DNA from: Phycisphaerae bacterium
GTDB taxonomy: Bacteria; Planctomycetota; Phycisphaerae; Tepidisphaerales; Tepidisphaeraceae
Assembly: GCA_025924315.1 (NCBI GenBank)
Contig: JAICIO010000026.1
Coordinates: 1 to 62,713, forward strand
Length of the DNA: 62,713 bases
Direction of reading: 5' to 3'
In this document: one piece after another, positions 1 to 62,713 of the stretch
Position numbering within the stretch: the first letter of the stretch is position 1
How the letters are laid out: the number at the start of each line of letters is the position of its first letter
The notes under the pieces: generated by a model
Databases searched by the model: none
The model's input: the letters and a program-made list of their open reading frames with translations, nothing else
Told to the model about the DNA's origin: nothing
Program-made: the position numbers and the translations under genes

Positions 1-1
1 C

Positions 2-229
2 ATCGAAATCGCGTTCGGCTGCTACATGAGCAGCTTCATCTTCATCAGCCTGTGGTACAGCTACGCCCGCGGAAGCGTGCCGTTCCTGATGATGTTCGCC
101 GGTGGATACTTCTACGTCGGCTTCACCTCGCTGTACGTCCTGTACAAGATGCAGCAGGAAGCCGAATCCGCGATGGAAGAGCCCGAAGTGCCGGACGTCG
201 ATGTCGAAGCGGAAGTGCCATTCGCTTGA
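2..229 (+). CDS. C-terminal end of a membrane protein, possibly a family 2 glycosyltransferase (partial)
   Basis: The reading frame is open from the left edge, so this is the 3' end of a longer gene; the first internal ATG is at 26. The visible 75 residues hold two hydrophobic segments joined by a short loop, then an acidic tail ending in VPFA. A membrane pair with a motif like VPFLMMFAGGYFYVG close to the C-terminus resembles the end of cellulose-synthase-like glycosyltransferases, but the catalytic part lies outside the window, so this identity is a guess. The gene converges on the FkbM methyltransferase, with 18 bp between the two stop codons. Confidence 0.5.
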   Translation: MEIAFGCYMSSFIFISLWYSYARGSVPFLMMFAGGYFYVGFTSLYVLYKMQQEAESAMEEPEVPDVDVEAEVPFA

Positions 230-247
230 ATGCACTTGGGGACCGGC

Positions 248-1042
248 TCAACAGTAGGCATGCCATTCTTTGTTCTGCTGCTCGTCGTCGAGCAATTCAA
301 GTTGATAGCCATGTGACTTGAGCAGCGCCGTCGCGGCGTTCTCATCGATCCCCAGCGCCGCAAGACGCGCTGCATTCTGCTCGAAGAATACGTGGCGGAT
401 CTGCCGCTTCCGCAAAAGCGCTTCCGCGCCGAGGATCGCCCAAGTGTCGGCTCCCTCAATATCCACCTTCATCACTTCAATCGGCTGGTCGTCCGTGACG
501 AGGCTGTCGACGCGCACCGTTTCGACCGAAATTGACCCGCTCGATGCATGCGATTGCAATCCGCCCCAGCCGGTTTGCTCTTCAGGACCCGGATCGAAGG
601 CCAGTGTGCCTGGCGCTTCGCCGGCGGCCTTGCCGTGAATTTCGACGCGACCATCAATGTGGTTGTGCGCCATGTTCGCTCGCAGCGTCTTCACGTTCCG
701 CGGCGAGGCTTCGATGGCCACGACCGTGTTCCGCGAATTCCCGGCAAGCCAGATCAGCGAGAAATAGCCGATGTTTGCACCCACATCGATCATCCGTCCC
801 CCATTGCGAGCCAGCTCCGCGATGCGGCGCGACAGCTTCCTTTCGTAAAAGCCCATCATCGCGATCGATCCGCCGATGACATCCGATGGCATCAGGCCGG
901 TCATGGACATGCCGTTCGCGTAGCTGAGCGGCGCATTCTGGCACGCCGCGGCGTACTTTGAGGGAACCGGGAAATAGAAACGATAGAACGCCCGTGGCTT
1001 GAGCACATCGGGCAGAATTCGCATCAGCGTTGGGCGTCCCAT
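248..1042 (-). CDS. FkbM-family SAM-dependent methyltransferase
   Basis: The 264-residue protein has the SAM-binding motif IDVGANIGYFS near residues 85-95, an acidic ribose-binding position in VVAIEAS, and the later VMKVDIEGAD motif. This order is typical of FkbM methyltransferases, which usually O-methylate sugars or other small molecules, often in surface polysaccharide work. No signal peptide is seen, so it should act in the cytoplasm. It converges on a possible glycosyltransferase, which would fit glycan modification, but the substrate cannot be read from sequence. The N-terminal 60 residues look less conserved. Confidence 0.82.
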   Translation of the reverse strand: MGRPTLMRILPDVLKPRAFYRFYFPVPSKYAAACQNAPLSYANGMSMTGLMPSDVIGGSIAMMGFYERKLSRRIAELARNGGRMIDVGANIGYFSLIWLAGNSRNTVVAIEASPRNVKTLRANMAHNHIDGRVEIHGKAAGEAPGTLAFDPGPEEQTGWGGLQSHASSGSISVETVRVDSLVTDDQPIEVMKVDIEGADTWAILGAEALLRKRQIRHVFFEQNAARLAALGIDENAATALLKSHGYQLELLDDEQQNKEWHAYC

Positions 1043-1110
1043 TCAGCCAACTCCCCTCAATTCTCCGTCGTCATTATTGCGAGTATCCGATCCCATGCCA
1101 GTGCTGAGGA

Positions 1111-2103
1111 TTAGATCCACTTCTTCCGCCAGAACAGATAGAGCATGAACGTCACCGCGCACGCCATGAACCCGAGCGCGCCCAGGAACACCCAGTGGCT
1201 GTGGAAGAGCGGTTCCTCGAAGTTCATCCCGAAGAATCCCGTCACGATCGTCAGCGGCAACCCGATCACGCTGAGGATCGTCAGCGTCTTCATGATCTGG
1301 TTCAGGTGGTTGCTGATGCTCGACAGGTAAATGTCTCGCGCCCCCATGATCAGATCGCGATACAGCTCGACCATTTCGACGATGCGGTTGTAATGGTCCT
1401 GCACGTCGCGGAACCACACGCGGCTGCTTTCGCGGATGAACGGCACCTCGCCGCGCGTGAGCTGCGCGACGACTTCCCGCTGCGGATTCACGATCCGGCG
1501 CAGGTCGAGCAACTCGCGCTTCTTCATTGAGATCTTCCTCAGCACATCCGGCGTCGCGTTTTCGGTGGCCTCGTCTTCGATGTCATCGATCGCGCTCTCG
1601 ACGTAATCGAGAATCGGCATGTAATAGTCGGTGATGTGATCGAGAATGCTCTGCAGGATCATGTCGATCCCGCGGTCGAGCATCATCTGCGTTTCATGCT
1701 CGCAGCGCGCGCTCACCTCTTCGATGCTCTTAAAGTGCTCTTCGTGAATCGTGACCAGATAGCGGTCGGACATGAAGACGTCGAGCTCTTTCGTCCGCAG
1801 CTTCTGCTTGAAAGTCTCGAGGTCCGGGCCATGAAACACCATGTAAACGTATGGCCGGCCTTTCTCATTCGGTTCGCGTGTGTAGTCTTCGATCTTCGGC
1901 CGCTGCGCGTACTTGATGCTGTCTTCGATCGCGAGCGGATGAAAGTGAAACAGATCCGACAGGCACTTGAGCTCGCCGTCGGTTGCGTTTTCCATATCGA
2001 GCCAGAAGATCGCGTTTTCGTCGTGCAGGGCGTCCGCGACGGATTTCTCGTCAGTCGAAATCGAAACTTTGCCATCGCCGCGCTTGATGAACGCTTTCAG
2101 CAT
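1111..2103 (-). CDS. corA: CorA-family magnesium/cobalt transporter
   Basis: The 330-residue protein has a long soluble N-terminal domain rich in charged helices and two C-terminal membrane segments. The family signature GMN is at residues 292-294, at the end of the first membrane helix, followed by the usual periplasmic loop (FEEP) and a second helix ending in basic residues (FWRKKWI). CorA forms a pentameric inner-membrane channel for Mg2+ and sometimes Co2+ or Ni2+. The length and the two-helix ending fit the family. The gene is divergent from the thioesterase at 2139 with only 35 bp between starts, so the two promoters must overlap. Confidence 0.92.
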   Translation of the reverse strand: MLKAFIKRGDGKVSISTDEKSVADALHDENAIFWLDMENATDGELKCLSDLFHFHPLAIEDSIKYAQRPKIEDYTREPNEKGRPYVYMVFHGPDLETFKQKLRTKELDVFMSDRYLVTIHEEHFKSIEEVSARCEHETQMMLDRGIDMILQSILDHITDYYMPILDYVESAIDDIEDEATENATPDVLRKISMKKRELLDLRRIVNPQREVVAQLTRGEVPFIRESSRVWFRDVQDHYNRIVEMVELYRDLIMGARDIYLSSISNHLNQIMKTLTILSVIGLPLTIVTGFFGMNFEEPLFHSHWVFLGALGFMACAVTFMLYLFWRKKWI

Positions 2104-2138
2104 ATGCGGTAGATTATCGGCTCAAAGGGTGACACTGA

Positions 2139-2621
2139 ATGCTTGAACTTCCACACACCGCGGGCTGCCTCGTGTGCGGCCGCGAAAATCCGCAGGGCCT
2201 GAAGCTGAACTTGCACGTCGATCCCGACACCGGGCTTGTCACCACGAACTTCACGCCGACGCCGCAGCACATCGGGTTCGAAGGCATCATTCACGGCGGC
2301 GTGATCGCAACGGTGCTCGACGAAGCGATGGTCTGGGCCGCGACATGGAAAGGCCGCCGCTTCTGCGTCTGCGGGGAACTCACGATCCGCTTTCGCATCG
2401 CGGTGAAACCCGGCGACGGTCTCCGCATCGAAGCCGCCGTCGAATTCTCTCGCCCCAAGCTCGTCGAGTGCGCCAGCAAAGTCTTCGACGCCACCGGCCG
2501 ATTGCTGGCGACCGCATCCGGAAAATACATCCCGATGAGCGTCGAGCAGCACAAGTCGATGGTGAACACGCTCGTCGACGAACCCGTCACCGCTCAATCT
2601 GCGGCAGTACTTAGGTTCTAA
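2139..2621 (+). CDS. PaaI-like hotdog-fold thioesterase
   Basis: This 160-residue protein has the hotdog-fold signature HIGFEGIIHGG (HGG at residues 52-54) followed by the helix VIATVLDEAM, as in PaaI/YbgC-like acyl-CoA thioesterases. An N-terminal Cys-x2-Cys in GCLVCG precedes the fold; this occurs in a subset of the family. The likely reaction is hydrolysis of an acyl-CoA thioester in the cytoplasm, with unknown acyl group. The gene stands alone, divergent from corA. Confidence 0.8.
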   Translation: MLELPHTAGCLVCGRENPQGLKLNLHVDPDTGLVTTNFTPTPQHIGFEGIIHGGVIATVLDEAMVWAATWKGRRFCVCGELTIRFRIAVKPGDGLRIEAAVEFSRPKLVECASKVFDATGRLLATASGKYIPMSVEQHKSMVNTLVDEPVTAQSAAVLRF

Positions 2622-2695
2622 GGATGCAGAAATAGCCCGGGGGGCGCGCAGACGAATATGCGGAGGCCGTTGCTCGAAGTATAAATGGAACGTAT

Positions 2696-2727
2696 TGTCC
2701 GATAACGAAACGCGCTGTCCGTTAACG
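2696..2727. promoter_or_regulatory. Two direct 12-bp repeats, operator-like
   Basis: TGTCCGATAACG at 2696-2707 and TGTCCGTTAACG at 2716-2727 differ at one base and start exactly 20 bp apart, about two helical turns. The second contains the palindrome CCGTTAACGG. They lie 68-99 bp upstream of the secreted dockerin protein. Spacing suggests a dimeric regulator site; the regulator is unknown. Confidence 0.4.
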
Positions 2728-2794
2728 GATAGCCGACGCGCTCTGCAAGGGACGCAGCGCAAGATCCGAGTCAAACTCATTGGGGAAGTGAACG

Positions 2795-4972
2795 ATGCGA
2801 AGGATCGCCATACGTCTCGGCTGTTGGATTGCGGTCATGTGCTGTGTTTGCAGCCTCTCCGCCCAAACGACCGACCTGCATTTTGACTACGTGCCGTTCG
2901 ATCATCCAAACACGCCCGGCGTCACGCCGCACTTCGGCCAAGCACAGCTGGACGTCCTGAATTACCCGAGCATCAACGGCAATAAAATGCTGAGTTCGAC
3001 CGACGCAAAGCGGTCGCAGTACACCGACAACAACAACCAACTCGCCGAGTTCTACAACAACTTTCTCGCCGATTACAACAGCCAGCCGGTCGGCGCGAAA
3101 GATCCGATTGCCGAGGCGGACAAGATCAATGCGTACACGCTTAAGTTTTCGAACAATACCGGGCCGCGCCCGAATTGGATGATCCTCAACGAGATTTCCG
3201 CGAGCCTCTGGCCGCAGAATCCGGGCGATCCCAATCTATCGGTCTATCGCAAATGGGTTGTGGATTGCGTCACTCGGCTGCACGACACCTACGGCTACAC
3301 GGTCGTTACGTACGCGCCGTTTCCGACCGTCGGCACGGGCGCCGGCAGCAACGCGCCGTCGTGGCAGGCGCTGGCCGCCAAATCGTACATCGGAGTTGAG
3401 AATTATCTCAGCGGTGAAGAGGTGATGAACGGCGGCACTGATTACGCGTCGCGCGTTGCCTGGGCCCAGGCGCAGTATCTCGCCTCAAAGACGACCTACA
3501 CCACTGCCGGCGTGCCGTTCGATCATCTCTTTCTCGGTGAGGACTTCGCTCAGACGGTCGCCGGAACTGGATGGGGTCGCGCCGGACTCAGCGCCAGCGA
3601 CTGGGACACCGTCCTTCAGATCCGCCAGGACGCAATCCGCGCCGTGGGCTTTCCAGGGTTTCTCGCCTACTCCTGGGGCGGAAATGGAATGCTCATCAGC
3701 GAGGCGGAACAGATTCAGCACGAGTATTGGTACCGCACGCGCCTGGTGCTGCCTGGCCAGCAGCCGCAGTGGCTTTCCGACGGACCATGGACGATCGGGG
3801 ATGCCGCCACGCCGGTTCCGCTGACTTGGAACGAGCAGTTGAACTGGCTCGGCGGCGTTCCGAATGCGCCCGGCGCCGTTGCGAACTTCTATCGCACCAA
3901 CACCGCGGCGCGCTCCATCACGCTTGATGGCCCAAAGACCGTCGGCGTTCTCAGCTTCGACAGCCCTAACAGCTTTGCGATCACGGCCGGCACCGGCGGA
4001 GATCTCACGCTCGACAATTCGGGCGCCGGTGCAACGGTCACGATCAAGCAGGGCTCGCACAGCGTCTGGGCGCCGGTTTCGCTGGCGGACAATGCGACGA
4101 TCGACGTGACCGGCTCGTTCGCTTTGACCGGCGGGCTCAACAACTCATCCGGCAAATCGATCACGAAGACCGGCACTGGAATCCTGACGATCAGCGGAAC
4201 GCAATCGCACGGCAGCGGCGCGGTCCTCAACGCCAATGCGGGCGTGATGAACCTGAATTCCAACGCGAACGGTAATCTGAGCCTCAACGCGAATTCCACC
4301 GTCAATCTCGGGTCTGCCCAGAACCTCGCCGCTTTGAACATCGCCGCTGGTCAAACGGTCACTGTGAATCCGGCCGGCACGAATACTCTGCGCACAGCGT
4401 CGTTGAATGATAGCGGCAAGATCGATCTCAACGACAACTCCGCCATCCTCGATTACAGCGGCGCCAGTCCGATCGAAACCATCCGGCAGCTTATTCAAAC
4501 CGGCTACAACAATGGAAGCTGGGACGGCGACGGCATCACGAGCACCGCCGCGAGGCTGGCATCGAGCGCGGCCACGAAAACATCGCTCGCTTACGCAGAA
4601 GCGTTTGAACTCGGCACAACCATCTTCGACGGACAGAGTGTCGATAGCACGACGGTGCTGGTGAAATACACACTGGCCGGCGATGCAGACCTCAATGGGA
4701 TTGTGAACGCTTCCGACTTGAAGCTTCTCACCGCACATCTCGGCCAGAGCGGCGACTGGTACGATGGCGACTTCGACTACAACAACATCGTCAACCAGGC
4801 CGATTACAACCTGCTGGCGGCGAATCTTGGACAAAGTAATGGCGGTGGCGGCCCCGCAGCAGTTCCTCTGCCCGCCCCAGCCGCGCTCGCCGGAGTTGGC
4901 CTTCTGCTCGTCGTCGCCCGCCAAATTCTCGCCGGCGTTCCGCGGGGCGATCGACGAGGCCGGAAGGGGTGA
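2795..4972 (+). CDS. Secreted dockerin-type protein with glycosidase-like N-terminus and VPLP/PEP-CTERM-like tail
   Basis: The 725-residue protein starts with a signal peptide (about residues 1-23, ending LSAQ). Residues about 25-330 form a globular module with WMILNEIS and LFLGEDFAQ, each with a glutamate at the end of a hydrophobic strand, reminiscent of TIM-barrel glycosidases; this is only a resemblance. Residues about 350-560 are Gly/Asn/Thr-rich repeated beta-strands like planctomycete autotransporter-associated repeats. Two dockerin-like Asp-rich calcium loops follow (GDADLNGIVNASD near 628 and DFDYNNIVNQADY near 660). The C-terminus has VPLPAPAALAG, a hydrophobic segment and a basic end, as in exosortase-recognised tails. 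The protein is probably exported and anchored or released at the cell surface. No exosortase gene is in the window. Confidence 0.75.
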   Translation: MRRIAIRLGCWIAVMCCVCSLSAQTTDLHFDYVPFDHPNTPGVTPHFGQAQLDVLNYPSINGNKMLSSTDAKRSQYTDNNNQLAEFYNNFLADYNSQPVGAKDPIAEADKINAYTLKFSNNTGPRPNWMILNEISASLWPQNPGDPNLSVYRKWVVDCVTRLHDTYGYTVVTYAPFPTVGTGAGSNAPSWQALAAKSYIGVENYLSGEEVMNGGTDYASRVAWAQAQYLASKTTYTTAGVPFDHLFLGEDFAQTVAGTGWGRAGLSASDWDTVLQIRQDAIRAVGFPGFLAYSWGGNGMLISEAEQIQHEYWYRTRLVLPGQQPQWLSDGPWTIGDAATPVPLTWNEQLNWLGGVPNAPGAVANFYRTNTAARSITLDGPKTVGVLSFDSPNSFAITAGTGGDLTLDNSGAGATVTIKQGSHSVWAPVSLADNATIDVTGSFALTGGLNNSSGKSITKTGTGILTISGTQSHGSGAVLNANAGVMNLNSNANGNLSLNANSTVNLGSAQNLAALNIAAGQTVTVNPAGTNTLRTASLNDSGKIDLNDNSAILDYSGASPIETIRQLIQTGYNNGSWDGDGITSTAARLASSAATKTSLAYAEAFELGTTIFDGQSVDSTTVLVKYTLAGDADLNGIVNASDLKLLTAHLGQSGDWYDGDFDYNNIVNQADYNLLAANLGQSNGGGGPAAVPLPAPAALAGVGLLLVVARQILAGVPRGDRRGRKG

Positions 4973-4994
4973 AAGATCCTCGGTGTTGGCAGCG

Positions 4995-5429
4995 TCAATC
5001 CGCGGCGAAGTACATCGCCCAAATGAACAGCGACGTGAACATGACGCAGCCCGCGATCGTCAGCGAAATCCGAAACAGAAAGCCTCGGCTGCGGCGATCA
5101 TAGGTTTGCAGAAGCGTCTGCACGCGCATGAGCACCCATGCGGCCTGGAAAATCGCCCAGCCCGTCCAGCCGATGATCGGGAAGGCCACGGAATCGTCCG
5201 AATTCAGAATGAACGCGGCAATGACAAACATCCCCGCGATGTAACCGAGGTTGGCGAAAATGAGCACCAGCAGCGGCGTGCGGAATTTCCGTTCGATCGT
5301 TGATTCGGCGGCTTCGGCCGAAGCCTTCTTCGACGCGGCGAAGACTTTCCCGCCAAGCCACACGAACACAACCAGTTTGATGACGTCCCACGCCGCACTC
5401 TGCCCCAGCCCCTTGAGGAATTCGTCCAT
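4995..5429 (-). CDS. Small membrane protein of unknown function
   Basis: The 144-residue protein has about four hydrophobic segments (near residues 17-30, 52-75, 83-101 and 118-141) and a charged segment at about 33-50 (ASKKASAEAAESTIERK) that may be a short coiled coil. I do not recognise a family. It ends 22 bp from the stop of the dockerin protein on the opposite strand and has no operon partner. The start at 5429 gives a sensible amphipathic N-terminus. Confidence 0.6.
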   Translation of the reverse strand: MDEFLKGLGQSAAWDVIKLVVFVWLGGKVFAASKKASAEAAESTIERKFRTPLLVLIFANLGYIAGMFVIAAFILNSDDSVAFPIIGWTGWAIFQAAWVLMRVQTLLQTYDRRSRGFLFRISLTIAGCVMFTSLFIWAMYFAAD

Positions 5430-5580
5430 CTCTCTCCGCGTACGAGAAGCGATTCACTGATCTCGTTCAACAGCCGCTTTGACAATCAAAGCGCGACGAC
5501 AACCAGGCAGTTTTGCAAAAAGCTCTTACTGTGTCGATGAGAGTTAACGCAATTAATTCTAACGCCGGGCGTCGGGCTTC

Positions 5581-5658
5581 GTAGGGTCCGCTTCAGCGGA
5601 CCGGTTACTCGTCTTTTCGGACGGGGAGAAATAACCGGTCCGGTGAAGCTGACCCTAC
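5581..5658. repeat. REPIN-like inverted pair, GTAG/CTAC type, copy 1
   Basis: The left arm (5581-5607) begins GTAGGGTCCGCTTCAGCGGACC and the right arm (5632-5658) is its imperfect reverse complement ending CTAC. Each arm is itself a palindrome after the GTAG tetranucleotide. The right arm runs into the 3' end of the beta-galactosidase and supplies its TAG stop. Confidence 0.8.
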
Positions 5659-7415
5659 GACGGATCACGTGTTGCTCCCGAGCAGTCGTCCAAGATCGGC
5701 TCGGTCAGTCCACTGACGCTTCCGCGTCCGCTTCGTTCCAGATCGAAGACGACAATCTCGTTCGCGCCTTTCCGCAGCCAGACGCCGGGACAATACAGAG
5801 TCTGCTGCGGCCCGATGTGCCAGAATCGACCGAGGTTGTGGCCGTTGATCCAGACGGCGCCTTTGCGCCAAGCGCGAAGATCGAGGAAGGTATCGCCTGT
5901 TTCGGCCAGCTCAAACGTGCCGCGGTGAAAAGCGGGCGCGTCCACAGAATCCGTCGTGAACCGCAACGACGAAAGCTGATCTCGATCCATCGGCAGAGAA
6001 AAGATCTGCCAGTCCATCAGCGTCATGCGCCCGAGCATCACACAGTTGGTGATGCCCTTTCGATCGTGCATTCGCGGACCGTAGTTCACTCGGCCAAACG
6101 TGTCGACGAGGATGTCGAGCTGATGATGCTCGCCCGCAGGCAGTTCGACCTTTGTCTGATTCAACCGCCGATCGAGCGTCGCGATCGGCTGGCCATCGAG
6201 GTAGACGACCGCGTAGTCGTGCGGCTCGACGATCTCGAGCGTCCGCGATTCGAGCCCGCTGATCGATGTGCGATAAAGCACCATGCCGCTGCTTTGGCCA
6301 AGCGCTTCCATGGTTCGCGGCGAAGCGGACTGCACGGGTTCGGGCAACTGCTCGAAGAGCGCCGCCGATTCCGTCAGCTCGATCTTCGGGATCTCAATCA
6401 CCTTCATCGCCGGCGGAACGTCAGGGAGATTCGTACCACCCGGTTGATACGCGGCGAGCAGCTCGCGATATGCCCAATACTTCGGCTGCGGGCGACCCGC
6501 TTCATCGAGTGGCGCCCAGTAGTCGTAGCTCGTCACCTGCGGCTCGTATTGCCCGTGATGATTCGCGCCCGATGTGAAGCCGAAGTTTGTTCCACCGTGG
6601 AACATGTAGAGGTTGAACGACGCATCATTCTCAAGCATCCACTTCAGATCCTTAGCGGAGTCGGTGGAAGCGCTGCCTTGCCGCGGCTTTCCCCACGCGT
6701 CGAACCACCCGCACCAGAACTCGCCGCACATCGCCGGCTGATTCGGACGAAACGCGCGGAGCCGACCGATGTGATGCTCGGCATTGCTCCCGAAGTTCAC
6801 GACCGCGAGGCAATCTTCCACGGTGCCCGCGGCGAACATGTCGGAATCGGACCCGTCGCTCGTGAAGAGCGGGACGTCGAATCCCACGCGAACGAGGAGA
6901 TCGCGCAGCGTGCGGAGGTATTCCTTGTCGTTAGCGTAGCTGCCGTATTCGTTCTCGACCTGCACCATCAGGATCGGCCCGCCGCGCGTGCATGTGAGCG
7001 GCGAAAGCTCGCGCCCGACGCGCTCGATGTAATGCGTCATCGCCGGAAGATATCCCGGGTCCATGCAGCGAATGCGCAGGTCACGATTCGCCAGCAACCA
7101 CGCGGGCAGTCCACCGAAATCCCACTCGGCGCAAATGTAAGGTCCCGGCCGCAGCAGCACCCAAAGTCCAAGCTCCTGAGCCATTCGAACGAACGCCGCC
7201 ACGTCGAGCATGTCCGCGAAATCGAACCGACCCGGCCGCGGCTCATGCAGGTTCCAGGGCATGTACGTGCAGATCGTGTTCAAGCCCATCGCGCGAGCTT
7301 TGAGCAATCGATCGCGCCAATATTCGCGCGCGATGCGGAAGTAGTGAAGTTCACCGGAGAAAATGCGGAAAGGTTTGCCGTTGAGGAGAAACTGCGTGCC
7401 TTGGATTTCGAGCAT
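5655..7415 (-). CDS. Beta-galactosidase, glycoside hydrolase family 35
   Basis: The 586-residue protein opens with the GH35 pattern FLLNGKPFRIFSGELHYFR and continues with LRPGPYICAEWDFGGLPAWL. The acid/base glutamate is in VENEYGSY (about residue 156) and the nucleophile is in GEFWCGWFDAWG (about 232). C-terminal jelly-roll domains follow, with GRFWHIGPQQTLY near the end. It should remove terminal beta-linked galactose from oligo- or polysaccharides. No signal peptide is evident, so it may act on imported sugars. I chose the ATG at 7415 because the conserved fold begins at once; the frame stays open to an ATG at 7484. The stop codon lies in a repeat arm, so the last few residues (RDPS) may not be ancestral. 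Confidence 0.92.
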   Translation of the reverse strand: MLEIQGTQFLLNGKPFRIFSGELHYFRIAREYWRDRLLKARAMGLNTICTYMPWNLHEPRPGRFDFADMLDVAAFVRMAQELGLWVLLRPGPYICAEWDFGGLPAWLLANRDLRIRCMDPGYLPAMTHYIERVGRELSPLTCTRGGPILMVQVENEYGSYANDKEYLRTLRDLLVRVGFDVPLFTSDGSDSDMFAAGTVEDCLAVVNFGSNAEHHIGRLRAFRPNQPAMCGEFWCGWFDAWGKPRQGSASTDSAKDLKWMLENDASFNLYMFHGGTNFGFTSGANHHGQYEPQVTSYDYWAPLDEAGRPQPKYWAYRELLAAYQPGGTNLPDVPPAMKVIEIPKIELTESAALFEQLPEPVQSASPRTMEALGQSSGMVLYRTSISGLESRTLEIVEPHDYAVVYLDGQPIATLDRRLNQTKVELPAGEHHQLDILVDTFGRVNYGPRMHDRKGITNCVMLGRMTLMDWQIFSLPMDRDQLSSLRFTTDSVDAPAFHRGTFELAETGDTFLDLRAWRKGAVWINGHNLGRFWHIGPQQTLYCPGVWLRKGANEIVVFDLERSGRGSVSGLTEPILDDCSGATRDPS

Positions 7416-7513
7416 CGTGCGGACATTGTGTTCCGAAACCTGCTCACGACAAGTCAGCAATTTCTTCCGTTTCAAACCATGCACGCGTCGCGAAGCCGTG
7501 CTACTTTATCGGA

Positions 7514-8905
7514 ATGCTCGAAGACGTTCTCAAGACCATCGACGGCCGACGCGATCAGTCGATCGCGCTGCTCAAGGAATTCCTCTCCATCCCCAGCGTC
7601 AGCGCGCAGCCCGATCACAAGCCCGATATGCAGCGGTGTGCCCAGTGGCTCGCCGACCAGTTTCGTTTCGCGGCGATGGACGTCGCCGTCATGCCAACGA
7701 AGGGCACGTTCGACAAGCTCAGTGCAGGACATCCCGCGGTCGTGGCGAAGAACAAGCATCAACCCGGACGCCCGACAATCCTTCTCTACGGCCACTACGA
7801 TGTCCAACCACCCGAGCCGCTCGAGCAGTGGAAGACGGGCCCGTTCGAGCCGACGATCCGCGATGGCGCGATCTACGCGCGCGGCGCCGCCGACGACAAG
7901 GGCCAGGTCTGGGCGCACGTCGAAGCGATCATGGCGTGGCAGGCGCATGGTGGCCCGCCGATCAACCTCACGGTCATCATCGAAGGCGAAGAAGAGATCG
8001 GAAGCGACAACCTCGGCGCGTTCTTCAAAGAACACCGCGACGCGCTTCGTGCAGACCTCGCGGTCATCAGCGACACGAACCAGTTCGCGAAAGGCCTCCC
8101 CGCCATCACCTACGGGCTGCGTGGGCTTTGCTACGCGGAAGTCTTCATCACTGGTCCGAGCCACGATCTGCACAGCGGTCTTTTCGGCGGAGCGGTCGTC
8201 AATCCGGCGAATTTCCTCTGCGAGATCGTCGCGTCGCTGCACGATGACAAGGGTCGCGTGACCATTCCCGGCTTCTACGACGACGTCGTTGCGTTAACGG
8301 AGACCGAGCGTGCGATGTGGCGCAGGCTCCCATTCTCCGAAGACGAATTCGCCAAAGGCGTTGGCCTGAAGAAGGGAACGGGCGAAGAAGGCTACAGTTC
8401 GATCGAGCGAAAATGGGCTCGTCCAACGTGCGACGTCAACGGCATCACGACCGGTTACCAAGGCCCCGGTGCCAAGACGATCATTCCATCGACCGCGTCC
8501 ATGAAGATCTCGATGCGCCTGGTGCCGGATCAGGATCCTGAGAAAATCCAAGTCGCATTTGAGAAGACAATCCGCGCGAAGTGCGGCGATCAGGTTCAGG
8601 TGAAGTTCGTCTGGCATGGCGCATCGAAGCCGGTGCTCGTCCCAATCGACAGCCGCCCAATGCAGTTCGCCGCCGAAGCGGTCGAGCAGGGCTTCGGCGT
8701 GAAGCCGACGATGATGCGCGAAGGCGGAAGCATTCCGGTCGTCGGCCTGATCAAGCAGGCGCTCGGCATCGACACGCTGCTCGTCGGCTTCGGCCTGCCA
8801 GACGACCGCGTCCATTCGCCGAACGAAAAGTTCGATCTTGATTCGCTCTACAAAGGCACACGCAGCGCGGCCGTGCTGTACCAGAAACTCTCGCAACTCA
8901 AATGA
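7514..8905 (+). CDS. M20-family metallopeptidase (dipeptidase-like)
   Basis: The 463-residue protein shows the M20 zinc motifs: YGHYDVQPPE with metal ligand His 94 and catalytic Asp 96, RGAADDKGQ with the bridging Asp near 127, and EGEEEIGS with the catalytic Glu pair near 159-161. A dimerisation (lid) domain occupies the middle. Length and motif spacing fit the CNDP/DapE-like dipeptidase branch that hydrolyses dipeptides or other amide bonds in the cytoplasm with two zinc ions. It is the first gene of a tight three-gene operon: its stop overlaps the next start (ATGA). Confidence 0.9.
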   Translation: MLEDVLKTIDGRRDQSIALLKEFLSIPSVSAQPDHKPDMQRCAQWLADQFRFAAMDVAVMPTKGTFDKLSAGHPAVVAKNKHQPGRPTILLYGHYDVQPPEPLEQWKTGPFEPTIRDGAIYARGAADDKGQVWAHVEAIMAWQAHGGPPINLTVIIEGEEEIGSDNLGAFFKEHRDALRADLAVISDTNQFAKGLPAITYGLRGLCYAEVFITGPSHDLHSGLFGGAVVNPANFLCEIVASLHDDKGRVTIPGFYDDVVALTETERAMWRRLPFSEDEFAKGVGLKKGTGEEGYSSIERKWARPTCDVNGITTGYQGPGAKTIIPSTASMKISMRLVPDQDPEKIQVAFEKTIRAKCGDQVQVKFVWHGASKPVLVPIDSRPMQFAAEAVEQGFGVKPTMMREGGSIPVVGLIKQALGIDTLLVGFGLPDDRVHSPNEKFDLDSLYKGTRSAAVLYQKLSQLK

Positions 8906-9420
8906 ACATTCGTGAAGCCGAATACGCTGACACCGATCGGCTCGCCCCGATGATTCTTCAGGCGGCGGCGCATCAGCAGTTGCTTGATCCGCAGCGGTAT
9001 GGGCTCGTCGATGATCTGAAGACGAACTATCGGCGATGGCTTGGAAAGATTGCGGAAGATCCGCGGATGACCGTGCTCGTCGCCGAGGACGAGAGCGAGC
9101 TTGTGGGGTTTCTGCTTGCATCGGTTGAGAAGGACGCACCGATCTATCGCACCGGCGAATTCGGCGTGATCCACGATCTGTGGGTGAACGAGGCGTATCG
9201 TAAACGCCGCGTCGGCGTGAGCCTCGTGAAAGCGATGCAGGAGAAGTTTGAGTTGGTCGGCATCAAGCAGATCCGCGTTGAAGCAATCGCCGGGGATTCG
9301 ATCGTGCATCATCTCTTCGGGTCATGCGGCTTTCGGCCGTGTACGTCGCTCATGCTCTACGAGAAGCCGGAGCCCAAGCGCAGGAAGAAGTCGAGCGATG
9401 GAAACAGCGTACAGCAGTGA
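8902..9420 (+). CDS. GNAT-family N-acetyltransferase
   Basis: The 172-residue protein has the GNAT core: VLVAEDESELVGFLLASV (strands 2-4), then VIHDLWVNEAYRKRRVGVSLV with the acetyl-CoA pyrophosphate-binding R-x2-x-V-G-x-S loop, and a C-terminal IVHHLFGSCGFRP typical of motif B. It should transfer an acetyl group from acetyl-CoA to an amine; the acceptor is unknown. It overlaps the upstream peptidase by 4 bp and the downstream methyltransferase by 23 bp, so translation is probably coupled across all three. Confidence 0.85.
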   Translation: MNIREAEYADTDRLAPMILQAAAHQQLLDPQRYGLVDDLKTNYRRWLGKIAEDPRMTVLVAEDESELVGFLLASVEKDAPIYRTGEFGVIHDLWVNEAYRKRRVGVSLVKAMQEKFELVGIKQIRVEAIAGDSIVHHLFGSCGFRPCTSLMLYEKPEPKRRKKSSDGNSVQQ

Positions 9421-10294
9421 CGCGGGATCTCCTGCGATCGTAGACGCCGCGCGAGGCGTTACCGCGCGGCTAACGCACGATGCACCCGATCCGCGAGAGT
9501 TAAAGGTTCACCGCGATCAGCCGCAGCGGGATGTGCCGTATCTGCCGACCGACGCCCCCGTTGTCGAAGCGATGATGCGCTTCGCGGGCGTGAATGAGAA
9601 CGACGTGTTTTATGATCTCGGCTGCGGCGATGGTCGGCTGGTGATCGCCGCAGCCAAACGCGGCGCCCGCGCGACCGGTGTGGATATTGATCTGCAGCGC
9701 ATTCACGAGTGCTACGAAAACTGCAACAAGGCCGGCATGCGCCACCGCGCGACATTCATCCGCGGAAGTTTTTTCGACTTCGATCTGCGGGATGCGACGG
9801 TGGTGATGACTTATCTTCTGCCTGCAATCAATGCGCGGCTCATTCCCAAGTTCCAGTGGGAGCTGCGTCCTGGCACGCGGATCATTTCGAATTATTTCGA
9901 CATGGGCGATTGGCAGCCGGATCAGCGCATCTACGTGCATCATCGCACGCTGCTGAAATGGATCGTCCCCGCATGGGCGCAGGGAACATGGCGATGCGTG
10001 ATCGATCGGCCGAGTGACCGCACCCACATGCGGCTCGAACTGCATCGGCATAACCAGTTCGTCTGGGGAAATGCGCACATCGGCAAATCGAGAATCCCCG
10101 TGATGAATGGCCGACTGCTGGGGGATCAACTCACATTCACGCTTTCGCATCCGTGGCACGCCTATCCGCGGCAGCGTTTCACCTGCCGCGTGGAAGACCA
10201 CGTGCTGCGCGGGACATGCCAGCCCGCGGGTGCGGTAGGTCCCGGTTCGCAGAGCATCACATGGGGCGGCCTGCGCGAGGGAGATTGGCTCTGA
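9398..10294 (+). CDS. Class I SAM-dependent methyltransferase
   Basis: The 298-residue protein has motif I FYDLGCGDGRL at about residues 71-81, an acidic ribose-binding Asp in GVDIDLQR, and a motif IV region VVMTYLLPAINARL. The second half is a beta-rich domain of unknown role (from about residue 200). I chose the ATG at 9398 because it follows the purine-rich AGGAAG at a good distance and gives a normal length; the frame is open further upstream to 9248 but that part mirrors the GNAT gene. The last gene of the operon. Substrate unknown. Confidence 0.82.
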   Translation: METAYSSDAGSPAIVDAARGVTARLTHDAPDPRELKVHRDQPQRDVPYLPTDAPVVEAMMRFAGVNENDVFYDLGCGDGRLVIAAAKRGARATGVDIDLQRIHECYENCNKAGMRHRATFIRGSFFDFDLRDATVVMTYLLPAINARLIPKFQWELRPGTRIISNYFDMGDWQPDQRIYVHHRTLLKWIVPAWAQGTWRCVIDRPSDRTHMRLELHRHNQFVWGNAHIGKSRIPVMNGRLLGDQLTFTLSHPWHAYPRQRFTCRVEDHVLRGTCQPAGAVGPGSQSITWGGLREGDWL

Positions 10295-10379
10295 CCCCTG
10301 CCGCCTGCTTCAACGAAAATTGACAGTGTCGATCGTCTTTTTCTATTGTTCACGCTGGGCGACCACATCGAGGTGCGGC

Positions 10380-10826
10380 ATGAGCAAGCTCTGGCAGGAG
10401 TTCAAAGACTTCGCGTTCAAGGGGAACATGATCGATCTAGCGATCGCGGTGGTGATCGGCGCCGCCTTTGGCAAGGTGATCGACTCGGTCGTGAAGAACA
10501 TTTTCTTTCCCGCGCTCAGCTATATTCCGGGTCTGCATGGCGGATGGGAACATTGGCACATCGGCAAGATCGAAATTGGGCCGTTTCTCGCAGAGTTGTT
10601 GAACTTCCTCATCATCGCGCTGGCAGTATTCCTGGTGATCGTGAAAGGATTGCAGCTTCTCAAAGGGCGTGTAAAGCCGCCGCCTGCGCCTGGGGAGCCG
10701 ACAATCAAGGAATGCCCGTTCTGTCTCTCGGAAATTCCCTTCAAGGCGAGCCGGTGCAAGTTCTGCGCGACCGATCAACCAAACGCAGCGCCGGACGACC
10801 GCAGAATCGTTACACCCGCAACTTGA
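10380..10826 (+). CDS. mscL: Large-conductance mechanosensitive channel MscL with C-terminal zinc ribbon
   Basis: Residues 1-100 match MscL: an amphipathic start (LWQEFKDFAFKGNMIDLAIAVVIGAAFGKVID), first membrane helix, a short periplasmic loop and a second helix. MscL is a homopentameric inner-membrane valve that opens under membrane tension and releases solutes on osmotic downshock. Unlike the usual protein, the cytoplasmic end continues into a ribbon with two Cys pairs (ECPFCL, Cys 112/115, and RCKFCA, Cys 126/129) that should bind zinc. The start at 10380 gives the standard MSKLWQEF opening. The gene is convergent with rplQ. Confidence 0.92.
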   Translation: MSKLWQEFKDFAFKGNMIDLAIAVVIGAAFGKVIDSVVKNIFFPALSYIPGLHGGWEHWHIGKIEIGPFLAELLNFLIIALAVFLVIVKGLQLLKGRVKPPPAPGEPTIKECPFCLSEIPFKASRCKFCATDQPNAAPDDRRIVTPAT

Positions 10827-10875
10827 TGCCCGTCGGAGGATCCGACGCGGTCGTGGTCGAAGTTGAATCGAGCGC

Positions 10876-11436
10876 TCAGGCGTTGCTCTGATCGCCTTCC
10901 TTCTGCTCTGCCTGTGCAGCTTCAGGAGCCTTCTCGCCTTTGTCCTTCTTGGCGATCTTCGAGGCGAACTGATGGCGGCGCTCGTTGCGCTTGCGGCGAA
11001 GGCCGGCCGAGCGACGCGACGTGCCGCGGGGCTTGGATTCTTCGGTCAAGAGTTGCAGGAGCACCAGGCTGCCGGCATCGCCGATGCGGTAGTCGCTCAG
11101 CTTGATGATGCGGGTGTATCCGCCAGTGCGATCCGCGAAGGCGGGCGCCACTTCATCGAACAACTTCTGAACGACCGTCTGGCCGGTGAATTCCTGCTCT
11201 TCATCGACGAGCCGGCGATCGCGCATCATCGAGATGACGCGACGGCGGGCCGTCAGGTCCTTCTTGCGGGCGATGGTGATCAGCTTCTCCGCGAAGGCGC
11301 GAACTTCCTTGGCCTTCGGGAGAGTCGTGCGGACCTTGCCGTGCTCGAACAGGCTCTGCACGAGGTTTCGGCGAAGCGCCTTGCGATGTTCCGTATCGCG
11401 GCTGAGTTGCCGGCCGCGAAGCATGTGACTGGACAT
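10876..11436 (-). CDS. rplQ: 50S ribosomal protein L17
   Basis: The 186-residue protein begins with MLRGRQLSRDTEHRKALRR just after the start, the family's signature for the L17 N-terminus, followed by the LFEHGKVRTTLPKAKEVR segment. L17 lies at the peptide tunnel exit of the large subunit. After about residue 120 a Lys/Glu/Ala-rich tail is added that most L17 proteins lack. The frame is open upstream into the heptad repeat, but the start at 11436 gives the canonical N-terminus. It is the last gene of the ribosomal block, downstream of rpoA as in many bacteria. Confidence 0.95.
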   Translation of the reverse strand: MSSHMLRGRQLSRDTEHRKALRRNLVQSLFEHGKVRTTLPKAKEVRAFAEKLITIARKKDLTARRRVISMMRDRRLVDEEQEFTGQTVVQKLFDEVAPAFADRTGGYTRIIKLSDYRIGDAGSLVLLQLLTEESKPRGTSRRSAGLRRKRNERRHQFASKIAKKDKGEKAPEAAQAEQKEGDQSNA

Positions 11437-11438
11437 AG

Positions 11439-11518
11439 TTTGCTCGTTGCTAGTTGCGTGCCGCTTGTTGCGAGTTGCCGCTGTTTCCAACGTGCAACAC
11501 GCAACAAGCAACCCGCAA
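11439..11518. repeat. Heptad inverted array 1 (TTGCnnG class), rplQ-rpoA spacer
   Basis: Left arm: consecutive 7-mers TTGCTCG, TTGCTAG, TTGCGTG, CCGCTTG, TTGCGAG, TTGCCGC. Right arm: GTGCAAC, ACGCAAC, AAGCAAC, CCGCAA. The arms are complementary, so DNA or transcript can fold into one long imperfect hairpin. It fills almost the whole spacer. Confidence 0.85.
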
Positions 11519-11522
11519 ATCC

Positions 11523-12611
11523 TTATTGGTTTCCATCCGTCCCGGCGCCTTGCGCTTCGGCCGGTTCTTCTTCGTCGGGCATCGTCGCGGCGGCGGCTTG
11601 ATTGCTTGCGGCCGCGTCGAGATCCATGCCAAGGCTCAGGCCCATGTCGGCCAGACGGCGCTTCACTTCACGAAGGCTCGTCTTGCCGAAGCTGCGGACC
11701 TTGAGCAGATCCGAATCGGTCTTCTTCACGAGATCGCGCACGGTTGCGATCTTCGCCGATTCCAGGCAGTTGTTGGCGCGAACCGACAGGTCCAGCTCCT
11801 GGACTGTCATGCTCAGCTTCTGCTGCAGATCCGGATCGATCATCGCCTTGTTCGCGTCACGCAGCGCGTTGATCGCGTCGTCCGAAGCGGTGTCCGAGCC
11901 GAGCTCGAAATACTGCACGAACGGGTTGAGGTGCTTGCGGAGGATCTTGCTCGCTTCGACCAGCGCCATTTCCGGCGTAATCGTGCCGTTGGTCCAGATC
12001 TCGAGGATGAGCCGGTCGTAGTCGGTCTTCTGTCCGACGCGGGCATCTTCGGTCGCATAACGCACGCGCGTCACGGGCGAGTAGATCGAGTCGACGGCGA
12101 TGAGGCCGATCTCCTGCTCTTCGATGTCTTCGATGTTTTCCGAGGCCGTGACGTAGCCGCGGCCCTTGCTGACCGTGAGGGTCATGTCGAAATCGACATT
12201 CTCGGTGAGCGTGGCGATGACCAGGTCCTTGTTGACGATGGTGATCGCGGGGTCGGCTTCGATCATGCCACCCGTGACGGGACCGGCCTTGGTGGCGTGG
12301 AGCTTCATCTCCTTGGTCTCGTCGCCATCGAGCTTCACGATCAGGCTCTTGATGTTGAGGATGATGTCGGTGACGTCTTCCATCACGCCGGCGAGGCTGC
12401 TGAACTCGTGTTCGGCGCCCTTGAGGCGGATGTGGGTGACCGCGGCGCCTTCGAGCGAACTGAGCAGGATGCGACGGAGGCTGTTGCCCACGGTCGTACC
12501 AAACCCGCGCTCGAACGGCTCGGCGCTGAACTTCGCGTATGTGTCCGTCGAAACGGCGTCATCGCGCGTGACGCGCGACGGCAATTCCAAACCACGCCAA
12601 CGAATTCTCAT
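11523..12611 (-). CDS. rpoA: DNA-directed RNA polymerase subunit alpha
   Basis: The 362-residue protein has the N-terminal dimerisation and assembly domain (FERGFGTTVGNSLRRILLSSL near residues 35-55) and the C-terminal domain that binds UP elements and activators (LDLSVRANNCLESAKI, then LLKVRSFGKTSLREVKRRL). A 30-residue Ala/Glu-rich acidic tail follows, which is unusual. AAAGGAG lies just upstream of the ATG at 12611 and supports this start. It follows rpsK directly; rpsD, which often lies between them, is absent. Confidence 0.97.
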   Translation of the reverse strand: MRIRWRGLELPSRVTRDDAVSTDTYAKFSAEPFERGFGTTVGNSLRRILLSSLEGAAVTHIRLKGAEHEFSSLAGVMEDVTDIILNIKSLIVKLDGDETKEMKLHATKAGPVTGGMIEADPAITIVNKDLVIATLTENVDFDMTLTVSKGRGYVTASENIEDIEEQEIGLIAVDSIYSPVTRVRYATEDARVGQKTDYDRLILEIWTNGTITPEMALVEASKILRKHLNPFVQYFELGSDTASDDAINALRDANKAMIDPDLQQKLSMTVQELDLSVRANNCLESAKIATVRDLVKKTDSDLLKVRSFGKTSLREVKRRLADMGLSLGMDLDAAASNQAAAATMPDEEEPAEAQGAGTDGNQ

Positions 12612-12652
12612 GAGTTGCTCCTTTGCGCTTATCCGAATTGCAGGCAGTTCCC

Positions 12653-12670
12653 GTCCCAACCGATTGGGAC
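12653..12670. promoter_or_regulatory. Hairpin in the rpsK-rpoA spacer
   Basis: GTCCCAA and TTGGGAC flank a 4-nt loop, giving a 7-bp perfect stem about 42 nt upstream of rpoA on the transcribed strand. There is no T-run, so it is not a terminator; a processing or regulatory role is possible. Confidence 0.4.
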
Positions 12671-12710
12671 CATCTGTACGCCTACCTCGTCGTCAAGCGC
12701 GATCTTGATT

Positions 12711-12789
12711 GTTGTTTGTTGCACGCTGCTTGTTGCATGTCGGAGTCGCTTGTCTTCCAACAAGCAACACGCCACACGCAACAGGCACT
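12711..12789. repeat. Heptad inverted array 2 (TTGCnnG class), rpsK-rpoA spacer
   Basis: Left units TTGTTTG, TTGCACG, CTGCTTG, TTGCATG; right units CAACAAG, CAACACG, CCACACG, CAACAGG. The period is 7 and the arms are complementary. It sits where rpsD would be expected. Confidence 0.82.
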
Positions 12790-12791
12790 TC

Positions 12792-13205
12792 TTAGACTCG
12801 GCGCTTCTTCGGTGGACGGCAACCGTTGTGCGGAAGCGGCGTCACGTCTTCGATGCCGGTGATCTTCAGGCCGGCGTTCTGCAGATTAAGAATCGCCTGT
12901 TCACGACCTGCGCCGGGGCCTTTGACCTTCACTTCGACCTCGACCATACCGCTCTTGCGCGCCTGTTGCGCGGCGTTTTCGGCGGCGCGACCGGCGGCGT
13001 ACGGCGTGCTCTTGCGCGCGCCCTTGAAGAACCCGCCCTTGCCGGCGGAGGCCCAGGCGATCGTTTCGCCATTGGTGTCGGTGATGGTGACGATCGTGTT
13101 ATTGAACGTCGCCTTGATGTGCGCGATTCCGCGGGTCACACCTTTGCGGATCTTCTTCTTCGCCGCGGCCTTTGCACCGGCAGCGGGTTTGGCTGCTTCG
13201 CCCAT
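12792..13205 (-). CDS. rpsK: 30S ribosomal protein S11
   Basis: The 137-residue protein contains the S11 core [39 protein letters not shown] and the C-terminal [14 protein letters not shown]11 lies on the platform of the small subunit near the mRNA exit. The first 18 residues are an Ala/Lys-rich extension. It is followed by rpoA rather than rpsD. Confidence 0.96.
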
Positions 13206-13262
13206 GTGTTTTCCTTTTCAATGCGGATCATCCGGCACTACGCCGTCCCCGCAAGCCTCTAG

Positions 13263-13332
13263 CTGGTTATTGGTGATTGGTGATTGAAAAAGGCGACGAC
13301 ACAGGTGTCACTCACCACTCATCAATCACCAG
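13263..13332. repeat. Heptad inverted array 3 (TGGTGAT class), rpsM-rpsK spacer
   Basis: Left units TGGTTAT, TGGTGAT, TGGTGAT; right units CACTCAC, CACTCAT, CAATCAC. The period is 7 and the arms pair. The unit sequence differs from the neighbouring arrays although the layout is the same. Confidence 0.78.
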
Positions 13333-13338
13333 TCTGCA

Positions 13339-13725
13339 CTACTTACCGAGTTCCTTCACGCCCTTCTTACCGGCGACGGTCTTGCGCGGGCCCTTGCGGG
13401 TGCGGGCGTTGGAACGCGTGCGCTGTCCGCGGACCGGGAGGCTGCGGCGGTGACGCGCACCGCGGTAGCTGCCGATATCACGCAGACGCGTGATGTTCTG
13501 GCCGATCGCGCGACGCAGCGCGCCTTCCACCAGAATTCCACGATCGAGAATGCCGATGATCTTCGCCAGCTCGTCTTCGCTCAGTTCCTTGGCGCGACGT
13601 TCCGGGTCAATGCCGGCTTCCTTGAGGATCGACATCGCATTGCTCGGGCCTACGCCAAAGATGTAGCGAAGGCTGATCTTGATCTTCTTGTCCGGCGGAA
13701 TATCGACGCCTGAGATACGGGGCAT
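13339..13725 (-). CDS. rpsM: 30S ribosomal protein S13
   Basis: The 128-residue protein begins [19 protein letters not shown] and ends with the basic [21 protein letters not shown] tail typical of S13, which contacts the P-site tRNA and forms intersubunit bridges at the head of the small subunit. The helix-two-turn-helix segment ([16 protein letters not shown]) is intact. I place the start at 13725; longer frames read into the repeat upstream. Confidence 0.96.
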
Positions 13726-13734
13726 GTAATCGCT

Positions 13735-13808
13735 CCAGTTGACAGTTGTCAGTTGGCAGTTGTCAGTGCTGGCATTTTCTGCCAACTGGCAACTAAAAAC
13801 TGACAACT
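13735..13808. repeat. Heptad inverted array 4 (CAGTTGn class), rpmJ-rpsM spacer
   Basis: Left units CAGTTGA, CAGTTGT, CAGTTGG, CAGTTGT; right units GCCAACT, GGCAACT, AAAAACT, GACAACT. The period is 7 and the arms are complementary. Confidence 0.85.
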
Positions 13809-13812
13809 ATTT

Positions 13813-13926
13813 CTATCCTTGCTTCTGCTTGTGTTTCGTGTTGCTGCAGATCACGCGCACGATGCCTTTTCGGCGGACGATCTTGCAGTTTTCACAGATA
13901 CGACGAACGCTTGCTCGCACTTTCAT
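13813..13926 (-). CDS. rpmJ: 50S ribosomal protein L36
   Basis: This 37-residue protein ([17 protein letters not shown]...) is the zinc-binding form of L36: Cys-x2-Cys, then Cys and His in [13 protein letters not shown]. It stabilises rRNA in the large subunit. It sits between map and rpsM, its usual place, but infA, which often precedes it, is missing. Confidence 0.95.
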
Positions 13927-14036
13927 GGCTGCACCACCTGCTAACCGGGTTAAAACCGGGGAATCCGCCTTTATAGCACAGTGACTTGAATATCTCAAGA
14001 AACCGGCACGTCCCACTCGATTGAGGGGGTTCAGTA

Positions 14037-14837
14037 TTACGTCGCGGCCACGGGCGCGGGTCGCCCGTCGGTCAAAATATCGACGCCCGTTTCCGTCACA
14101 GCCACCGTGTGCTCAAAGTGCGCCGCGGGCATGCGGTCTTCGGTGACGACCGTCCAGTTGTCGTCCAGAAGCACCACGTCTCGGCGACCCATGACCACCA
14201 TCGGCTCGACGGCTAACGTCATGCCGGGCCGCAACTTAAAATCGCCTCGCAACTGTTCGGCCGTCACGAAATTCGCGACCTTCGGCTCTTCGTGCATCGT
14301 GCGACCGATGCCATGGCCGACGAACTCGCGAACAACGCTGAAGCCGTTCGTTTCGACGTTGTGCTGCATCAGCCGTGCGATGTCCGACCACTTTCGGCCA
14401 GGCTTCATGTTCTGGACCGCCAGGACGAGCGTTTCTCGCGTGACATCGAGCAGCTTCTTCGCCGCCGGGTGAATGTCGCCCACGGGCACGGTGATGGCGC
14501 TGTCGCAGCAATATCCGCCGAGCGACAGCGCCAGGTCGAGCGTCACGACATCGCCTTCGCGCAGCTGCCGCTGACCGGGGATGCCGTGAACGACTTCTTC
14601 GTTCACGCTGATGCACGTCTCGGCCGGGAATCCTTCACCGGGCTTGTACGTCGGGTAATTCTTCGAGAGCCCGATCGCGTTGTGCTTCGCCAGTTCCGAC
14701 CGGGCAAGCTCGTTCAATTCGCCGGTCGTCACGCCCGCGATCGTCGCCTGCTTCATCTTCTGAAGGATCGAGTTCGCGACCTGCCCCGCCCGCCGCATCA
14801 TCTCAATCTCGCGACGAGTTTTAATGATAATTGGCAT
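14037..14837 (-). CDS. map: Type I methionine aminopeptidase
   Basis: The 266-residue pita-bread enzyme removes the initiator Met from new proteins. The metal ligands are visible: Asp in [10 protein letters not shown] and in CCDSAITV, His in [14 protein letters not shown], Glu in LAVEPMV and in the C-terminal [11 protein letters not shown]. Length and motif order are standard. The gene follows secY, and adk, often between them, is absent. Confidence 0.96.
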
Positions 14838-14838
14838 A

Positions 14839-14911
14839 GGGTTCAGGGTTCGGGGTTCAGGGTTCAGGACTCTACCAATTCTAGGCTAAACCCTGCACCT
14901 GACCGCTGAAC
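14839..14911. repeat. Heptad inverted array 5 (GGGTTCA class), map-secY spacer
   Basis: Left units GGGTTCA, GGGTTCG, GGGTTCA, GGGTTCA, GGACTCT; right units TAAACCC, TGCACCT, GACCGCT, GAAC. The right arm is more degenerate than the left. The array starts right at the map start codon and lies where adk is often found. Confidence 0.75.
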
Positions 14912-14913
14912 AG

Positions 14914-16443
<1,530 letters not shown>

Positions 16444-16471
16444 GACTCAATCCCGAGATCGCAGAAAACGA

Positions 16472-16656
16472 TCTGTCATTCTGAATGAAGCGAAGAGTCC
16501 GGCAATTCCAAAAAAGCCAGATTCTTCGCTTCGCTCAGAGTCTGTGATTTTTTGCGTGGCGAGGGCGTCTCGCCCTCGCATTTGCGGCTACAGCCGCGTT
16601 CGCGAGGGCAAGATGCCCTCGCCACGCTGAAAAGATCACACGCTCTCAGAATGACA
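16472..16656. repeat. Nested repeat in the secY-rplO spacer
   Basis: An outer inverted repeat has TGTCATTCTGAATGAAGCGA at the left and GATTCTTCGCTTCGCTCAGA at 16520-16539. The right arm is interrupted and resumes as CTCAGAATGACA at 16645-16656. The interruption carries its own inverted ends: TGTGATTTTTTGCGTGGCGA and the complement of CGCCACGCTGAAAAGATCAC, around GCGAGGGC palindromes (16554-16627). CTCAGA occurs on both sides of it, like a target-site duplication. Confidence 0.65.
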
Positions 16657-16669
16657 TTTAAACCCAATC

Positions 16670-17269
16670 CTAGGCCTGCTGTTCGCCCTCGGGCCTGGCC
16701 GCTTCCTTCGCGGGCGCTTCGCCTGCGGGAGCTTCTTCCGAAGCTTGAGCCTTCTTGCTCTTCTTCGGTCCGCCCTCGCGCGGGACGAACTTTTTCTTGG
16801 GCTTGGGGAACTCGAACGCTTCGCCCTTGAGGTTCTGCGCGGTTCCACCGGCCTGGGTGATCTTCTCGTGGGCCGACTTGCTGTACCAACCCGCGATCAC
16901 CGTGAGCTTCTTCGAGAACTCGCCGTCGCCGAGGATCTTCACCTGCTGCTTGTTGTCCGGGATCACGCCCTTGTCGAGCAGCGCCGCAGCATCGACCGTC
17001 GCGCCGTTGTCGAACTTTTCGAGGTCGGCGAGGTTCACGATGTGAAACTTGCGCTCGAAGTTGACGTTCGAGAAGCCGCGCTTCGGCCAGCGGCGGAACA
17101 GTTCGGTCTGACCGCCTTCGTACGTCGGCTTGTACGTCGTACCGACGCGCGCCTTGGAGCCCTTGTTTCCGCGGCCGGACGTTTTTCCGCGTCCGCTCGA
17201 TTCGCCTCGGCCCTTGCGCTGCGAACGCTTGTTTCGCAGGCCAGCCGTGATGTCTTGGGTCATGCTCAT
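16670..17269 (-). CDS. rplO: 50S ribosomal protein L15
   Basis: The 199-residue protein has the glycine/arginine-rich RNA-binding start KGRGESSGRGKTSGRGNKGSKAR and FRRWPKRGFSN, typical of L15, and the C-terminal HEKITQAGGTAQ segment. About 45 extra residues at the C-terminus are Lys/Glu/Ala/Pro-rich (KKSKKAQASEEAPAGEAPAK). The start could be the Met at 17269 or 17263. In many genomes rpmD (L30) lies between rpsE and rplO; here the gap holds only a REPIN-like palindrome. Confidence 0.94.
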   Translation of the reverse strand: MSMTQDITAGLRNKRSQRKGRGESSGRGKTSGRGNKGSKARVGTTYKPTYEGGQTELFRRWPKRGFSNVNFERKFHIVNLADLEKFDNGATVDAAALLDKGVIPDNKQQVKILGDGEFSKKLTVIAGWYSKSAHEKITQAGGTAQNLKGEAFEFPKPKKKFVPREGGPKKSKKAQASEEAPAGEAPAKEAARPEGEQQA

Positions 17270-17279
17270 TGGAGTTCTC

Positions 17280-17339
17280 GTAGGGGCGACGCTTGCGTCG
17301 CCCTTCTTCAAATGCGGGCGCCGCATGCGTCGCCCCTAC
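17280..17339. repeat. REPIN-like inverted pair, GTAG/CTAC type, rplO-rpsE spacer
   Basis: Left: GTAG followed by GGGCGACGCTTGCGTCGCCC, a 9-bp stem with a 2-nt loop. Right: GGGCGCCGCATGCGTCGCCC followed by CTAC. The two halves are inverted copies. The spacer holds nothing else and is the place where rpmD is often found. Confidence 0.82.
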
Positions 17340-17342
17340 AAC

Positions 17343-18098
17343 TTAGGCGGTGACCAATTCTCCGGCGCCCTTCGGCAACTGCACGCCGCGCGCCTCTTCG
17401 ACCTGCTCGCGGTTCTGGAGTTGACGAAGTGCCGCCATCGTCGCCTTCACCAGGTTCTTCGGGCTCGTCGAGCCGTACGCCTTGGTGAGGATGTCGGTGA
17501 TGCCGGCCAGTTCCATGCATGGGCGAACGCTCTTGCCCGCGGTCACGCCCGTGCCCGGACGGGCCGGAGCGAGGATGACCGTGCTGGCGCCGCTGGTGCC
17601 TTTCACCGTGTGCGGGATCGTGGTGCCCTTGAGGTTCACCTTGAACATCACCTTGCGAGCGTCCTTGGTCGCCTTTTCGACGGCGCCCGGGACTTCATTC
17701 GCCTTACCGTAGCCGATGCCGATGTTGCCGCGACGATCGCCGGCGACGACGAGCGCGCCGAAGCTGAACGTGCGACCACCCTTGACGACCTTCGAGCAGC
17801 GATAGATGCGGACGACCGCCGACTCAACGCCGGATTCTTCGCCGCCGCGGTCGCCACCACCACGGCCACCGCGCCCTCGACCACCCCCGCGCTGACCGCC
17901 GCGACCACCGCCACGCTGACCACCGCGACCGCCGCGGTCCTGTCCGCCGCGCTGCTGCTCCTGTTGCGGCGGTGCGCCTCCCGCCTGCGGAGCGCCTTCG
18001 GCGCCCGCTTGCGGCTGTGCGCCTGCAGCGGCCTGCGGAGCCTGCTGGTCGGCCGGGGTCTGCTGCTGTTCGGGAGTCTGATTCGTTTCTTCAGCCAT
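17343..18098 (-). CDS. rpsE: 30S ribosomal protein S5 with long Gln/Pro and RGG N-terminal extension
   Basis: The core from about residue 88 (ESAVVRIYRCSKVVKGGRTFSFGALVVAGD) is a normal S5, including the GYGKANEVPGAVEKA motif and the C-terminal YGSTSPKNLVKATMAAL. S5 helps set decoding accuracy and mRNA unwinding at the entry site. The 87 residues before it are not typical: a Gln/Pro/Ala stretch, then about nine RGG-like repeats (GGRGGQRGGGRGG). RGG boxes bind RNA in other proteins; here the role is unknown. The reading frame and start are clear. Confidence 0.95.
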   Translation of the reverse strand: MAEETNQTPEQQQTPADQQAPQAAAGAQPQAGAEGAPQAGGAPPQQEQQRGGQDRGGRGGQRGGGRGGQRGGGRGRGGRGGGDRGGEESGVESAVVRIYRCSKVVKGGRTFSFGALVVAGDRRGNIGIGYGKANEVPGAVEKATKDARKVMFKVNLKGTTIPHTVKGTSGASTVILAPARPGTGVTAGKSVRPCMELAGITDILTKAYGSTSPKNLVKATMAALRQLQNREQVEEARGVQLPKGAGELVTA

Positions 18099-18157
18099 AA
18101 TATTCTCGAATCGTCACGTTTCCGGCAGATGGCACTTAAGTGCCGCTGCCAGTCAAC

Positions 18158-18529
18158 CTAGAACTTCAATCCGCCTTCGCGCGCCGCATCCGCGAGCGCC
18201 TTGATGCGACCATGATACATGCGGCCACCGCGATCGAACGCCACCTGCGAAATGCCCGCGGCCTTGGCGCGCTCGGCGATCGCCTTGCCGACGCGCTTCG
18301 CGGCTGCAAGGTTTCCACCGTTCTTCAGATCGCCGCGAACGTCGTTGATCGTGCTCGAAGCGCTCGCGAGCGTTTTGCCGGCGAGATCGTCGATCAGCTG
18401 CGCGTAAATGTGCTTGTCGCTGCGGAAGACGGTCAACCGCGGGCGCTCGGACGATCCGCTCAGCGTCTTGCGGATGCCAAATTTCCGCCGCTGCAGCCGC
18501 TTCATCTTGTCTTTGTTCTTGTCTGCCAT
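18158..18529 (-). CDS. rplR: 50S ribosomal protein L18
   Basis: The 123-residue protein has the basic start [20 protein letters not shown], then [19 protein letters not shown] and the C-terminal [25 protein letters not shown]18 binds 5S rRNA in the central protuberance. Order and length are standard. Confidence 0.96.
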
Positions 18530-18543
18530 CGTTCAATAGTTTT

Positions 18544-18608
18544 CAGTTGTCAGTTGGCAGTTGTCAGTGGCGTTCTTACTGACAACTGTCAACTGACAAC
18601 TGACAACT
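18544..18608. repeat. Heptad inverted array 6 (CAGTTGn class), rplR-rplF spacer
   Basis: Left units CAGTTGT, CAGTTGG, CAGTTGT, CAGTGGC; right units ACTGACA, ACTGTCA, ACTGACA, ACTGACA, ACT. This is one of the most regular arrays. It uses the same unit as array 4, 4.8 kb away. Confidence 0.88.
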
Positions 18609-18616
18609 CTCCTCTA

Positions 18617-19165
18617 TTACTTCGCTCCAGCGCCGGCGAATGCCTTGCCTGGCTTGATCTTGACGACTTCGCCTTCGTAACGGATGCCCTTCCCCTTGTA
18701 CGGCTCGGGCTTGCGCACCTTGCGGATCTGGGCGGCGAATTCGCCAACCGCCTGCTTGTCGGCGCCGCTCACGTGAATCTTGTTCGCGCCTTCGAGCTGA
18801 ACCGCCACATCGCCCGGAACCGCGAGGGTGACCGGATTGGCATAGCCGACCGACAGCACGAGGTTCTTGCCGCGCTGTTCGGCCTTGTAACCGACGCCCT
18901 GAATCTCCAGCGACTTCTTGTAGCCGTTGGTCACGCCTTCGATCATGTTCGCAAGCAGCGCGCGGGTCAGGCCGTGCAGCGCCTTGCTCTGCTTTTCATC
19001 GTTCGGCCGCGTGACGACGAGGTTGCCGTCTTCCTGCTTCACCGTGATGAGCGGATGCACATCGAGAGCGAGCTTGCCCTTGGGGCCTTCGACCGCGATG
19101 TGGCGATCCTTCACGGTCACCTTCGCCTTGCCGACGGGAACGGGTTTTTTTCCGATACGACTCAT
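18617..19165 (-). CDS. rplF: 50S ribosomal protein L6
   Basis: The 182-residue protein begins MSRIGKKPVPVGKAKVTV and ends with the conserved RKPEPYKGKGIRYEGEVV segment. L6 sits near the factor-binding centre. Start at 19165; the upstream extension is repeat sequence. Confidence 0.96.
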   Translation of the reverse strand: MSRIGKKPVPVGKAKVTVKDRHIAVEGPKGKLALDVHPLITVKQEDGNLVVTRPNDEKQSKALHGLTRALLANMIEGVTNGYKKSLEIQGVGYKAEQRGKNLVLSVGYANPVTLAVPGDVAVQLEGANKIHVSGADKQAVGEFAAQIRKVRKPEPYKGKGIRYEGEVVKIKPGKAFAGAGAK

Positions 19166-19176
19166 AGTTTCACCTG

Positions 19177-19232
19177 CATGTTGCTCGTTGCTTGTTGCTT
19201 GTTGGAATTCCAACACGCGACACGCAACATGC
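19177..19232. repeat. Heptad inverted array 7 (TTGCnnG class), rplF-rpsH spacer
   Basis: Left units CATGTTG, CTCGTTG, CTTGTTG, CTTGTTG; right units CAACACG, CGACACG, CAACATG. The centre GGAATTCC is also palindromic, so the hairpin has almost no loop. Confidence 0.85.
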
Positions 19233-19234
19233 CA

Positions 19235-19633
19235 CTAGCTAACCGTGCACAACAACTCACCACCGACGTTCGCTTCGCGCGCCTTGCGGTCGGACATCAC
19301 GCCCTTGCTCGTGCTGATCACGACGATGCCCATGCCGTTGAGGATCTTGGGCAGGTCGCCGACGCTGCGATATACGCGGCAGCCGGGCTTGCTCGTGCGG
19401 TCGATCGTGTGAATGACCTTGTCGCCACTGAGCGAGTATTTGAGCTTGATGCGGAGCTGGCCCTGCTGGGTGTCGGCGATTTCATCGACTTCTTCGATGT
19501 AGCCTTCGTCCTTCAGGACCTGCGCAATGCCCGTGCAGATCTTGCTCCTCGGAATGAGCACCATTCGGCGCCCAACCCGGTTGGCATTGCGAATCCGCGT
19601 CAGCATGTCCGCGATGGGATCTTGGTTGTTCAT
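19235..19633 (-). CDS. rpsH: 30S ribosomal protein S8
   Basis: The 132-residue protein begins MNNQDPIADMLTRIRNA and ends with the S8 signature VISTSKGVMSDRKAREANVGGELL. S8 binds helix 21 of 16S rRNA and in some bacteria represses the spc operon; no matching leader was recognised. Start at 19633 matches the family. Confidence 0.96.
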   Translation of the reverse strand: MNNQDPIADMLTRIRNANRVGRRMVLIPRSKICTGIAQVLKDEGYIEEVDEIADTQQGQLRIKLKYSLSGDKVIHTIDRTSKPGCRVYRSVGDLPKILNGMGIVVISTSKGVMSDRKAREANVGGELLCTVS

Positions 19634-19711
19634 CGCTATTACAGTCTCCAACGATATTGAAATCGTTCGTCGTCAAACCCGCGGCGGAGCCGCTGGGCTC
19701 TCTGCCAGCTG

Positions 19712-19981
19712 TTACCAGCTGGCTTTCTTCAGTCCCGGGATCTTTCCGGCCAGTGCGAGCTCGCGGAGCATGATGCGCGAGACTTTGAACCGGCGGAGCA
19801 CGCCTCGGCTGCGGCCGGTCAGCTGGCAGCGGTTGCGGCTACGCGTCGGGGAGCTGTCCCGCGGAAGCTTCGCCAATGCGGCGAAGTTCTTCTGCTTCTT
19901 CAGCTCTCGACGGATCTCCGCAAAGCGCTTCACGAGCTCTTCACGGCGTTGTTGTTTTGCGACCCAGGCTTTCGTTGCCAT
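19712..19981 (-). CDS. rpsN: 30S ribosomal protein S14, zinc-independent type
   Basis: The 89-residue protein begins [17 protein letters not shown] and ends [18 protein letters not shown]. The middle [17 protein letters not shown] matches S14, and there are no Cys-x2-Cys pairs, so it is the long zinc-free form. It sits in the spc position after rplE. Confidence 0.95.
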
Positions 19982-20011
19982 ATTGCTAATCCTGTCAATC
20001 ACACAGGGGAC

Positions 20012-20058
20012 GGAGCCGGGTCGTTTCGACCCGGACCGGACCGACACGGTCCGGCTCC
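20012..20058. repeat. REPIN-like inverted pair, GGAG/CTCC type, rpsN-rplE spacer
   Basis: GGAG is followed by CCGGGTCGTTTCGACCCGG, then the palindrome CCGGACCGACACGGTCCGG and CTCC. Two different inner palindromes share one outer stem. GGAG is a known variant of the tetranucleotide before RAYT-linked REP palindromes. Confidence 0.7.
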
Positions 20059-20067
20059 GTTCCAGTG

Positions 20068-20772
20068 TTATTTCTGCTTCGTTTCATCACGGAACGGGAA
20101 GCCAAACCCCTTCAGGAGCTCGCGGCCCTCTTCCGGCTTGTTCGCGCTCGTCACCAGCGTGATGTTCATGCCCTGCTGGAACGTGACGGCGGCGGCATCC
20201 ACTTCCGGAAACACGGTCTGTTCTGTGAAACCGAAGTTGTAGTTGCCGTTCTTGTCGAACCCGTTCGGATCCACGCCGCGAAAGTCCTTCACGCGCGGGA
20301 ACGCGAGCGAGATCAGACGATCCATGAACTCATACATCCGAATGCCGCGGAGCGTCACCTTCAGCCCGACGTCCATCCCTTCGCGAAGCTTGAAGTTCGC
20401 GACGGACTTCTTCGCCTTGGTGCGGACGGGCTTCTGACCGGCAATGACCGACAGTTCCTTTTCGGCCTGCTCGATCTTGCCTTTGCCTTCACCACCGGCG
20501 GTGCCGTACTTGCCGACGCCCATCGAGATGATGATCTTCTCGACTTTAGGCACGGCCATCGGGTTGGTGAACCCGAACTTCTGCTTGAGCTGTGGCACGA
20601 CCGTGGTGCGGTAGTGTTCGAGCAAACGCGGAGTCGGGATCGGACCAGCCGGTGCTTCGTCAGCGCCGGTGTCCTCGACCTGCGCGCCCTTCTTGGCCCG
20701 CGCGGCGGCGGCCTTCTTCGCGGCGATTTCTTCCGCGCTCGGCTTGCCGGATTTCTTTTTCTCTTCTGCCAT
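20068..20772 (-). CDS. rplE: 50S ribosomal protein L5
   Basis: From about residue 50 ([19 protein letters not shown]) the protein is a normal L5, with [21 protein letters not shown] and the C-terminal [22 protein letters not shown]5 binds 5S rRNA and contacts tRNA in the P site. The first 48 residues are a charged Lys/Ala/Glu extension ([20 protein letters not shown]...) that most L5 proteins lack. Confidence 0.95.
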
Positions 20773-20873
20773 GACTTCCTCGGTTCGTTCGTCTCAACTT
20801 TGTCGAGACGGTGAACGGTTTGTAACTTCCGTCGTCTCTCGGACGGGGCAAGCCCCGCCGCTTCATTAGAGGT

Positions 20874-21203
20874 TTACTTCTTGCCCGTGCGACCCAGGTC
20901 GGCGCCGGTTCCCACCGCGATGCGGTGCTTCACGCCTTCTTTTTCCTCGAATCGCACCCGCGTGCCTTTGTTCGTGGTCGGATCCAGCGGCATCACGTTG
21001 CTGATGTGGATCGGCGCGTCCTTCTGGATGCGACCGCCCTGCGGATTCCGCTGGCTCGGACGTACGTGCTTCCACACGCGGTTGATCCCTTCGACCACGA
21101 CGCGATCCTTGCCCGTTAGCACGCGGAGTACGCGACCGGTCTTACCCTTGTCCGCGCCCGCGATCACGATCACCTGTTCGCCGGATTTAATGTGTCTTGC
21201 CAT
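20874..21203 (-). CDS. rplX: 50S ribosomal protein L24
   Basis: The 109-residue protein carries the KOW motif VIVIAGADKGKTGRVLRV and VVEGINRVWKHVRPS. L24 starts assembly of the large subunit. Standard place between rplN and rplE. Confidence 0.96.
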   Translation of the reverse strand: MARHIKSGEQVIVIAGADKGKTGRVLRVLTGKDRVVVEGINRVWKHVRPSQRNPQGGRIQKDAPIHISNVMPLDPTTNKGTRVRFEEKEGVKHRIAVGTGADLGRTGKK

Positions 21204-21210
21204 TGCTGTA

Positions 21211-21280
21211 CTCGTTGCTTGTTGCCTGTTGCTCGTTGCTTGTTGTCACGACATGCAACAAGCCACACGCCACATGCATC
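21211..21280. repeat. Heptad inverted array 8 (TTGCnnG class), rplX-rplN spacer
   Basis: Left units CTCGTTG, CTTGTTG, CCTGTTG, CTCGTTG, CTTGTTG; right units CAACAAG, CCACACG, CCACATG. The period is 7. The left arm is longer and more regular than the right. Confidence 0.83.
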
Positions 21281-21282
21281 CG

Positions 21283-21669
21283 TTAAACCACTTCGCTCGC
21301 GAGAGAAACGATCTTCATGAAGTTCTTGTCTCGCAGCTCGCGGGCGACCGCTCCGAAGATGCGGGTGCCGCGCGGGTTGTTTTCCTTGTCGATCACAACG
21401 GCCGCGTTCTTATCGAAGCGGACGTAGCTACCGTCTTTGCGGATCGTCGGCTGCTTGGTGCGAACGACGACGCAGCGGATGATCTCGCCCTGCTTCACTT
21501 CGCCACCGGGCGCCGCGATCTTCACGGCGCAGATGATCACGTCGCCGACGTTGGCGATCTTGCGCTTGAACTTGCCCTTCGACGAGCTGCCGCGAAGAAC
21601 CTTGATGCACATCGCCTGCTTCGCGCCGGTGTTGTCGGCGATGTCTACGTATGATTGTTGCTGGATCAT
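21283..21669 (-). CDS. rplN: 50S ribosomal protein L14
   Basis: The 128-residue protein begins [20 protein letters not shown] and contains [21 protein letters not shown], hallmark L14 sequences. L14 forms an intersubunit bridge with 16S rRNA helix 14. The ends are standard apart from a few extra residues. Confidence 0.96.
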
Positions 21670-21678
21670 GACTCAACT

Positions 21679-21748
21679 CTGCTTGTTGCGTGTTGCATGT
21701 TGCTTGTTGGTTGCCGCGACCAGCAACGTGCAACAAGCAACGCGCGAC
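21679..21748. repeat. Heptad inverted array 9 (TTGCnnG class), rplN-rpsQ spacer
   Basis: Left units CTGCTTG, TTGCGTG, TTGCATG, TTGCTTG, TTGGTTG; right units AGCAACG, TGCAACA, AGCAACG, CGCGACT. The last unit reaches the rpsQ stop codon. Confidence 0.84.
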
Positions 21749-22086
21749 TAGCGTTCTTCGGGCGCTTTACCGGTCATCACTTCTTCCGCACTGACCTGCA
21801 CGGCCTTTTCCGGCGCCTTGGTGACGATGCGGAGCAGCCGATGGTGCTTGGTTTTGCTCAGCGGCCGGCACTCGGCGATTTCCACCGTGTCGCCTTCGCG
21901 CGCTTCGTTCTTCTCGTCATGGGCATGGAGCACGGTCCGCCGCTTCAGGTACTTGCCGTACTTCGGGTGGCGCGTCTGGTATTCCACGACGACCTTGATC
22001 GTCTTGTTGCCCTTGTCGGACGCGACGATGCCCTGGATCTTCCGGAGCAGCGGTCGCTCGACTTTTTCTGCGGTTGCTTCTGCCAT
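21748..22086 (-). CDS. rpsQ: 30S ribosomal protein S17
   Basis: The 112-residue protein has GIVASDKGNKTIKVVVE and HPKYGKYLKRRTVLHAHDE, then GDTVEIAECRPLSKTKHHRL, all S17 hallmarks. A 20-residue tail follows the core. Start at 22086 (MAEATAEKVER); the upstream frame is repeat-derived. Confidence 0.95.
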   Translation of the reverse strand: MAEATAEKVERPLLRKIQGIVASDKGNKTIKVVVEYQTRHPKYGKYLKRRTVLHAHDEKNEAREGDTVEIAECRPLSKTKHHRLLRIVTKAPEKAVQVSAEEVMTGKAPEER

Positions 22087-22107
22087 AATTGTTCTCGATG
22101 CGTCAGC

Positions 22108-22136
22108 CTCGCCTCGCACGCGAGGCGGCTAAACGT
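22108..22136. repeat. Single REP-like palindrome, rpsQ-rpmC spacer
   Basis: CTCGCCTCGCACGCGAGGCG is a hairpin followed by GCTAAACGTT. The same layout and the same GGCTAAACGTT end occur at 26252-26282 with a different, also self-complementary stem. Confidence 0.65.
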
Positions 22137-22139
22137 TCG

Positions 22140-22352
22140 TTATGCCTTCTTCTGTGCTTCCAGTTGGCGCTGACGGAGGAGCGTCTTGACGCGGGCAATG
22201 TGCTTCCGCGTCTTGGCGATCTGGCTCGGATCTTCGAGCTTTTCCGTCACCGCCTGGGTGCGGAGATCAAACAGGTGCTTCTGCTGGTCGGTGAGGTCGT
22301 GCTGAAGCGCCTCGGTCTCTCGTTCGCGAAGTTCTTTTGTCTGCTTGCTCAT
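22140..22352 (-). CDS. rpmC: 50S ribosomal protein L29
   Basis: This 70-residue, all-helical protein (KELRERETEALQHDLTDQQ... LFDLRTQAVTEKLEDPSQIAKTRKHIARVKTLL) matches L29, which lies at the tunnel exit where SRP and trigger factor dock. Start at 22352; it follows rplP closely. Confidence 0.93.
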   Translation of the reverse strand: MSKQTKELRERETEALQHDLTDQQKHLFDLRTQAVTEKLEDPSQIAKTRKHIARVKTLLRQRQLEAQKKA

Positions 22353-22375
22353 CTGAGCCTCAACTCTCAATTCAT

Positions 22376-22798
22376 TTAGGCGACAGCGTGACGACGGGCG
22401 ACGAAGCGCGTCTGCACGGGCATCTTGTGAGCCACGCGAGCCAGGGCCCGCTTGGCGGTCGCTTCATCGACGCCGGTCACTTCGAACATCACGGTGCCGG
22501 GCTTGACGATCGCCACCCAGTATTCCGGCTCGCCCTTGCCCTTACCCATACGCGTTTCCAGCGGCTTACCGGAGACCGGCTTGTGCGGGAAGATGCGGAT
22601 GAACAATCGGCCTTCGCGGCGCAGGAAGTGCGACGCAGCCACGCGACCGGCTTCGATCTGACGCGCACTGATCCACGACGTCTCGAGCGTTTGCAGGCCG
22701 TATTCACCAAACGCGACCGTATTGCCGCGGGTGGCATTGCCTTTCATCTTTCCGCGCTGGCTTTTGCGGAACTTCACCCGCTTGGGCATCATTGGCAT
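22376..22798 (-). CDS. rplP: 50S ribosomal protein L16
   Basis: The 140-residue protein starts with MPKRVKFRKSQRGKMKG (preceded by MPM) and has VSGKPLETRMGKGKGEPEYW in the middle. L16 helps organise the A site and peptidyl-transferase centre. Standard position after rpsC. Confidence 0.96.
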   Translation of the reverse strand: MPMMPKRVKFRKSQRGKMKGNATRGNTVAFGEYGLQTLETSWISARQIEAGRVAASHFLRREGRLFIRIFPHKPVSGKPLETRMGKGKGEPEYWVAIVKPGTVMFEVTGVDEATAKRALARVAHKMPVQTRFVARRHAVA

Positions 22799-22814
22799 AA
22801 ATCACCTGATCAAA

Positions 22815-22940
22815 TCCGAAATTCGAAATTCGAAATTCGAAACAAATTCCAATGTTCAAAACCCGAAACAATCGACGCTGCGTTTAGCTCATTCGAATTT
22901 CGAATTTGTTTCGAATTTCGAATTTCGGGTTTCGAATTTC
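22815..22940. repeat. Heptad inverted array 10 (TCGAAAT class), rplP-rpsC spacer
   Basis: The longest array: left TCGAAAT units (22815-22843), right ATTTCGA units (22890-22940), with a 45-nt middle. It is AT-rich in an otherwise GC-rich operon. The period is 7 with some interrupted units. Confidence 0.85.
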
Positions 22941-22945
22941 TCATC

Positions 22946-23650
22946 TTACCGCCGTCCGCGACGCATTCCGCCGCCCGGACGCACATCAGTCTCCGCGACG
23001 AGTCCTTCATCACCGTACATGCCACGGTAGATCCACGTCTTCACGCCGATCGTGCCGAAAGTCGTGAACGCGATCGCGTAGCCGTAGTTCACGTCCGCCT
23101 GGAGCGTCGTGAGGGGAACCGAGCCCTGGCCGGCCTTTTCCTGGCGCGCGATTTCCGCGCCGCCGAGGCGACCGCTCACGCAGATCTTGATGCCCTTGGC
23201 ACCCGCCTGCATCGTGGCTTCCATGCGCTGCTTGAGCACGCGGCGGAAGCTGGCCCGCTTCTTGAGCTGCTCGGCGATTGCTTCCGCGACTAGCTGAGCG
23301 TTGAGATCCGGGTTCTTCACTTCGATCACTTTGATCGGAGCAACCTTACGCTTGATCATGTCTTCAAGTTCCTCGCGGAGCTTGTCGACTTCGGCGCCTT
23401 TGGGACCGATCACCAGGCCCGGACGAGCGGTGTGAATGGTAATCGTTACTTCTTCACGGGTTCGCTCGATGCGGATGTCGCTGACCGCAGCAAACGGCGG
23501 CCGACGATTCAGCTTGGTGTCGATCAGCTTGCGGACCTTGAAGTCCTCGCCGAGGAAGTCGCCGTAGGCCGCTTTCGGAGCGAACCACTTGCTCTTCCAG
23601 TCTTCGGTGATGCCGGTGCGGAAACCCGTTGGATTAACTTTTTGACCCAT
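22946..23650 (-). CDS. rpsC: 30S ribosomal protein S3
   Basis: The 234-residue protein begins MGQKVNPTGFRTGITEDWKS, has the KH-domain loop VIGPKGAEVDKLREEL and the C-terminal YGYAIAFTTFGTIGVKTWIY. S3 lines the mRNA entry site. The ATG at 23650 gives the canonical start; it lies 4 bp after rplV. Confidence 0.96.
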   Translation of the reverse strand: MGQKVNPTGFRTGITEDWKSKWFAPKAAYGDFLGEDFKVRKLIDTKLNRRPPFAAVSDIRIERTREEVTITIHTARPGLVIGPKGAEVDKLREELEDMIKRKVAPIKVIEVKNPDLNAQLVAEAIAEQLKKRASFRRVLKQRMEATMQAGAKGIKICVSGRLGGAEIARQEKAGQGSVPLTTLQADVNYGYAIAFTTFGTIGVKTWIYRGMYGDEGLVAETDVRPGGGMRRGRR

Positions 23651-23654
23651 GTGC

Positions 23655-23993
23655 TTACTCTCGCTCGTCGAGTGTGACGACCAGATGGCTCGTGCGCTTG
23701 TGAATCGAATAGGCCTTGCCGCGATCCTTCGGCTGGAAACGCTTGATGATCGGACCCGGATCAGCCCAGGCTTTGGCGACATACAGCGTGTTGCGCGGCG
23801 GCGATTCTTCCTGCTCGTTCGCGTTGGCGACCGCGGAGCGAATGACCTTTTCGATCATTCCGCTGGCGCGTTGCTTGCTGAAGCGAAGCATCGCGAGGGC
23901 GTCGTCCACGCTTCGTCCGCGGACGAGATCCATCAATCGCCGCGCCTTGCGAGGCGCGATGCGAGCGAATCGGTGTTTGGCTTGGAAAGGCAT
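23655..23993 (-). CDS. rplV: 50S ribosomal protein L22
   Basis: The 112-residue protein has ARIAPRKARRLMDLVRGRSV and the C-terminal hook KAWADPGPIIKRFQPKDRGKA that lines the exit tunnel. I took the start at 23993 (MPFQAKHRF); an upstream Met four codons earlier is also possible. Confidence 0.95.
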   Translation of the reverse strand: MPFQAKHRFARIAPRKARRLMDLVRGRSVDDALAMLRFSKQRASGMIEKVIRSAVANANEQEESPPRNTLYVAKAWADPGPIIKRFQPKDRGKAYSIHKRTSHLVVTLDERE

Positions 23994-24002
23994 TGGAAAC
24001 CT

Positions 24003-24080
24003 CAATTATGAATTCAGAATGCTGAAGTATGAAAAAGCTTCACTTCATCATTCATAATTCATCATTCATCCTTCTTCATT
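24003..24080. repeat. Heptad inverted array 11 (ATTCATA class), rplV-rpsS spacer
   Basis: Left units ATTATGA, ATTCAGA, ATGCTGA, AGTATGA; right units CTTCATC, ATTCATA, ATTCATC, ATTCATC, CTTCTTC. The unit is AT-rich and unrelated to the other arrays, but the 7-nt period and inverted layout are the same. Confidence 0.78.
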
Positions 24081-24369
24081 AAGCGGGCGCTGCGCCGGGC
24101 GTCGTCGGCTTCTTGCCGCTGTGGCCACGGAAGACGCGCGTCGGCGAGAATTCGCCGAGCTTGTGCCCAACCATGTCTTCCTGCACGAACACACGCAGGA
24201 ACTTGTTCCCGTTGTGGACCTCAAACGTATGGCCCACGAATTCCGGGATGATCGTGCACGCGCGGGCCCACGTCTTGATGGGCTGCTTGGCGCGATTCTC
24301 ATTCAACTTGCTGACCTTCAAGTAGAGCTTTTCGTCTACAAAAGGACCTTTTTTGGCGCTTCGGCTCAT
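24079..24369 (-). CDS. rpsS: 30S ribosomal protein S19
   Basis: The 96-residue protein begins [18 protein letters not shown] and has [14 protein letters not shown] and [16 protein letters not shown], all S19 hallmarks. It lies in the head of the small subunit and partners S13. Standard place after rplB. Confidence 0.96.
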
Positions 24370-24389
24370 TAACTCACCTTGTCAGAGTC

Positions 24390-25256
24390 TTACACGTTGA
24401 CGGTCTGCGGACGAACCTGATGCGTGCCGAACTTGCGGCGACGCAGGATCAGCTTCTCGCTCTTGGCACGCGGGCTACGCGTGATGCCGCCCTTGGCCGG
24501 CACACCGGTCTTGCTGACCGGATGACGTCCACCGTTGCTGCGGCCTTCGCCACCACCCAACGGATGGTCGATCGGGTTCATCGCCTTCGCACGGGTGTGC
24601 GGGCGGATGCCCATGTGACGCGAACGGCCGGCTTTGCCGAGGTTCACGTTGATCCAGTCGAGATTGCCAAGCTGGCCGATCGTCGCGCGGCACTTGCTCT
24701 TCACGCGGCGCATTTCGCCGGACGGAAGAATGATCACCGACCATTCGCCTTCTTTGGCGCTCAGTCGAGCGACGCCACCGGCCGAGCGAACGAGCTTACC
24801 GCCCTGGCCCGGGTTCATCTCGACGTTGTGAACTTCGAGGCCGTGCGGGATGTTCGCCAGCGGCATCGCGTTGCCGAGTTCCGGCTCCGCGGTCGGACCA
24901 CTCATCACTTTCGCGCCGACCAGCAGCCCGTTCGGAGCGAGGATGTAGCTCTTCTCGCCGTCTTCGTAGCGGATGAGCGCGATGTTGCAGCTGCGGTTCG
25001 GATCGTATTCGATCGCTTCCACGGTCGCGGGCACGCCGTCTTTCAGACGCTTGAAGTCGATGAAGCGATACAGCCGCTTGTTGCCGCCTCCGTGATGCTT
25101 GGCAGTGATCACGCCATGGTGATTGCGTCCGCTGGCGCGGCGCTTGCCGCGGGTGAGCGACTTTTCCGGCTTCGACTTGGTGATCGTCGCCTTGTAGTCC
25201 AGGACCGAGCCCTGGCGTCGGCCGGGCGAGGTCGGGTTGTAAAATTTAATCGGCAT
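24390..25256 (-). CDS. rplB: 50S ribosomal protein L2
   Basis: The 288-residue protein has GRNHHGVITAKHHGGGNKRL near the start and HPLGGGEGRSNGGRHPVSKT near the end, the latter with the conserved His near the peptidyl-transferase centre. Length and ends are standard. Confidence 0.97.
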   Translation of the reverse strand: MPIKFYNPTSPGRRQGSVLDYKATITKSKPEKSLTRGKRRASGRNHHGVITAKHHGGGNKRLYRFIDFKRLKDGVPATVEAIEYDPNRSCNIALIRYEDGEKSYILAPNGLLVGAKVMSGPTAEPELGNAMPLANIPHGLEVHNVEMNPGQGGKLVRSAGGVARLSAKEGEWSVIILPSGEMRRVKSKCRATIGQLGNLDWINVNLGKAGRSRHMGIRPHTRAKAMNPIDHPLGGGEGRSNGGRHPVSKTGVPAKGGITRSPRAKSEKLILRRRKFGTHQVRPQTVNV

Positions 25257-25274
25257 GGCTTCTTCTCTTCGGCC

Positions 25275-25553
25275 TTAGAACAACTCGATTCGCGAATCCT
25301 CGGCGAGGACAACCACCGCGCGCTTCCAATCCGGCGTCGTGCCGATCTTAAAACGCGACCGGCGCGGCTTGCCCTTGCGGGTCATCGTGCGCACGTCCGC
25401 GACCTTCACGTTGTAGAGCTTCTCAACCGCATCCTTGATCTGATGCTTGTTCGCTTCCGGATGGACGTGAAACGCGTACGCGTTGCGCGTGGTCTGCTGA
25501 TGCGTGCTCTTTTCCGTGATCAGCGGTTTGATGATGACGTTGACGTTGTCCAT
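25275..25553 (-). CDS. rplW: 50S ribosomal protein L23
   Basis: The 92-residue protein begins MDNVNVIIKPLITEKST and has FHVHPEANKHQIKDAVEKL, typical of L23 at the tunnel exit, a docking site for SRP and trigger factor. The frame opens further upstream through the REPIN, but 25553 is the expected start. Confidence 0.95.
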   Translation of the reverse strand: MDNVNVIIKPLITEKSTHQQTTRNAYAFHVHPEANKHQIKDAVEKLYNVKVADVRTMTRKGKPRRSRFKIGTTPDWKRAVVVLAEDSRIELF

Positions 25554-25564
25554 TGTTCGTTCCT

Positions 25565-25617
25565 GTAGGGTGTGCTTCAGCACACCATTCGGACTGGTGT
25601 GCTGAAGCACACCTTAC
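25565..25617. repeat. REPIN-like inverted pair, GTAG/CTAC type, copy 2
   Basis: GTAG is followed by GGTGTGCTTCAGCACACC, then a 9-nt loop and GGTGTGCTGAAGCACACC with TTAC. It is the same family as 5581, 31152 and 36505, with the stem bases changed in pairs. It fills the rplW-rplD spacer. Confidence 0.85.
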
Positions 25618-25625
25618 AAATCATT

Positions 25626-26243
25626 TCACTTCAAAAGCGCCTGAAGGCCTTCCTTCGTCATCAGCAGCGTTCGGTTGCGAAGGATGTCCCACGCATTCAG
25701 CTGCGAGACGGTCGTCAGAGTCGTGCGGCCCAGGTTGCGGGCCGAGCGCTCGAGGGCTTCGTCGCGGCCGTTGATCGCGAGCAGACAGCTGCGGTCGATG
25801 CCCAGCGCCTTGTACATCTGCGCGACGAACTTCGTCTTGGGCTGCTCGAACTTGATCGAATCGAGCACGCGAACATCGCCGCTCTGGATCTTGCTGAGAA
25901 TCGCATGACGATTCGCAAGCTGACGCGCCTTCTTCGGCAGCGACTGGCGCCAATCCTTCGGACGCTTCTGCTTGGCATGACCACCGCCGACCTTGATCGG
26001 GTTGCGGATGCCGCCCGTTCGCGCGTTGCCGGTGCCCTTCTGGCGGAACATCTTTCGTGTTGACCCGGCGACTTCACCGCGGGCCTGCGTGCGAACGGTG
26101 CCCTGACGCTGATTCGCGTGGTAGTAAACCAGCGCCTGCTTCAGCAGCGCCTTGTTGACTTCGCCGCCGCCGAACTTGGCTTCATCGACCTGAAGCTTTT
26201 CAACTTCCTGGCCGGACTGGTTGTAAACCGGTACTTCAATCAT
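25626..26243 (-). CDS. rplD: 50S ribosomal protein L4
   Basis: The 205-residue protein has the tunnel-loop signature RKMFRQKGTGNARTGG and ending PKTKFVAQMYKALG...SARNLGR. L4 lines the exit tunnel and represses the S10 operon in gamma-proteobacteria. Start at 26243. Confidence 0.95.
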   Translation of the reverse strand: MIEVPVYNQSGQEVEKLQVDEAKFGGGEVNKALLKQALVYYHANQRQGTVRTQARGEVAGSTRKMFRQKGTGNARTGGIRNPIKVGGGHAKQKRPKDWRQSLPKKARQLANRHAILSKIQSGDVRVLDSIKFEQPKTKFVAQMYKALGIDRSCLLAINGRDEALERSARNLGRTTLTTVSQLNAWDILRNRTLLMTKEGLQALLK

Positions 26244-26251
26244 CGTCGTAT

Positions 26252-26282
26252 CCTCGCCGCACACGTGCGGCGGCTAAACGTT
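26252..26282. repeat. Single REP-like palindrome, rplD-rplC spacer
   Basis: GCCGCACACGTGCGGC forms a hairpin followed by GGCTAAACGTT, sharing its tail with the copy at 22108. It takes up most of the 39-bp spacer between rplC and rplD. Confidence 0.65.
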
Positions 26283-26948
26283 TTACTCCGCTGCCGCCTT
26301 CACCTTCGCGGTCACTGCTTTACGAACAAAAAGGAGCGCGCCGTTTGGTCCCGGGAGCGCTCCTTTGATGAGCAGCAGGTTGTTGTCCTTGTCGATCTTC
26401 ACGAGCGGGTGGTTTCGCGTCGTAACGCGATCCATACCCATGTGACCGGCCATGCGGACGCCCTTCTTGGGCTTGCCCGACTGGCCGCGCCACGTCGCGC
26501 GCGACGCGAGCGAGCCCGGCGAGCGGTGCTTGCGTTCGGTACCGTGCGACGCCGGCTGACCACCGAAGTGGTGACGCTTCATGACGCCCGCGGTGCCTTT
26601 GCCCTTGCTCGTCCCGATGACGTCGACGAACTGCACGCCGTCGAAGATCGTCACGTCGACGACATCACCCGCGGCTTTGTCGGTCGCGTCTTTGAGTTTG
26701 ATTTCCTGGAAGTGCTTCTTCGGTCCGACGCCCGCCTTGGCGGTGTGACCGATCAGCGGAAATGTACTGAACTTCGGCTTGATGTCTCCAAAGCCGAGCT
26801 GCACAGCATTGTACCCATCGGTTTCCGCGGTCTTGACCTGCGTGATCGAGCACGGCCCGGCTTGAACGACAGTGACGGGCACGATCGCGCCCTTCTCGTC
26901 GTAGATGCGGGTCATGCCGACTTTCTTGCCAAGCAGTGCTGGTGTCAT
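26283..26948 (-). CDS. rplC: 50S ribosomal protein L3
   Basis: The 221-residue protein begins with LGKKVGMTRIYDEKGAIVPV and has the loop SHGTERKHRSPGSLASR followed by KKGVRMAGHMGMDRVT, which reaches the peptidyl-transferase centre. Standard L3. Confidence 0.96.
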   Translation of the reverse strand: MTPALLGKKVGMTRIYDEKGAIVPVTVVQAGPCSITQVKTAETDGYNAVQLGFGDIKPKFSTFPLIGHTAKAGVGPKKHFQEIKLKDATDKAAGDVVDVTIFDGVQFVDVIGTSKGKGTAGVMKRHHFGGQPASHGTERKHRSPGSLASRATWRGQSGKPKKGVRMAGHMGMDRVTTRNHPLVKIDKDNNLLLIKGALPGPNGALLFVRKAVTAKVKAAAE

Positions 26949-26963
26949 GTGACTCAGGCAGAG

Positions 26964-27112
26964 GAGCGAGGAACTGTTCCTGGCTCTTACCCGTCCTCAA
27001 ATTAGACGAATACTCATCCTCGACTCGTGCCCCGCGATTTCTCTTGGGGGATGGGTTCTTGGATGAACCCCACGGTCAGTCAATCAAAATGCCCCTTAAT
27101 TGCAGGGGCATG
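26964..27112 (-). promoter_or_regulatory. Structured rpsJ-rplC spacer with terminator-like hairpin
   Basis: Reading along the transcript, 13 nt after the rpsJ stop comes TGCCCCTGCAATTAAGGGGCA followed by TTTTG (27110-27085), a short intrinsic terminator or attenuator. Just before rplC a second hairpin has GAGC-AGGAA pairing with TTCCT-GCTC (26986-26964). The 180-nt spacer is the longest inside the S10 part. An autogenous attenuator is possible; no protein binding site was recognised. Confidence 0.45.
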
Positions 27113-27128
27113 TTTGTAACGAAAAGGG

Positions 27129-27437
27129 TTACGCCTTGATCTTCACGAAGACGCCGGCCGGGACGACGAGGCGGTTGAGCGCTTCGACCGTACGGGCCGT
27201 GGGTTCGAAGATGTCGATCACGCGTTTGTGCGTGCGCATCTCGAACTGTTCACGGGACTTCTTATCGATGTGCGGGCTGCGCAGAACCGTGTACCGCTCG
27301 ACGCGGGTCGGCATCGGAATGGGACCGCAGACCCGGGCATTGGTCCGCTTGGCGTGATCGACGATTTCCTTCGCCGACGCGTCAAGTGCCCGGTGGTCGT
27401 ACGCTTCCATCCGAATTCGAATCCGATCGCCAGTCAT
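27129..27437 (-). CDS. rpsJ: 30S ribosomal protein S10
   Basis: The 102-residue protein contains [19 protein letters not shown] and [16 protein letters not shown], the S10/NusE signatures. It works both in the head of the 30S subunit and in antitermination with NusB. It is the first gene of the S10 part of the block, with its own promoter upstream. Confidence 0.97.
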
Positions 27438-27517
27438 TGGTCCTGTCTTTCCAGTCCAGTCAGCCGCGAACTTCCGACAAAATGTCCCCGCTCACCTGCG
27501 AAATGAGCGAGGGGAAG

Positions 27518-27545
27518 ACTTTAGCGACAATTCCTACCGTGTCAA
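27518..27545 (-). promoter_or_regulatory. Sigma70-like promoter of the S10 operon
   Basis: On the minus strand TTGACA (27545-27540) and TAAAGT (27523-27518) are 16 bp apart. Transcription would start near 27511, about 75 nt before rpsJ. The early transcript contains CCCCTCGCTCA pairing with TGAGCGGGG, a hairpin in the leader. The -35 box overlaps the end of the PrsW-like gene. Confidence 0.65.
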
Positions 27546-28826
27546 TAGAGACGAAGGATTTGCGCCTGCATCAGTACGCTCCTGATCCGACGTGGGTTCA
27601 GACACCGGGTCGTGAACCTCGACCAGGTTGGCCCATTCGATCTGAAAAGCGAGCCACAAAAAGCTGACCGCTCCGCTGATCAGGGCACCGGTTTCCATTC
27701 CGCGGTTTAGATACGTCGCGAAAAGGCCATGCAACAGCAACGGGACCAACAACAGGGCAACGGCCAGCTTGCCTTTGTGCTTTGACCAGCCGCGGGTCCA
27801 GCGCTCGTGGTTGAAAAGCGCGACGCCAATGCTCGCGGTCCATGTCGCCTGCATCGCAACGCCGGTGACGAACCTCAGCACATAATCGCTCGCGGGCGAG
27901 AAGCCGTTGTAGAACTCGCGCGAGTAGTTGATCCCCTCAGCGACGCCAAATCCCACGCCCGCCGCCATGCCCCACAGCGCCAGCCCCCGCCATCCCGGCT
28001 TTCCGACACAAGCCGTGTACAGAAAGAACAGCGGAAGCGCTTTCACCAGTTCCTGGCATAGTCCGGCACCTATGGAAAAGCTCAGGAAGCTGGCGGTAAA
28101 GTCAATGTGGCGCGTCGACGCGTAGTACGAGAAGCTGATGAACTTGCACAGGTAGAAAAACATGACGATGTACCCATCGCCGCGCATTTCGTAGCCTTCG
28201 GTCCAGTCGGTCGCGTAATGCAGGATGACGAAGAAGAGCAGTCCGACCGCGGCTGTGAATACCGCTACCCAGAATAAGTGCAGCAAGCGAGTGACTCGCG
28301 GCCCGAACATTAAGCGCACGATCGCGAGAAAGAGGACCGCAGCCCCCGCCGCGATGCCCCAGTGCCCCCACGTGTTGTACGGCAGCAGCGCCCCTTCGAG
28401 CCTGTTTTCGGGAATGGCGGAGAAGAAATCACGCGTTCGTATCACGTGTTTCTGCTGATAGATCTGTGTCAGCCGATCGACGATCTCCGGGTGCTTCGCG
28501 AGCGACCGCGCCATTTGACTGTTGAAGTCGGCATGCCCGGTATGCGTCACATCCCAAACGAGCGGCGCCAGCGCGAGAAGCAGTACGCCGTACAACCGAT
28601 GCCGCCAAACCGACGGCGACGCCGGCACATACTCCTCCGGATACCGCGCCGACTTCTTCTTCACGTGCGTTTTCTTCGCAGGCTCAGGCGCCGGTTCAGG
28701 CTCACTCACGACTGGCGTAAGGATGAACTTTTTCCCGCAAGTCGGGCAAGTCCCCTTCTCCCCAATCGCCTCCTCCGGCGCCTGCAACTCACGACGGCAC
28801 TTCGGGCATCGAACGGTGACTTCCAT
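27534..28826 (-). CDS. PrsW-like intramembrane metalloprotease with N-terminal zinc ribbon
   Basis: The 430-residue protein starts with a zinc ribbon (VRCPKC, Cys 7/10, and TCPTCG, Cys 27/30), then a Pro/Lys linker and about nine membrane segments. CQELVKALPLF, GVGFGVAEGINYS and LLLHGLFATYL match the Glu, Glu and His positions of the PrsW superfamily (related to CAAX proteases). PrsW in Bacillus cleaves an anti-sigma factor; the target here is unknown. It sits between fusA, which has its own terminator, and rpsJ. I start it at 28826 so that the ribbon begins at once. Confidence 0.8.
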   Translation of the reverse strand: MEVTVRCPKCRRELQAPEEAIGEKGTCPTCGKKFILTPVVSEPEPAPEPAKKTHVKKKSARYPEEYVPASPSVWRHRLYGVLLLALAPLVWDVTHTGHADFNSQMARSLAKHPEIVDRLTQIYQQKHVIRTRDFFSAIPENRLEGALLPYNTWGHWGIAAGAAVLFLAIVRLMFGPRVTRLLHLFWVAVFTAAVGLLFFVILHYATDWTEGYEMRGDGYIVMFFYLCKFISFSYYASTRHIDFTASFLSFSIGAGLCQELVKALPLFFLYTACVGKPGWRGLALWGMAAGVGFGVAEGINYSREFYNGFSPASDYVLRFVTGVAMQATWTASIGVALFNHERWTRGWSKHKGKLAVALLLVPLLLHGLFATYLNRGMETGALISGAVSFLWLAFQIEWANLVEVHDPVSEPTSDQERTDAGANPSSLLTR

Positions 28827-28871
28827 AAACGTCCCCAAGAAGTGCCCGAAGAATACCGACCGAGTCGGACA

Positions 28872-28908
28872 AAACAAAAGCAGGCTGGTCGCAATGACCA
28901 GCCTGCTT
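28872..28908 (-). terminator. Intrinsic terminator of fusA
   Basis: On the minus strand AAGCAGGCTGGTC, loop ATTGC, GACCAGCCTGCTT, then TTGTTTTG: a 13-bp perfect stem with a T-rich tail, 29 bp after the fusA stop. Confidence 0.88.
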
Positions 28909-28936
28909 TCGTCTAGTTCTGATCGATCACAACGGC

Positions 28937-31090
28937 TCAGGCCGCCGCTTCGATGATCTGGTTGCGGACGTTTGTGGGAACCGGGGCGTACTTCAGCGGT
29001 TCCATCACCGCCGCGGCGCGACCTTGGCTCATCGAGCGGAGTTCGGTTGTGTAGCCGAACATTTCAGAGAGCGGCACTTCTGCTTCGACCACGACCGTAT
29101 TGCCACGCTCTTCGCTGTTGACGATCAATCCGCGACGACGATTGAGGTCGCCCGTGACGTTACCGACGAAATCCTTCGGTGTCGTCACGACGAGCTTCAT
29201 GATCGGCTCGAGCAGCGTCATGCCCGCCCGCTTGCACGCGTCCTTAAACGCGCCGGAGCCCGCCAACTCGAACGCGATCTGCGACGAGTCCACCGGGTGT
29301 TCGCTGCCATCGACCAGCGTAATCTTCGCGTTGATCAACTGATAGCCCGCGAGCACGCCGGTCTTGGCGGCCTGACGCGCGCCGTACTCGACCGACGGAA
29401 TGTATTCCTTCGGAATCGATCCGCCAAAGATCTTGTTCTCGAATGCGATGCCGTCCGCCCAGCCAAGCTTCTTCAGCGTCTCCGCGTCGAGCATCTGGCC
29501 CGTCGCCGGATCCGTGCCATCGAATGGCGAGATGTTGATCACGCAGTGACCATACTGACCGCGACCACCCGACTGCTTTACGTGCTTGTACGAAACGTCT
29601 TCGGCCGAGCCAGTGATGGTTTCGCGATAGCTTACCTTCGGCTTGCCGACCTGCACGTCAACCTTGTAGTCGCGCGTGAGACGCAGCTTGATGATTTCAA
29701 GGTGCAGCTCACCCATGCCGGCGATGATCGTCTCGCCGGTTTCCTTGTTGTAGGTCGCGCTGAACGTCGGATCCTGGCGACGCAGGTTGGTGAGCGCATT
29801 GCCAAGCTTGTCCTTGTCGGCGGCCGACTTCGGTTCGATCGACATGCTGATCACCGGCTCCGGGAACGTCGGGCGTTCCAGCACGAGCGGATGGTCGAGA
29901 TCGCACAGTGTGTCGCCGGTCATCGCTTCGTTCACACCGATGACCGCCACGATATCGCCCGCTTCCGCGCTGTCGCGCGGGATGCGGTCGTCGGCCGACA
30001 TCTGGAACATTCGGCTGACGTTTTCCTTCGTACCCTTGTTCGCGTTCAGCACGCGCGTGCCCTTCTCGAGCTTGCCCGAGTAGACGCGCACGTACGTGAG
30101 CGTGCCGAACTTGTCGTCCACGATCTTGAAGGCAAGGCCACAGAACGGCTCTTCCGGAACGCGCTTGCGCTCAATAATCTTGTCGTGATCCTTGAGATCG
30201 ACGCCCTTCGCCGGCGGCATGTCGAGCGGATTCGGGAGATAATCGATCACGCCGTCGAGCAGCGCCTTCACGCCGACGTACTTGTATGCCGATCCACAGA
30301 ACAGCGGATGCGCTTTGAATTCGATCGTGCCCTTCCGCAGAGCGGCGCGAATCTCATCTACCGTCAATGATTCCGGATCCGTCAGATATTTCTCGGCCAG
30401 CGAATCATCCAGCTCCGCCACCTTCTCGAGCATGATCGCGCGATAGTGGTTGTACTTTTCCTTCATGTGCTCGGGGACCGGCTTTTCGACAACGGTCTGG
30501 CCCTTGTCCTTCTCGTCGCCGATGTTGGTGTACAGACCCACACCGCGGATCAGGTCGATGATGCCTTTGAAGTTCTCCGCCTCGCCGTCCGGGATGACAA
30601 CCGGGATCGCGGGCGCACCGAGACGATCGAGGATCGTGCGGTAGCAGAACTCGTAGTCCGCCCCGACCTTGTCCATCTTGTTGACGAAGCAGACGCGCGG
30701 AACATTGTATTTGGTCGCCTGACGCCACACGGTTTCGGACTGCGCTTCCACGCCTTCCTTGCCGTCGAACACCGCCACCGCGCCGTCGAGCACGCGCAGC
30801 GAACGTTCCACCTCCGCGGTGAAGTCCACGTGGCCGGGGGTGTCGATCAGATTGATGTTGTAGAGGTCGCCGTTGCGCTTCCATTCGCAGAACGTCGCGG
30901 CCGAGTTGATCGTGATGCCCCGCTTCTGTTCTTCCGGATCGAAGTCCATGACAGCGGTGCCTTCATGCACTTCGCCGACCTTGTGCACGCGACCGGTGTA
31001 ATACAGGATGCGCTCGGAGGTGGTGGTCTTGCCGGCGTCAATATGAGCGGCGATGCCGATGTTGCGGATCTTGGTAAGGTCGCGAGACAT
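28937..31090 (-). CDS. fusA: Elongation factor G
   Basis: The 717-residue GTPase drives ribosomal translocation. G1 is AHIDAGKTTTSER, G3 is DTPGHVDFT, G4 is NKMDKVG, and the G2 effector segment is EQKRGITINSAATF. Domains II-V follow, with the domain IV tip SGGRGQYGHCVI and the C-terminal SMSQGRAAAVMEPL. GAAGGAG lies 6 nt before the ATG. Only one EF-G is in the window; tuf, rpsL and rpsG are not beside it. Confidence 0.97.
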   Translation of the reverse strand: MSRDLTKIRNIGIAAHIDAGKTTTSERILYYTGRVHKVGEVHEGTAVMDFDPEEQKRGITINSAATFCEWKRNGDLYNINLIDTPGHVDFTAEVERSLRVLDGAVAVFDGKEGVEAQSETVWRQATKYNVPRVCFVNKMDKVGADYEFCYRTILDRLGAPAIPVVIPDGEAENFKGIIDLIRGVGLYTNIGDEKDKGQTVVEKPVPEHMKEKYNHYRAIMLEKVAELDDSLAEKYLTDPESLTVDEIRAALRKGTIEFKAHPLFCGSAYKYVGVKALLDGVIDYLPNPLDMPPAKGVDLKDHDKIIERKRVPEEPFCGLAFKIVDDKFGTLTYVRVYSGKLEKGTRVLNANKGTKENVSRMFQMSADDRIPRDSAEAGDIVAVIGVNEAMTGDTLCDLDHPLVLERPTFPEPVISMSIEPKSAADKDKLGNALTNLRRQDPTFSATYNKETGETIIAGMGELHLEIIKLRLTRDYKVDVQVGKPKVSYRETITGSAEDVSYKHVKQSGGRGQYGHCVINISPFDGTDPATGQMLDAETLKKLGWADGIAFENKIFGGSIPKEYIPSVEYGARQAAKTGVLAGYQLINAKITLVDGSEHPVDSSQIAFELAGSGAFKDACKRAGMTLLEPIMKLVVTTPKDFVGNVTGDLNRRRGLIVNSEERGNTVVVEAEVPLSEMFGYTTELRSMSQGRAAAVMEPLKYAPVPTNVRNQIIEAAA

Positions 31091-31151
31091 AAATGCTCCT
31101 TCGAGAGACGAACGAATCCTGTAAGAAACGAGTTGGACTATTGAGTCTTAT

Positions 31152-31210
31152 GTAGGGTGTGCTTCAGCACACCGTCTTTCGTCGCAATGGTGTGCTGAAG
31201 CACACCCTAC
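31152..31210. repeat. REPIN-like inverted pair, GTAG/CTAC type, copy 3
   Basis: GTAG, GGTGTGCTTCAGCACACC, a 15-nt loop, GGTGTGCTGAAGCACACC, CTAC. Arms are perfect inverted repeats. It lies in the untranslated region upstream of fusA. Confidence 0.88.
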
Positions 31211-31216
31211 AAAACG

Positions 31217-31244
31217 AAAAAACCCAGAGAGAGAAGTCCCTGGG
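31217..31244 (-). terminator. Intrinsic terminator of the first fusA-upstream small transcript
   Basis: On the minus strand CCCAGGGA, loop CTTCTC, TCTCTGGG, TTTTTT: an 8-bp stem with one G-U pair and six T. It faces fusA, so it ends the upstream transcript or attenuates fusA. Confidence 0.8.
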
Positions 31245-31458
31245 CGTGTGGCTGAGCGGATAGATTGGGTACGCTTGCCAAAACCCCGGGACGGCATCGG
31301 CTCGATGCCGACTCAGCCGCGAGGCTTTGGCCGACACGAGCCTTTACAGTGGCTCGATCTTCATTTCACTCCTGGACAGACTTCAAACGATATCGACAGT
31401 ACGTCCGAAAAAGGCCCAAAGTTTGGCGTAATTCGGATTACTTCAACTTCGTTTTGAG
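31217..31458 (-). ncRNA. Candidate small RNA or fusA leader 1
   Basis: About 242 nt between a good promoter and an intrinsic terminator, with no convincing reading frame. Predicted helices include GTAAT/ATTAC, GAGCC/GGCTC, GGCATCG/CGATGCC and an outer GGCTGAG/CTCAGCC. I looked for marks of tmRNA, RNase P RNA, SRP RNA and 6S RNA and recognised none. It may be a free small RNA or an attenuated leader of fusA, which starts 127 nt beyond the terminator. Confidence 0.55.
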
Positions 31459-31464
31459 CGGAGA

Positions 31465-31492
31465 AGTGTAGCGGCCCACACTTCAGCGTCAA
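31465..31492 (-). promoter_or_regulatory. Sigma70-like promoter of small transcript 1
   Basis: TTGACG (31492-31487) and TACACT (31470-31465) on the minus strand, 16 bp apart, giving a start near 31458. Confidence 0.62.
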
Positions 31493-31561
31493 GTAATTCT
31501 ACCCAGAAATCCCCGTTTTTGCCGCCATAATCGGGTCTAGTCACTCCCGCACCGGCCCCGA

Positions 31562-31600
31562 AAATGAAAAAGAAAGCCCGGGTCTTTTGAACCCGGGCTT
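31562..31600 (-). terminator. Intrinsic terminator of small transcript 2
   Basis: On the minus strand AAGCCCGGGT, loop TCAAAAG, ACCCGGGCTT, then TCTTTTTCATTTT: a 10-bp perfect stem and a T-rich tract. Confidence 0.88.
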
Positions 31601-31920
31601 CGTGCAGACTAGCTGCTGTTGAGCTACCGAAGCAGCTGCGTGTATCGCCGGAATCGCACCGGCGAAAGCTGCTTACAGCAGCCCACACTTACAGTCAGAA
31701 TTGGTCACGGATCACCTCCATTTCGATATCCTGAGTCCCCGTACACGGGGGATCGAAGGACAGGCCTCGCCCAACCGCCGCGAGAACTCTTCAAGGGTGA
31801 CTGCCAGCCGATTTGGGAACGACTCACGTCGTGACCGGGACATCGACTTTAGTATGACCCTCTACTGTCCCGCCGCCGGGCTCTTCCTCCCGGAAACGCC
31901 TTCCCGGGAACAAATCGAAC
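31566..31920 (-). ncRNA. Candidate structured small transcript 2 with embedded mini-ORF
   Basis: About 355 nt from a sigma70-like promoter to a strong terminator. Stems seen in order: CCCGGGAA/TTTCCGGG, CGGGACA/TGTCCCG, CCCCGT/ACGGGG, and a long 3' structure in which ACAGCAGC pairs with GCTGCTGT outside AAGCAGCT/AGCTGCTT and CGCCGG/CCGGCG. Between them is an 11-aa frame (31673-31708) with an extended ribosome-binding site. It could be a leader, a dual-function RNA or a minimal peptide gene. No known RNA family was recognised. Confidence 0.55.
31673..31708 (-). CDS. Possible 11-residue peptide with extended Shine-Dalgarno
   Basis: GTG start, peptide MTNSDCKCGLL, TAA stop. The preceding GGAGGTGATCC (31719-31709) is complementary over 11 nt to the 3' end of bacterial 16S rRNA (GGATCACCTCC) and the GGAGG core is 6 nt from the start codon. 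A possible 43-codon frame (31712-31843) ends with a TGA that overlaps this site. Such short frames arise by chance, but this ribosome site is exceptional. Function unknown. Confidence 0.4.
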   Translation of the reverse strand: MTNSDCKCGLL

Positions 31921-31926
31921 GCTCGA

Positions 31927-31956
31927 ATGATACGCAACACAGCGAAAAAAGATCAA
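31927..31956 (-). promoter_or_regulatory. Sigma70-like promoter of small transcript 2
   Basis: TTGATC (31956-31951) and TATCAT (31932-31927) on the minus strand, 18 bp apart, giving a start near 31920. Confidence 0.58.
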
Positions 31957-31984
31957 CGAAAAATCTGAAGCGCCCACTTCACTC

Positions 31985-32047
31985 CTCTGGCCGCTTGCGG
32001 CTTAGCAGAAGGCCATGAACTGTTCGCTAAGCCGCAAGCGGCCAGAG
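31985..32047. repeat. 22-bp perfect inverted repeat, REPIN-like
   Basis: The arm CTCTGGCCGCTTGCGGCTTA (plus GC) at 31985-32006 is repeated inverted at 32026-32047. Each arm contains the inner palindrome GCCGCTTGCGGC. It lies just after the anti-sigma gene and may also end its transcript. Confidence 0.8.
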
Positions 32048-32061
32048 AACAAAAAACACCT

Positions 32062-32793
32062 TCAGCGTTTCATCGTCACGGCGCCGCCAAGCATCTCAAC
32101 AAAATGCGAAAGATCCTGCTCGTTCACATCCGAAACCGCAGTGTACCGCAATCCGCCGCGCGACCACGTGACGAGGTTGTACCCATTGTGCTGAGACGAG
32201 CGCGCCGCCGAATCCTCCTCGCTCGTGGGCCACACAAACACATTGATGACATGTTTCCCATGCTGATAAATAATCGCCGCCACGGTGCGATGCTCGATAT
32301 AGTCGAGTCGCCCACCCACGAGCGGAAACCCCTCGCTCTTCAAATCAACCACCGAAGGCGAGAAGTCGATCTTCCCGCTGAACCACGGCTTCACCGTGTG
32401 CTGATCCGTCGAAGGCACATCGAGCAGATGATCGCCTTGAAGCGACCGCACATGCGACGCCGTGATTTCGTCCGCGAGCTGAGTCGCATTCGATCGCGAC
32501 GTGCCGATGTACCACCCCGCCGCAGGAAGAACGAAGAGCAACAGAACTGCCGCAATTCGAGCAAGCATTCGACCGCGCATCGGTTTCTCTTCGACATCGC
32601 GTCGAAGCGCAGACGGCGCGCCGTATTTCAATGCCGGATCACCGAGAACGCGTCGAAGCGACCGAATCTCGCTCAGCTCTTTCACACATTCCGCACAACT
32701 CTCAAGGTGCGATTCCACTTCCGTCGCGCTCACGAGATCCAGCTCGTCGGTCGAGTACGCATCGAGAAAGTTTCGAACGGTTTCGCAGTTCAT
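32062..32793 (-). CDS. Anti-sigma factor with zinc-finger domain
   Basis: The 243-residue protein begins MNCETVRNFLDAYSTDELD and has the zf-HC2 motif HLESCAECVKEL (His-x3-Cys-x2-Cys, near residues 29-36), a linker, one membrane helix (about 79-95) and an extracytoplasmic domain. This is the usual layout of an inner-membrane anti-sigma factor that holds its ECF sigma until a signal arrives. Its ATG overlaps the sigma stop by 4 bp, so they are translationally coupled. Confidence 0.87.
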   Translation of the reverse strand: MNCETVRNFLDAYSTDELDLVSATEVESHLESCAECVKELSEIRSLRRVLGDPALKYGAPSALRRDVEEKPMRGRMLARIAAVLLLFVLPAAGWYIGTSRSNATQLADEITASHVRSLQGDHLLDVPSTDQHTVKPWFSGKIDFSPSVVDLKSEGFPLVGGRLDYIEHRTVAAIIYQHGKHVINVFVWPTSEEDSAARSSQHNGYNLVTWSRGGLRYTAVSDVNEQDLSHFVEMLGGAVTMKR

Positions 32794-33356
32794 TCGAATA
32801 CCTCCCCTCGATACGCCGCGAGCAATTCCTTCAGCCGCTCTCTCGCCCGTGACAATCGCGACATGACTGTGCCAATCGGCACACCAATCACCGCCGCGAC
32901 TTCCTTGTACGACAACCCTTCGATCTCCCGCAGCACAACCGCCTCGCGAAATTCATCCGGCAGCAACTCAATCGCCCGCCGCACGTCGCTCGCCTGTTGC
33001 GTCCGCTCGAGCGCGCGGTCCGGACCACTCGAAGGAGGTGACGCAAGGTCGTTCAGCGTCTCATCGGATGTCACACCGTCGCGTCTCCGCGTGTGCCATG
33101 TGTTACAGGTGTTCCGCACGATCTTCAGCAGCCACGTTCGCGGTTCGTCATCGCGGCACTGGTCGCTGAATCTGACCGCTCGCAAGAGCGCTTCCTGCAC
33201 GATGTCCTGCGCATCGTGCTCGTTACGGCAGAGCCAGCGCGCGAGGTTGTAGGCCGCGTCGAGATGGCGCACGAGCTTCGCACGCATCTCCGGTCGCGCG
33301 GGCATCGCCGGCGGTAGATCGGTCATTCGCTGCAGCACGTCATCCGTCTCAGACAC
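32790..33356 (-). CDS. ECF-type RNA polymerase sigma factor
   Basis: The 188-residue protein has region 2 (NLARWLCRNEHDAQDIVQEALLRA, with the -10 recognition helix) and region 4 (AIELLPDEFREAVVLREIEG then SYKEVAAVIGVPIGTVMSRLSRARERL). I chose the GTG at 33356 because GGAG lies 7 nt upstream; a GTG at 33362 and an ATG at 33323 are alternatives. It is divergent from the cupredoxin gene, a probable target. Sequence class within ECF factors not assigned. Confidence 0.9.
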   Translation of the reverse strand: MSETDDVLQRMTDLPPAMPARPEMRAKLVRHLDAAYNLARWLCRNEHDAQDIVQEALLRAVRFSDQCRDDEPRTWLLKIVRNTCNTWHTRRRDGVTSDETLNDLASPPSSGPDRALERTQQASDVRRAIELLPDEFREAVVLREIEGLSYKEVAAVIGVPIGTVMSRLSRARERLKELLAAYRGEVFE

Positions 33357-33370
33357 GGCCACACTCCGCT

Positions 33371-33409
33371 TTATTCCCCTGGTCAGAAAGATTTTCTCTG
33401 CGGGAATAA
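33371..33409. promoter_or_regulatory. Mirrored GGGAATAA boxes between ECF sigma and cupredoxin genes
   Basis: GGGAATAA occurs on the plus strand at 33402-33409 and on the minus strand at 33378-33371, separated by 23 bp. Such boxes resemble ECF -35 elements. The plus copy would start transcription near 33437, 40 nt before the cupredoxin ATG. The minus copy would start within the first codons of the sigma gene, so its use is less sure. Confidence 0.5.
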
Positions 33410-33477
33410 CCCACCGCCCACGCCAGTCAGCTTGCCCGTCCGCAGATTCACATGCGGGAAAAACAAAGGAGTTTCAA

Positions 33478-33831
33478 ATGATTCGATCTATATGCCTCGG
33501 CCTCGCACTAACGCTCTGCCTCGCGATGTGGGGCTGCGCGGATGACATGGTGACCACCGCACCAACGACCGCGCCCTCCGAGCAGGTCATCAAGATCGAC
33601 AACTTCACTTTCGATCCGCCCAAGCTCACCGTTACGCGTGGGACCAAAGTCACGTGGATCAATCACGATGACGTCCCGCACACCGCGACGAGCAGCGCTT
33701 CGCCCAAAGCGTTTGATTCCAAAGCGCTCGATACCGACGACAAGTTCTCGTTCACGTTCACGATGCCCGGCGAATACGCGTACTTCTGCGCGATTCATCC
33801 GCATATGACCGGCACCGTCATCGTGAAGTGA
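33478..33831 (+). CDS. Plastocyanin/amicyanin-like cupredoxin lipoprotein
   Basis: The 117-residue protein has a signal peptide with lipobox LAMWGC (Cys 20). The cupredoxin fold keeps the type 1 copper ligands: His 68 in DDVPHTA, then Cys 104, His 107 and Met 110 in FCAIHPHM. It should carry single electrons or buffer copper at the membrane surface. AAAGGAG precedes the ATG. It is followed 28 bp later by a metallophosphoesterase and is divergent from an ECF sigma/anti-sigma pair that may control it. Confidence 0.9.
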   Translation: MIRSICLGLALTLCLAMWGCADDMVTTAPTTAPSEQVIKIDNFTFDPPKLTVTRGTKVTWINHDDVPHTATSSASPKAFDSKALDTDDKFSFTFTMPGEYAYFCAIHPHMTGTVIVK

Positions 33832-33859
33832 CAACACCAAGTTCGAACAGGAGATCATC

Positions 33860-34813
33860 ATGTCAGATGAAACGATTCAATCAACCAGCGGCGATGGCAT
33901 CGACCGCCGGGGATTTCTCAAGTGCATGGTGTGGGTCGGCACCGCCGTCGTATGGAACATCGGCAGCGGTGGCATTCTTCAAAGCCGCGCGCTCGGGGCC
34001 GGCGCACCGGTCGAGGAAACCTCAGGCTTCTCCTTCGCGCAGATCAGCGACAGCCACATCGGCTTCACCAAAGAGCCGAACAAGAACGTCACCGCCACGC
34101 TCCAGCTCGCGATCGACCGCCTCAATCAACTCAAGAATCCGCCGAAGTTTCTGGTTCACACCGGCGATCTCACGCACCTCTCCAAACCCGCGGAGTTCGA
34201 CACCGTCGATCAGCTTCTCAAGACCGCGCCTGCGGAGAAAACGCTGTACGTGCCGGGCGAGCATGATGTCTTTACCGACGATGGCCAGGCCTATCTCGAT
34301 CGCTATGGCAAAGGCACCGTCGGCCTTGGATGGCACAGCTTCGATCATCACGGCATTCACTTCATCGGCCTCGTCAACGTGATGAACCTGAAAGCGGGCG
34401 GGCTCGGTGTCCTTGGCCGCGAACAACTCGAATGGCTTGAGCGCGATGTGAAGTCGCTCGGCAGCAGCACGCCGATCGTCGTCTACGCGCACGTTCCGCT
34501 CTGGACGATCTATCCGAAATGGGGCTGGGGAACTGAAGACGCGGAGCAGGCGCTCGCGTATCTGAAACGCTTCGCGTCCGTCACAGTCCTCAATGGCCAC
34601 ATCCACCAGGTCATGCAGAAGGTCGAGGGCAACATCACGTTTCACACCGCGCGCTCGACGGCATTCCCGCAACCCGAACCGGGAAAGGCGGAGTCGCCCG
34701 GACCGATCAAGAATCTCCCGGCTGCGCAGCTTACCAAGATGCTTGGCCTGACCAGCGTCAGCTACGCCGAACATGACGGTTCGCTGGCGCTCGTCGATCG
34801 CACGCTTGAGTGA
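33860..34813 (+). CDS. Tat-exported metallophosphoesterase
   Basis: The 317-residue protein has a Tat-like signal (DRRGFLKCMVWVGTAVVW). Calcineurin-like metal motifs follow: ISDSHIG (Asp 64, His 66), HTGDLTH, PGEHDVF, YAHVPLW and NGHIHQ. The first set differs from the usual GD-x-H only in details. It should hydrolyse a phosphate ester in the periplasm with two metals, maybe Fe or Mn. GGAGAT precedes the start. Co-transcribed with the cupredoxin; substrate unknown. Confidence 0.87.
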   Translation: MSDETIQSTSGDGIDRRGFLKCMVWVGTAVVWNIGSGGILQSRALGAGAPVEETSGFSFAQISDSHIGFTKEPNKNVTATLQLAIDRLNQLKNPPKFLVHTGDLTHLSKPAEFDTVDQLLKTAPAEKTLYVPGEHDVFTDDGQAYLDRYGKGTVGLGWHSFDHHGIHFIGLVNVMNLKAGGLGVLGREQLEWLERDVKSLGSSTPIVVYAHVPLWTIYPKWGWGTEDAEQALAYLKRFASVTVLNGHIHQVMQKVEGNITFHTARSTAFPQPEPGKAESPGPIKNLPAAQLTKMLGLTSVSYAEHDGSLALVDRTLE

Positions 34814-34901
34814 GCAATATCTGCGTTCGAAAAGCGTTGAAAAATTAGGCAGTTCTGCGGATAACGCCAGCCTGGACCGAACGTATCATCAATAGGCTAC
34901 A

Positions 34902-35150
34902 ATGACTTCAATGCGTGACGCGAAGAAAATCCTGGAAGAGCAGTTCCTGGAGATGCGCTGGCGGTGTCTGTCGCTCGCCGCGGATCTCGACCGCCTCGAA
35001 CGCGCCCCGGGCGGAAAGGAATTGCTCGCGACCGACGCTCGCCTGCAAAAGCTGAAGCAGGCGATTCAGAAGATGTACGATACCGATCATCGCGCCGAGC
35101 AGGTGCAGATGGTCTTTTCCGATATGTCCGCACCGCCGAAACGGAATTGA
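34902..35150 (+). CDS. Small helical protein of unknown function
   Basis: The 82-residue protein is almost all helix with heptad-like hydrophobic spacing (KKILEEQFLEMRWRCLSLAAD, LQKLKQAIQKMYD), so a coiled coil or helical hairpin is likely. There is no signal or membrane segment. It leads a tight cluster with the two paralogous membrane proteins (6-bp gap, then 4-bp overlap). A second Met at codon 4 may be the true start. Confidence 0.6.
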   Translation: MTSMRDAKKILEEQFLEMRWRCLSLAADLDRLERAPGGKELLATDARLQKLKQAIQKMYDTDHRAEQVQMVFSDMSAPPKRN

Positions 35151-35156
35151 CACACG

Positions 35157-35432
35157 ATGGAGCGAACGCGCCTGAAAGAATTTCGACAGGTCCGCTGGGG
35201 TGCGGTGAAGTTGCATTGGACCGGAAAGGATGTCGCGGAGTATGAACGATGGCGCGGGAAACCGGTTTTCGGTAGCTGCAACCAGGGCGCGCCGGAATGG
35301 CTCGTCGTCGTTGCGATTATTTTGGTGCTTACCGCGATCGCAATTCCGGTTATTCGCCACGTCAGGATCGATGCGCAACGAGCGGTTGAGTTAAACGCAC
35401 AGCAGTCACAGTTGACGGATCGCGCTCAATGA
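35157..35432 (+). CDS. Small single-span membrane protein, paralogue A
   Basis: The 91-residue protein begins MERTRLKEFRQVRWGAVKLHWTGKD, a short basic domain, then has one membrane helix (about residues 48-66) and a polar tail. The next gene has the same N-terminal pattern and layout, so the two came from a tandem duplication. Its stop overlaps the next start by 4 bp. Function unknown. Confidence 0.65.
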   Translation: MERTRLKEFRQVRWGAVKLHWTGKDVAEYERWRGKPVFGSCNQGAPEWLVVVAIILVLTAIAIPVIRHVRIDAQRAVELNAQQSQLTDRAQ

Positions 35433-35659
35433 CCCGTGAACGCCTGAAAGAATTTCGCAAAGTCCGTCGCGGCGCGGTGATGCTTCACTGGACGCCGCAG
35501 GACGCGTCTGATTATCAGGCATGGCTCACGCGCCGGCCCATGTCTGACTCAACCGCGCTCGTTACGTTTTGCGCGCTGATGCTCGCGATCGCTGTCCCGA
35601 TCATTCACCATCACAATCTGACCCATCACGCCGCCCATGGCGCCGTGATCCGACACTGA
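35429..35659 (+). CDS. Small single-span membrane protein, paralogue B
   Basis: The 76-residue protein begins MTRERLKEFRKVRRGAVMLHW, matching paralogue A at R-LKEFR-VR-GAV-LHWT-D--Y--W. One membrane helix follows (about residues 44-59), then a His-rich end (HHHNLTHHAAHGAVIRH) that paralogue A lacks and that could bind a metal. Confidence 0.65.
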   Translation: MTRERLKEFRKVRRGAVMLHWTPQDASDYQAWLTRRPMSDSTALVTFCALMLAIAVPIIHHHNLTHHAAHGAVIRH

Positions 35660-35664
35660 TTTTC

Positions 35665-36483
35665 ATGAAGCTCATCGACCCACACATCCATTGCGTTAGC
35701 AGAACAACCGACGATTACCTGTACATGGCCCGCGCCGGCGTGGTCGCTGTCTCCGAGCCCGCTTTCTGGGCTGGTTACGACCGCTCCAGTGCATCCAGCT
35801 TCGGGGACTACTTCCGACATCTGATGGAGATCGAACCGAAGCGCGCCGCCCGTTACGGCATCGATCACTACTGCTGGCTCTGCATCAATGCGAAGGAGGC
35901 CGAAGACGTCGCGCTCTCGCGCGAAGTCATTAAGCTCATCCCCCCGCTGCTCGACCATCCGCGGGTGCTCGGCGTCGGCGAGATCGGGCTCAACAAGAAC
36001 ACACGCAACGAAATCACCGTCTTCGAAGAGCAGGTCGATCTCGCAGCGAAGTACGATCAGCTCATCCTGATTCACACGCCACACCTCGACGACAAGCACA
36101 AAGGCACCGCGATCATCACCGATATTTTGAAGAACGATAAGCGGATCAAGCCGCACCGCGTGCTGATCGATCACTGCGAAGAGCACACGATCCGCGTCGC
36201 GCGCGACAATGGCTTCTGGGCCGGCCTGACAATCTATCCCGTCAGCAAAGTGACGCCCCTCCGCGCCGCTGACATCCTGGAACAATTCGGCCCCGACATG
36301 ATCTGCGTGAACAGCGCCAGCGACTGGGGCGAATCCTCGCCGAGCATGCTCACCGATACGATGCTCGAATACCGAAAGCGCGGGCACAGCGAGCAGGAAC
36401 TGACGAACATCTTTTACAACAACCCCTGCCGCTTCTTCGGCCAGAGTCCGAAGTGGAAGCTCAAACCGATCGAGCGCGCGTAG
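35665..36483 (+). CDS. TatD-family metal-dependent hydrolase
   Basis: The 272-residue TIM-barrel protein begins MKLIDPHIHCVSR with the HxH metal motif, then GVGEIGLNK with the conserved Glu, LILIHTPHL, VLIDHCEEH and SASDWGESS with the terminal Asp. It resembles the EboB-like branch of TatD proteins more than DNase TatD, but no other ebo genes are present. The start at 35665 is 5 nt after the previous stop. Substrate unknown. Confidence 0.8.
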   Translation: MKLIDPHIHCVSRTTDDYLYMARAGVVAVSEPAFWAGYDRSSASSFGDYFRHLMEIEPKRAARYGIDHYCWLCINAKEAEDVALSREVIKLIPPLLDHPRVLGVGEIGLNKNTRNEITVFEEQVDLAAKYDQLILIHTPHLDDKHKGTAIITDILKNDKRIKPHRVLIDHCEEHTIRVARDNGFWAGLTIYPVSKVTPLRAADILEQFGPDMICVNSASDWGESSPSMLTDTMLEYRKRGHSEQELTNIFYNNPCRFFGQSPKWKLKPIERA

Positions 36484-36504
36484 ACGCTCGCTCAATTCGC
36501 GTTC

Positions 36505-36580
36505 GTAGGGTGCGCTTCAGCGCACCGGTTACTTCTTTCGTGCGCAAAATGAATAACCGGTGCGCTGAAGCGCACCCTAC
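36505..36580. repeat. REPIN-like inverted pair, GTAG/CTAC type, copy 4
   Basis: The left arm (36505-36531) begins GTAGGGTGCGCTTCAGCGCACC and the right arm (36554-36580) is its perfect 27-bp reverse complement. This is the best-preserved copy and lies just after the TatD gene. Confidence 0.9.
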
Positions 36581-36648
36581 CAAAAGACCTGGAACTGCGA
36601 CTGAATTCGAAAGCGTATTAGTGGCGTTCAAGTCAGACGCAGTGTCAT

Positions 36649-38805
36649 CTACAACCCACTCGGTCGCTGACGCGTGAACTCCGGCGCTTCGGTCAGCTTC
36701 TTGATTTTCAGATCCTTGAACCGCGCTTTCTTCCCCACATGCAGCGCGAATTCCCATGCGCCGACGCCGACGAAACTTCGCCGCGGTTCGGGGCCGCCTT
36801 CCTGCTGAATCTGCACTCCAATCGCCGCATTGCCATTCATCGAGACGCCCGCGACGCCATCCCATACGGCGACGTCGACTCGATCCTTTCCGGTGAACGG
36901 GATGTCCATTGGCCATCCATATTTTGCCTGGCCGAAGTACATCTTGTGCCACGGCGCGCCGAGCCAGATTCCCTTTGCCTTGTCCCAATCCCAGTAACTC
37001 ACGATGGTCCCCGGGCTGAAGCTTTTGTGCGGATCGGACACGTCGAAGTCGATCGCATACGAGATCTCGAAGCGATCGCCGAAATTGCAGCCGCAAACGA
37101 GACCGAGTCCGCCCTCTTCGCTCTCGCCGACGAGCGTGCCGTCGGGATCGACCTTCCATTCGCCACCAATGCGATACCATCCCAACTGCGTTGCGTCCGG
37201 CTGTATCGAGACCTCTTCGCCCGCGTTGAAGGCCTTCTGCCACTTCAGTTCCTGCAGGCGCATCTTGGCGAACGGAGCGCCCGGCTCGTCCGCCATCATC
37301 TTCGTCGCGAGCGCGTCATACGTCTTGATCGCGTCGTCTAACTTCCCCGCGGCGGCGGATTCCTCCGCGGTCTTCAGCTCGGCAGCGTGCTCCCCACCGA
37401 GCAACGGAACCGCCGCGAGCACGCGCGACGCAATCTGATGGGCGGAATTCAGCCCGCGATACGCGCTGTCCATATGCTTGTCGTCCGTGCGCATCTGTTT
37501 CATCGTCGCCAGCGCATCGGTGAACTTGCCGCTTTGATATTGGATGCCGACCTTGAACCCCTGATACCACTCGCGAGAGTTCGCTTCGAGCGGACTGGCG
37601 GCATAACCGTCGAGCACTTCGCACGCAGTCTTGTACACCGCCGGCTCGGTGAAGACATACGGTCGCCCGCCCATGTCGTCGGCGACCGTCCGCGCGGCCC
37701 AGATGAATTGATACGGCACACCGGTGTCGTACCGTTTCGTGGCGACGCATTCGCGACCGAATGCAAGCATCATCGCGTGGCTCCCGCCCCATCGCGGCAG
37801 CATCGCTCCGAAAAGCGCGCTGTACGCCTCCATGTAATCGAATTGCCCCTGAACCGCGCGATCGAACCACGTTCGCGGATTCTCGTTCGGCCCTTGGGCT
37901 CCGCCGCCCATCATCACCGTGATCATCGCGGTCGCGGCTTCAGGGTATTTCGGCTCCAGCTCATACGCTTTCTTGAGGCACTCATACGACGCCGACAAAT
38001 GCGCGTTGAACTGCTTCCACCCTTCTTCGGTCACGCTGTTCGCCCATCCGCTGCCGCGCGCTTCCCATGCGGCGTCGATGTGATAACGTCCGCCGACCAT
38101 GTTGGTGAGCCATGGTTCGCCCTTCAGCTCCTTCAACCGCTCGTAGAACACGCGGCGCTCTTCGAACGGCTTCGTCGCGATCACCTGCGCGAAGTTGTCG
38201 TAATAGACGCGTCGATCGAAACCCTTCAGGTCCGCTGCGGAAAATGCCGCGAGCCATTCGTCCTCCTCGACTTTCCAGTATCGAGCGATGTCCGGCGCGT
38301 TTCGATTCTTATCGAGGTGCGAGATGAGCCGTTCGTTCGCGTAGATCGCGCGGATAAGCGGATAGTGCGAATCCGGCATCGCCGCCGCCGCGCGCTCCAG
38401 GTACGGCCTCGCTTCGTCCTTCGCGTTGCGCTCATCGAGCAGCGCGCCGTAGCAGTAGATCACCAGCGGATCATCGCACCCTTCGTCCAGCGCCGCCTTT
38501 GCGGTCTTCTCCAGCTCGTCGCGCGGCGTCGCCGGAACGCGCGCCCGCTCGTGCACCGCGTTGTTTGTGAAAAACTTGGCCATGCCGTCGAGCAGCTTGG
38601 TCACATCCGCGTCCCACTTTGGATCGCGCTTCCCGCTCGACTGATACGCCTCCGAAAGCGATCGCTGGTGGAACGCGAGCAACTCCTTCGCGTAATCGAG
38701 CTGCGTGTAAACTTTCGGATCGCCCGTGCCTGGAATGACCGCGAACGATCGGGCCGGCGCGCAAAGAGCCACGGCGATGAACAGTGTCAAAAACCACTTT
38801 GGCAT
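36649..38805 (-). CDS. Secreted TPR-like protein with C-terminal lectin-like domain
   Basis: The 718-residue protein has a signal peptide (about residues 1-22), then an alpha-helical repeat region with Ala-rich helices and periodic acidic/aromatic residues (EARPYLERAAAAMPDSHYPLI), like TPR or DUF4034-type domains. From about residue 550 a beta-rich domain follows (WYRIGGEWKVDPDGTLVGES ... VDVAVWDGVAGVSMNG) that looks like a concanavalin or 3-keto-disaccharide hydrolase-like fold. It is probably periplasmic or extracellular. Function unknown. Confidence 0.65.
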   Translation of the reverse strand: MPKWFLTLFIAVALCAPARSFAVIPGTGDPKVYTQLDYAKELLAFHQRSLSEAYQSSGKRDPKWDADVTKLLDGMAKFFTNNAVHERARVPATPRDELEKTAKAALDEGCDDPLVIYCYGALLDERNAKDEARPYLERAAAAMPDSHYPLIRAIYANERLISHLDKNRNAPDIARYWKVEEDEWLAAFSAADLKGFDRRVYYDNFAQVIATKPFEERRVFYERLKELKGEPWLTNMVGGRYHIDAAWEARGSGWANSVTEEGWKQFNAHLSASYECLKKAYELEPKYPEAATAMITVMMGGGAQGPNENPRTWFDRAVQGQFDYMEAYSALFGAMLPRWGGSHAMMLAFGRECVATKRYDTGVPYQFIWAARTVADDMGGRPYVFTEPAVYKTACEVLDGYAASPLEANSREWYQGFKVGIQYQSGKFTDALATMKQMRTDDKHMDSAYRGLNSAHQIASRVLAAVPLLGGEHAAELKTAEESAAAGKLDDAIKTYDALATKMMADEPGAPFAKMRLQELKWQKAFNAGEEVSIQPDATQLGWYRIGGEWKVDPDGTLVGESEEGGLGLVCGCNFGDRFEISYAIDFDVSDPHKSFSPGTIVSYWDWDKAKGIWLGAPWHKMYFGQAKYGWPMDIPFTGKDRVDVAVWDGVAGVSMNGNAAIGVQIQQEGGPEPRRSFVGVGAWEFALHVGKKARFKDLKIKKLTEAPEFTRQRPSGL

Positions 38806-38828
38806 GAAGAACCCCTTTCACGAAGTGC

Positions 38829-39956
38829 GTGGGATGGCGACATGATACTTCACGACCGCTTCGCGACAAAAACTTTCGCGGGCTGAATTCGCTTGATTCT
38901 GCAAGCCTTTTCGCGGAGTTAACTCAGCTGGTGACTGTCGAATTCCGGGAAATTGCCCAGGCCGATCGGGTTGGCTCGCACGGCCCAGCGCAGCGGGAGC
39001 GACTCCCGTTGGTTGAGCTTGCGCGCGTGATCGCCGCGATTGCGATCATCTGGATCCACGCCGTCGAGTCGCCGCAGCTCGATCGCACGACCGCGATGGC
39101 GCGCTTCGCGGTGCCGTTCTTTGTCATCACGTCGCTGGTCTTTCTCGGCGAGAGTTTACGACGACGACCGGATCAGGGCTGGACCGAATATGCGCGACGC
39201 CGATTCATGCGGCTTTATGTGCCGTTTCTCGTGTGGTCGGTAATCTACATTCTCGCGCGGGCGGTGAAGCACCTCTTCGTGCACGACACAAGCCCCCTGC
39301 GCATTCGGCCGAATCTTCTCTGGGCCGGGGTGACCGAGCAGTTGTGGTTCCTGCCCTTCCTGCTCGTCGTCCTGGTCATCGCATTTCCGCTGATGCGCCT
39401 CGCGACGCGATGCAATCTGGCGTGGCTAGTCGCGATCATCGGAGTGGCGATTTGCTTCGGCGCTCTTATTATCCCCACTCCGAGTTTCGTGCTCGATGGA
39501 CCAACTACGTTCTTCGTCGCGACCGCGATGGTCGCCGTTCCATCGGCGGGAATCGGGCTGACGATCGCGGCGATTTTCCCGCCCATCAAACGCTTCGCAC
39601 AGAACTCGATTGTCGCGCTCATCTCCGCGGCCGTCTGGATCGGTACGCTCGTCGCACTCCTGATCCACGGACGCAACACCCTACTCGAAACATTCTCCGG
39701 CCTCTTTCTGTTGGTCGCCTGTCTCGCGCCGATCTCAGGTGCGAAGCGCTTCGACCGGCTTGGCCCGTACGCATTCGGAATCTACCTTTGCCACGTGCTG
39801 TGGATCGAATTCATTCAGGCGATCGGGCACCGCGCCGGCGTCCATGTGAGCCCTGCCTTCGACCTCGCGGTCGGCATCCTCGCGACGGTACTCAGCATCG
39901 CGCTTGTTGCGGTGATTCTCCGATCGAAAACCGCGTCACGATTGTTGTTGCCGTGA
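38829..39956 (+). CDS. Acyltransferase family 3 membrane protein
   Basis: The 375-residue protein has about ten membrane segments. The first, RLPLVELARVIAAIAIIWIH, with the charged or His residue after it, and the loop YARRRFMRLYVPFLVWSVIY match the Acyl_transf_3 family, which O-acetylates surface sugars or other lipids. The first 50 residues look non-conserved; a GTG near 38932 or another downstream codon may be the real start. It is divergent from the secreted protein at 38805. Confidence 0.75.
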   Translation: MGWRHDTSRPLRDKNFRGLNSLDSASLFAELTQLVTVEFREIAQADRVGSHGPAQRERLPLVELARVIAAIAIIWIHAVESPQLDRTTAMARFAVPFFVITSLVFLGESLRRRPDQGWTEYARRRFMRLYVPFLVWSVIYILARAVKHLFVHDTSPLRIRPNLLWAGVTEQLWFLPFLLVVLVIAFPLMRLATRCNLAWLVAIIGVAICFGALIIPTPSFVLDGPTTFFVATAMVAVPSAGIGLTIAAIFPPIKRFAQNSIVALISAAVWIGTLVALLIHGRNTLLETFSGLFLLVACLAPISGAKRFDRLGPYAFGIYLCHVLWIEFIQAIGHRAGVHVSPAFDLAVGILATVLSIALVAVILRSKTASRLLLP

Positions 39957-39992
39957 CTTGATTTTGGTCACCAGCACGACGAGGCTGACCGT

Positions 39993-41006
39993 ATGACTTT
40001 GCTTCAGTGGGGAATCCTCGGGACAGGCAACATCGCGGGGCAATTCGCAGCGGGCATAAGGACCGCGCGACGCGGCGCGCTCGCCGCTGTTGCCTCGCGC
40101 TCGGAAGATTCTGCGCGCACGTTTTCGCAGAAGCATCACATCGCAACTGCCCATTCAAGCTACGAAACCATCCTTCGCGACGAGCGTGTGCAGGCGATCT
40201 ACCTTTCGCTGCCGAACTCGATGCATCACGAGTGGACGATCAAGTGCTTGCGCGCCGGCAAGCACGTCCTGTGCGAAAAGCCATTCGCGCGCGACGTCGC
40301 GGAGAGCGAAGAAATGTTCGACGTCGCGAAGCGCGAGGGCCGTGTGCTGATGGAAGCCTTTATGTATCGCAGCCACCCGCAAACGCTTGGCGTACTCGAC
40401 GCGATCCGCCGCGGTGAGATCGGGCAGGTCAAGCTCATGAAGCTGAGCTTCTGCTATCGCACGAACAAGATCGACGGCAACGTGCGATTCAGCCATGCGC
40501 TCGCCGGTGGAGCGCTGATGGACGTCGGCTGCTATTGCATCAACCTCGCGAGAGCCGTCGCGAATGCCGAGCCGTCGCACGTGAACGCGCACGCCGTGAT
40601 GCACGAAAGCGGCGTCGATGAACAACTCACCGCCAGCCTGGAATTTCCCGACGGAATCCTCGCGACGATGGCCTGCGGCATGCGCGTACAGGCGGACAAC
40701 ACCGCCCAGATCTGCGGCACTGAAGGCTACATCGAAATCCCCTGGCCGTGGAAACCGCCCGCGGGGAAAGCCGGCTTCACCATCGCCCGTTCAATTCCCC
40801 CGCGCCAGGACAATCCGAACATTCCCGCTCCTCCCCCTCGCCAATGGTTCAGCACCGAAGCGGACCGCGACCTTTATGCAATGGAAGCCGACGAATTCGC
40901 CGAGTGCGTCCTCGACGATAAACCGCCGCGCATCCCGCGCGAAGACACCCTCGGCAACATGCATGTGCTCGATCAGATGCGCGAGCAAATCGGCTTAAAG
41001 TGGTAG
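39993..41006 (+). CDS. Gfo/Idh/MocA-family oxidoreductase
   Basis: The 337-residue protein opens with a Rossmann fold (WGILGTGNIAGQFAAGI) for NAD(P), then the family motif VLCEKPFARDVAES (Lys-Pro of the active site) and EAFMYRSHPQT. The C-terminal alpha/beta domain has DVGCYCINLARAV. It should oxidise or reduce a sugar or cyclitol. No signal peptide; acts in the cytoplasm. Substrate unknown. Confidence 0.9.
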   Translation: MTLLQWGILGTGNIAGQFAAGIRTARRGALAAVASRSEDSARTFSQKHHIATAHSSYETILRDERVQAIYLSLPNSMHHEWTIKCLRAGKHVLCEKPFARDVAESEEMFDVAKREGRVLMEAFMYRSHPQTLGVLDAIRRGEIGQVKLMKLSFCYRTNKIDGNVRFSHALAGGALMDVGCYCINLARAVANAEPSHVNAHAVMHESGVDEQLTASLEFPDGILATMACGMRVQADNTAQICGTEGYIEIPWPWKPPAGKAGFTIARSIPPRQDNPNIPAPPPRQWFSTEADRDLYAMEADEFAECVLDDKPPRIPREDTLGNMHVLDQMREQIGLKW

Positions 41007-41037
41007 CACACTGGACATCGCGAAGAGTGTCAGCGAG

Positions 41038-42455
41038 ATGCGTGCGCTGGCGCTTATTTTTGCTGTCGCTTGTTCAACTGGCGCACTCGCCGCCTCGCCG
41101 ATGATCATGCTGACGGTCGAAGGCGCCGCCGCATCGGCGGATCGCGTCGTCGTCGGCCGCGTCAAATCCGTTGCGACCGTCAACCTGCCGCAAGCGCCGC
41201 ACTTCAACTCTGGCAACGGATCACTATTGCTGTCACGGAGACGCTTAAGGGCCCCACCCGTAGCGAAGTCGATCTGTACGAGCCGGGCGATAATTTCCTG
41301 CCCCTTTCGGAATCGCAGTGGTATAGCGCGAAGAGCGAATTCCTCTTCTGCCTCGTCAAAGGAAGCCGTTATGCCAGATGCGATCCGAAGTTCGCGAATG
41401 TTCCGCTGATGTTGCGCGCTCGAATGCTCGATTACTATTGTGCTTCACCATTTCCACTCGATGCGCCAGCGAATTATCCTGCGCTGTCCTTGGCATTCTC
41501 CGATCACCTTTCTCGCGACGACATCATCGCGACGGCGAAAGCGTTTTGTGGATCGGGCGTGACGACAACCATGGAATGCATCGAGCCGTCGCGAAACGTC
41601 AATCTGCCTCTCCTCGCGATTCCGCGCAACGCGTTGACCGAGTCGCTCGCCCGACACTGGGCGCGATCGCCCGACATCACTATGCGGTGGAACGCAGCGA
41701 GAGTTTTGCGCTATACCCAATCGGCGGAAAACATTGCTGCCCTTCGCGATATCGCCGCCGCGCCGATCGACCGGCCTGAGGGCCCTGTCACGCGTACGCT
41801 GGCCGAGGATACGTTGAGAAAATGGCATGTGCCGGTTCCACAGACCTCGACGCAGATTCCACCCAACTCTTCGACCACTCTCCTGATTGGCATTTCAGCG
41901 TCCCTCCTGGTCGGACTCTTCTATCTCCGTCGCGGCGAGATGTGGCGAGTTTCTCGACTGTTCACGGCTGCAATGATCATGTGCGGCGTCGCGATCGCAA
42001 TCGTCGGATATTGCAGCTATTCCCAGCCACAAGGGTGGGAGTCGGCGACTTGGGAATTAGCATTCCGCGAAGGGAAACTGGTGCTGGTGTATCGCACGCG
42101 ACTCGACACCGCACCCGTCGGTTCGTGGCATCGCGTCGCGTGTTCGGACCTTTCGGCCGTTGATGTGTACTTTCGTGGTGAGTGTTGGGGATGTGGATTT
42201 CTTCCAGGCCAGTTCGACGGCGGCATGAACAGCTGGGGGCAAGAGATTTACCCGATGTGGACGACGTGCCTCGGTATCGCGGTGCCGATGTGGAAACTCG
42301 CCGTCGCCGCGCTTGTTCCCATCGTGCTCCTACATTTCATTCGGTTCGTCATCCGGTGGCGTGCGCGGCGGCGCAAGGGTTTCGAGGTTCTCCTCATCTC
42401 TTCGCCGACGACTTTCTCAGACGTCTTACCGCGGCCAGCGGATTTGTCGCGCTGA
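41038..42455 (+). pseudogene. Frameshifted secreted/membrane protein of unknown function
   Basis: The first frame (41038-) gives a signal peptide (MRALALIFAVACSTGALAAS) and ADRVVVGRVKSVATV. After about codon 58 the reading continues in another frame as LWQRITIAVTETLKG and runs to 42455. The join is near 41200-41215 and needs a one-base loss or similar. The second part has a globular segment, then about four hydrophobic segments and a basic end. No slippery heptamer is seen, so a mutation or sequencing error is likelier than programmed shifting. It overlaps the next gene by 62 bp. Confidence 0.6.
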
Positions 42456-43491
42456 CGACGTAGTGCGGCAGCTGGTGATAGTTTTCGTTCACGCATTCGC
42501 AGATGCCGTTCACCTTGAAATCAGCGACCAGGTCGCTCACCAGCTTCACCGCACGGTCCCGATCTTTTTCTGCGATCGCTTCAATCACCCAACCCGACGC
42601 CGTCGCCCAGTGGGCGCCGTTCTGATACTTCTCTCGCGGAAACTCGTAGAGATATCGCTGCCAATACTCGCCTTTGAGCAGGTGGCGAACCTGGCCGCAC
42701 CACATGTATTGATCGAGGTGATTGTGCAGAAACGTAAGGATCGCGTCCTTCTTTGATCCCAGCGGAATGTCGATCGAAATTGCGTACGCGTTTGCCCAGA
42801 TGTCGATCTGCCGACAATCGATCGTCGCCGCGAAGAGCGCGCCCGTCTTCTCGTCGATGAGCCGAGCGAGTGACGCCTCAATTTGCTTCGCGCGATCGAG
42901 AAACGGCTCCTCATTCATCACCCGACATGCCCGCCAGTAGAGCAACGACTCCATGCACAACTCGCCCGTCTTCGCAATCGTATCCGTGAAACCATACGGC
43001 GAATGCGGCCGCTTCGGGTCATTCCACACCAGCCCGCTGTCGCTTCGCGGAACCCAGTCGAGCGTGCGGCGGAGCGTCGGCTTCCATTGGTCCCACTTCG
43101 CGAGATCCGTCGCACGTTTGCGGCACTGATCCGCGAGCAACACGAGGAACATCGGGTTGTCGAGGTTCTCCTGCCCGAGGGGATGATCTTCCGGCCCCGC
43201 CGTGTAGATCGCTTTGCCCTCCATCGTCACACGATCCGGCGCGGCCCCGTCCGCGCGCACACCTCGCAGCAGATACTCGCATCCCGCGACCAGATCCTTC
43301 GGCGAAATCAAATCGCCCGCGTACTCGACCATGTACGCAAAGTCCCGCGTCCACAGCGCGTGGTAATGTCCTTCGCCATCCGGCGTGTACAACCGCGTAC
43401 CGTCGTGTGCCGCCAGCTGACACCCCGCGAGCAACTTCCGCGATTGCTCGGTCAGGTATTGCTCGGCGTCTGCAAGAACATGCTCACTCAT
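42394..43491 (-). CDS. Six-hairpin glycosidase-like protein
   Basis: The 365-residue protein has repeated helices with DGEGHYHALWTRDFAYMVEYAG near the start and HWATASGWVIEAIAEKDRDRA near the end, like (alpha/alpha)6 glycosidases. Candidate catalytic acids are Asp in the WTRDFA segment and Glu in GELCMES. No signal peptide, so a cytoplasmic sugar-processing role is plausible. It is divergent from the secreted protein at 43542. Precise GH family uncertain. Confidence 0.65.
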   Translation of the reverse strand: MSEHVLADAEQYLTEQSRKLLAGCQLAAHDGTRLYTPDGEGHYHALWTRDFAYMVEYAGDLISPKDLVAGCEYLLRGVRADGAAPDRVTMEGKAIYTAGPEDHPLGQENLDNPMFLVLLADQCRKRATDLAKWDQWKPTLRRTLDWVPRSDSGLVWNDPKRPHSPYGFTDTIAKTGELCMESLLYWRACRVMNEEPFLDRAKQIEASLARLIDEKTGALFAATIDCRQIDIWANAYAISIDIPLGSKKDAILTFLHNHLDQYMWCGQVRHLLKGEYWQRYLYEFPREKYQNGAHWATASGWVIEAIAEKDRDRAVKLVSDLVADFKVNGICECVNENYHQLPHYVVSATNPLAAVRRLRKSSAKR

Positions 43492-43541
43492 ATCGCCCCG
43501 AGCGTATTGACTTTTCGCTCACAAGTCGATGTAACGCGAGG

Positions 43542-44816
43542 ATGCGACTTCTTTCGATTCTCACGATCGTGATATTGGTGTTATCGCTCGGCGCGCGGGA
43601 GGGCGATCCCGGCGCGCCGGGAGAGCCGGTTCCGTCTGCGAAACCGCAAGCCACGACCGAAACGCATGCCAAAGTCACCGGCGTTTACACCAGCATTCTT
43701 GAGTTCGCCTCGCGCCGCGCACTGGACGACGCGATCAAGTCCGATCCCTCCTTCCTGATGGACAAGCACAAGAAGGCGATGGCAACGATCGATGATCAAG
43801 CCGGCCTCAAGCTCGCACACGACGCCGGCTTCAACACGCTCTTCATGACGATCTACCCCCTCTGGGGCCGCGACTGGTACGACATCCCCGCGGGTCGCGA
43901 GCTCGTGCGTGACGCGATCAAGCGCAGTCGGGACTCGGGCTTCAAAGTCCACCTCGGCCTCTCACTGTTCAACGCGTGGTTCTGCCAGGATCCTTCGAAA
44001 TACAAAGGCGCCTCGCGCACGATTCAATGCGACGGCACCCGGCCGACGTGGGTCTGCTTCTTCGACGACGAACTCTGGAAGACCTACATCAAGAACGCCA
44101 CCGAGATGGCACAAATCGGCAAGGAAGCCGGCGGGGTGCAGGGCCTGTTCGTCGATCCCGAAGCCTACGGCCCCGAAGAATATCTCTGCTTCTGCCCCAA
44201 TTGCATTACAAAGTTCAACGCGTATGCGCACGAGCAAATGCCGACGAACCTCGTCAAGCCCGACGCCTGGCTCCACGCCCACAACCTCTGGGACAAATAC
44301 ACCAAGGACTGGCACGACCACGAAGTCCTGCGTCACGCGAACGACCTGCGCGACGCGGTCCACGCGATCGATCCGCACCTTCAGCTTTCTTCGCTTCTCT
44401 GGGATTATCCGGTCGCCGTCGGCACGGGCGACGCGCGACAGCAATACTTCCGCATGCTCGCCGTCGGTCTCGGCACGACCGAGCAACCCGCCTGGACGCT
44501 CCCCGAGCACACCTACTACTCCGACGCCGCCGACCTCGCGCGCATCATCAATCAAATCAACACCGACTTGGGCGCCCTGCACGCCAGAGACAAAGTCAAA
44601 ATCCTCCCCGGCCTCCGCATCCTCCGTCAACCCGCGGCCACTCTCGCCGACCGCGCGAAGGTGATTCACGACACGGATGTCCCCGGTTATTGGCTCTATG
44701 AACTGGCCGACCTGAGCCCCAGCAAAGGCATCATCGATTTCGAAGGCGCGGCCGTGGATCCGTTGCCGGATTACATCAATGCGTTGCACGAGATGAATGA
44801 AAAACTCTCCAAGTAA
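43542..44816 (+). CDS. Secreted TIM-barrel glycoside-hydrolase-like protein
   Basis: The 424-residue protein has a signal peptide (about residues 1-20). The globular part has TLFMTIYPLWGRDWYD, FKVHLGLSLFNAWF, GLFVDPEAYGPEEYLC (a conserved acidic DPE) and LQLSSLLWDYPVAVG, reminiscent of GHL-type or DUF4838-like barrels. FCPNC looks like a metal or disulfide pair. I start at 43542, after which the signal begins at once; the frame stays open upstream to 43407. Function not proven. Confidence 0.65.
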   Translation: MRLLSILTIVILVLSLGAREGDPGAPGEPVPSAKPQATTETHAKVTGVYTSILEFASRRALDDAIKSDPSFLMDKHKKAMATIDDQAGLKLAHDAGFNTLFMTIYPLWGRDWYDIPAGRELVRDAIKRSRDSGFKVHLGLSLFNAWFCQDPSKYKGASRTIQCDGTRPTWVCFFDDELWKTYIKNATEMAQIGKEAGGVQGLFVDPEAYGPEEYLCFCPNCITKFNAYAHEQMPTNLVKPDAWLHAHNLWDKYTKDWHDHEVLRHANDLRDAVHAIDPHLQLSSLLWDYPVAVGTGDARQQYFRMLAVGLGTTEQPAWTLPEHTYYSDAADLARIINQINTDLGALHARDKVKILPGLRILRQPAATLADRAKVIHDTDVPGYWLYELADLSPSKGIIDFEGAAVDPLPDYINALHEMNEKLSK

Positions 44817-44875
44817 CCACGGCGTCCCAACAGCGCAGGGAAGCATCCATCCGGTGAACGACCCCACTCCCTCCC

Positions 44876-44931
44876 TATACACGGCGTCGCCGACGCCCTT
44901 CCTCCCGCACGAGGTCGGCGACCGCGCCTAC
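44876..44931. repeat. Degenerate inverted pair of CGGCGTCGCCG type, copy 1
   Basis: CACGGCGTCGCCGACG at the left (44879-44894) pairs roughly with GGTCGGCGACCGCGCCTAC at the right. Its core is shared with the copy at 45452. The region 44820-44970 holds no gene. Confidence 0.55.
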
Positions 44932-44970
44932 CCGCAAAACACCCGCAGGTGCCGGAGCCTCCTGGAGTGG

Positions 44971-45378
44971 TCAACGACTTGCCTCTTCCGCGTGCTTCAG
45001 GAAGTGCAACACCTCCTCGGCCCAATCGGGATCGCGTAGCCAAATGATGAATGCGACGATGTGCAGAAGTGCGAAGAATGAGGCGAGCAAGATGACGGTG
45101 ACGAGAACGCAGAAGATCACATCGAGCGGTAACAACTTCAGGCCGCAAACGGTTTCGCCATTCGAGAAGCGGACCGAGCCGCGGTGATCTTCGAGGATCG
45201 TGATGTGCTGCGCTTGTGTGGCGTGGATGCCGAAGATGGCACACGGCGCGAGCTCGTGCGTGAGCTTGGCCGAGAGCTGGACGCCGAGCACGAATGCGAT
45301 GAACACCAGCGGAAAGATCACGGCGAAGACGCGCTTCGGCGGCCGCGTGGGTTTGTCGGGTGTGTCGGGGGATTCCAC
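44971..45378 (-). CDS. Membrane protein of unknown function
   Basis: The 135-residue protein has one N-terminal membrane helix (about residues 17-37), an extracytoplasmic segment with GSVRFSNGETVCGLK and a further long hydrophobic stretch (about 85-113). No family recognised. It has no close partner gene. Confidence 0.5.
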   Translation of the reverse strand: MESPDTPDKPTRPPKRVFAVIFPLVFIAFVLGVQLSAKLTHELAPCAIFGIHATQAQHITILEDHRGSVRFSNGETVCGLKLLPLDVIFCVLVTVILLASFFALLHIVAFIIWLRDPDWAEEVLHFLKHAEEASR

Positions 45379-45451
45379 TTCGAGAGCGTAACCGGTGTCA
45401 AAGAGTGAATACCATTATGCGGGGAGGCGTCGGTTATAAGGGCCAGCCGCT

Positions 45452-45506
45452 GTAGACGGCGTCGCCGACGCAATTCACGGCGCGCGCGGCCGTCGACCCC
45501 GCCTAC
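45452..45506. repeat. Degenerate GTAG/CTAC inverted pair of CGGCGTCGCCG type, copy 2
   Basis: GTAG, A, CGGCGTCGCCG at the left, and CGGCCGTCGACCCCGC, CTAC at the right. It is related to the element at 44876 and lies in the 237-bp gap before 45616, which holds nothing else I recognise. Confidence 0.6.
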
Positions 45507-45615
45507 AAGCGCGATTCATTCCCCGCTTGTCGCATCCTTCCGGTAGAATGCCGCTCGTCAGCATGCACTACGGTAGGCAAGACAGGGTACTGGGACTGCA
45601 CCGGGAGCCGCTTTT

Positions 45616-45957
45616 ATGCACAACATCCTGGCAGATGAGGTAACGGCCGGGCTCATGGCGGCGGCGGCGTTCTTGGGCGCGTTGCTCGCATCAATCCTCG
45701 CGTTGTGTGCGCTGGTTCCCGCGTGGAAGCGAGATCGGCGGTTGACGTTTGCGCTGGTCGCGCCCGCCTTTCTCGTCGTATTGCTCGTAACGATCGGTGC
45801 AGGCTATGGATTCGTGACGGATGGTCTTCGCAATCCGGATTATTCCGCGGGCGATTTTGTGATCCCGTGGGCGATATTTGCCGGGCCACCGCTCGCGGCG
45901 GGTCTGCTCGCGGTCGGCGTGCTTGCATTGAGTATGAGACGAAGCGCGAATCGCTGA
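45616..45957 (+). CDS. Small three-span membrane protein of unknown function
   Basis: The 113-residue protein has three hydrophobic segments (about 11-33, 45-66, 85-107) and short polar loops. No family recognised. It is convergent with the OmpH-like gene (39 bp apart). Confidence 0.5.
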   Translation: MHNILADEVTAGLMAAAAFLGALLASILALCALVPAWKRDRRLTFALVAPAFLVVLLVTIGAGYGFVTDGLRNPDYSAGDFVIPWAIFAGPPLAAGLLAVGVLALSMRRSANR

Positions 45958-45996
45958 GATCGCCAAGGATCGCGTAGGTCCCAGTAACGGCATCCT

Positions 45997-46581
45997 CTAC
46001 TTCTTCGTGTACTTCGCGTCCATCGCGGCGATCACGTCACTCGTGATGTCGTATTGCGACGCAACGAACAGAATATTGCGCGAGGTCAGCAGATCTTTGA
46101 GCTGTTGCGGATTGACCTGATCGAGGTTGGCCGGAATCTCCGGCTTGATCTCGGCGAGCACGAGATCGTAGTGCTTCTGGGCAGCGACGTCAGCGACGGC
46201 GGCCGTCACCTTGTCAGACAGTTCCTTGATCTGTTGCTTGAAGTGGCGCTGCTCATCCGCCTGCATGATGCGGCGCCAGACCTCAAGATCAATCTGCGCG
46301 TTGATGAGGTCTTTATTCTTCTGCGCGTAGTGCGGCGCATCGGACTTGAGTGCATCGCGCGAGCTGGTCAGATTCTTGATCTTGGCAACCTTGTCGAGCT
46401 CGATGTTCTGCAGCGTTTTGATCCGCTGCTCCCGCTGCGATTGCATGTCCTTCCACTCCTGGATGCTCATCAGAATCGTTTCAGTATTCGCCACGACGAT
46501 TTTGGGCGCGTTCTGCGCGAGAGTCGGAAGCGAGAACGAAAAGATCGCGATCATCGCGACGTTGAGAAGACGGAGGTTCAT
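45997..46581 (-). CDS. OmpH/Skp-like periplasmic chaperone
   Basis: The 194-residue protein has a signal peptide (about residues 1-22), then IVVANTETILMSIQEWKDMQ and a long helical hairpin with coiled-coil spacing (REQRIKTLQNIELDKVAKIKN... IMQADEQRHFKQQIKELSD). This matches OmpH/Skp, which holds unfolded outer-membrane proteins in the periplasm. bamA is not adjacent. Confidence 0.75.
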   Translation of the reverse strand: MNLRLLNVAMIAIFSFSLPTLAQNAPKIVVANTETILMSIQEWKDMQSQREQRIKTLQNIELDKVAKIKNLTSSRDALKSDAPHYAQKNKDLINAQIDLEVWRRIMQADEQRHFKQQIKELSDKVTAAVADVAAQKHYDLVLAEIKPEIPANLDQVNPQQLKDLLTSRNILFVASQYDITSDVIAAMDAKYTKK

Positions 46582-46799
46582 GAAAGTTCCTTTCGAATGG
46601 CTCCCATGCCGCTTTTGAGATATCAGACGCCGCTCGTTCCCCCATTCAGAACGTGATCAGCCAAACAACTCGGACATTGCCGAGGAATCCGCGGCAAGCC
46701 ACAATGCTAACGATTCATTCTCAACGAATGCAAACGAATCTCGATGTGGCTTATTCAATTTCTCTAATAGATGTCGGACGGATCCCCCAAAAATGCCTT

Positions 46800-47201
46800 A
46801 TGAAAGCGCAGATCGATCCCATTGAGTACAGCACCTCGCCACGTGTCACTGACTCGGATCTGAATCAGCTATTCGCGCGTTCATGGGATGGACATCGCCA
46901 ACGGGCGTTTGGTCCGATTTTGTCACGAAGTTTGGCATATCTTTGCGCGTTCGATAACGCGCAATTGATCGGGTTCGTGAACATTTCGTGGGACGGCGGC
47001 GCGCATGCGTTCATTTTGGATACCACGGTTGCGCCCGAATATCGGCGTCGCGGGATAGGAACCGAGCTCGTGCGGCGAGCGGCGCAAGTGGCCCGCGATG
47101 CTCGGGTCGAATGGCTGCACGTGGATTACGAACCTCACCTCCGCGACTTCTATTGCGCGTGCGGATTCCGTGAAACGGAGGCAGGGCTGCTGCGGTTGTG
47201 A
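46800..47201 (+). CDS. GNAT-family N-acetyltransferase
   Basis: The 133-residue protein has FILDTTVAPEYRRRGIGTELVRRAA, the acetyl-CoA loop R-R-G-I-G-T, and the C-terminal FYCACGFRETEAGLLRL. I start at 46800; the frame is open upstream to 46653 but that part has no GNAT character. Acceptor unknown. Confidence 0.8.
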   Translation: MKAQIDPIEYSTSPRVTDSDLNQLFARSWDGHRQRAFGPILSRSLAYLCAFDNAQLIGFVNISWDGGAHAFILDTTVAPEYRRRGIGTELVRRAAQVARDARVEWLHVDYEPHLRDFYCACGFRETEAGLLRL

Positions 47202-47260
47202 GTTCTGCAGCGTGGGCACCGCGTCCTCATTCGAGCGAAGGATGACTAACCGCTGGAATG

Positions 47261-47566
47261 TCAGTCCCGATTCTCGTCGATGATAAGCTTCTCGGGCCCA
47301 CGGTTCGCGGACTCATTCCCCTTCCAGCGTGCCCACGTCGAGAAGAGTTGTCGCAACCACGGATAGACCAGAACCGCAACGGTCATCAAGGGCCAGAAGA
47401 TCGACAGACCAACGTGATGGCTCGGAATGTAAAACGCGATAAATACGATCGCCATCATGAGTGGGCCCGTCCATAGCGTCCGAAGGAACTTCTTTCGCGC
47501 GGTCAGCCGGTAGAATCCCCAAGGTGGATTCCAAGCGTGAAGGAGTTGTTCTATCAGTCGCGACAT
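47261..47566 (-). CDS. Small membrane protein of unknown function
   Basis: The 101-residue protein has a basic amphipathic N-terminus and two hydrophobic segments (about 34-48 and 54-69), then a polar tail. No family recognised. It is the nearest gene downstream of the MBL-rhodanese gene on the same strand, 39 bp away. Confidence 0.5.
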   Translation of the reverse strand: MSRLIEQLLHAWNPPWGFYRLTARKKFLRTLWTGPLMMAIVFIAFYIPSHHVGLSIFWPLMTVAVLVYPWLRQLFSTWARWKGNESANRGPEKLIIDENRD

Positions 47567-47605
47567 TTCGTTGCGGCGCGATGTGCTTTCCCGCCCCGCC
47601 CGTCG

Positions 47606-49018
47606 TTACGCCGGGACCACTTGTTGGGCGTTCTTCCACGCGGTCATTCCACCTAAAACGTTGCTCACGTCTTTGTAGCCTTCGCGTTTGAGGATTGAGG
47701 CCGCCAAAGACGCGCGGTAGCCGGTGCCGCAGATGACAACGATGGGGAAGTTGTGCGGGACTTCGGCGAGGCGCTCTTTCAGTTGCCCGCAGTGGATGTT
47801 GTAGGCGCCGTCGATGTGGCCGGCGATGAATTCGCTGGGGGTGCGGACGTCGATGATCACGGGACGGTCGAAGATCGGGCGCTCGAGTTGGTCGGCGAGC
47901 TCGGCGACTGAGAGGCGAGCGATGCTCGCGATCTTGTATCCGCTGTTCTCCCACGTCTCCATTCCACCTTCGAGGTAGCCTTGCACGTTGTCGAGCCCGA
48001 TGCGGATGAGCTGCGTGACGACTTCTTTCAGCTCGTCTGGACTGCCGAGGACGAGAAGGATCGGCACGTCGGGCGAAACGACCCAACCGGCCCACGTCGC
48101 GAGAGTCGGCGCGAGCGGGATGTTGATGGCGCCGGGGATGTGCGACGTTGCGAAGGATTCCCGCGGGCGAGCGTCGAGCACGAAGGGGTGTTCGCCGAGG
48201 CGCTCGTGGACTTCGGCGGCCGTGATGCGACGATCGCCGGGGAGCGTGCGGCCGATGATCGGCGGGCCTTTCACGTTGATCTGCTTCATGCGTTTGAAGT
48301 ACGGCGGAGCGATCGGCATCTGGAAGAGGAGCTTGCTCGTCCACTGCTCTTCGGGAAGCGGTTGCAGCGACGGATTGAAGCGGCGCTCGAAGCCGATGGT
48401 CGATGCGCGGCGAGAGCCGATCGCTTTTCCGCACAGCGAGCCAGCGCCGTGGCTCGGGTAGATCTCCGTGAATTCCGGCAGCGACGGGACGGTTTGGAAA
48501 ACGCTTTGGTAGAGCTGATGCGCGAGCTTCTGACGCTCCTGTTCGCCGAGGAGATCGGGGCGGCCAACGTCGCCCACGAAGAGAAAATCGCCGGTGAGCA
48601 CGAGCCAGGGGACATCCTTGCTGCGGCTCTCCTCGAAGACGGCCCACATGATGTGCTCAGGCGTATGACCGGGGGTGTGCATCGCGCGAAGACGGATTTT
48701 GCCGAGCTGAATCTCATCGCGATCCGTGATCGTGCGATCCGCGTACGCGGGCGTCCACTCGGCGCCCCCCATGGCGGATGAGCAGATGGTGGGCTTTCCG
48801 CCGAGACGCGCTTTCAACTCCACCGCCCCGCTGACGTAGTCGGCGTGCACGTGCGTCTCAAGGACGTGCGTGATGTTCAGACCCTCCTTCTGCGTGAGCT
48901 CGACGTAGGGTTCGACATCGCGGGTGGGATCGATGACCGCGGCCTGCTTCGACTTTTCATCGCCGACGATATACGACGCGATCGCGAGTCCGGGGACGAA
49001 ACGCTGATGGAAGTACAT
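47606..49018 (-). CDS. MBL-fold hydrolase with two rhodanese domains (persulfide dioxygenase-like)
   Basis: The 470-residue protein has the metallo-beta-lactamase metal motif THVHADYVSG, then HTPGHTPEH, TGDFLFVGDVGRPD and HGAGS, as in ETHE1-like persulfide dioxygenases. Two rhodanese domains follow. The second has an active-site Cys in VICGTGYRAS (Cys 430). The first has VLGSPDE at that position and lacks the Cys, so it is probably structural. The likely role is oxidising or moving sulfane sulfur. It lies downstream of a repeat and the oxidase operon but is probably a separate unit. Confidence 0.88.
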   Translation of the reverse strand: MYFHQRFVPGLAIASYIVGDEKSKQAAVIDPTRDVEPYVELTQKEGLNITHVLETHVHADYVSGAVELKARLGGKPTICSSAMGGAEWTPAYADRTITDRDEIQLGKIRLRAMHTPGHTPEHIMWAVFEESRSKDVPWLVLTGDFLFVGDVGRPDLLGEQERQKLAHQLYQSVFQTVPSLPEFTEIYPSHGAGSLCGKAIGSRRASTIGFERRFNPSLQPLPEEQWTSKLLFQMPIAPPYFKRMKQINVKGPPIIGRTLPGDRRITAAEVHERLGEHPFVLDARPRESFATSHIPGAINIPLAPTLATWAGWVVSPDVPILLVLGSPDELKEVVTQLIRIGLDNVQGYLEGGMETWENSGYKIASIARLSVAELADQLERPIFDRPVIIDVRTPSEFIAGHIDGAYNIHCGQLKERLAEVPHNFPIVVICGTGYRASLAASILKREGYKDVSNVLGGMTAWKNAQQVVPA

Positions 49019-49080
49019 GATGGCCCTGGTGAGAGGCGCTCATGGTAGCGGATTGAAGGTGAGGCGTCGATGAAATGTTT

Positions 49081-49183
49081 GGTGGCACCGACATTCTTGT
49101 CGGTGATCGGACGCCCTACTCGGTGGCCGAGTGTGCGTCGATGAGTACATCACCGCAACACAGGCAAGAATGCCTGTGCCACC
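49081..49183. repeat. GTGGCA/TGCCAC palindromic pair
   Basis: GGTGGCACCGACATTCTTGT (with CGGT) at 49081-49104 and, inverted, ACAGGCAAGAATGCCTGTGC (with CACC) at 49160-49183. Both arms end in GGTGGCAC. The stem bases differ between the arms but each arm still folds on itself. It sits between the respiratory operon and the MBL gene. Confidence 0.72.
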
Positions 49184-49192
49184 AGACACAGA

Positions 49193-49552
49193 TCAGCGTC
49201 CGGGGTAATCACTTTGCAGATACCGCGGTTCGCCTTTGTAGTTCATGCTCGCGGGATGGTTGCGGGTGATGTAATCGCTGGCGGTGAGGGTGATGAGGAT
49301 TCCGAGCCACACAAACCCGGCGGCGGCGAAGGCAGCGACTTGTTTATGGCTGAATTTGACGTGCATGAAATAGAGCGCGATGAGGAGCGCTTTCGCGAAG
49401 GCGATCGTCAGTGCGATGATCATGCCCCAGGTGTGGCCGGGGATTTTGAGGAACGCGGCTCCGACCGTCAGCGCGAGCAGGATGAGTAAGCCCACGAGAA
49501 CCAGGAAATAGGTCCGCGAGGTCGGTTGATCGTGTTGCGCTTCCGTGGTCAT
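49193..49552 (-). CDS. ctaF: Cytochrome c oxidase subunit IV
   Basis: The 119-residue protein has three membrane helices with AKALLIALYFMHVKFSH between, the signature of the bacterial COX4 family. It is the last gene of the Act-caa3 operon, 9 bp after subunit III. The role is mostly assembly or stability of the oxidase. Confidence 0.85.
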   Translation of the reverse strand: MTTEAQHDQPTSRTYFLVLVGLLILLALTVGAAFLKIPGHTWGMIIALTIAFAKALLIALYFMHVKFSHKQVAAFAAAGFVWLGILITLTASDYITRNHPASMNYKGEPRYLQSDYPGR

Positions 49553-49561
49553 GGGTCCTCG

Positions 49562-50233
49562 CTACGGATGTCTCAGGAGGTACAGCGTGGGAAAGACGAA
49601 GACCCACACAAGATCGACGAAGTGCCAGTACAGGCCGGCGATCTCGACCGGGTTGTGATATGCGGCGGAGAATTTTCCTCGTCGTGCGAAGAAGGCGATG
49701 ACCGCCAGCACACACAGGCCGACGATCATGTGCAAGGCGTGGAAGCCGGTCATGACGAAGTAGTAGGTCATGAAGATTTGTTCCTGCGTCGCGCGTGGCT
49801 GGCCTTCGGGGGAGACGCTGGAAAAGTTCAACGAAGGCACGAGATGGTCGTGATACTCGATGCCGTATTCGGTGAACTTGATGCCGATGAACATCACGCC
49901 AAGCGCAATCGCGATGAGGAGATTGCGCACGATGCGTCGGCGATCGCCCGATCGCGCGGCTTCAACCGCGAGCGCGACGAAATAGCTGCTGCCGAGGAGA
50001 ACGGCGGTGTTGATTCCGCCGAGATACCACTTCAAATCTTTCGCGCCGTCAGCGAAGGCGTCCGGCCAGCGCATGCGATACATGTAGAAGCCTGTGAACA
50101 GCACGCCGAAGAAGAGCACTTCCGTCGCGAGGAAGGTCCACATGCCGAGCGTCGCGGCGAGGGATTGCTGCTGCGTATCCTCGAATTGCTCCGCGGGGTA
50201 CGAATCGTGTTCGAGTGCGGTTAACTGCGACAT
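49562..50233 (-). CDS. ctaE: Cytochrome c oxidase subunit III
   Basis: The 223-residue protein has about five to six membrane helices. [32 protein letters not shown] and [21 protein letters not shown] match CoxIII. The ATG at 50233 opens the standard protein; the frame runs further upstream into the end of ctaD. Confidence 0.93.
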
Positions 50234-50325
50234 CGCATACTCCGATTTCGCCAGGCACGGGTCTCGCGGGCCGAGCGGTTTTGATCTGCGAAACCGCAAG
50301 CGGCGGGAGGCGTCGTCCTCCGAAC

Positions 50326-52047
50326 TTATTGCTTGCTCCACTCAACGTCGACGGGCTTTCCGCCTTCAACGCGCTCGCCGGGCGGCGCGGGTGGGAGGAT
50401 CGGGCCATCTCCGCCTTGCGGGGTCATCATGTGATAGGCGTACGCTTCCTGCGTGACGACCGGGATCTTCGTAAAGTTTTCCTTCGGCGGCGGCGAAGGA
50501 ACCGTCCATTCCATGCCCATTGCCTTCCATGGATTCGGGCCAGCATCTTTTCCGTACTTGATTGACCAGATCAGATAGACGAGCGGCATGACGTATCCGA
50601 GCGCGAGGATTGAGGCGCCGGCGCTGCTCATCACGTTCAGCAGATGAAACTCTTCCGGATAACCTGCGTAGCGCCGCGGCATGCCGAGGTAGCCGAGGAT
50701 AAACTGCGGAAAGAATGTGAGGTTGAACCCGAAGAAGATCAGGCCCGCCGCGATTCGACCGGCCCATTCCGGGTACATCTTCCCGGTCGCTTTCGGAAAC
50801 CAGAAGTGAATGCCGGCGAGAAAGGCCGTCACCATTCCACCGACCATGATGTAATGGAAGTGCGCGACGATAAAGTACGTGTCGGTCAAATGCACATCGA
50901 CGGCGAGCGTCGCGAGGAAGACGCCGGTCAGCCCGCCCATGGTAAAGAGGCCGATGAACCCGAGCGCGTAAAGCATCGGCGTCTTGAGCGAGACCGAGCC
51001 GTTGTACATCGTCGCAGTCCAGTTGAAGACCTTAATCGCGGATGGCACCGCGACGGTGAAGCTGAGGAACGAGAAGACAATTCCGCCGTACATGCTCATG
51101 CCGGCGACAAACAAGTGGTGTCCCCAGACGAGAAAGCTGATGAACGCGACCGCGATGCTCGACCCGGCGACGAACCAATAGCCGAACACGCGCTTGCGCG
51201 AGAAGCAGGCGACGACTTCGCTTACCACCGCGAAGCCTGGCACGATCATGACGTAGACCGCGGGGTGCGAATAAAACCAGAAAAGATGCTGAAACAGCAG
51301 CGGATCGCCGCCGCGGTTCGGATCGAAGATCGGCACATGGAAGATGCGCTCGATCGCGAGCAGCGTGACCGTCATCGCGAGCACCGGCGTCGCGAGAACG
51401 AGGATGCAACTCGTCGCATAGAGCGACCAGCAGAACAGCGGCAGGCGCCGCCAATACATTCCCGGCGCGCGCATCGTGTGAATGGTGACGATGAAGTTGA
51501 TACCGGTGAAGATCGAGCTGAAGCCAGTGATGAAAATGCCGACGATCGTCAGAACGACATTCGTGTTCGAGTAGACGCTGGAGTACGGCGTATAAAACGT
51601 CCAGCCGGTGTCGACGCCTCCGAGCACGATGGCCGCGACGGTGAAACAACCGCCAAAGACGAAGAGATACCAGCTCGCAAGGTTGAGCCTGGGAAATGCC
51701 AGATCGCGCGCGCCGATCATCAGCGGGATGACGAAATTCCCGATCGTTGTAGGGACGGCCGGAATCAGGAAAAACCACACCATCACCACGCCGTGGATGG
51801 TGAACAGGCGGTTGTACGTTTCCGGGCGTACGAGATCGCGCGCCGGGGTCATCAGCTCCAGCCGCATGAGCGTCGCGGCGGCGCCCCCAATGAAAAAGAA
51901 GAACGTGATTGAGATCAGATAGAGCAGCGCGATGCGCTTGTGATCGCGCGTGAGCAGCCACGAGCGGATCTTTCCGCTGACGTTGAGATACGTCTCGCGC
52001 TCTTCAACCTCAACCGCCGGGATGTACGGAACGGTGCCGGTGGTCAT
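50326..52047 (-). CDS. ctaD: Cytochrome c oxidase subunit I (A2-type heme-copper oxidase)
   Basis: The 573-residue protein has about 12 helices and all heme and copper ligands: His 85 (FTIHG), His 261 with Tyr 265 (SHPAVYVMI), His 310-311 (WGHHLF), His 396 and His 398 (VAHFHY). The YSHP motif without the D-channel Glu, and Lys 339 (AIKV), place it in the A2 group, as in caa3 oxidases of Thermus and Rhodothermus. It reduces O2 to water at the heme-copper site and pumps protons. Start overlaps the ctaC stop by 4 bp. Confidence 0.96.
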
Positions 52048-53078
52048 CGCCTGCCTCCTTTGGGTACCGGGACGATGGGAGGCGGCTCCCGCGCCGGCGG
52101 CTGGTTAAAGATCGCATCCGGTGCGACGCCGTTCACAGGTTGCGTCACCGGCGCCGCTGCGCCGAGCGATTTGATGTACGCGACAAGATCGATCAGCTGC
52201 TCTTCGCTGAGCTGCCCGCGAAAGCTCGGCATGCGCGCCGGATAATTGGCGACGAGCTTCGCCGGTGGATTCAGAATCGATTCGCGAATGTAGTTTTCGT
52301 CGGCGACGACGGTTTTTCCGTTATCGAGTTGGACGGGCCGACCGTAGAGACCCGCAAGCGTCGGCGCGAGTTGGCCGTGGCATTGCGCGCAGCCATATGT
52401 GGAGAACAATTTCGCGCCCGCTTGCACCATCGAGACATCCGGCACCGTTCCGGCGAGCCATGCTTCGTAATCGTGCGGAAGCATGACGACGACTTTTCCG
52501 GTCATCTCTGAATGAAGCGTGCCGCAATATTCCTGGCAGAACAGGTGATATTCGCCGGGCTTCGTCGCGGTGAACCATTCCGTGCTGTACGAGCCGGGCA
52601 GCACGTCCTGCTTGATGCGAAAGTCCGGCAGGCCGAAGTCGTGGATGACATCTTCGGACGTCATGATGAGCTTGACCGCCCGGCCGACCGGAACGTGCAG
52701 CTCGTCGATCTCTCGCTGCCCTTCCGGGTGCTGCACTTTCCACATCCACTGCTTGCCGACGACGTAGATCTCCATCGCATGTGTCGGGGGTTTTTTCACG
52801 ACGACGTACAACTTGGCGCCCCACGCGAAGAAGACCATGAGAATGACGAAGATGGCCGCCGACCACGACCACTCCATCCACTCGTGCGATTTCGTTTCCG
52901 GCGGGATTTCGTTTTCGGTTCGGCGCCTATACCGAATCGCGAACCAGACGATCAACACGCAAATGAGCAGCGTGAAGAACGCGCTCACCCAAAAGAGCCA
53001 GATCGCGAGCGTGTCGACGCGGCCCGCGACGCTCGACGCTTCTTCGGGAAAGAGCCGAAACTGTTTACTGAAATCCAT
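52044..53078 (-). CDS. ctaC: Cytochrome c oxidase subunit II with fused cytochrome c
   Basis: The 344-residue protein has two membrane helices, a CuA domain (His 146 in VIHDF, Cys 181, Cys 185, His 189, Met 192 in [12 protein letters not shown]) and a C-terminal cytochrome c with CAQCH (230-234) and a Met in PARMPSF. The fusion makes this a caa3-type oxidase that can take electrons directly from the Act complex. No classical signal peptide is seen. Confidence 0.95.
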
Positions 53079-53081
53079 CGG

Positions 53082-53894
53082 CTATCCTCCCCCCACCGCG
53101 AGTCGCATGCGTCGATCGCGGCGAATGAAGAGCGCAATCATTGTCACGAGCGCGAGGAGCGTGATCGTGCCGAACACGCGGATCGCGCGATCGATGATGA
53201 AGCCATACTTTCCTGTCGCCGGGTTGTAGTGGAAGCAGTAGAGAAAGATCTGCTCCGCCGGCGGAGCGATCGTGCTGCGTGAAGCATCCGCGAGCGCCTG
53301 CTGTAAATCCGCGGAGGGATAATCGACGCCGAGGAAGTAGCGGCTGATCGTTCCATCCGGGGTGAGCACAAGCACGCCGCTTGCGTGCGCGTAGATCTGA
53401 TTCTGTGCGTCCCACGTGTAATGAAAGCCAATGGCGCCAGCGAGCTGGTGGATTGAATCCTCGGAGCCGGTGAGAAAATGCCAACCGGTTTCAGCGCCCT
53501 CGCGGCGATAAGCTTTGAGGTACGTCCGCTTCTTCTCCGCGGCGAGATCGGGCGTTTCGCGCGGGTCGAAGCTGAAGGTGACGATGTCGAACTGCTGGCC
53601 GACGTTTTGCGAGATCATGTTCAGGCTGCGCGTGAGCTGATTGAGCGTCAGCGTGCAGAGCATCGGGCACTTGTAGTAGACGGGCGTGAGAATGACCGGC
53701 CGACCGTGGAGGCAACTTGCGAGTGTGACGGTCGCGCCGTTGTCATCGCGAAACGTCAGATCGAGCGGAATGCGCTGACCGAGGCGCTGATCGATCGACA
53801 CCTGATTGAGAATCGCCGGTCGCGTCGCAGGCGCTTGCGCTTGCACATTCAGCGTGAGCAACGTGATAGCGAGTGCGATGATGAAACACCTCAT
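53082..53894 (-). CDS. SCO1/SenC-family copper chaperone
   Basis: The 270-residue protein has a signal peptide (about residues 1-20), a thioredoxin-like fold with the copper pair YYKCPMLCTL and a conserved His in QIYAHASGVLVL, and one C-terminal membrane helix. SCO proteins load the CuA centre. The position just before ctaC fits. I start at 53894; the frame is open far upstream but in the wrong reading context. Confidence 0.9.
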   Translation of the reverse strand: MRCFIIALAITLLTLNVQAQAPATRPAILNQVSIDQRLGQRIPLDLTFRDDNGATVTLASCLHGRPVILTPVYYKCPMLCTLTLNQLTRSLNMISQNVGQQFDIVTFSFDPRETPDLAAEKKRTYLKAYRREGAETGWHFLTGSEDSIHQLAGAIGFHYTWDAQNQIYAHASGVLVLTPDGTISRYFLGVDYPSADLQQALADASRSTIAPPAEQIFLYCFHYNPATGKYGFIIDRAIRVFGTITLLALVTMIALFIRRDRRMRLAVGGG

Positions 53895-54319
53895 GGCGCA
53901 CCTCCGGTCGCTTGCGTCGCGGACGTCCTTCGATTTGCTACGGCGCGAACGAGGTCCGCAGGCGGACCAAATACGCCCGTCTCGCCATCGCGCTTCCAGC
54001 CGAGTTGCGTGAAGATGGCGTCCTCTCGCGAATGCATCGCCGCCAAATCCTCCGCGGGCAGTTGATCGTGCGCCGGTGTCGGCTGAAGCGACGGCGCCGC
54101 CATTTGATGTGCGACATGCACGGCCGACTGCTCCACATCCGCTTCGCGCACGCGCTTGCCGTAGTGCGTCATCACTTTCCAAACGATCAGGTGAATCACC
54201 ACCGCCGACACCACGATGCTTGCGATGGCAATCCACAGCCAGCGCAGGCGGAACGGCATCGCCTCGTATCCGCGAGCAATGGTTTCAGGCGGCGGGTTGT
54301 CGCTCTTTACTTCTTCCAT
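53891..54319 (-). CDS. Small membrane protein of the Act-caa3 operon
   Basis: The 142-residue protein has a single membrane helix (about residues 28-48) followed by a polar domain with a weak pattern (LGWKRDGETGVFGPPADLV). It overlaps actF by 35 bp and the SCO gene by 4 bp, so it belongs to the operon. No family recognised; a role in assembly is possible. Confidence 0.7.
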   Translation of the reverse strand: MEEVKSDNPPPETIARGYEAMPFRLRWLWIAIASIVVSAVVIHLIVWKVMTHYGKRVREADVEQSAVHVAHQMAAPSLQPTPAHDQLPAEDLAAMHSREDAIFTQLGWKRDGETGVFGPPADLVRAVANRRTSATQATGGAP

Positions 54320-55490
54320 ACGGCACAATCTCAATCACCCGCTCAAACGCGAGCGGGATTAGCGGATGTCGCTTCAGCAGAGTCAGAAACACCGAGAACC
54401 AGATTCCAAAAACGCCGACGATTCCAATCGGGTCCAGCCAACTGATGATTCGTGGAGCGGAAGCGCGGCTCGATGGCACGATCATCCAGATCACATCGAT
54501 CGCGCGCATAAAGAGCAACCCGCCGGCGATCGTCGCGAGGATCCGTAGGTTTCGTTTCGAGCCTTGAAACAGCAGCAGAATGAACGGCAGGCCGAAGTGA
54601 ATCGTGATCAGGAGAATCGCGATCACTTTCCATCCACGGTGGGTGCGGTGATAGAACCACGTGATGTCGTCCTGCATGTTGCCCATCCAGATGACGAGCA
54701 GCTGGGCGAACGAGATATAGGCCCAGAGCACAACGACGGTCAGCAACAGATTTCCCAGATCGTGAAAGCGATTCTTTTCCTTAATCGCATCGCTGACGCG
54801 CGGTGCGTTGCGCAGAAGCTGAAGCATGACGATGAGGAACGCCGTGCCCGCGACGCCTTGGCCGACGATGAGGGCGAGGCCGAACGTGCTGGAGTACCAA
54901 TCGACTTCGCGTGAAGCGATCCAATCCATGCCCGCAAGCGACATCGTGATGAAGACCATCACCAGTCCGCTGGCGCTGTAACGACGAAGCTTGGACGCGA
55001 TGGTTGGATCAAGCGTGCGATCGTATTCGAGCGAGAGAGCGTGCAATCGCCAGCCCCAGACAATCCACAAGACGAAGAACACCAGCGCTCGAAACAGCGT
55101 CAGAGCGGTGTGAAAGTATGGCTCTCGATGGCGGACGAGGACGCTTTCAGCGGCGGCGGCCGTTGACGCCCAGGGGAAGAGAACTTTCGCTCCGATCGCG
55201 ATCGGTATGAAAAGGATCGCGAGAAGCAGAAACGTGAGCCCCGCGCTCTCGGCCGGGCGACGCACGAGCCACCCCCACGCCCCGCCGGTTAGATGATGCA
55301 TCATTACGATGCACATCGAGCCGATCGAGATGCCGAGACAGAAAAGCCAGCCGATGAGGTAGCCGCGAAGCGCGTGCAGCGGATCGAAGAACAGCGCGAT
55401 CGCGCAGATTGCAAGAGCACCCACGCCGATGATGAGCGCCGGCAGCCGTGCCTCGAAGATCCGAGGTGTCGTGAGATCCGATGAAGTCAT
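54285..55490 (-). CDS. actF: Alternative complex III subunit ActF
   Basis: The 401-residue protein has about ten membrane helices and matches the NrfD-like ActF (for example GYLIGWLFCLGISIGSMCIV, HHLTGGAWGWLVRRP). In the known structure ActC and ActF form the membrane pair of the quinol:cytochrome c oxidoreductase. Start overlaps the actE stop by 4 bp. Confidence 0.88.
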   Translation of the reverse strand: MTSSDLTTPRIFEARLPALIIGVGALAICAIALFFDPLHALRGYLIGWLFCLGISIGSMCIVMMHHLTGGAWGWLVRRPAESAGLTFLLLAILFIPIAIGAKVLFPWASTAAAAESVLVRHREPYFHTALTLFRALVFFVLWIVWGWRLHALSLEYDRTLDPTIASKLRRYSASGLVMVFITMSLAGMDWIASREVDWYSSTFGLALIVGQGVAGTAFLIVMLQLLRNAPRVSDAIKEKNRFHDLGNLLLTVVVLWAYISFAQLLVIWMGNMQDDITWFYHRTHRGWKVIAILLITIHFGLPFILLLFQGSKRNLRILATIAGGLLFMRAIDVIWMIVPSSRASAPRIISWLDPIGIVGVFGIWFSVFLTLLKRHPLIPLAFERVIEIVPYGRSKERQPAA

Positions 55491-56038
55491 CCGCCACCCC
55501 CCGCCGTGGGCGTTTTTCGATCGCCTTGTGCAATGAGCGCGGCGCGAACCTGCGGCGATGCGTGCTGACCCGCGGTTTGAAGTGCCCGGATGTAGCTGAT
55601 GATTTCCCAGCGCTGCTGCGGCGGAACGCGCTCGCTGTAGCTGAACATCTGGCCGTAGCCGTTGGTGATGACATCGTAAAGGTGCGAGTCGGGCGCGTTG
55701 ATCAAGCGATCAACATGAAACGACGGCGGGCGCGTGAGCCCGCGCTGCACGATCATTCCTTCGCCGTTACCGAGACGACCGTGGCAGACCGAGCAATAGA
55801 TATCGAACTCCTGTTGACCATGAGCGACCGTTTCGGCTGTCACCGGTAACGTCGTGGGAATCGAAGGCTCGCGGACCACGACACCGGCCACGAGCGGCCG
55901 GGCGCTCGCGCCGTCGACGAAGAAATCGCTCGCCTGGTACGTGTTGTACTTGTCCTGGTCGCCCATGTCCGAGTGCGGACGTTCGCATCCGGCGCCGACG
56001 AGCAAAACGATCGCGACGATGAAGAAGGTCCGGTTCAC
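55487..56038 (-). CDS. actE: Alternative complex III cytochrome c subunit ActE
   Basis: The 183-residue lipoprotein has a lipobox (LLVGAGC) and one heme c site (CSVCHGRLGNGEG), with a possible axial Met in GYGQMFSY. It should pass electrons from the Act complex to the caa3 oxidase. Overlaps actD and actF by 4 bp each. Confidence 0.9.
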   Translation of the reverse strand: MNRTFFIVAIVLLVGAGCERPHSDMGDQDKYNTYQASDFFVDGASARPLVAGVVVREPSIPTTLPVTAETVAHGQQEFDIYCSVCHGRLGNGEGMIVQRGLTRPPSFHVDRLINAPDSHLYDVITNGYGQMFSYSERVPPQQRWEIISYIRALQTAGQHASPQVRAALIAQGDRKTPTAGGGG

Positions 56039-56589
56039 CGCGGCACCTCCGAGATCGCGAGCGGATGCACTGTCTCGAGCGCCTGCCGGGTCTTCTCCAG
56101 ATCGAACAGTGGATCATCCGACTCGATGCAGAGGAAGAACCGATTGCGCGATGCCTCAGTGAACGAATCGAGGCGAAACATGGGGTGATACGGCTGCGGA
56201 AGTTTGTTGAGCGCGAGCATTGCGATCGTCGCCGACACACCCGCGAAGAGGATGCCCATCTCGAATGTGATTGGAATGAACGCGGGCCAGCTGTTCATCG
56301 GTCGCCCGCCGATATTCCATGGCAGGTGCACAACATTCGCGAACCATTCCATGAAGAACCCGCCGCCGGCGCCGATCGCGGCGCAACAAAGCACGATCGC
56401 GGGGATCCACGTTCGTCGGAAGCCAAGTATTTCCGATAGCCCATCGATCGGAATCGGCGTGTACGCTTCCACATGCCGATAGCCCTGCACGCGCACGTGT
56501 TTCGCCGCTTCGAGGATCGCCTCGGGCGAATCGAACTCCGCAGCCAGACCGAACAGCCGCTTCGAAATGTCGCGCACTTCAGCGGGCAT
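56035..56589 (-). CDS. actD: Alternative complex III subunit ActD (DUF3341)
   Basis: The 184-residue protein has a cytoplasmic start with EAYTPIPIDGLSEILGFRRT and two membrane helices, as in DUF3341/ActD. It peripherally supports the membrane core. It overlaps actC by 11 bp; the start at 56589 is preferred over 56667, which would lie deep in actC. Confidence 0.88.
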   Translation of the reverse strand: MPAEVRDISKRLFGLAAEFDSPEAILEAAKHVRVQGYRHVEAYTPIPIDGLSEILGFRRTWIPAIVLCCAAIGAGGGFFMEWFANVVHLPWNIGGRPMNSWPAFIPITFEMGILFAGVSATIAMLALNKLPQPYHPMFRLDSFTEASRNRFFLCIESDDPLFDLEKTRQALETVHPLAISEVPR

Positions 56590-57988
56590 GCATCGGCTCC
56601 ATCTTTCGCGGCGGATGTACACCGCCGTCGGTCTCGTGGACCATCTCGCGCGACTCCGCCATCGCAATCACCGGCAACAATCGCGCGAACAGGAAAAACA
56701 GTGTGAAGAACAATCCGATCGTTCCGATGAACGTCGCCCAGTCCCAAATCGTCGGGTGGTACATCCCCCAGCTCGACGGCAGATAATCGCGGTGCAAACT
56801 GGTCACGATGATGATGAACCGCTCCATCCACATTCCGATGTTGATCACGATCGACAGCGCGAACACGACGATCACGTTTCGGCGGATCGAGCCGAACCAG
56901 AGAATCTGCGGCGCGAGCACGTTGCAGAAGATCAGCGTCCAGAATCCAACCGCGTACGGACCGATGAAGCGATTGATCGTCATGAAGGATTCGTAAACGC
57001 TTCCGCTGTAGAACGACGTGTAGATCTCGCTGCCGTAGCCATAGGCGACGAGCAGACCGTTCACGAGCATCAGCTTGCAGCAGTTGTCGATGTGGCGAAG
57101 CGTGATGAGGTTTTGCATCCGGAAAAGCGCGCGGAGCGGAATCGCGAGGGTGAGCACCATCGCAAATCCACTGAAGATCGCGCCCGCGACGAAGTAAGGT
57201 GGAAAGATCGTGCTGTGCCAGCCGGGGACGATGCCCTCGGAGAAATCCATGCCGACGACGCTGTGCACGCTCACGACAAGCGGTGCTGCAAGCCCCGCGA
57301 GCAGCAGGTACGCGGTCTGATATCGCGTCCAATGCCGGCTCGCGCCGCGCCAGCCGAGAGAAAGAATGCCGAAGCTCATCCATCCGAAGCGCGTCTTCGC
57401 CCGATCGCGCAGCGACGCGAGATCCGGAATCAGGCCGACATACCAGAAGAGCAGCGAGATCAGGCCGTAGGTCGAGACCGCGAAGACATCCCATACTAGG
57501 GCGCTGCGAAACTGCGGCCACAGGCCCATTGTGTTGGGATATGGAATCAGCCAGTAGAAGTATTTGATGCGGCCGAGATGCAGCAGCGGAAAGAGGCCCG
57601 CGCATGCGACGGCGAAGAGCGTCATCGCTTCAGCGAAGCGGTTGATACTCGTTCGCCAGTCCTGCCGCATGAGCAGGAGCATGGCGCTGATGAACGTGCC
57701 GGCGTGACCGATGCCGATCCACCACACAAAGTTCGTGATCGCAAATCCCCACGCGACGGGAATGTCGATCCCCCAGATGCCGACGCCCTTCAGGATGAGA
57801 TAACTGACCGCGATGAGCAGCATCATCACGCCGGTGAATGCGAGGCCGAAAGCGCTCATGAAGAGCCACGTCACCGGCCGTTGCACCACGCCGGCGATCT
57901 GATCGGTAACCGAAGCGAACGTTTCGCCCGGCGCAATCACGCGATCCGGGTCATCGGTCAGCTCGACTCCACGAGAGAGCGTCGTCAT
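56579..57988 (-). CDS. actC: Alternative complex III subunit ActC (NrfD-like)
   Basis: The 469-residue protein has about ten membrane helices with VWWIGIGHAGTFISAMLLLM and FFPPYFVAGAIFSGFAMVLTL, typical of NrfD/PsrC proteins. It should hold the quinol site near the periplasmic FeS subunit. Overlaps actB by 4 bp. Confidence 0.92.
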   Translation of the reverse strand: MTTLSRGVELTDDPDRVIAPGETFASVTDQIAGVVQRPVTWLFMSAFGLAFTGVMMLLIAVSYLILKGVGIWGIDIPVAWGFAITNFVWWIGIGHAGTFISAMLLLMRQDWRTSINRFAEAMTLFAVACAGLFPLLHLGRIKYFYWLIPYPNTMGLWPQFRSALVWDVFAVSTYGLISLLFWYVGLIPDLASLRDRAKTRFGWMSFGILSLGWRGASRHWTRYQTAYLLLAGLAAPLVVSVHSVVGMDFSEGIVPGWHSTIFPPYFVAGAIFSGFAMVLTLAIPLRALFRMQNLITLRHIDNCCKLMLVNGLLVAYGYGSEIYTSFYSGSVYESFMTINRFIGPYAVGFWTLIFCNVLAPQILWFGSIRRNVIVVFALSIVINIGMWMERFIIIVTSLHRDYLPSSWGMYHPTIWDWATFIGTIGLFFTLFFLFARLLPVIAMAESREMVHETDGGVHPPRKMEPMHAR

Positions 57989-60900
57989 GCCACGCCTCCC
58001 GTGTTGGATTCAAGCGCGGGATTCGGATTCCGGACGCGCGCGCGATAGGTGGTTCGCGGCTTGGTGGTCAGTTCTTGAAGCAAGCTGTAATCGAGCGGGT
58101 CATTCTTCAGATCCGCGACCTCCATCTTCTTCCCCGCGACGGGATTGATGCTGCCGAAAACGATCGCGCGCGTTGGACACGCTTGTTGGCACGCGGTCTG
58201 AAGCCCGAAGATCAGATCCGCCTCGCGACGTTGCGACTCCTCGTTCAGTTGCTGTCGCGTCACGTCGTCATCGGCGCGTCGCGCGCGCTCGCTCAATTCA
58301 ACCTGCATCCGCTCGACTTCGATCCGCGTACGCATGATACGCTGAATGCAGTAGCTGCATTTTTCCATCACGCCGTTCGTTCGAACGGTTACGTCCGGGT
58401 TTCGCTGGAGCCTTCGCTGTTCGGTCGTTTCCGCGTCTGCGAAACCGAGGAAGTTGAAGCGCCGAACCTTGTACGGGCAGTTATTGCTGCAATACCGCGT
58501 GCCGACACAGCGGTTGTAGGTCATCTGATTCAGGCCGTCGCTGCTGTGCGTCGTCGCGCCGACGGGGCATACGTATTCGCACGGCGCATTCTCGCAGTGC
58601 ATGCACGGCACGGGTTGATGATGCACCTGCGGATTTTCCAGCGTTCCGCCGAAGTAATCGTCGATGCGGATCCAATGCATCTCGCGCTGACGATCGACTT
58701 CATGTTTGCCGACGACGGGAATGTTGTTCTCCGCCTGGCACGCGACCATGCAAGCGTTGCATCCGATGCACGCGGTCATGTCGATGGACATGCCCCACTG
58801 GTAACCCTTGGAGTAATCCCATCCGCCGTTTTCGGGGCCCGGATAAAGACTGAGCAGCGACTTCTTTTCGACCTCCCCGCCGAGGTCTTTGACGATGTTT
58901 CGATTCGCCTGGAACTGCGGAAGTGTGATCACGCGAACGAGACGTCGGTTGTTGACGTCGCGCTCATCTTCGGGCATTTCAGGCGTGACGATCGCATTCG
59001 GCTGAAGTTGTTCGCGTTTGACTGGCCCGGGGAAACCCGGCATCGCCATCGCGTGATGGTTCTGCGTGGTGACGAGGTGGCGCTTGTGGCCGTGCGATTG
59101 AATCGAGAGGTCGCCGGACGACCACATATGCTCCGACGTGCGCAGTGCGTATGCGTTGAACCCGCGGCGAGACCACTCATCGTCATCGCTCGGCGATCCG
59201 ACCTGGCCCGCGCGCTCGCGGCCGTAGCCGAGGTGAACGGTGACGACGTTCTCCGGCAACCCGGGCAGCACATAAACAGTCGCCTCGACGCTCCGCGGCT
59301 CGATCGTGAGCGTGACGACCTCTTCGTGTTCGAGGCCGAGCTTCATGGCGGTTTGCGGTGCGATCAGGGCGGCGTTGTCCCACGTGAGCTTCGTAAACGG
59401 TTTGGGCAATTCCTGCATCCACGCGTTGTTCGCGAAGGAGCCGTCGTGAACGGTGTAATCGGGGCGGAAGACGAGATCGAGTGACGTCGCCGCCGTCGCC
59501 GCCTCGCGAGAGACATCAAGTGAATGCGGCGCTGGCACCTGCTGAGTCGCAAACGCAGAGTTTTCGACGACGCCTGCCGTGAGCGTGCGTTTCCACCACG
59601 CGTCGAAATCCGCGGCATACGAATGCGATTGCCAAAATCCGCGAATGATCTCGTATCCGGTGCGATCGGGCCGGCCGAGCAGTGTTTCCAGGAGCTCGTG
59701 GACGGATTTGGTCCCATAGAGCGGCGCGATCATCGGCTGGATGATCGATGCGGTTCCGTCGAACGCGCGTGCGTCGCCCCACATTTCCAGGTAATGCGAT
59801 TCGGGAATATGCCACTGGCAATGCAGCGAAGTTTCGTCCTCATGCTGGCCGAGGCGCGCCGTGAGAGCAGATGATGACGAGAGCTTCTGCAGAGCATCGA
59901 CGAAGCCGAGATCCGCGGGCGCGGTGTATGCAGGATTTCCGCCGAGGATCAGCAGTGTGTCGACCTTGCCGCCACGCATGTCCGCGACGAGCGATGCGAG
60001 CGAATGCTGATCGTCCGGCGGATCGAGCTCGACGGGTTGCGTGTATTGAACCGTGCTGCCGACGTTGCCAAGCGCTTGGTTCATCGCGATCGCGAGCGCG
60101 TGAACGTGCGGCGGTTGAGATTCGCCCGCGATGACGAGCGACCGGCCGCGATGTTGTCGCAGATCATCTGCAGCGGCGTTGATCCGGCGAGAGTGCTTCG
60201 AAACGTCTTTCGGGGCGCCGTTGCCCTCAGTCCCGCAAGCGGCTGCGAGCTCACGCGCCAGCGACAGGATCTCGCTCGGCCTCGCCGCCATGCGATGATC
60301 CGCCATTGAACCCGTGATCGACAGCGTGCTTTCGATCACATACAACCGGTTCATCTGCAGGCGATCGGCACGCACGCGGCGGGCGTCCGCGAACTGCCGC
60401 GCATAGCGCGGGCTCGCCGGCTCGTCGAAGAGAAAGTCCGAGTCGAGCGAGACGATCACATCCGCCTTGCTGAAATCGTATTGAACCGAGAGCGGCCGAC
60501 CAAACGCCGCCCGCAAGCCCGCGGCCGTGTTCCGCCGCGCGAGCGGATCGAACGTGTGCCAGCGCATCTTCGGAAACTGCGCGAGCAGTTCCTGCCTCTG
60601 CGCCTCAAGCGTCGGCGACGTGCACGTACTACTTAATATGTATAGGCCCGCCCCGCCGCTGCCGCGCAGGCGCGCCAGCCGGTTCGTCACCTGATCGAAG
60701 AACATTCCCCACGTGCCGACGTCCCCACCGTGCGTGACGGCTTTCGATCGATCCGGATCGTAGAGCGACAGGATCGACGCCTGCATGAACACATCAGTGC
60801 CACCGAGGCTCGCGGGGTGATCGGGGTTCCCTTCGATCTTGATCGGCCGGCCTTCACGGCTCGTCACGAGCACGCCGCGCGCATATCCGTGCAGCGGCAT

Positions 60901-61155
60901 CGCGCTCGCGAACGTGAGCGGATTGCCCGGAATGATCTCATCCGGCTGCTTCACATACGGCACGATGTGTTCTTTGGTCGGCTTGTCGGTGCAACCACCG
61001 ACGCCCGCGGCGCTTGCCAACGCCAGCGACGCGCCCATCACCTGCAGAAATCTTCGCCGGGTAACTTCAACGTCTTCATCCGGCTCAGGGAAAACCGAGG
61101 GCGCAAATTCCATCGGCTCGGCGCCTTCGATCGAAAATGTCTCGTCCGATTTCAT
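57985..61155 (-). CDS. actB: Alternative complex III subunit ActB (molybdopterin-like and FeS domains)
   Basis: The 1056-residue protein has a Tat signal (TRRRFLQVMGASLALASAAG). A molybdopterin-oxidoreductase-like domain (about residues 50-700) is followed by a ferredoxin-like part with four clusters: CIGCNACMVACQAEN, CMHCENAPCEYVCP, CVGTRYCSNNCPYK and CSYCIQRI ... CQQACP. In known Act complexes the first domain has no molybdenum. It should accept electrons from quinol and pass them to the hemes. Confidence 0.94.
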   Translation of the reverse strand: MKSDETFSIEGAEPMEFAPSVFPEPDEDVEVTRRRFLQVMGASLALASAAGVGGCTDKPTKEHIVPYVKQPDEIIPGNPLTFASAMPLHGYARGVLVTSREGRPIKIEGNPDHPASLGGTDVFMQASILSLYDPDRSKAVTHGGDVGTWGMFFDQVTNRLARLRGSGGAGLYILSSTCTSPTLEAQRQELLAQFPKMRWHTFDPLARRNTAAGLRAAFGRPLSVQYDFSKADVIVSLDSDFLFDEPASPRYARQFADARRVRADRLQMNRLYVIESTLSITGSMADHRMAARPSEILSLARELAAACGTEGNGAPKDVSKHSRRINAAADDLRQHRGRSLVIAGESQPPHVHALAIAMNQALGNVGSTVQYTQPVELDPPDDQHSLASLVADMRGGKVDTLLILGGNPAYTAPADLGFVDALQKLSSSSALTARLGQHEDETSLHCQWHIPESHYLEMWGDARAFDGTASIIQPMIAPLYGTKSVHELLETLLGRPDRTGYEIIRGFWQSHSYAADFDAWWKRTLTAGVVENSAFATQQVPAPHSLDVSREAATAATSLDLVFRPDYTVHDGSFANNAWMQELPKPFTKLTWDNAALIAPQTAMKLGLEHEEVVTLTIEPRSVEATVYVLPGLPENVVTVHLGYGRERAGQVGSPSDDDEWSRRGFNAYALRTSEHMWSSGDLSIQSHGHKRHLVTTQNHHAMAMPGFPGPVKREQLQPNAIVTPEMPEDERDVNNRRLVRVITLPQFQANRNIVKDLGGEVEKKSLLSLYPGPENGGWDYSKGYQWGMSIDMTACIGCNACMVACQAENNIPVVGKHEVDRQREMHWIRIDDYFGGTLENPQVHHQPVPCMHCENAPCEYVCPVGATTHSSDGLNQMTYNRCVGTRYCSNNCPYKVRRFNFLGFADAETTEQRRLQRNPDVTVRTNGVMEKCSYCIQRIMRTRIEVERMQVELSERARRADDDVTRQQLNEESQRREADLIFGLQTACQQACPTRAIVFGSINPVAGKKMEVADLKNDPLDYSLLQELTTKPRTTYRARVRNPNPALESNTGGVA

Positions 61156-61162
61156 TGCGGTT

Positions 61163-61822
61163 CTACCGATGACACGTGTTGCAGTCCGTCAATTCGCGCG
61201 CCGAGCGCACGTGATAGCGCTCGAAAAGCTCTTTCCCGAGTGCCAGCTGGTTGCTCGGTTGCTCATAATCCATGTTGAACACCTCTTCGCGCGGGCGAAG
61301 GTTTTTCTCGGGATGCCGATGGCAATCGATGCACCAGCTCATCTGCAACGACTCCGCCTGCAGCATCAGCGGCATCTGGTCGACCCGGCCGTGGCACGTT
61401 GCGCAGCCGACGCCTTTTTGAATGTGGATGCTGTGGTTGAAATAGACGTAATGCGGGAGGATATCGACGCGCTGCCAGCTCAGCGGCTTTCCACTGCGCC
61501 AGCTTTCGCGGACCGGCTCGAGCATCGGCGCGTTCGTCCAGATCTGCGAATGGCAGGTCATGCACGTCTTCGTCGGTGGAAGACCCGCGTATGACGATTC
61601 TGTGACGCTCGTGTGACAATACCGGCAATCGATTCCAAGTCCGTGCACGTGATGCTCATGGCTGAACGGAACGGGTTGCTCGTAGGTAATTCCTTGCCGG
61701 GTGACGTACGGCGCGTTCTCGATCCCCCACGCGATCCACGACCCGGCGATGAAGAGCACGATCACCGCAGCAATCACCGCTCGCGCGATGCCGTTTGAAG
61801 ATCGAGGAAAGAACCGTGCCAT
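61163..61822 (-). CDS. actA: Alternative complex III pentaheme cytochrome c ActA
   Basis: The 219-residue protein has an N-terminal membrane anchor (about residues 12-32) and five CxxCH sites: CRYCH, CMTCH, CATCH, CIDCH and CNTCH, the last 1 residue from the end. This is the usual heme number of ActA. I start at 61822 (MARFFPRSSNG); the frame is open to 61879. First gene of the operon. Confidence 0.93.
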   Translation of the reverse strand: MARFFPRSSNGIARAVIAAVIVLFIAGSWIAWGIENAPYVTRQGITYEQPVPFSHEHHVHGLGIDCRYCHTSVTESSYAGLPPTKTCMTCHSQIWTNAPMLEPVRESWRSGKPLSWQRVDILPHYVYFNHSIHIQKGVGCATCHGRVDQMPLMLQAESLQMSWCIDCHRHPEKNLRPREEVFNMDYEQPSNQLALGKELFERYHVRSARELTDCNTCHR

Positions 61823-61931
61823 AGTCCGACAGCGCCGAGTTGAAGTGATCGCTCGCCGCTTGAGGACAATGCTTAACACGAAGCGCGCTTCCTTCGCCGC
61901 GCTAGAAATTTTCAGGAAAATCCTCGGAAGG

Positions 61932-61955
61932 AGTAAGCCGTCGGACGACGGCTAC
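61932..61955. repeat. Single REP-like palindrome with GTAG
   Basis: On the minus strand GTAG is followed by CCGTCGTCCGACGG and CTTAC. One arm only, upstream of actA in the 152-bp gap before the tRNA fragment. Confidence 0.6.
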
Positions 61956-61973
61956 AGATGGAGACGAAGCGAT

Positions 61974-62021
61974 TGAGTGCGCTGGGACTCGAACCCAGGA
62001 CCTACGGATTAAAAGTCCGTT
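61974..62021 (-). pseudogene. 3' fragment of tRNA-Lys(UUU), likely attachment-site scar
   Basis: On the minus strand the anticodon arm ACGGA-CTTTTAA-TCCGT (anticodon UUU), variable loop AGGTC, T arm CTGGG-TTCGAGT-CCCAG and acceptor 3' strand CGCACTC plus discriminator A are intact. The D arm and 5' acceptor strand are missing; unrelated sequence begins at 62022. No CCA is encoded. This pattern matches the duplicate 3' half left when an element integrates at a tRNA gene. The element would extend to higher coordinates. Confidence 0.8.
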
Positions 62022-62136
62022 GGAATGCTAGCGTAAGCAGCGTGATATTATGAACTTACGTCTTTACATCATAAATCTCGGCGTGTGGCTTGGCGCATGG
62101 GCTCGCGAATGGCTCTCAACTATGGATTCCGATAGT

Positions 62137-62154
62137 TGGTGCCAATTGGCACCA
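62137..62154. promoter_or_regulatory. 18-bp perfect palindrome
   Basis: TGGTGCCAATTGGCACCA, with no mismatch, 115 bp inside the likely integrated element. It could be an operator of a dimeric repressor. The gap 61823-62467 otherwise holds only the REP-like palindrome and the tRNA fragment; the frames over 62050-62460 do not look coding. Confidence 0.45.
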
Positions 62155-62467
62155 TCGGCGCGCCTCGCATGGACTACATTCCGCACGCCTGCGGGATTCT
62201 CGCTCCCCGCAACGCTGGCGCGCGTTCACGCCTTCGAATGACCTTCGGCACGCTCGAACATCATCGGGCCTGTACGTTGCGCGCATCGCGACGGCGGGCC
62301 ATTCGTCCAGATTCGTCCAAGTGCGGACGAGGTGTTGTGTGTCGTCCCTGAAGCTAGTCACGCCGCAGCGCGCAGCCAGAGGCATCTGCCTGGCGAAAGC
62401 GGTCGTTTTTTATACGATGCATTCTTGTGCACAATGGCTACAATCGGTTGAGACGAACGAGTCCGCA

Positions 62468-62674
62468 ATGTCACGCTCATACCAAATCACTGTCATTGGC
62501 CTTTGCGTTTGGGCAGCCACCTTGGCCGTCGCGACTACCGTAAAGTCATTCCTTGAACCAACGTTCACGATCATTGTTTGCGCTGTCATGACGACGGCGC
62601 TGGCGGTGGCAGCGATTCCGGCGCTGAAAGAGGTTGTCCAATATCTGTGGCGGAAGCCGCCTCGTGAGTTGTAG
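62468..62674 (+). CDS. Small two-span membrane protein of unknown function
   Basis: The 68-residue frame begins MSRSYQITVIGLCVWAATLA, has two hydrophobic segments and a basic end (LWRKPPREL). The frame stays open upstream to 62090 but that part is not protein-like. Short, no family; it may belong to the integrated element. Confidence 0.42.
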   Translation: MSRSYQITVIGLCVWAATLAVATTVKSFLEPTFTIIVCAVMTTALAVAAIPALKEVVQYLWRKPPREL

Positions 62675-62713
62675 GCTTCGTCTGTTCGCGGCTCGTTGCG
62701 CGAAGCTCTTCGA

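Follow-up and report, generated by a model that had tools for sequence, protein, structure and literature searches.

A predicted RNA gene between a sigma-factor locus and fusA

The window, a stretch of 62,713 nucleotides from a Phycisphaerae bacterium, contains a predicted RNA gene on the minus strand (31571..31920), its ends placed by a promoter and a terminator. An anti-sigma/sigma-factor gene pair lies on one side; on the other are fusA and then the S10 operon. The promoter (31927..31956, minus strand) has a -35 box TTGATC at 31956-31951, an 18-bp spacer, and a -10 box TATCAT at 31932-31927. The intrinsic terminator (31573..31601, minus strand) is followed by a T run to about 31566. An earlier note had described both elements, and both are present, with 12 pairs in the terminator stem rather than the 10 bp given there. 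When the 355-nt RNA was folded and compared with shuffles, its z score was -4.07. A scan of the region with Rfam 15 returned zero families above threshold. Two known RNAs were rejected as candidates: neither the tmRNA model (RF00023) nor the RNase P RNA model (RF00010) matched in the window, and the genome has its tmRNA at C59 and its RNase P RNA at C41. We also noticed that a near-perfect inverted repeat, TCTGGCCGCTTGCGGCTTAGC, separates the anti-sigma gene from the RNA promoter (31985-32048) and that a dispersed palindrome, GTAGGGTGTGCTTCAGCACACC, lies upstream of fusA (31143-31212). Apparent further copies of this palindrome lie between ribosomal protein genes, where they were noticed in translations near 25550-25620.

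The RNA includes an extended Shine-Dalgarno sequence, GGAGGTGATCC (31709..31719, minus strand), complementary at 11 of 11 positions to the 16S tail of the same genome. Only four copies of GGAGGTGATCC occur in the 6.57-Mb genome. One is antisense to the genome's own 16S 3' end; therefore, the tail reads ...GGATCACCTCCTTTCT, and the 11/11 match is confirmed. Two others have no start codon at the right spacing, leaving the RNA locus as the sole occurrence with a start codon at ribosome-site distance. A model search found no full 16S gene in this metagenome-assembled genome (MAG), and only the 3' end fragment was recovered. As the earlier note had claimed, the match stands beside a GTG that starts the frame MTNSDCKCGLL, a mini-ORF of 11 codons running from GTG at 31708 to TAA at 31673 (31673..31708, minus strand). 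The same note had read a 43-codon frame ending in the ribosome site as a sign of translational coupling. This frame exists and ends in the TGA of GGAGGTGA. Coupling is not supported, because the matching frames of relatives, open for 10-83 codons, are unrelated in sequence and lack a shared start.

Relatives within the Planctomycetota

Of 61 sampled genomes, 14 had a BLASTN match to the RNA; these 14 represent 11 genera and come nearly all from the window's family. Their copies share a conserved 5' block and a conserved 3' block with a variable middle. Their layout within the family is P1, P2, GGAGGTGAT, the frame, GGGCTGC..., a T-loop-like arm, and the terminator. Boxes of the TATAAT, TATCAT, or TATTAT type at -10 precede the same RNA in relatives from the window's family. 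Many relatives from the class have TTGAC...TA...T promoter patterns about 180-250 nt upstream of the ribosome site, and relatives have a terminator at the equivalent position 3' of the RNA. GGAGGTGAT is nearly invariant, and the 16S-complementary stretch reaches up to 16 nt (AAAGGAGGTGATCCAG). Where extra bases follow the ribosome site on its 3' side, the start codon moves with them, so that spacing is compensated. The ribosome site, frame, stems, upstream promoter, and terminator thus all recur. The discrete transcript that the earlier note had predicted around an exceptional ribosome site and a tiny frame therefore survives the comparative tests by which that note would have refuted it.

Model R1, built on the 3' domain, matched in 76 of 397 genomes of the class. 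The rebuilt model R2 gave matches in 85 of 248 sampled class genomes, always to a single copy; the lone double match was one gene divided by a contig break. Many of the sampled genomes are MAGs, and E-values are rough. Across the phylum, R2 matched in 36 of 392 genomes, about two-thirds of them outside the class, where scores were mostly 25-38 bits. We read the matches from other classes singly. Apart from G442, which has no start codon and is a doubtful member, each showed AAGGAGGTGATCC or a close variant with a start codon, a short frame, and a hairpin, and most also had a terminator. Exact-pattern matches in named genomes came from Phycisphaerales, Phycisphaerae, or Planctomycetota assemblies, and the diagnostic pattern of the family had zero matches in viral contigs. 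Three genomes of family f4 were overlooked by R2 and recovered through the Rfam model CC2171 (see below), and class-wide absences may reflect insensitivity of the model. These three genomes (L123, L126, and L127) have a long variant of the RNA, with a frame of 18-19 codons and a common SQD....SND..LR. A literature search for a description of the RNA found none. This appears to be an undescribed RNA family, present in several classes of Planctomycetota and absent from the Rfam library.

Translation and folding of the RNA

To follow the mini-ORF through 72 copies, the frame was defined by the first ATG, GTG, or TTG 3' of the ribosome site. This frame ended after 9-15 codons in 70 of 72 copies, compared with 0 of 72 and 5 of 72 for the other two frames. 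The exceptions were L008, in which a 19-nt hairpin insertion displaces the stop, and L085, in which the frame runs for 17 codons. Overall, known copies have frames of 9-19 codons. Start codons were GTG (52), ATG (14), and TTG (6), and stop codons were TAG (38), TAA (21), and TGA (13). Two copies (L012 and L013) have three-base deletions that preserve the frame. As expected of a dual-function (translated) sRNA, this free-standing structured RNA has a conserved translatable frame. Purifying selection on the peptide, as would mark a small-protein gene, was not found: four sets of equal-length frames had pN/pS values of 0.81, 0.84, 0.97, and 1.3, which rest on few sites and small counts. Therefore, the amino acids appear to be free to drift, and the earlier suggestion of a functional peptide as the conserved product was not upheld. 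Nor was a proposed Cys-x-Cys sensor, because most of the class and phylum lack the motif. Class-wide, the only recurring residues are GL or WL, and they recur because the last codons form strand a of a stem.

That stem belongs to a nested hairpin at the 3' end (all structural elements are on the minus strand). Its outer stem pairs strand a, GGGCTGCTG (31676..31684), which is also the last three sense codons, with strand d, CGGTAGCTC (31621..31629). Its inner stem pairs strand b, GCAGC (31668..31672), with strand c, GCTGC (31632..31636). The stop codon sits in the internal loop between the two stems. In family f1, a T-loop-like hairpin, TCGCCGG-TGCGATT-CCGGCGA (31645..31665), is inserted atop the inner stem, and six of its seven pairs show compensatory changes there. 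The 5' part of the RNA contains the P1 hairpin TCCCGGG-AAGGCGTT-TCCGGGA (31888..31909), in which AAGGCGTT is constant in family f1 and the stem is variable. It also contains P2, in which GCCCGGC (31881-31875) of the 5' strand AGCCCGGCGG (31873..31882) pairs with the 3' strand GTTGGGC (31769..31775). A 7-bp long-range helix joins GCAGTCA (31798..31804) to TGACTGT inside the ORF (31691..31697). This helix is confined to family f1. It is perfect, as GCAGTCA or ACAGTCA with TGACTGT, in all nine f1 copies that have this 5' subdomain, and its covariation support consists of one double change (ACAGTCT/AGACTGT). We sought a class-wide partner for TGACTGT and did not find one.

Covariation of the nested a-d/b-c hairpin was extensive. 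Among 50 class sequences, there were 124 two-sided compensatory cells, compared with 31.6 +/- 5.0 after shuffling, and sliding the partners gave at most 20 two-sided changes. The result was replicated with 18 sequences excluded from model building, which came from other families and nearly all from other classes (76 two-sided changes versus 23.7; covariation, 0.655 versus 0.179). Although A3 and A4 were aligned by fitting to the structure in the model itself, the effect size and direct reading of the pairs support the predicted hairpin. For example, L092 pairs GGGCUUCGC with GCGAAGCCC, and L089 pairs GGGCUGCAC with GUGCAGCCC. We also considered a two-state switch through local hairpins a-b and c-d, which is possible in the window's family because the segments repeat there. 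However, these hairpins are broken where a and c have diverged, whereas a-d/b-c holds. The outer and inner stems vary independently; therefore, the local hairpins are ruled out as the general fold.

Function and known systems

With a strong ribosome site followed by 9-19 codons that end in a hairpin, the RNA looks built for brief reading by a ribosome. Since conservation extends to the frame, start, and stop but not to the peptide, passage of the ribosome or its pose at the stop codon is the likely function. Judging from sequence comparisons, we put at roughly even chances the reading that this free-standing, single-copy structured RNA is a mini-mRNA in which translation itself, not the peptide, is under selection, and which probably acts in trans. 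In this RNA of about 170-370 nt, the extended Shine-Dalgarno sequence, complementary to the whole free 16S tail, would capture a 30S subunit, and initiation would follow at once. The ribosome would then enter strand a and open the outer stem. In family f1, it would also disrupt the helix that joins codons 4-6 to the 5' domain. At the stop codon, between the outer and inner stems, it would cover strands a and b. Translation by one ribosome might thus switch the RNA from a closed fold to a ribosome-opened fold, probably to open or hold a structure. The RNA would most likely be trans-acting, and how active or long-lived it is would depend on ribosome supply or on termination. More tentatively, it could be a phylum-wide trans-acting translation sensor that converts ribosome availability or release-factor activity into RNA conformation. 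In such a sensor, read by the ribosome alone, the conversion would take place as translation starts at a 16S site of full complementarity and ends within a hairpin. Conservation of start, frame, stop, and hairpin around a drifting peptide is an unusual evolutionary signature, and it offers a testable case of a small frame retained because it is translated, not because of what it encodes.

Other readings account for parts of this pattern. One is a cis-acting leader or attenuator of the downstream gene, here fusA. In its favor, fusA is found downstream of the RNA, and on its strand, in the window and in three family relatives; L079, from another family, has the same arrangement. Elsewhere, however, the downstream genes differ and are often on the opposite strand, with no common gene type on either strand, and each copy examined has a terminator 3' of the RNA. 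Since neighbors differ and lie on both strands, a general cis-leader role is excluded, and a role as a leader of fusA is very unlikely. In L079 (genome G216), as in the window's family, the RNA directly precedes fusA, and this position may be ancestral. It is unlikely, though less so, that the RNA works through its peptide of 9-19 residues, with the hairpin merely shielding the mRNA 3' end. Conservation of a translated frame would fit a peptide gene, as would a loose pattern M..C.[RK][GW]L and the motif common to the three Phycisphaerae genomes with 18-19-codon frames. The pN/pS values, the restriction of class-wide recurrence to residues encoded by strand a, and covariation indicating that the last codons are constrained as RNA argue against it. 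Without a conserved peptide or a common downstream gene, the RNA therefore does not look like a cis leader or like a peptide gene of the ordinary kind. Maximal pairing with the 16S tail might instead hold 30S subunits or slow escape from the start codon, making the RNA a trap that sequesters ribosomes, a possibility raised in the earlier note. The 11-nt complement in the window, its extension in relatives, and the near invariance of the site are all consistent with a trap, which we consider rather improbable: it would need no reading frame, yet the start and the frame are conserved, as is a stop of one of three kinds, and titration would require very high RNA abundance.

Among the closest known systems is CC2171 (Rfam RF01867), a Caulobacter sRNA also found in other alphaproteobacteria. 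Like the window RNA, it is free-standing and intergenic and has a terminator. We read copies from Methylobacterium, Azospirillum, Sphingobium, and Skermanella replicons; they have GAAAGGAGGUGAUCCAGUG and a short frame, MSHC..., of about 24-26 codons. In both RNAs, the extended ribosome site is followed by the start codon, the frame, and the terminator, and the CC2171 model matches the same RNA in G046 (37 bits, the best relative) and G042 (27 bits). Common descent of the two from one ancestral sRNA is nevertheless highly improbable. The window scored 13 bits, and every score was below the 75-bit membership threshold, compared with 68-84 bits for most of the fetched alphaproteobacterial copies. 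In the reverse search, R2 gave these copies 12-20.7 bits, barely above the 15 bits of plain antisense 16S. The CC2171 stem pairs the start of the ORF instead of its end, the peptide starts differ, and we found no shared structure beyond the 16S-complementary stretch. Because the detectable similarity is limited to that stretch and the terminator, we did not assign the window RNA to CC2171. The need to match the 16S tail may have forced the two to converge, and we regard CC2171 as a possible functional analog rather than a proven relative. One further CC2171 match (L125, at G021:C39) was antisense 16S and was discarded.

The reading that we prefer, a mini-mRNA selected for its translation, also has partial parallels elsewhere. 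Sinorhizobium rnTrpL is a leader-peptide attenuator RNA with a 14-aa frame that also acts in trans as an sRNA (PMC10117765). Such attenuators share with the window RNA a very short frame whose end overlaps an alternative RNA structure. In contrast, the window RNA has no downstream operon and no repeated sensor codons, has its own terminator, and begins translation at an extended ribosome site rather than at a leaderless AUG. Spot 42 appears in the reference list of PMC10117765 as a dual-function sRNA with a 15-aa protein. RNAs of the Spot 42 type are likewise small and structured and carry a small ORF; the window RNA differs in that conservation is highest at the ribosome site and absent from the peptide. 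tmRNA is also a structured RNA with a short internal frame read by the ribosome, whereas the window RNA initiates by a Shine-Dalgarno sequence.

In six of the CC2171 copies (L129-L133 and L136), an extended ribosome site accompanies the MSHC frame of about 24-26 codons. Therefore, CC2171 may be a translated RNA, and the same may be true of other Rfam "sRNAs" with an extended ribosome site. One of these copies (L129) lies about 1 kb upstream of a 16S gene. Two Azospirillum loci (L134 and L135) have the same AAAGGAGGTGATCCAATGTCTCAT start, followed by a frame of 57-59 codons with a signal-peptide-like N terminus (MSHGA...ADC).
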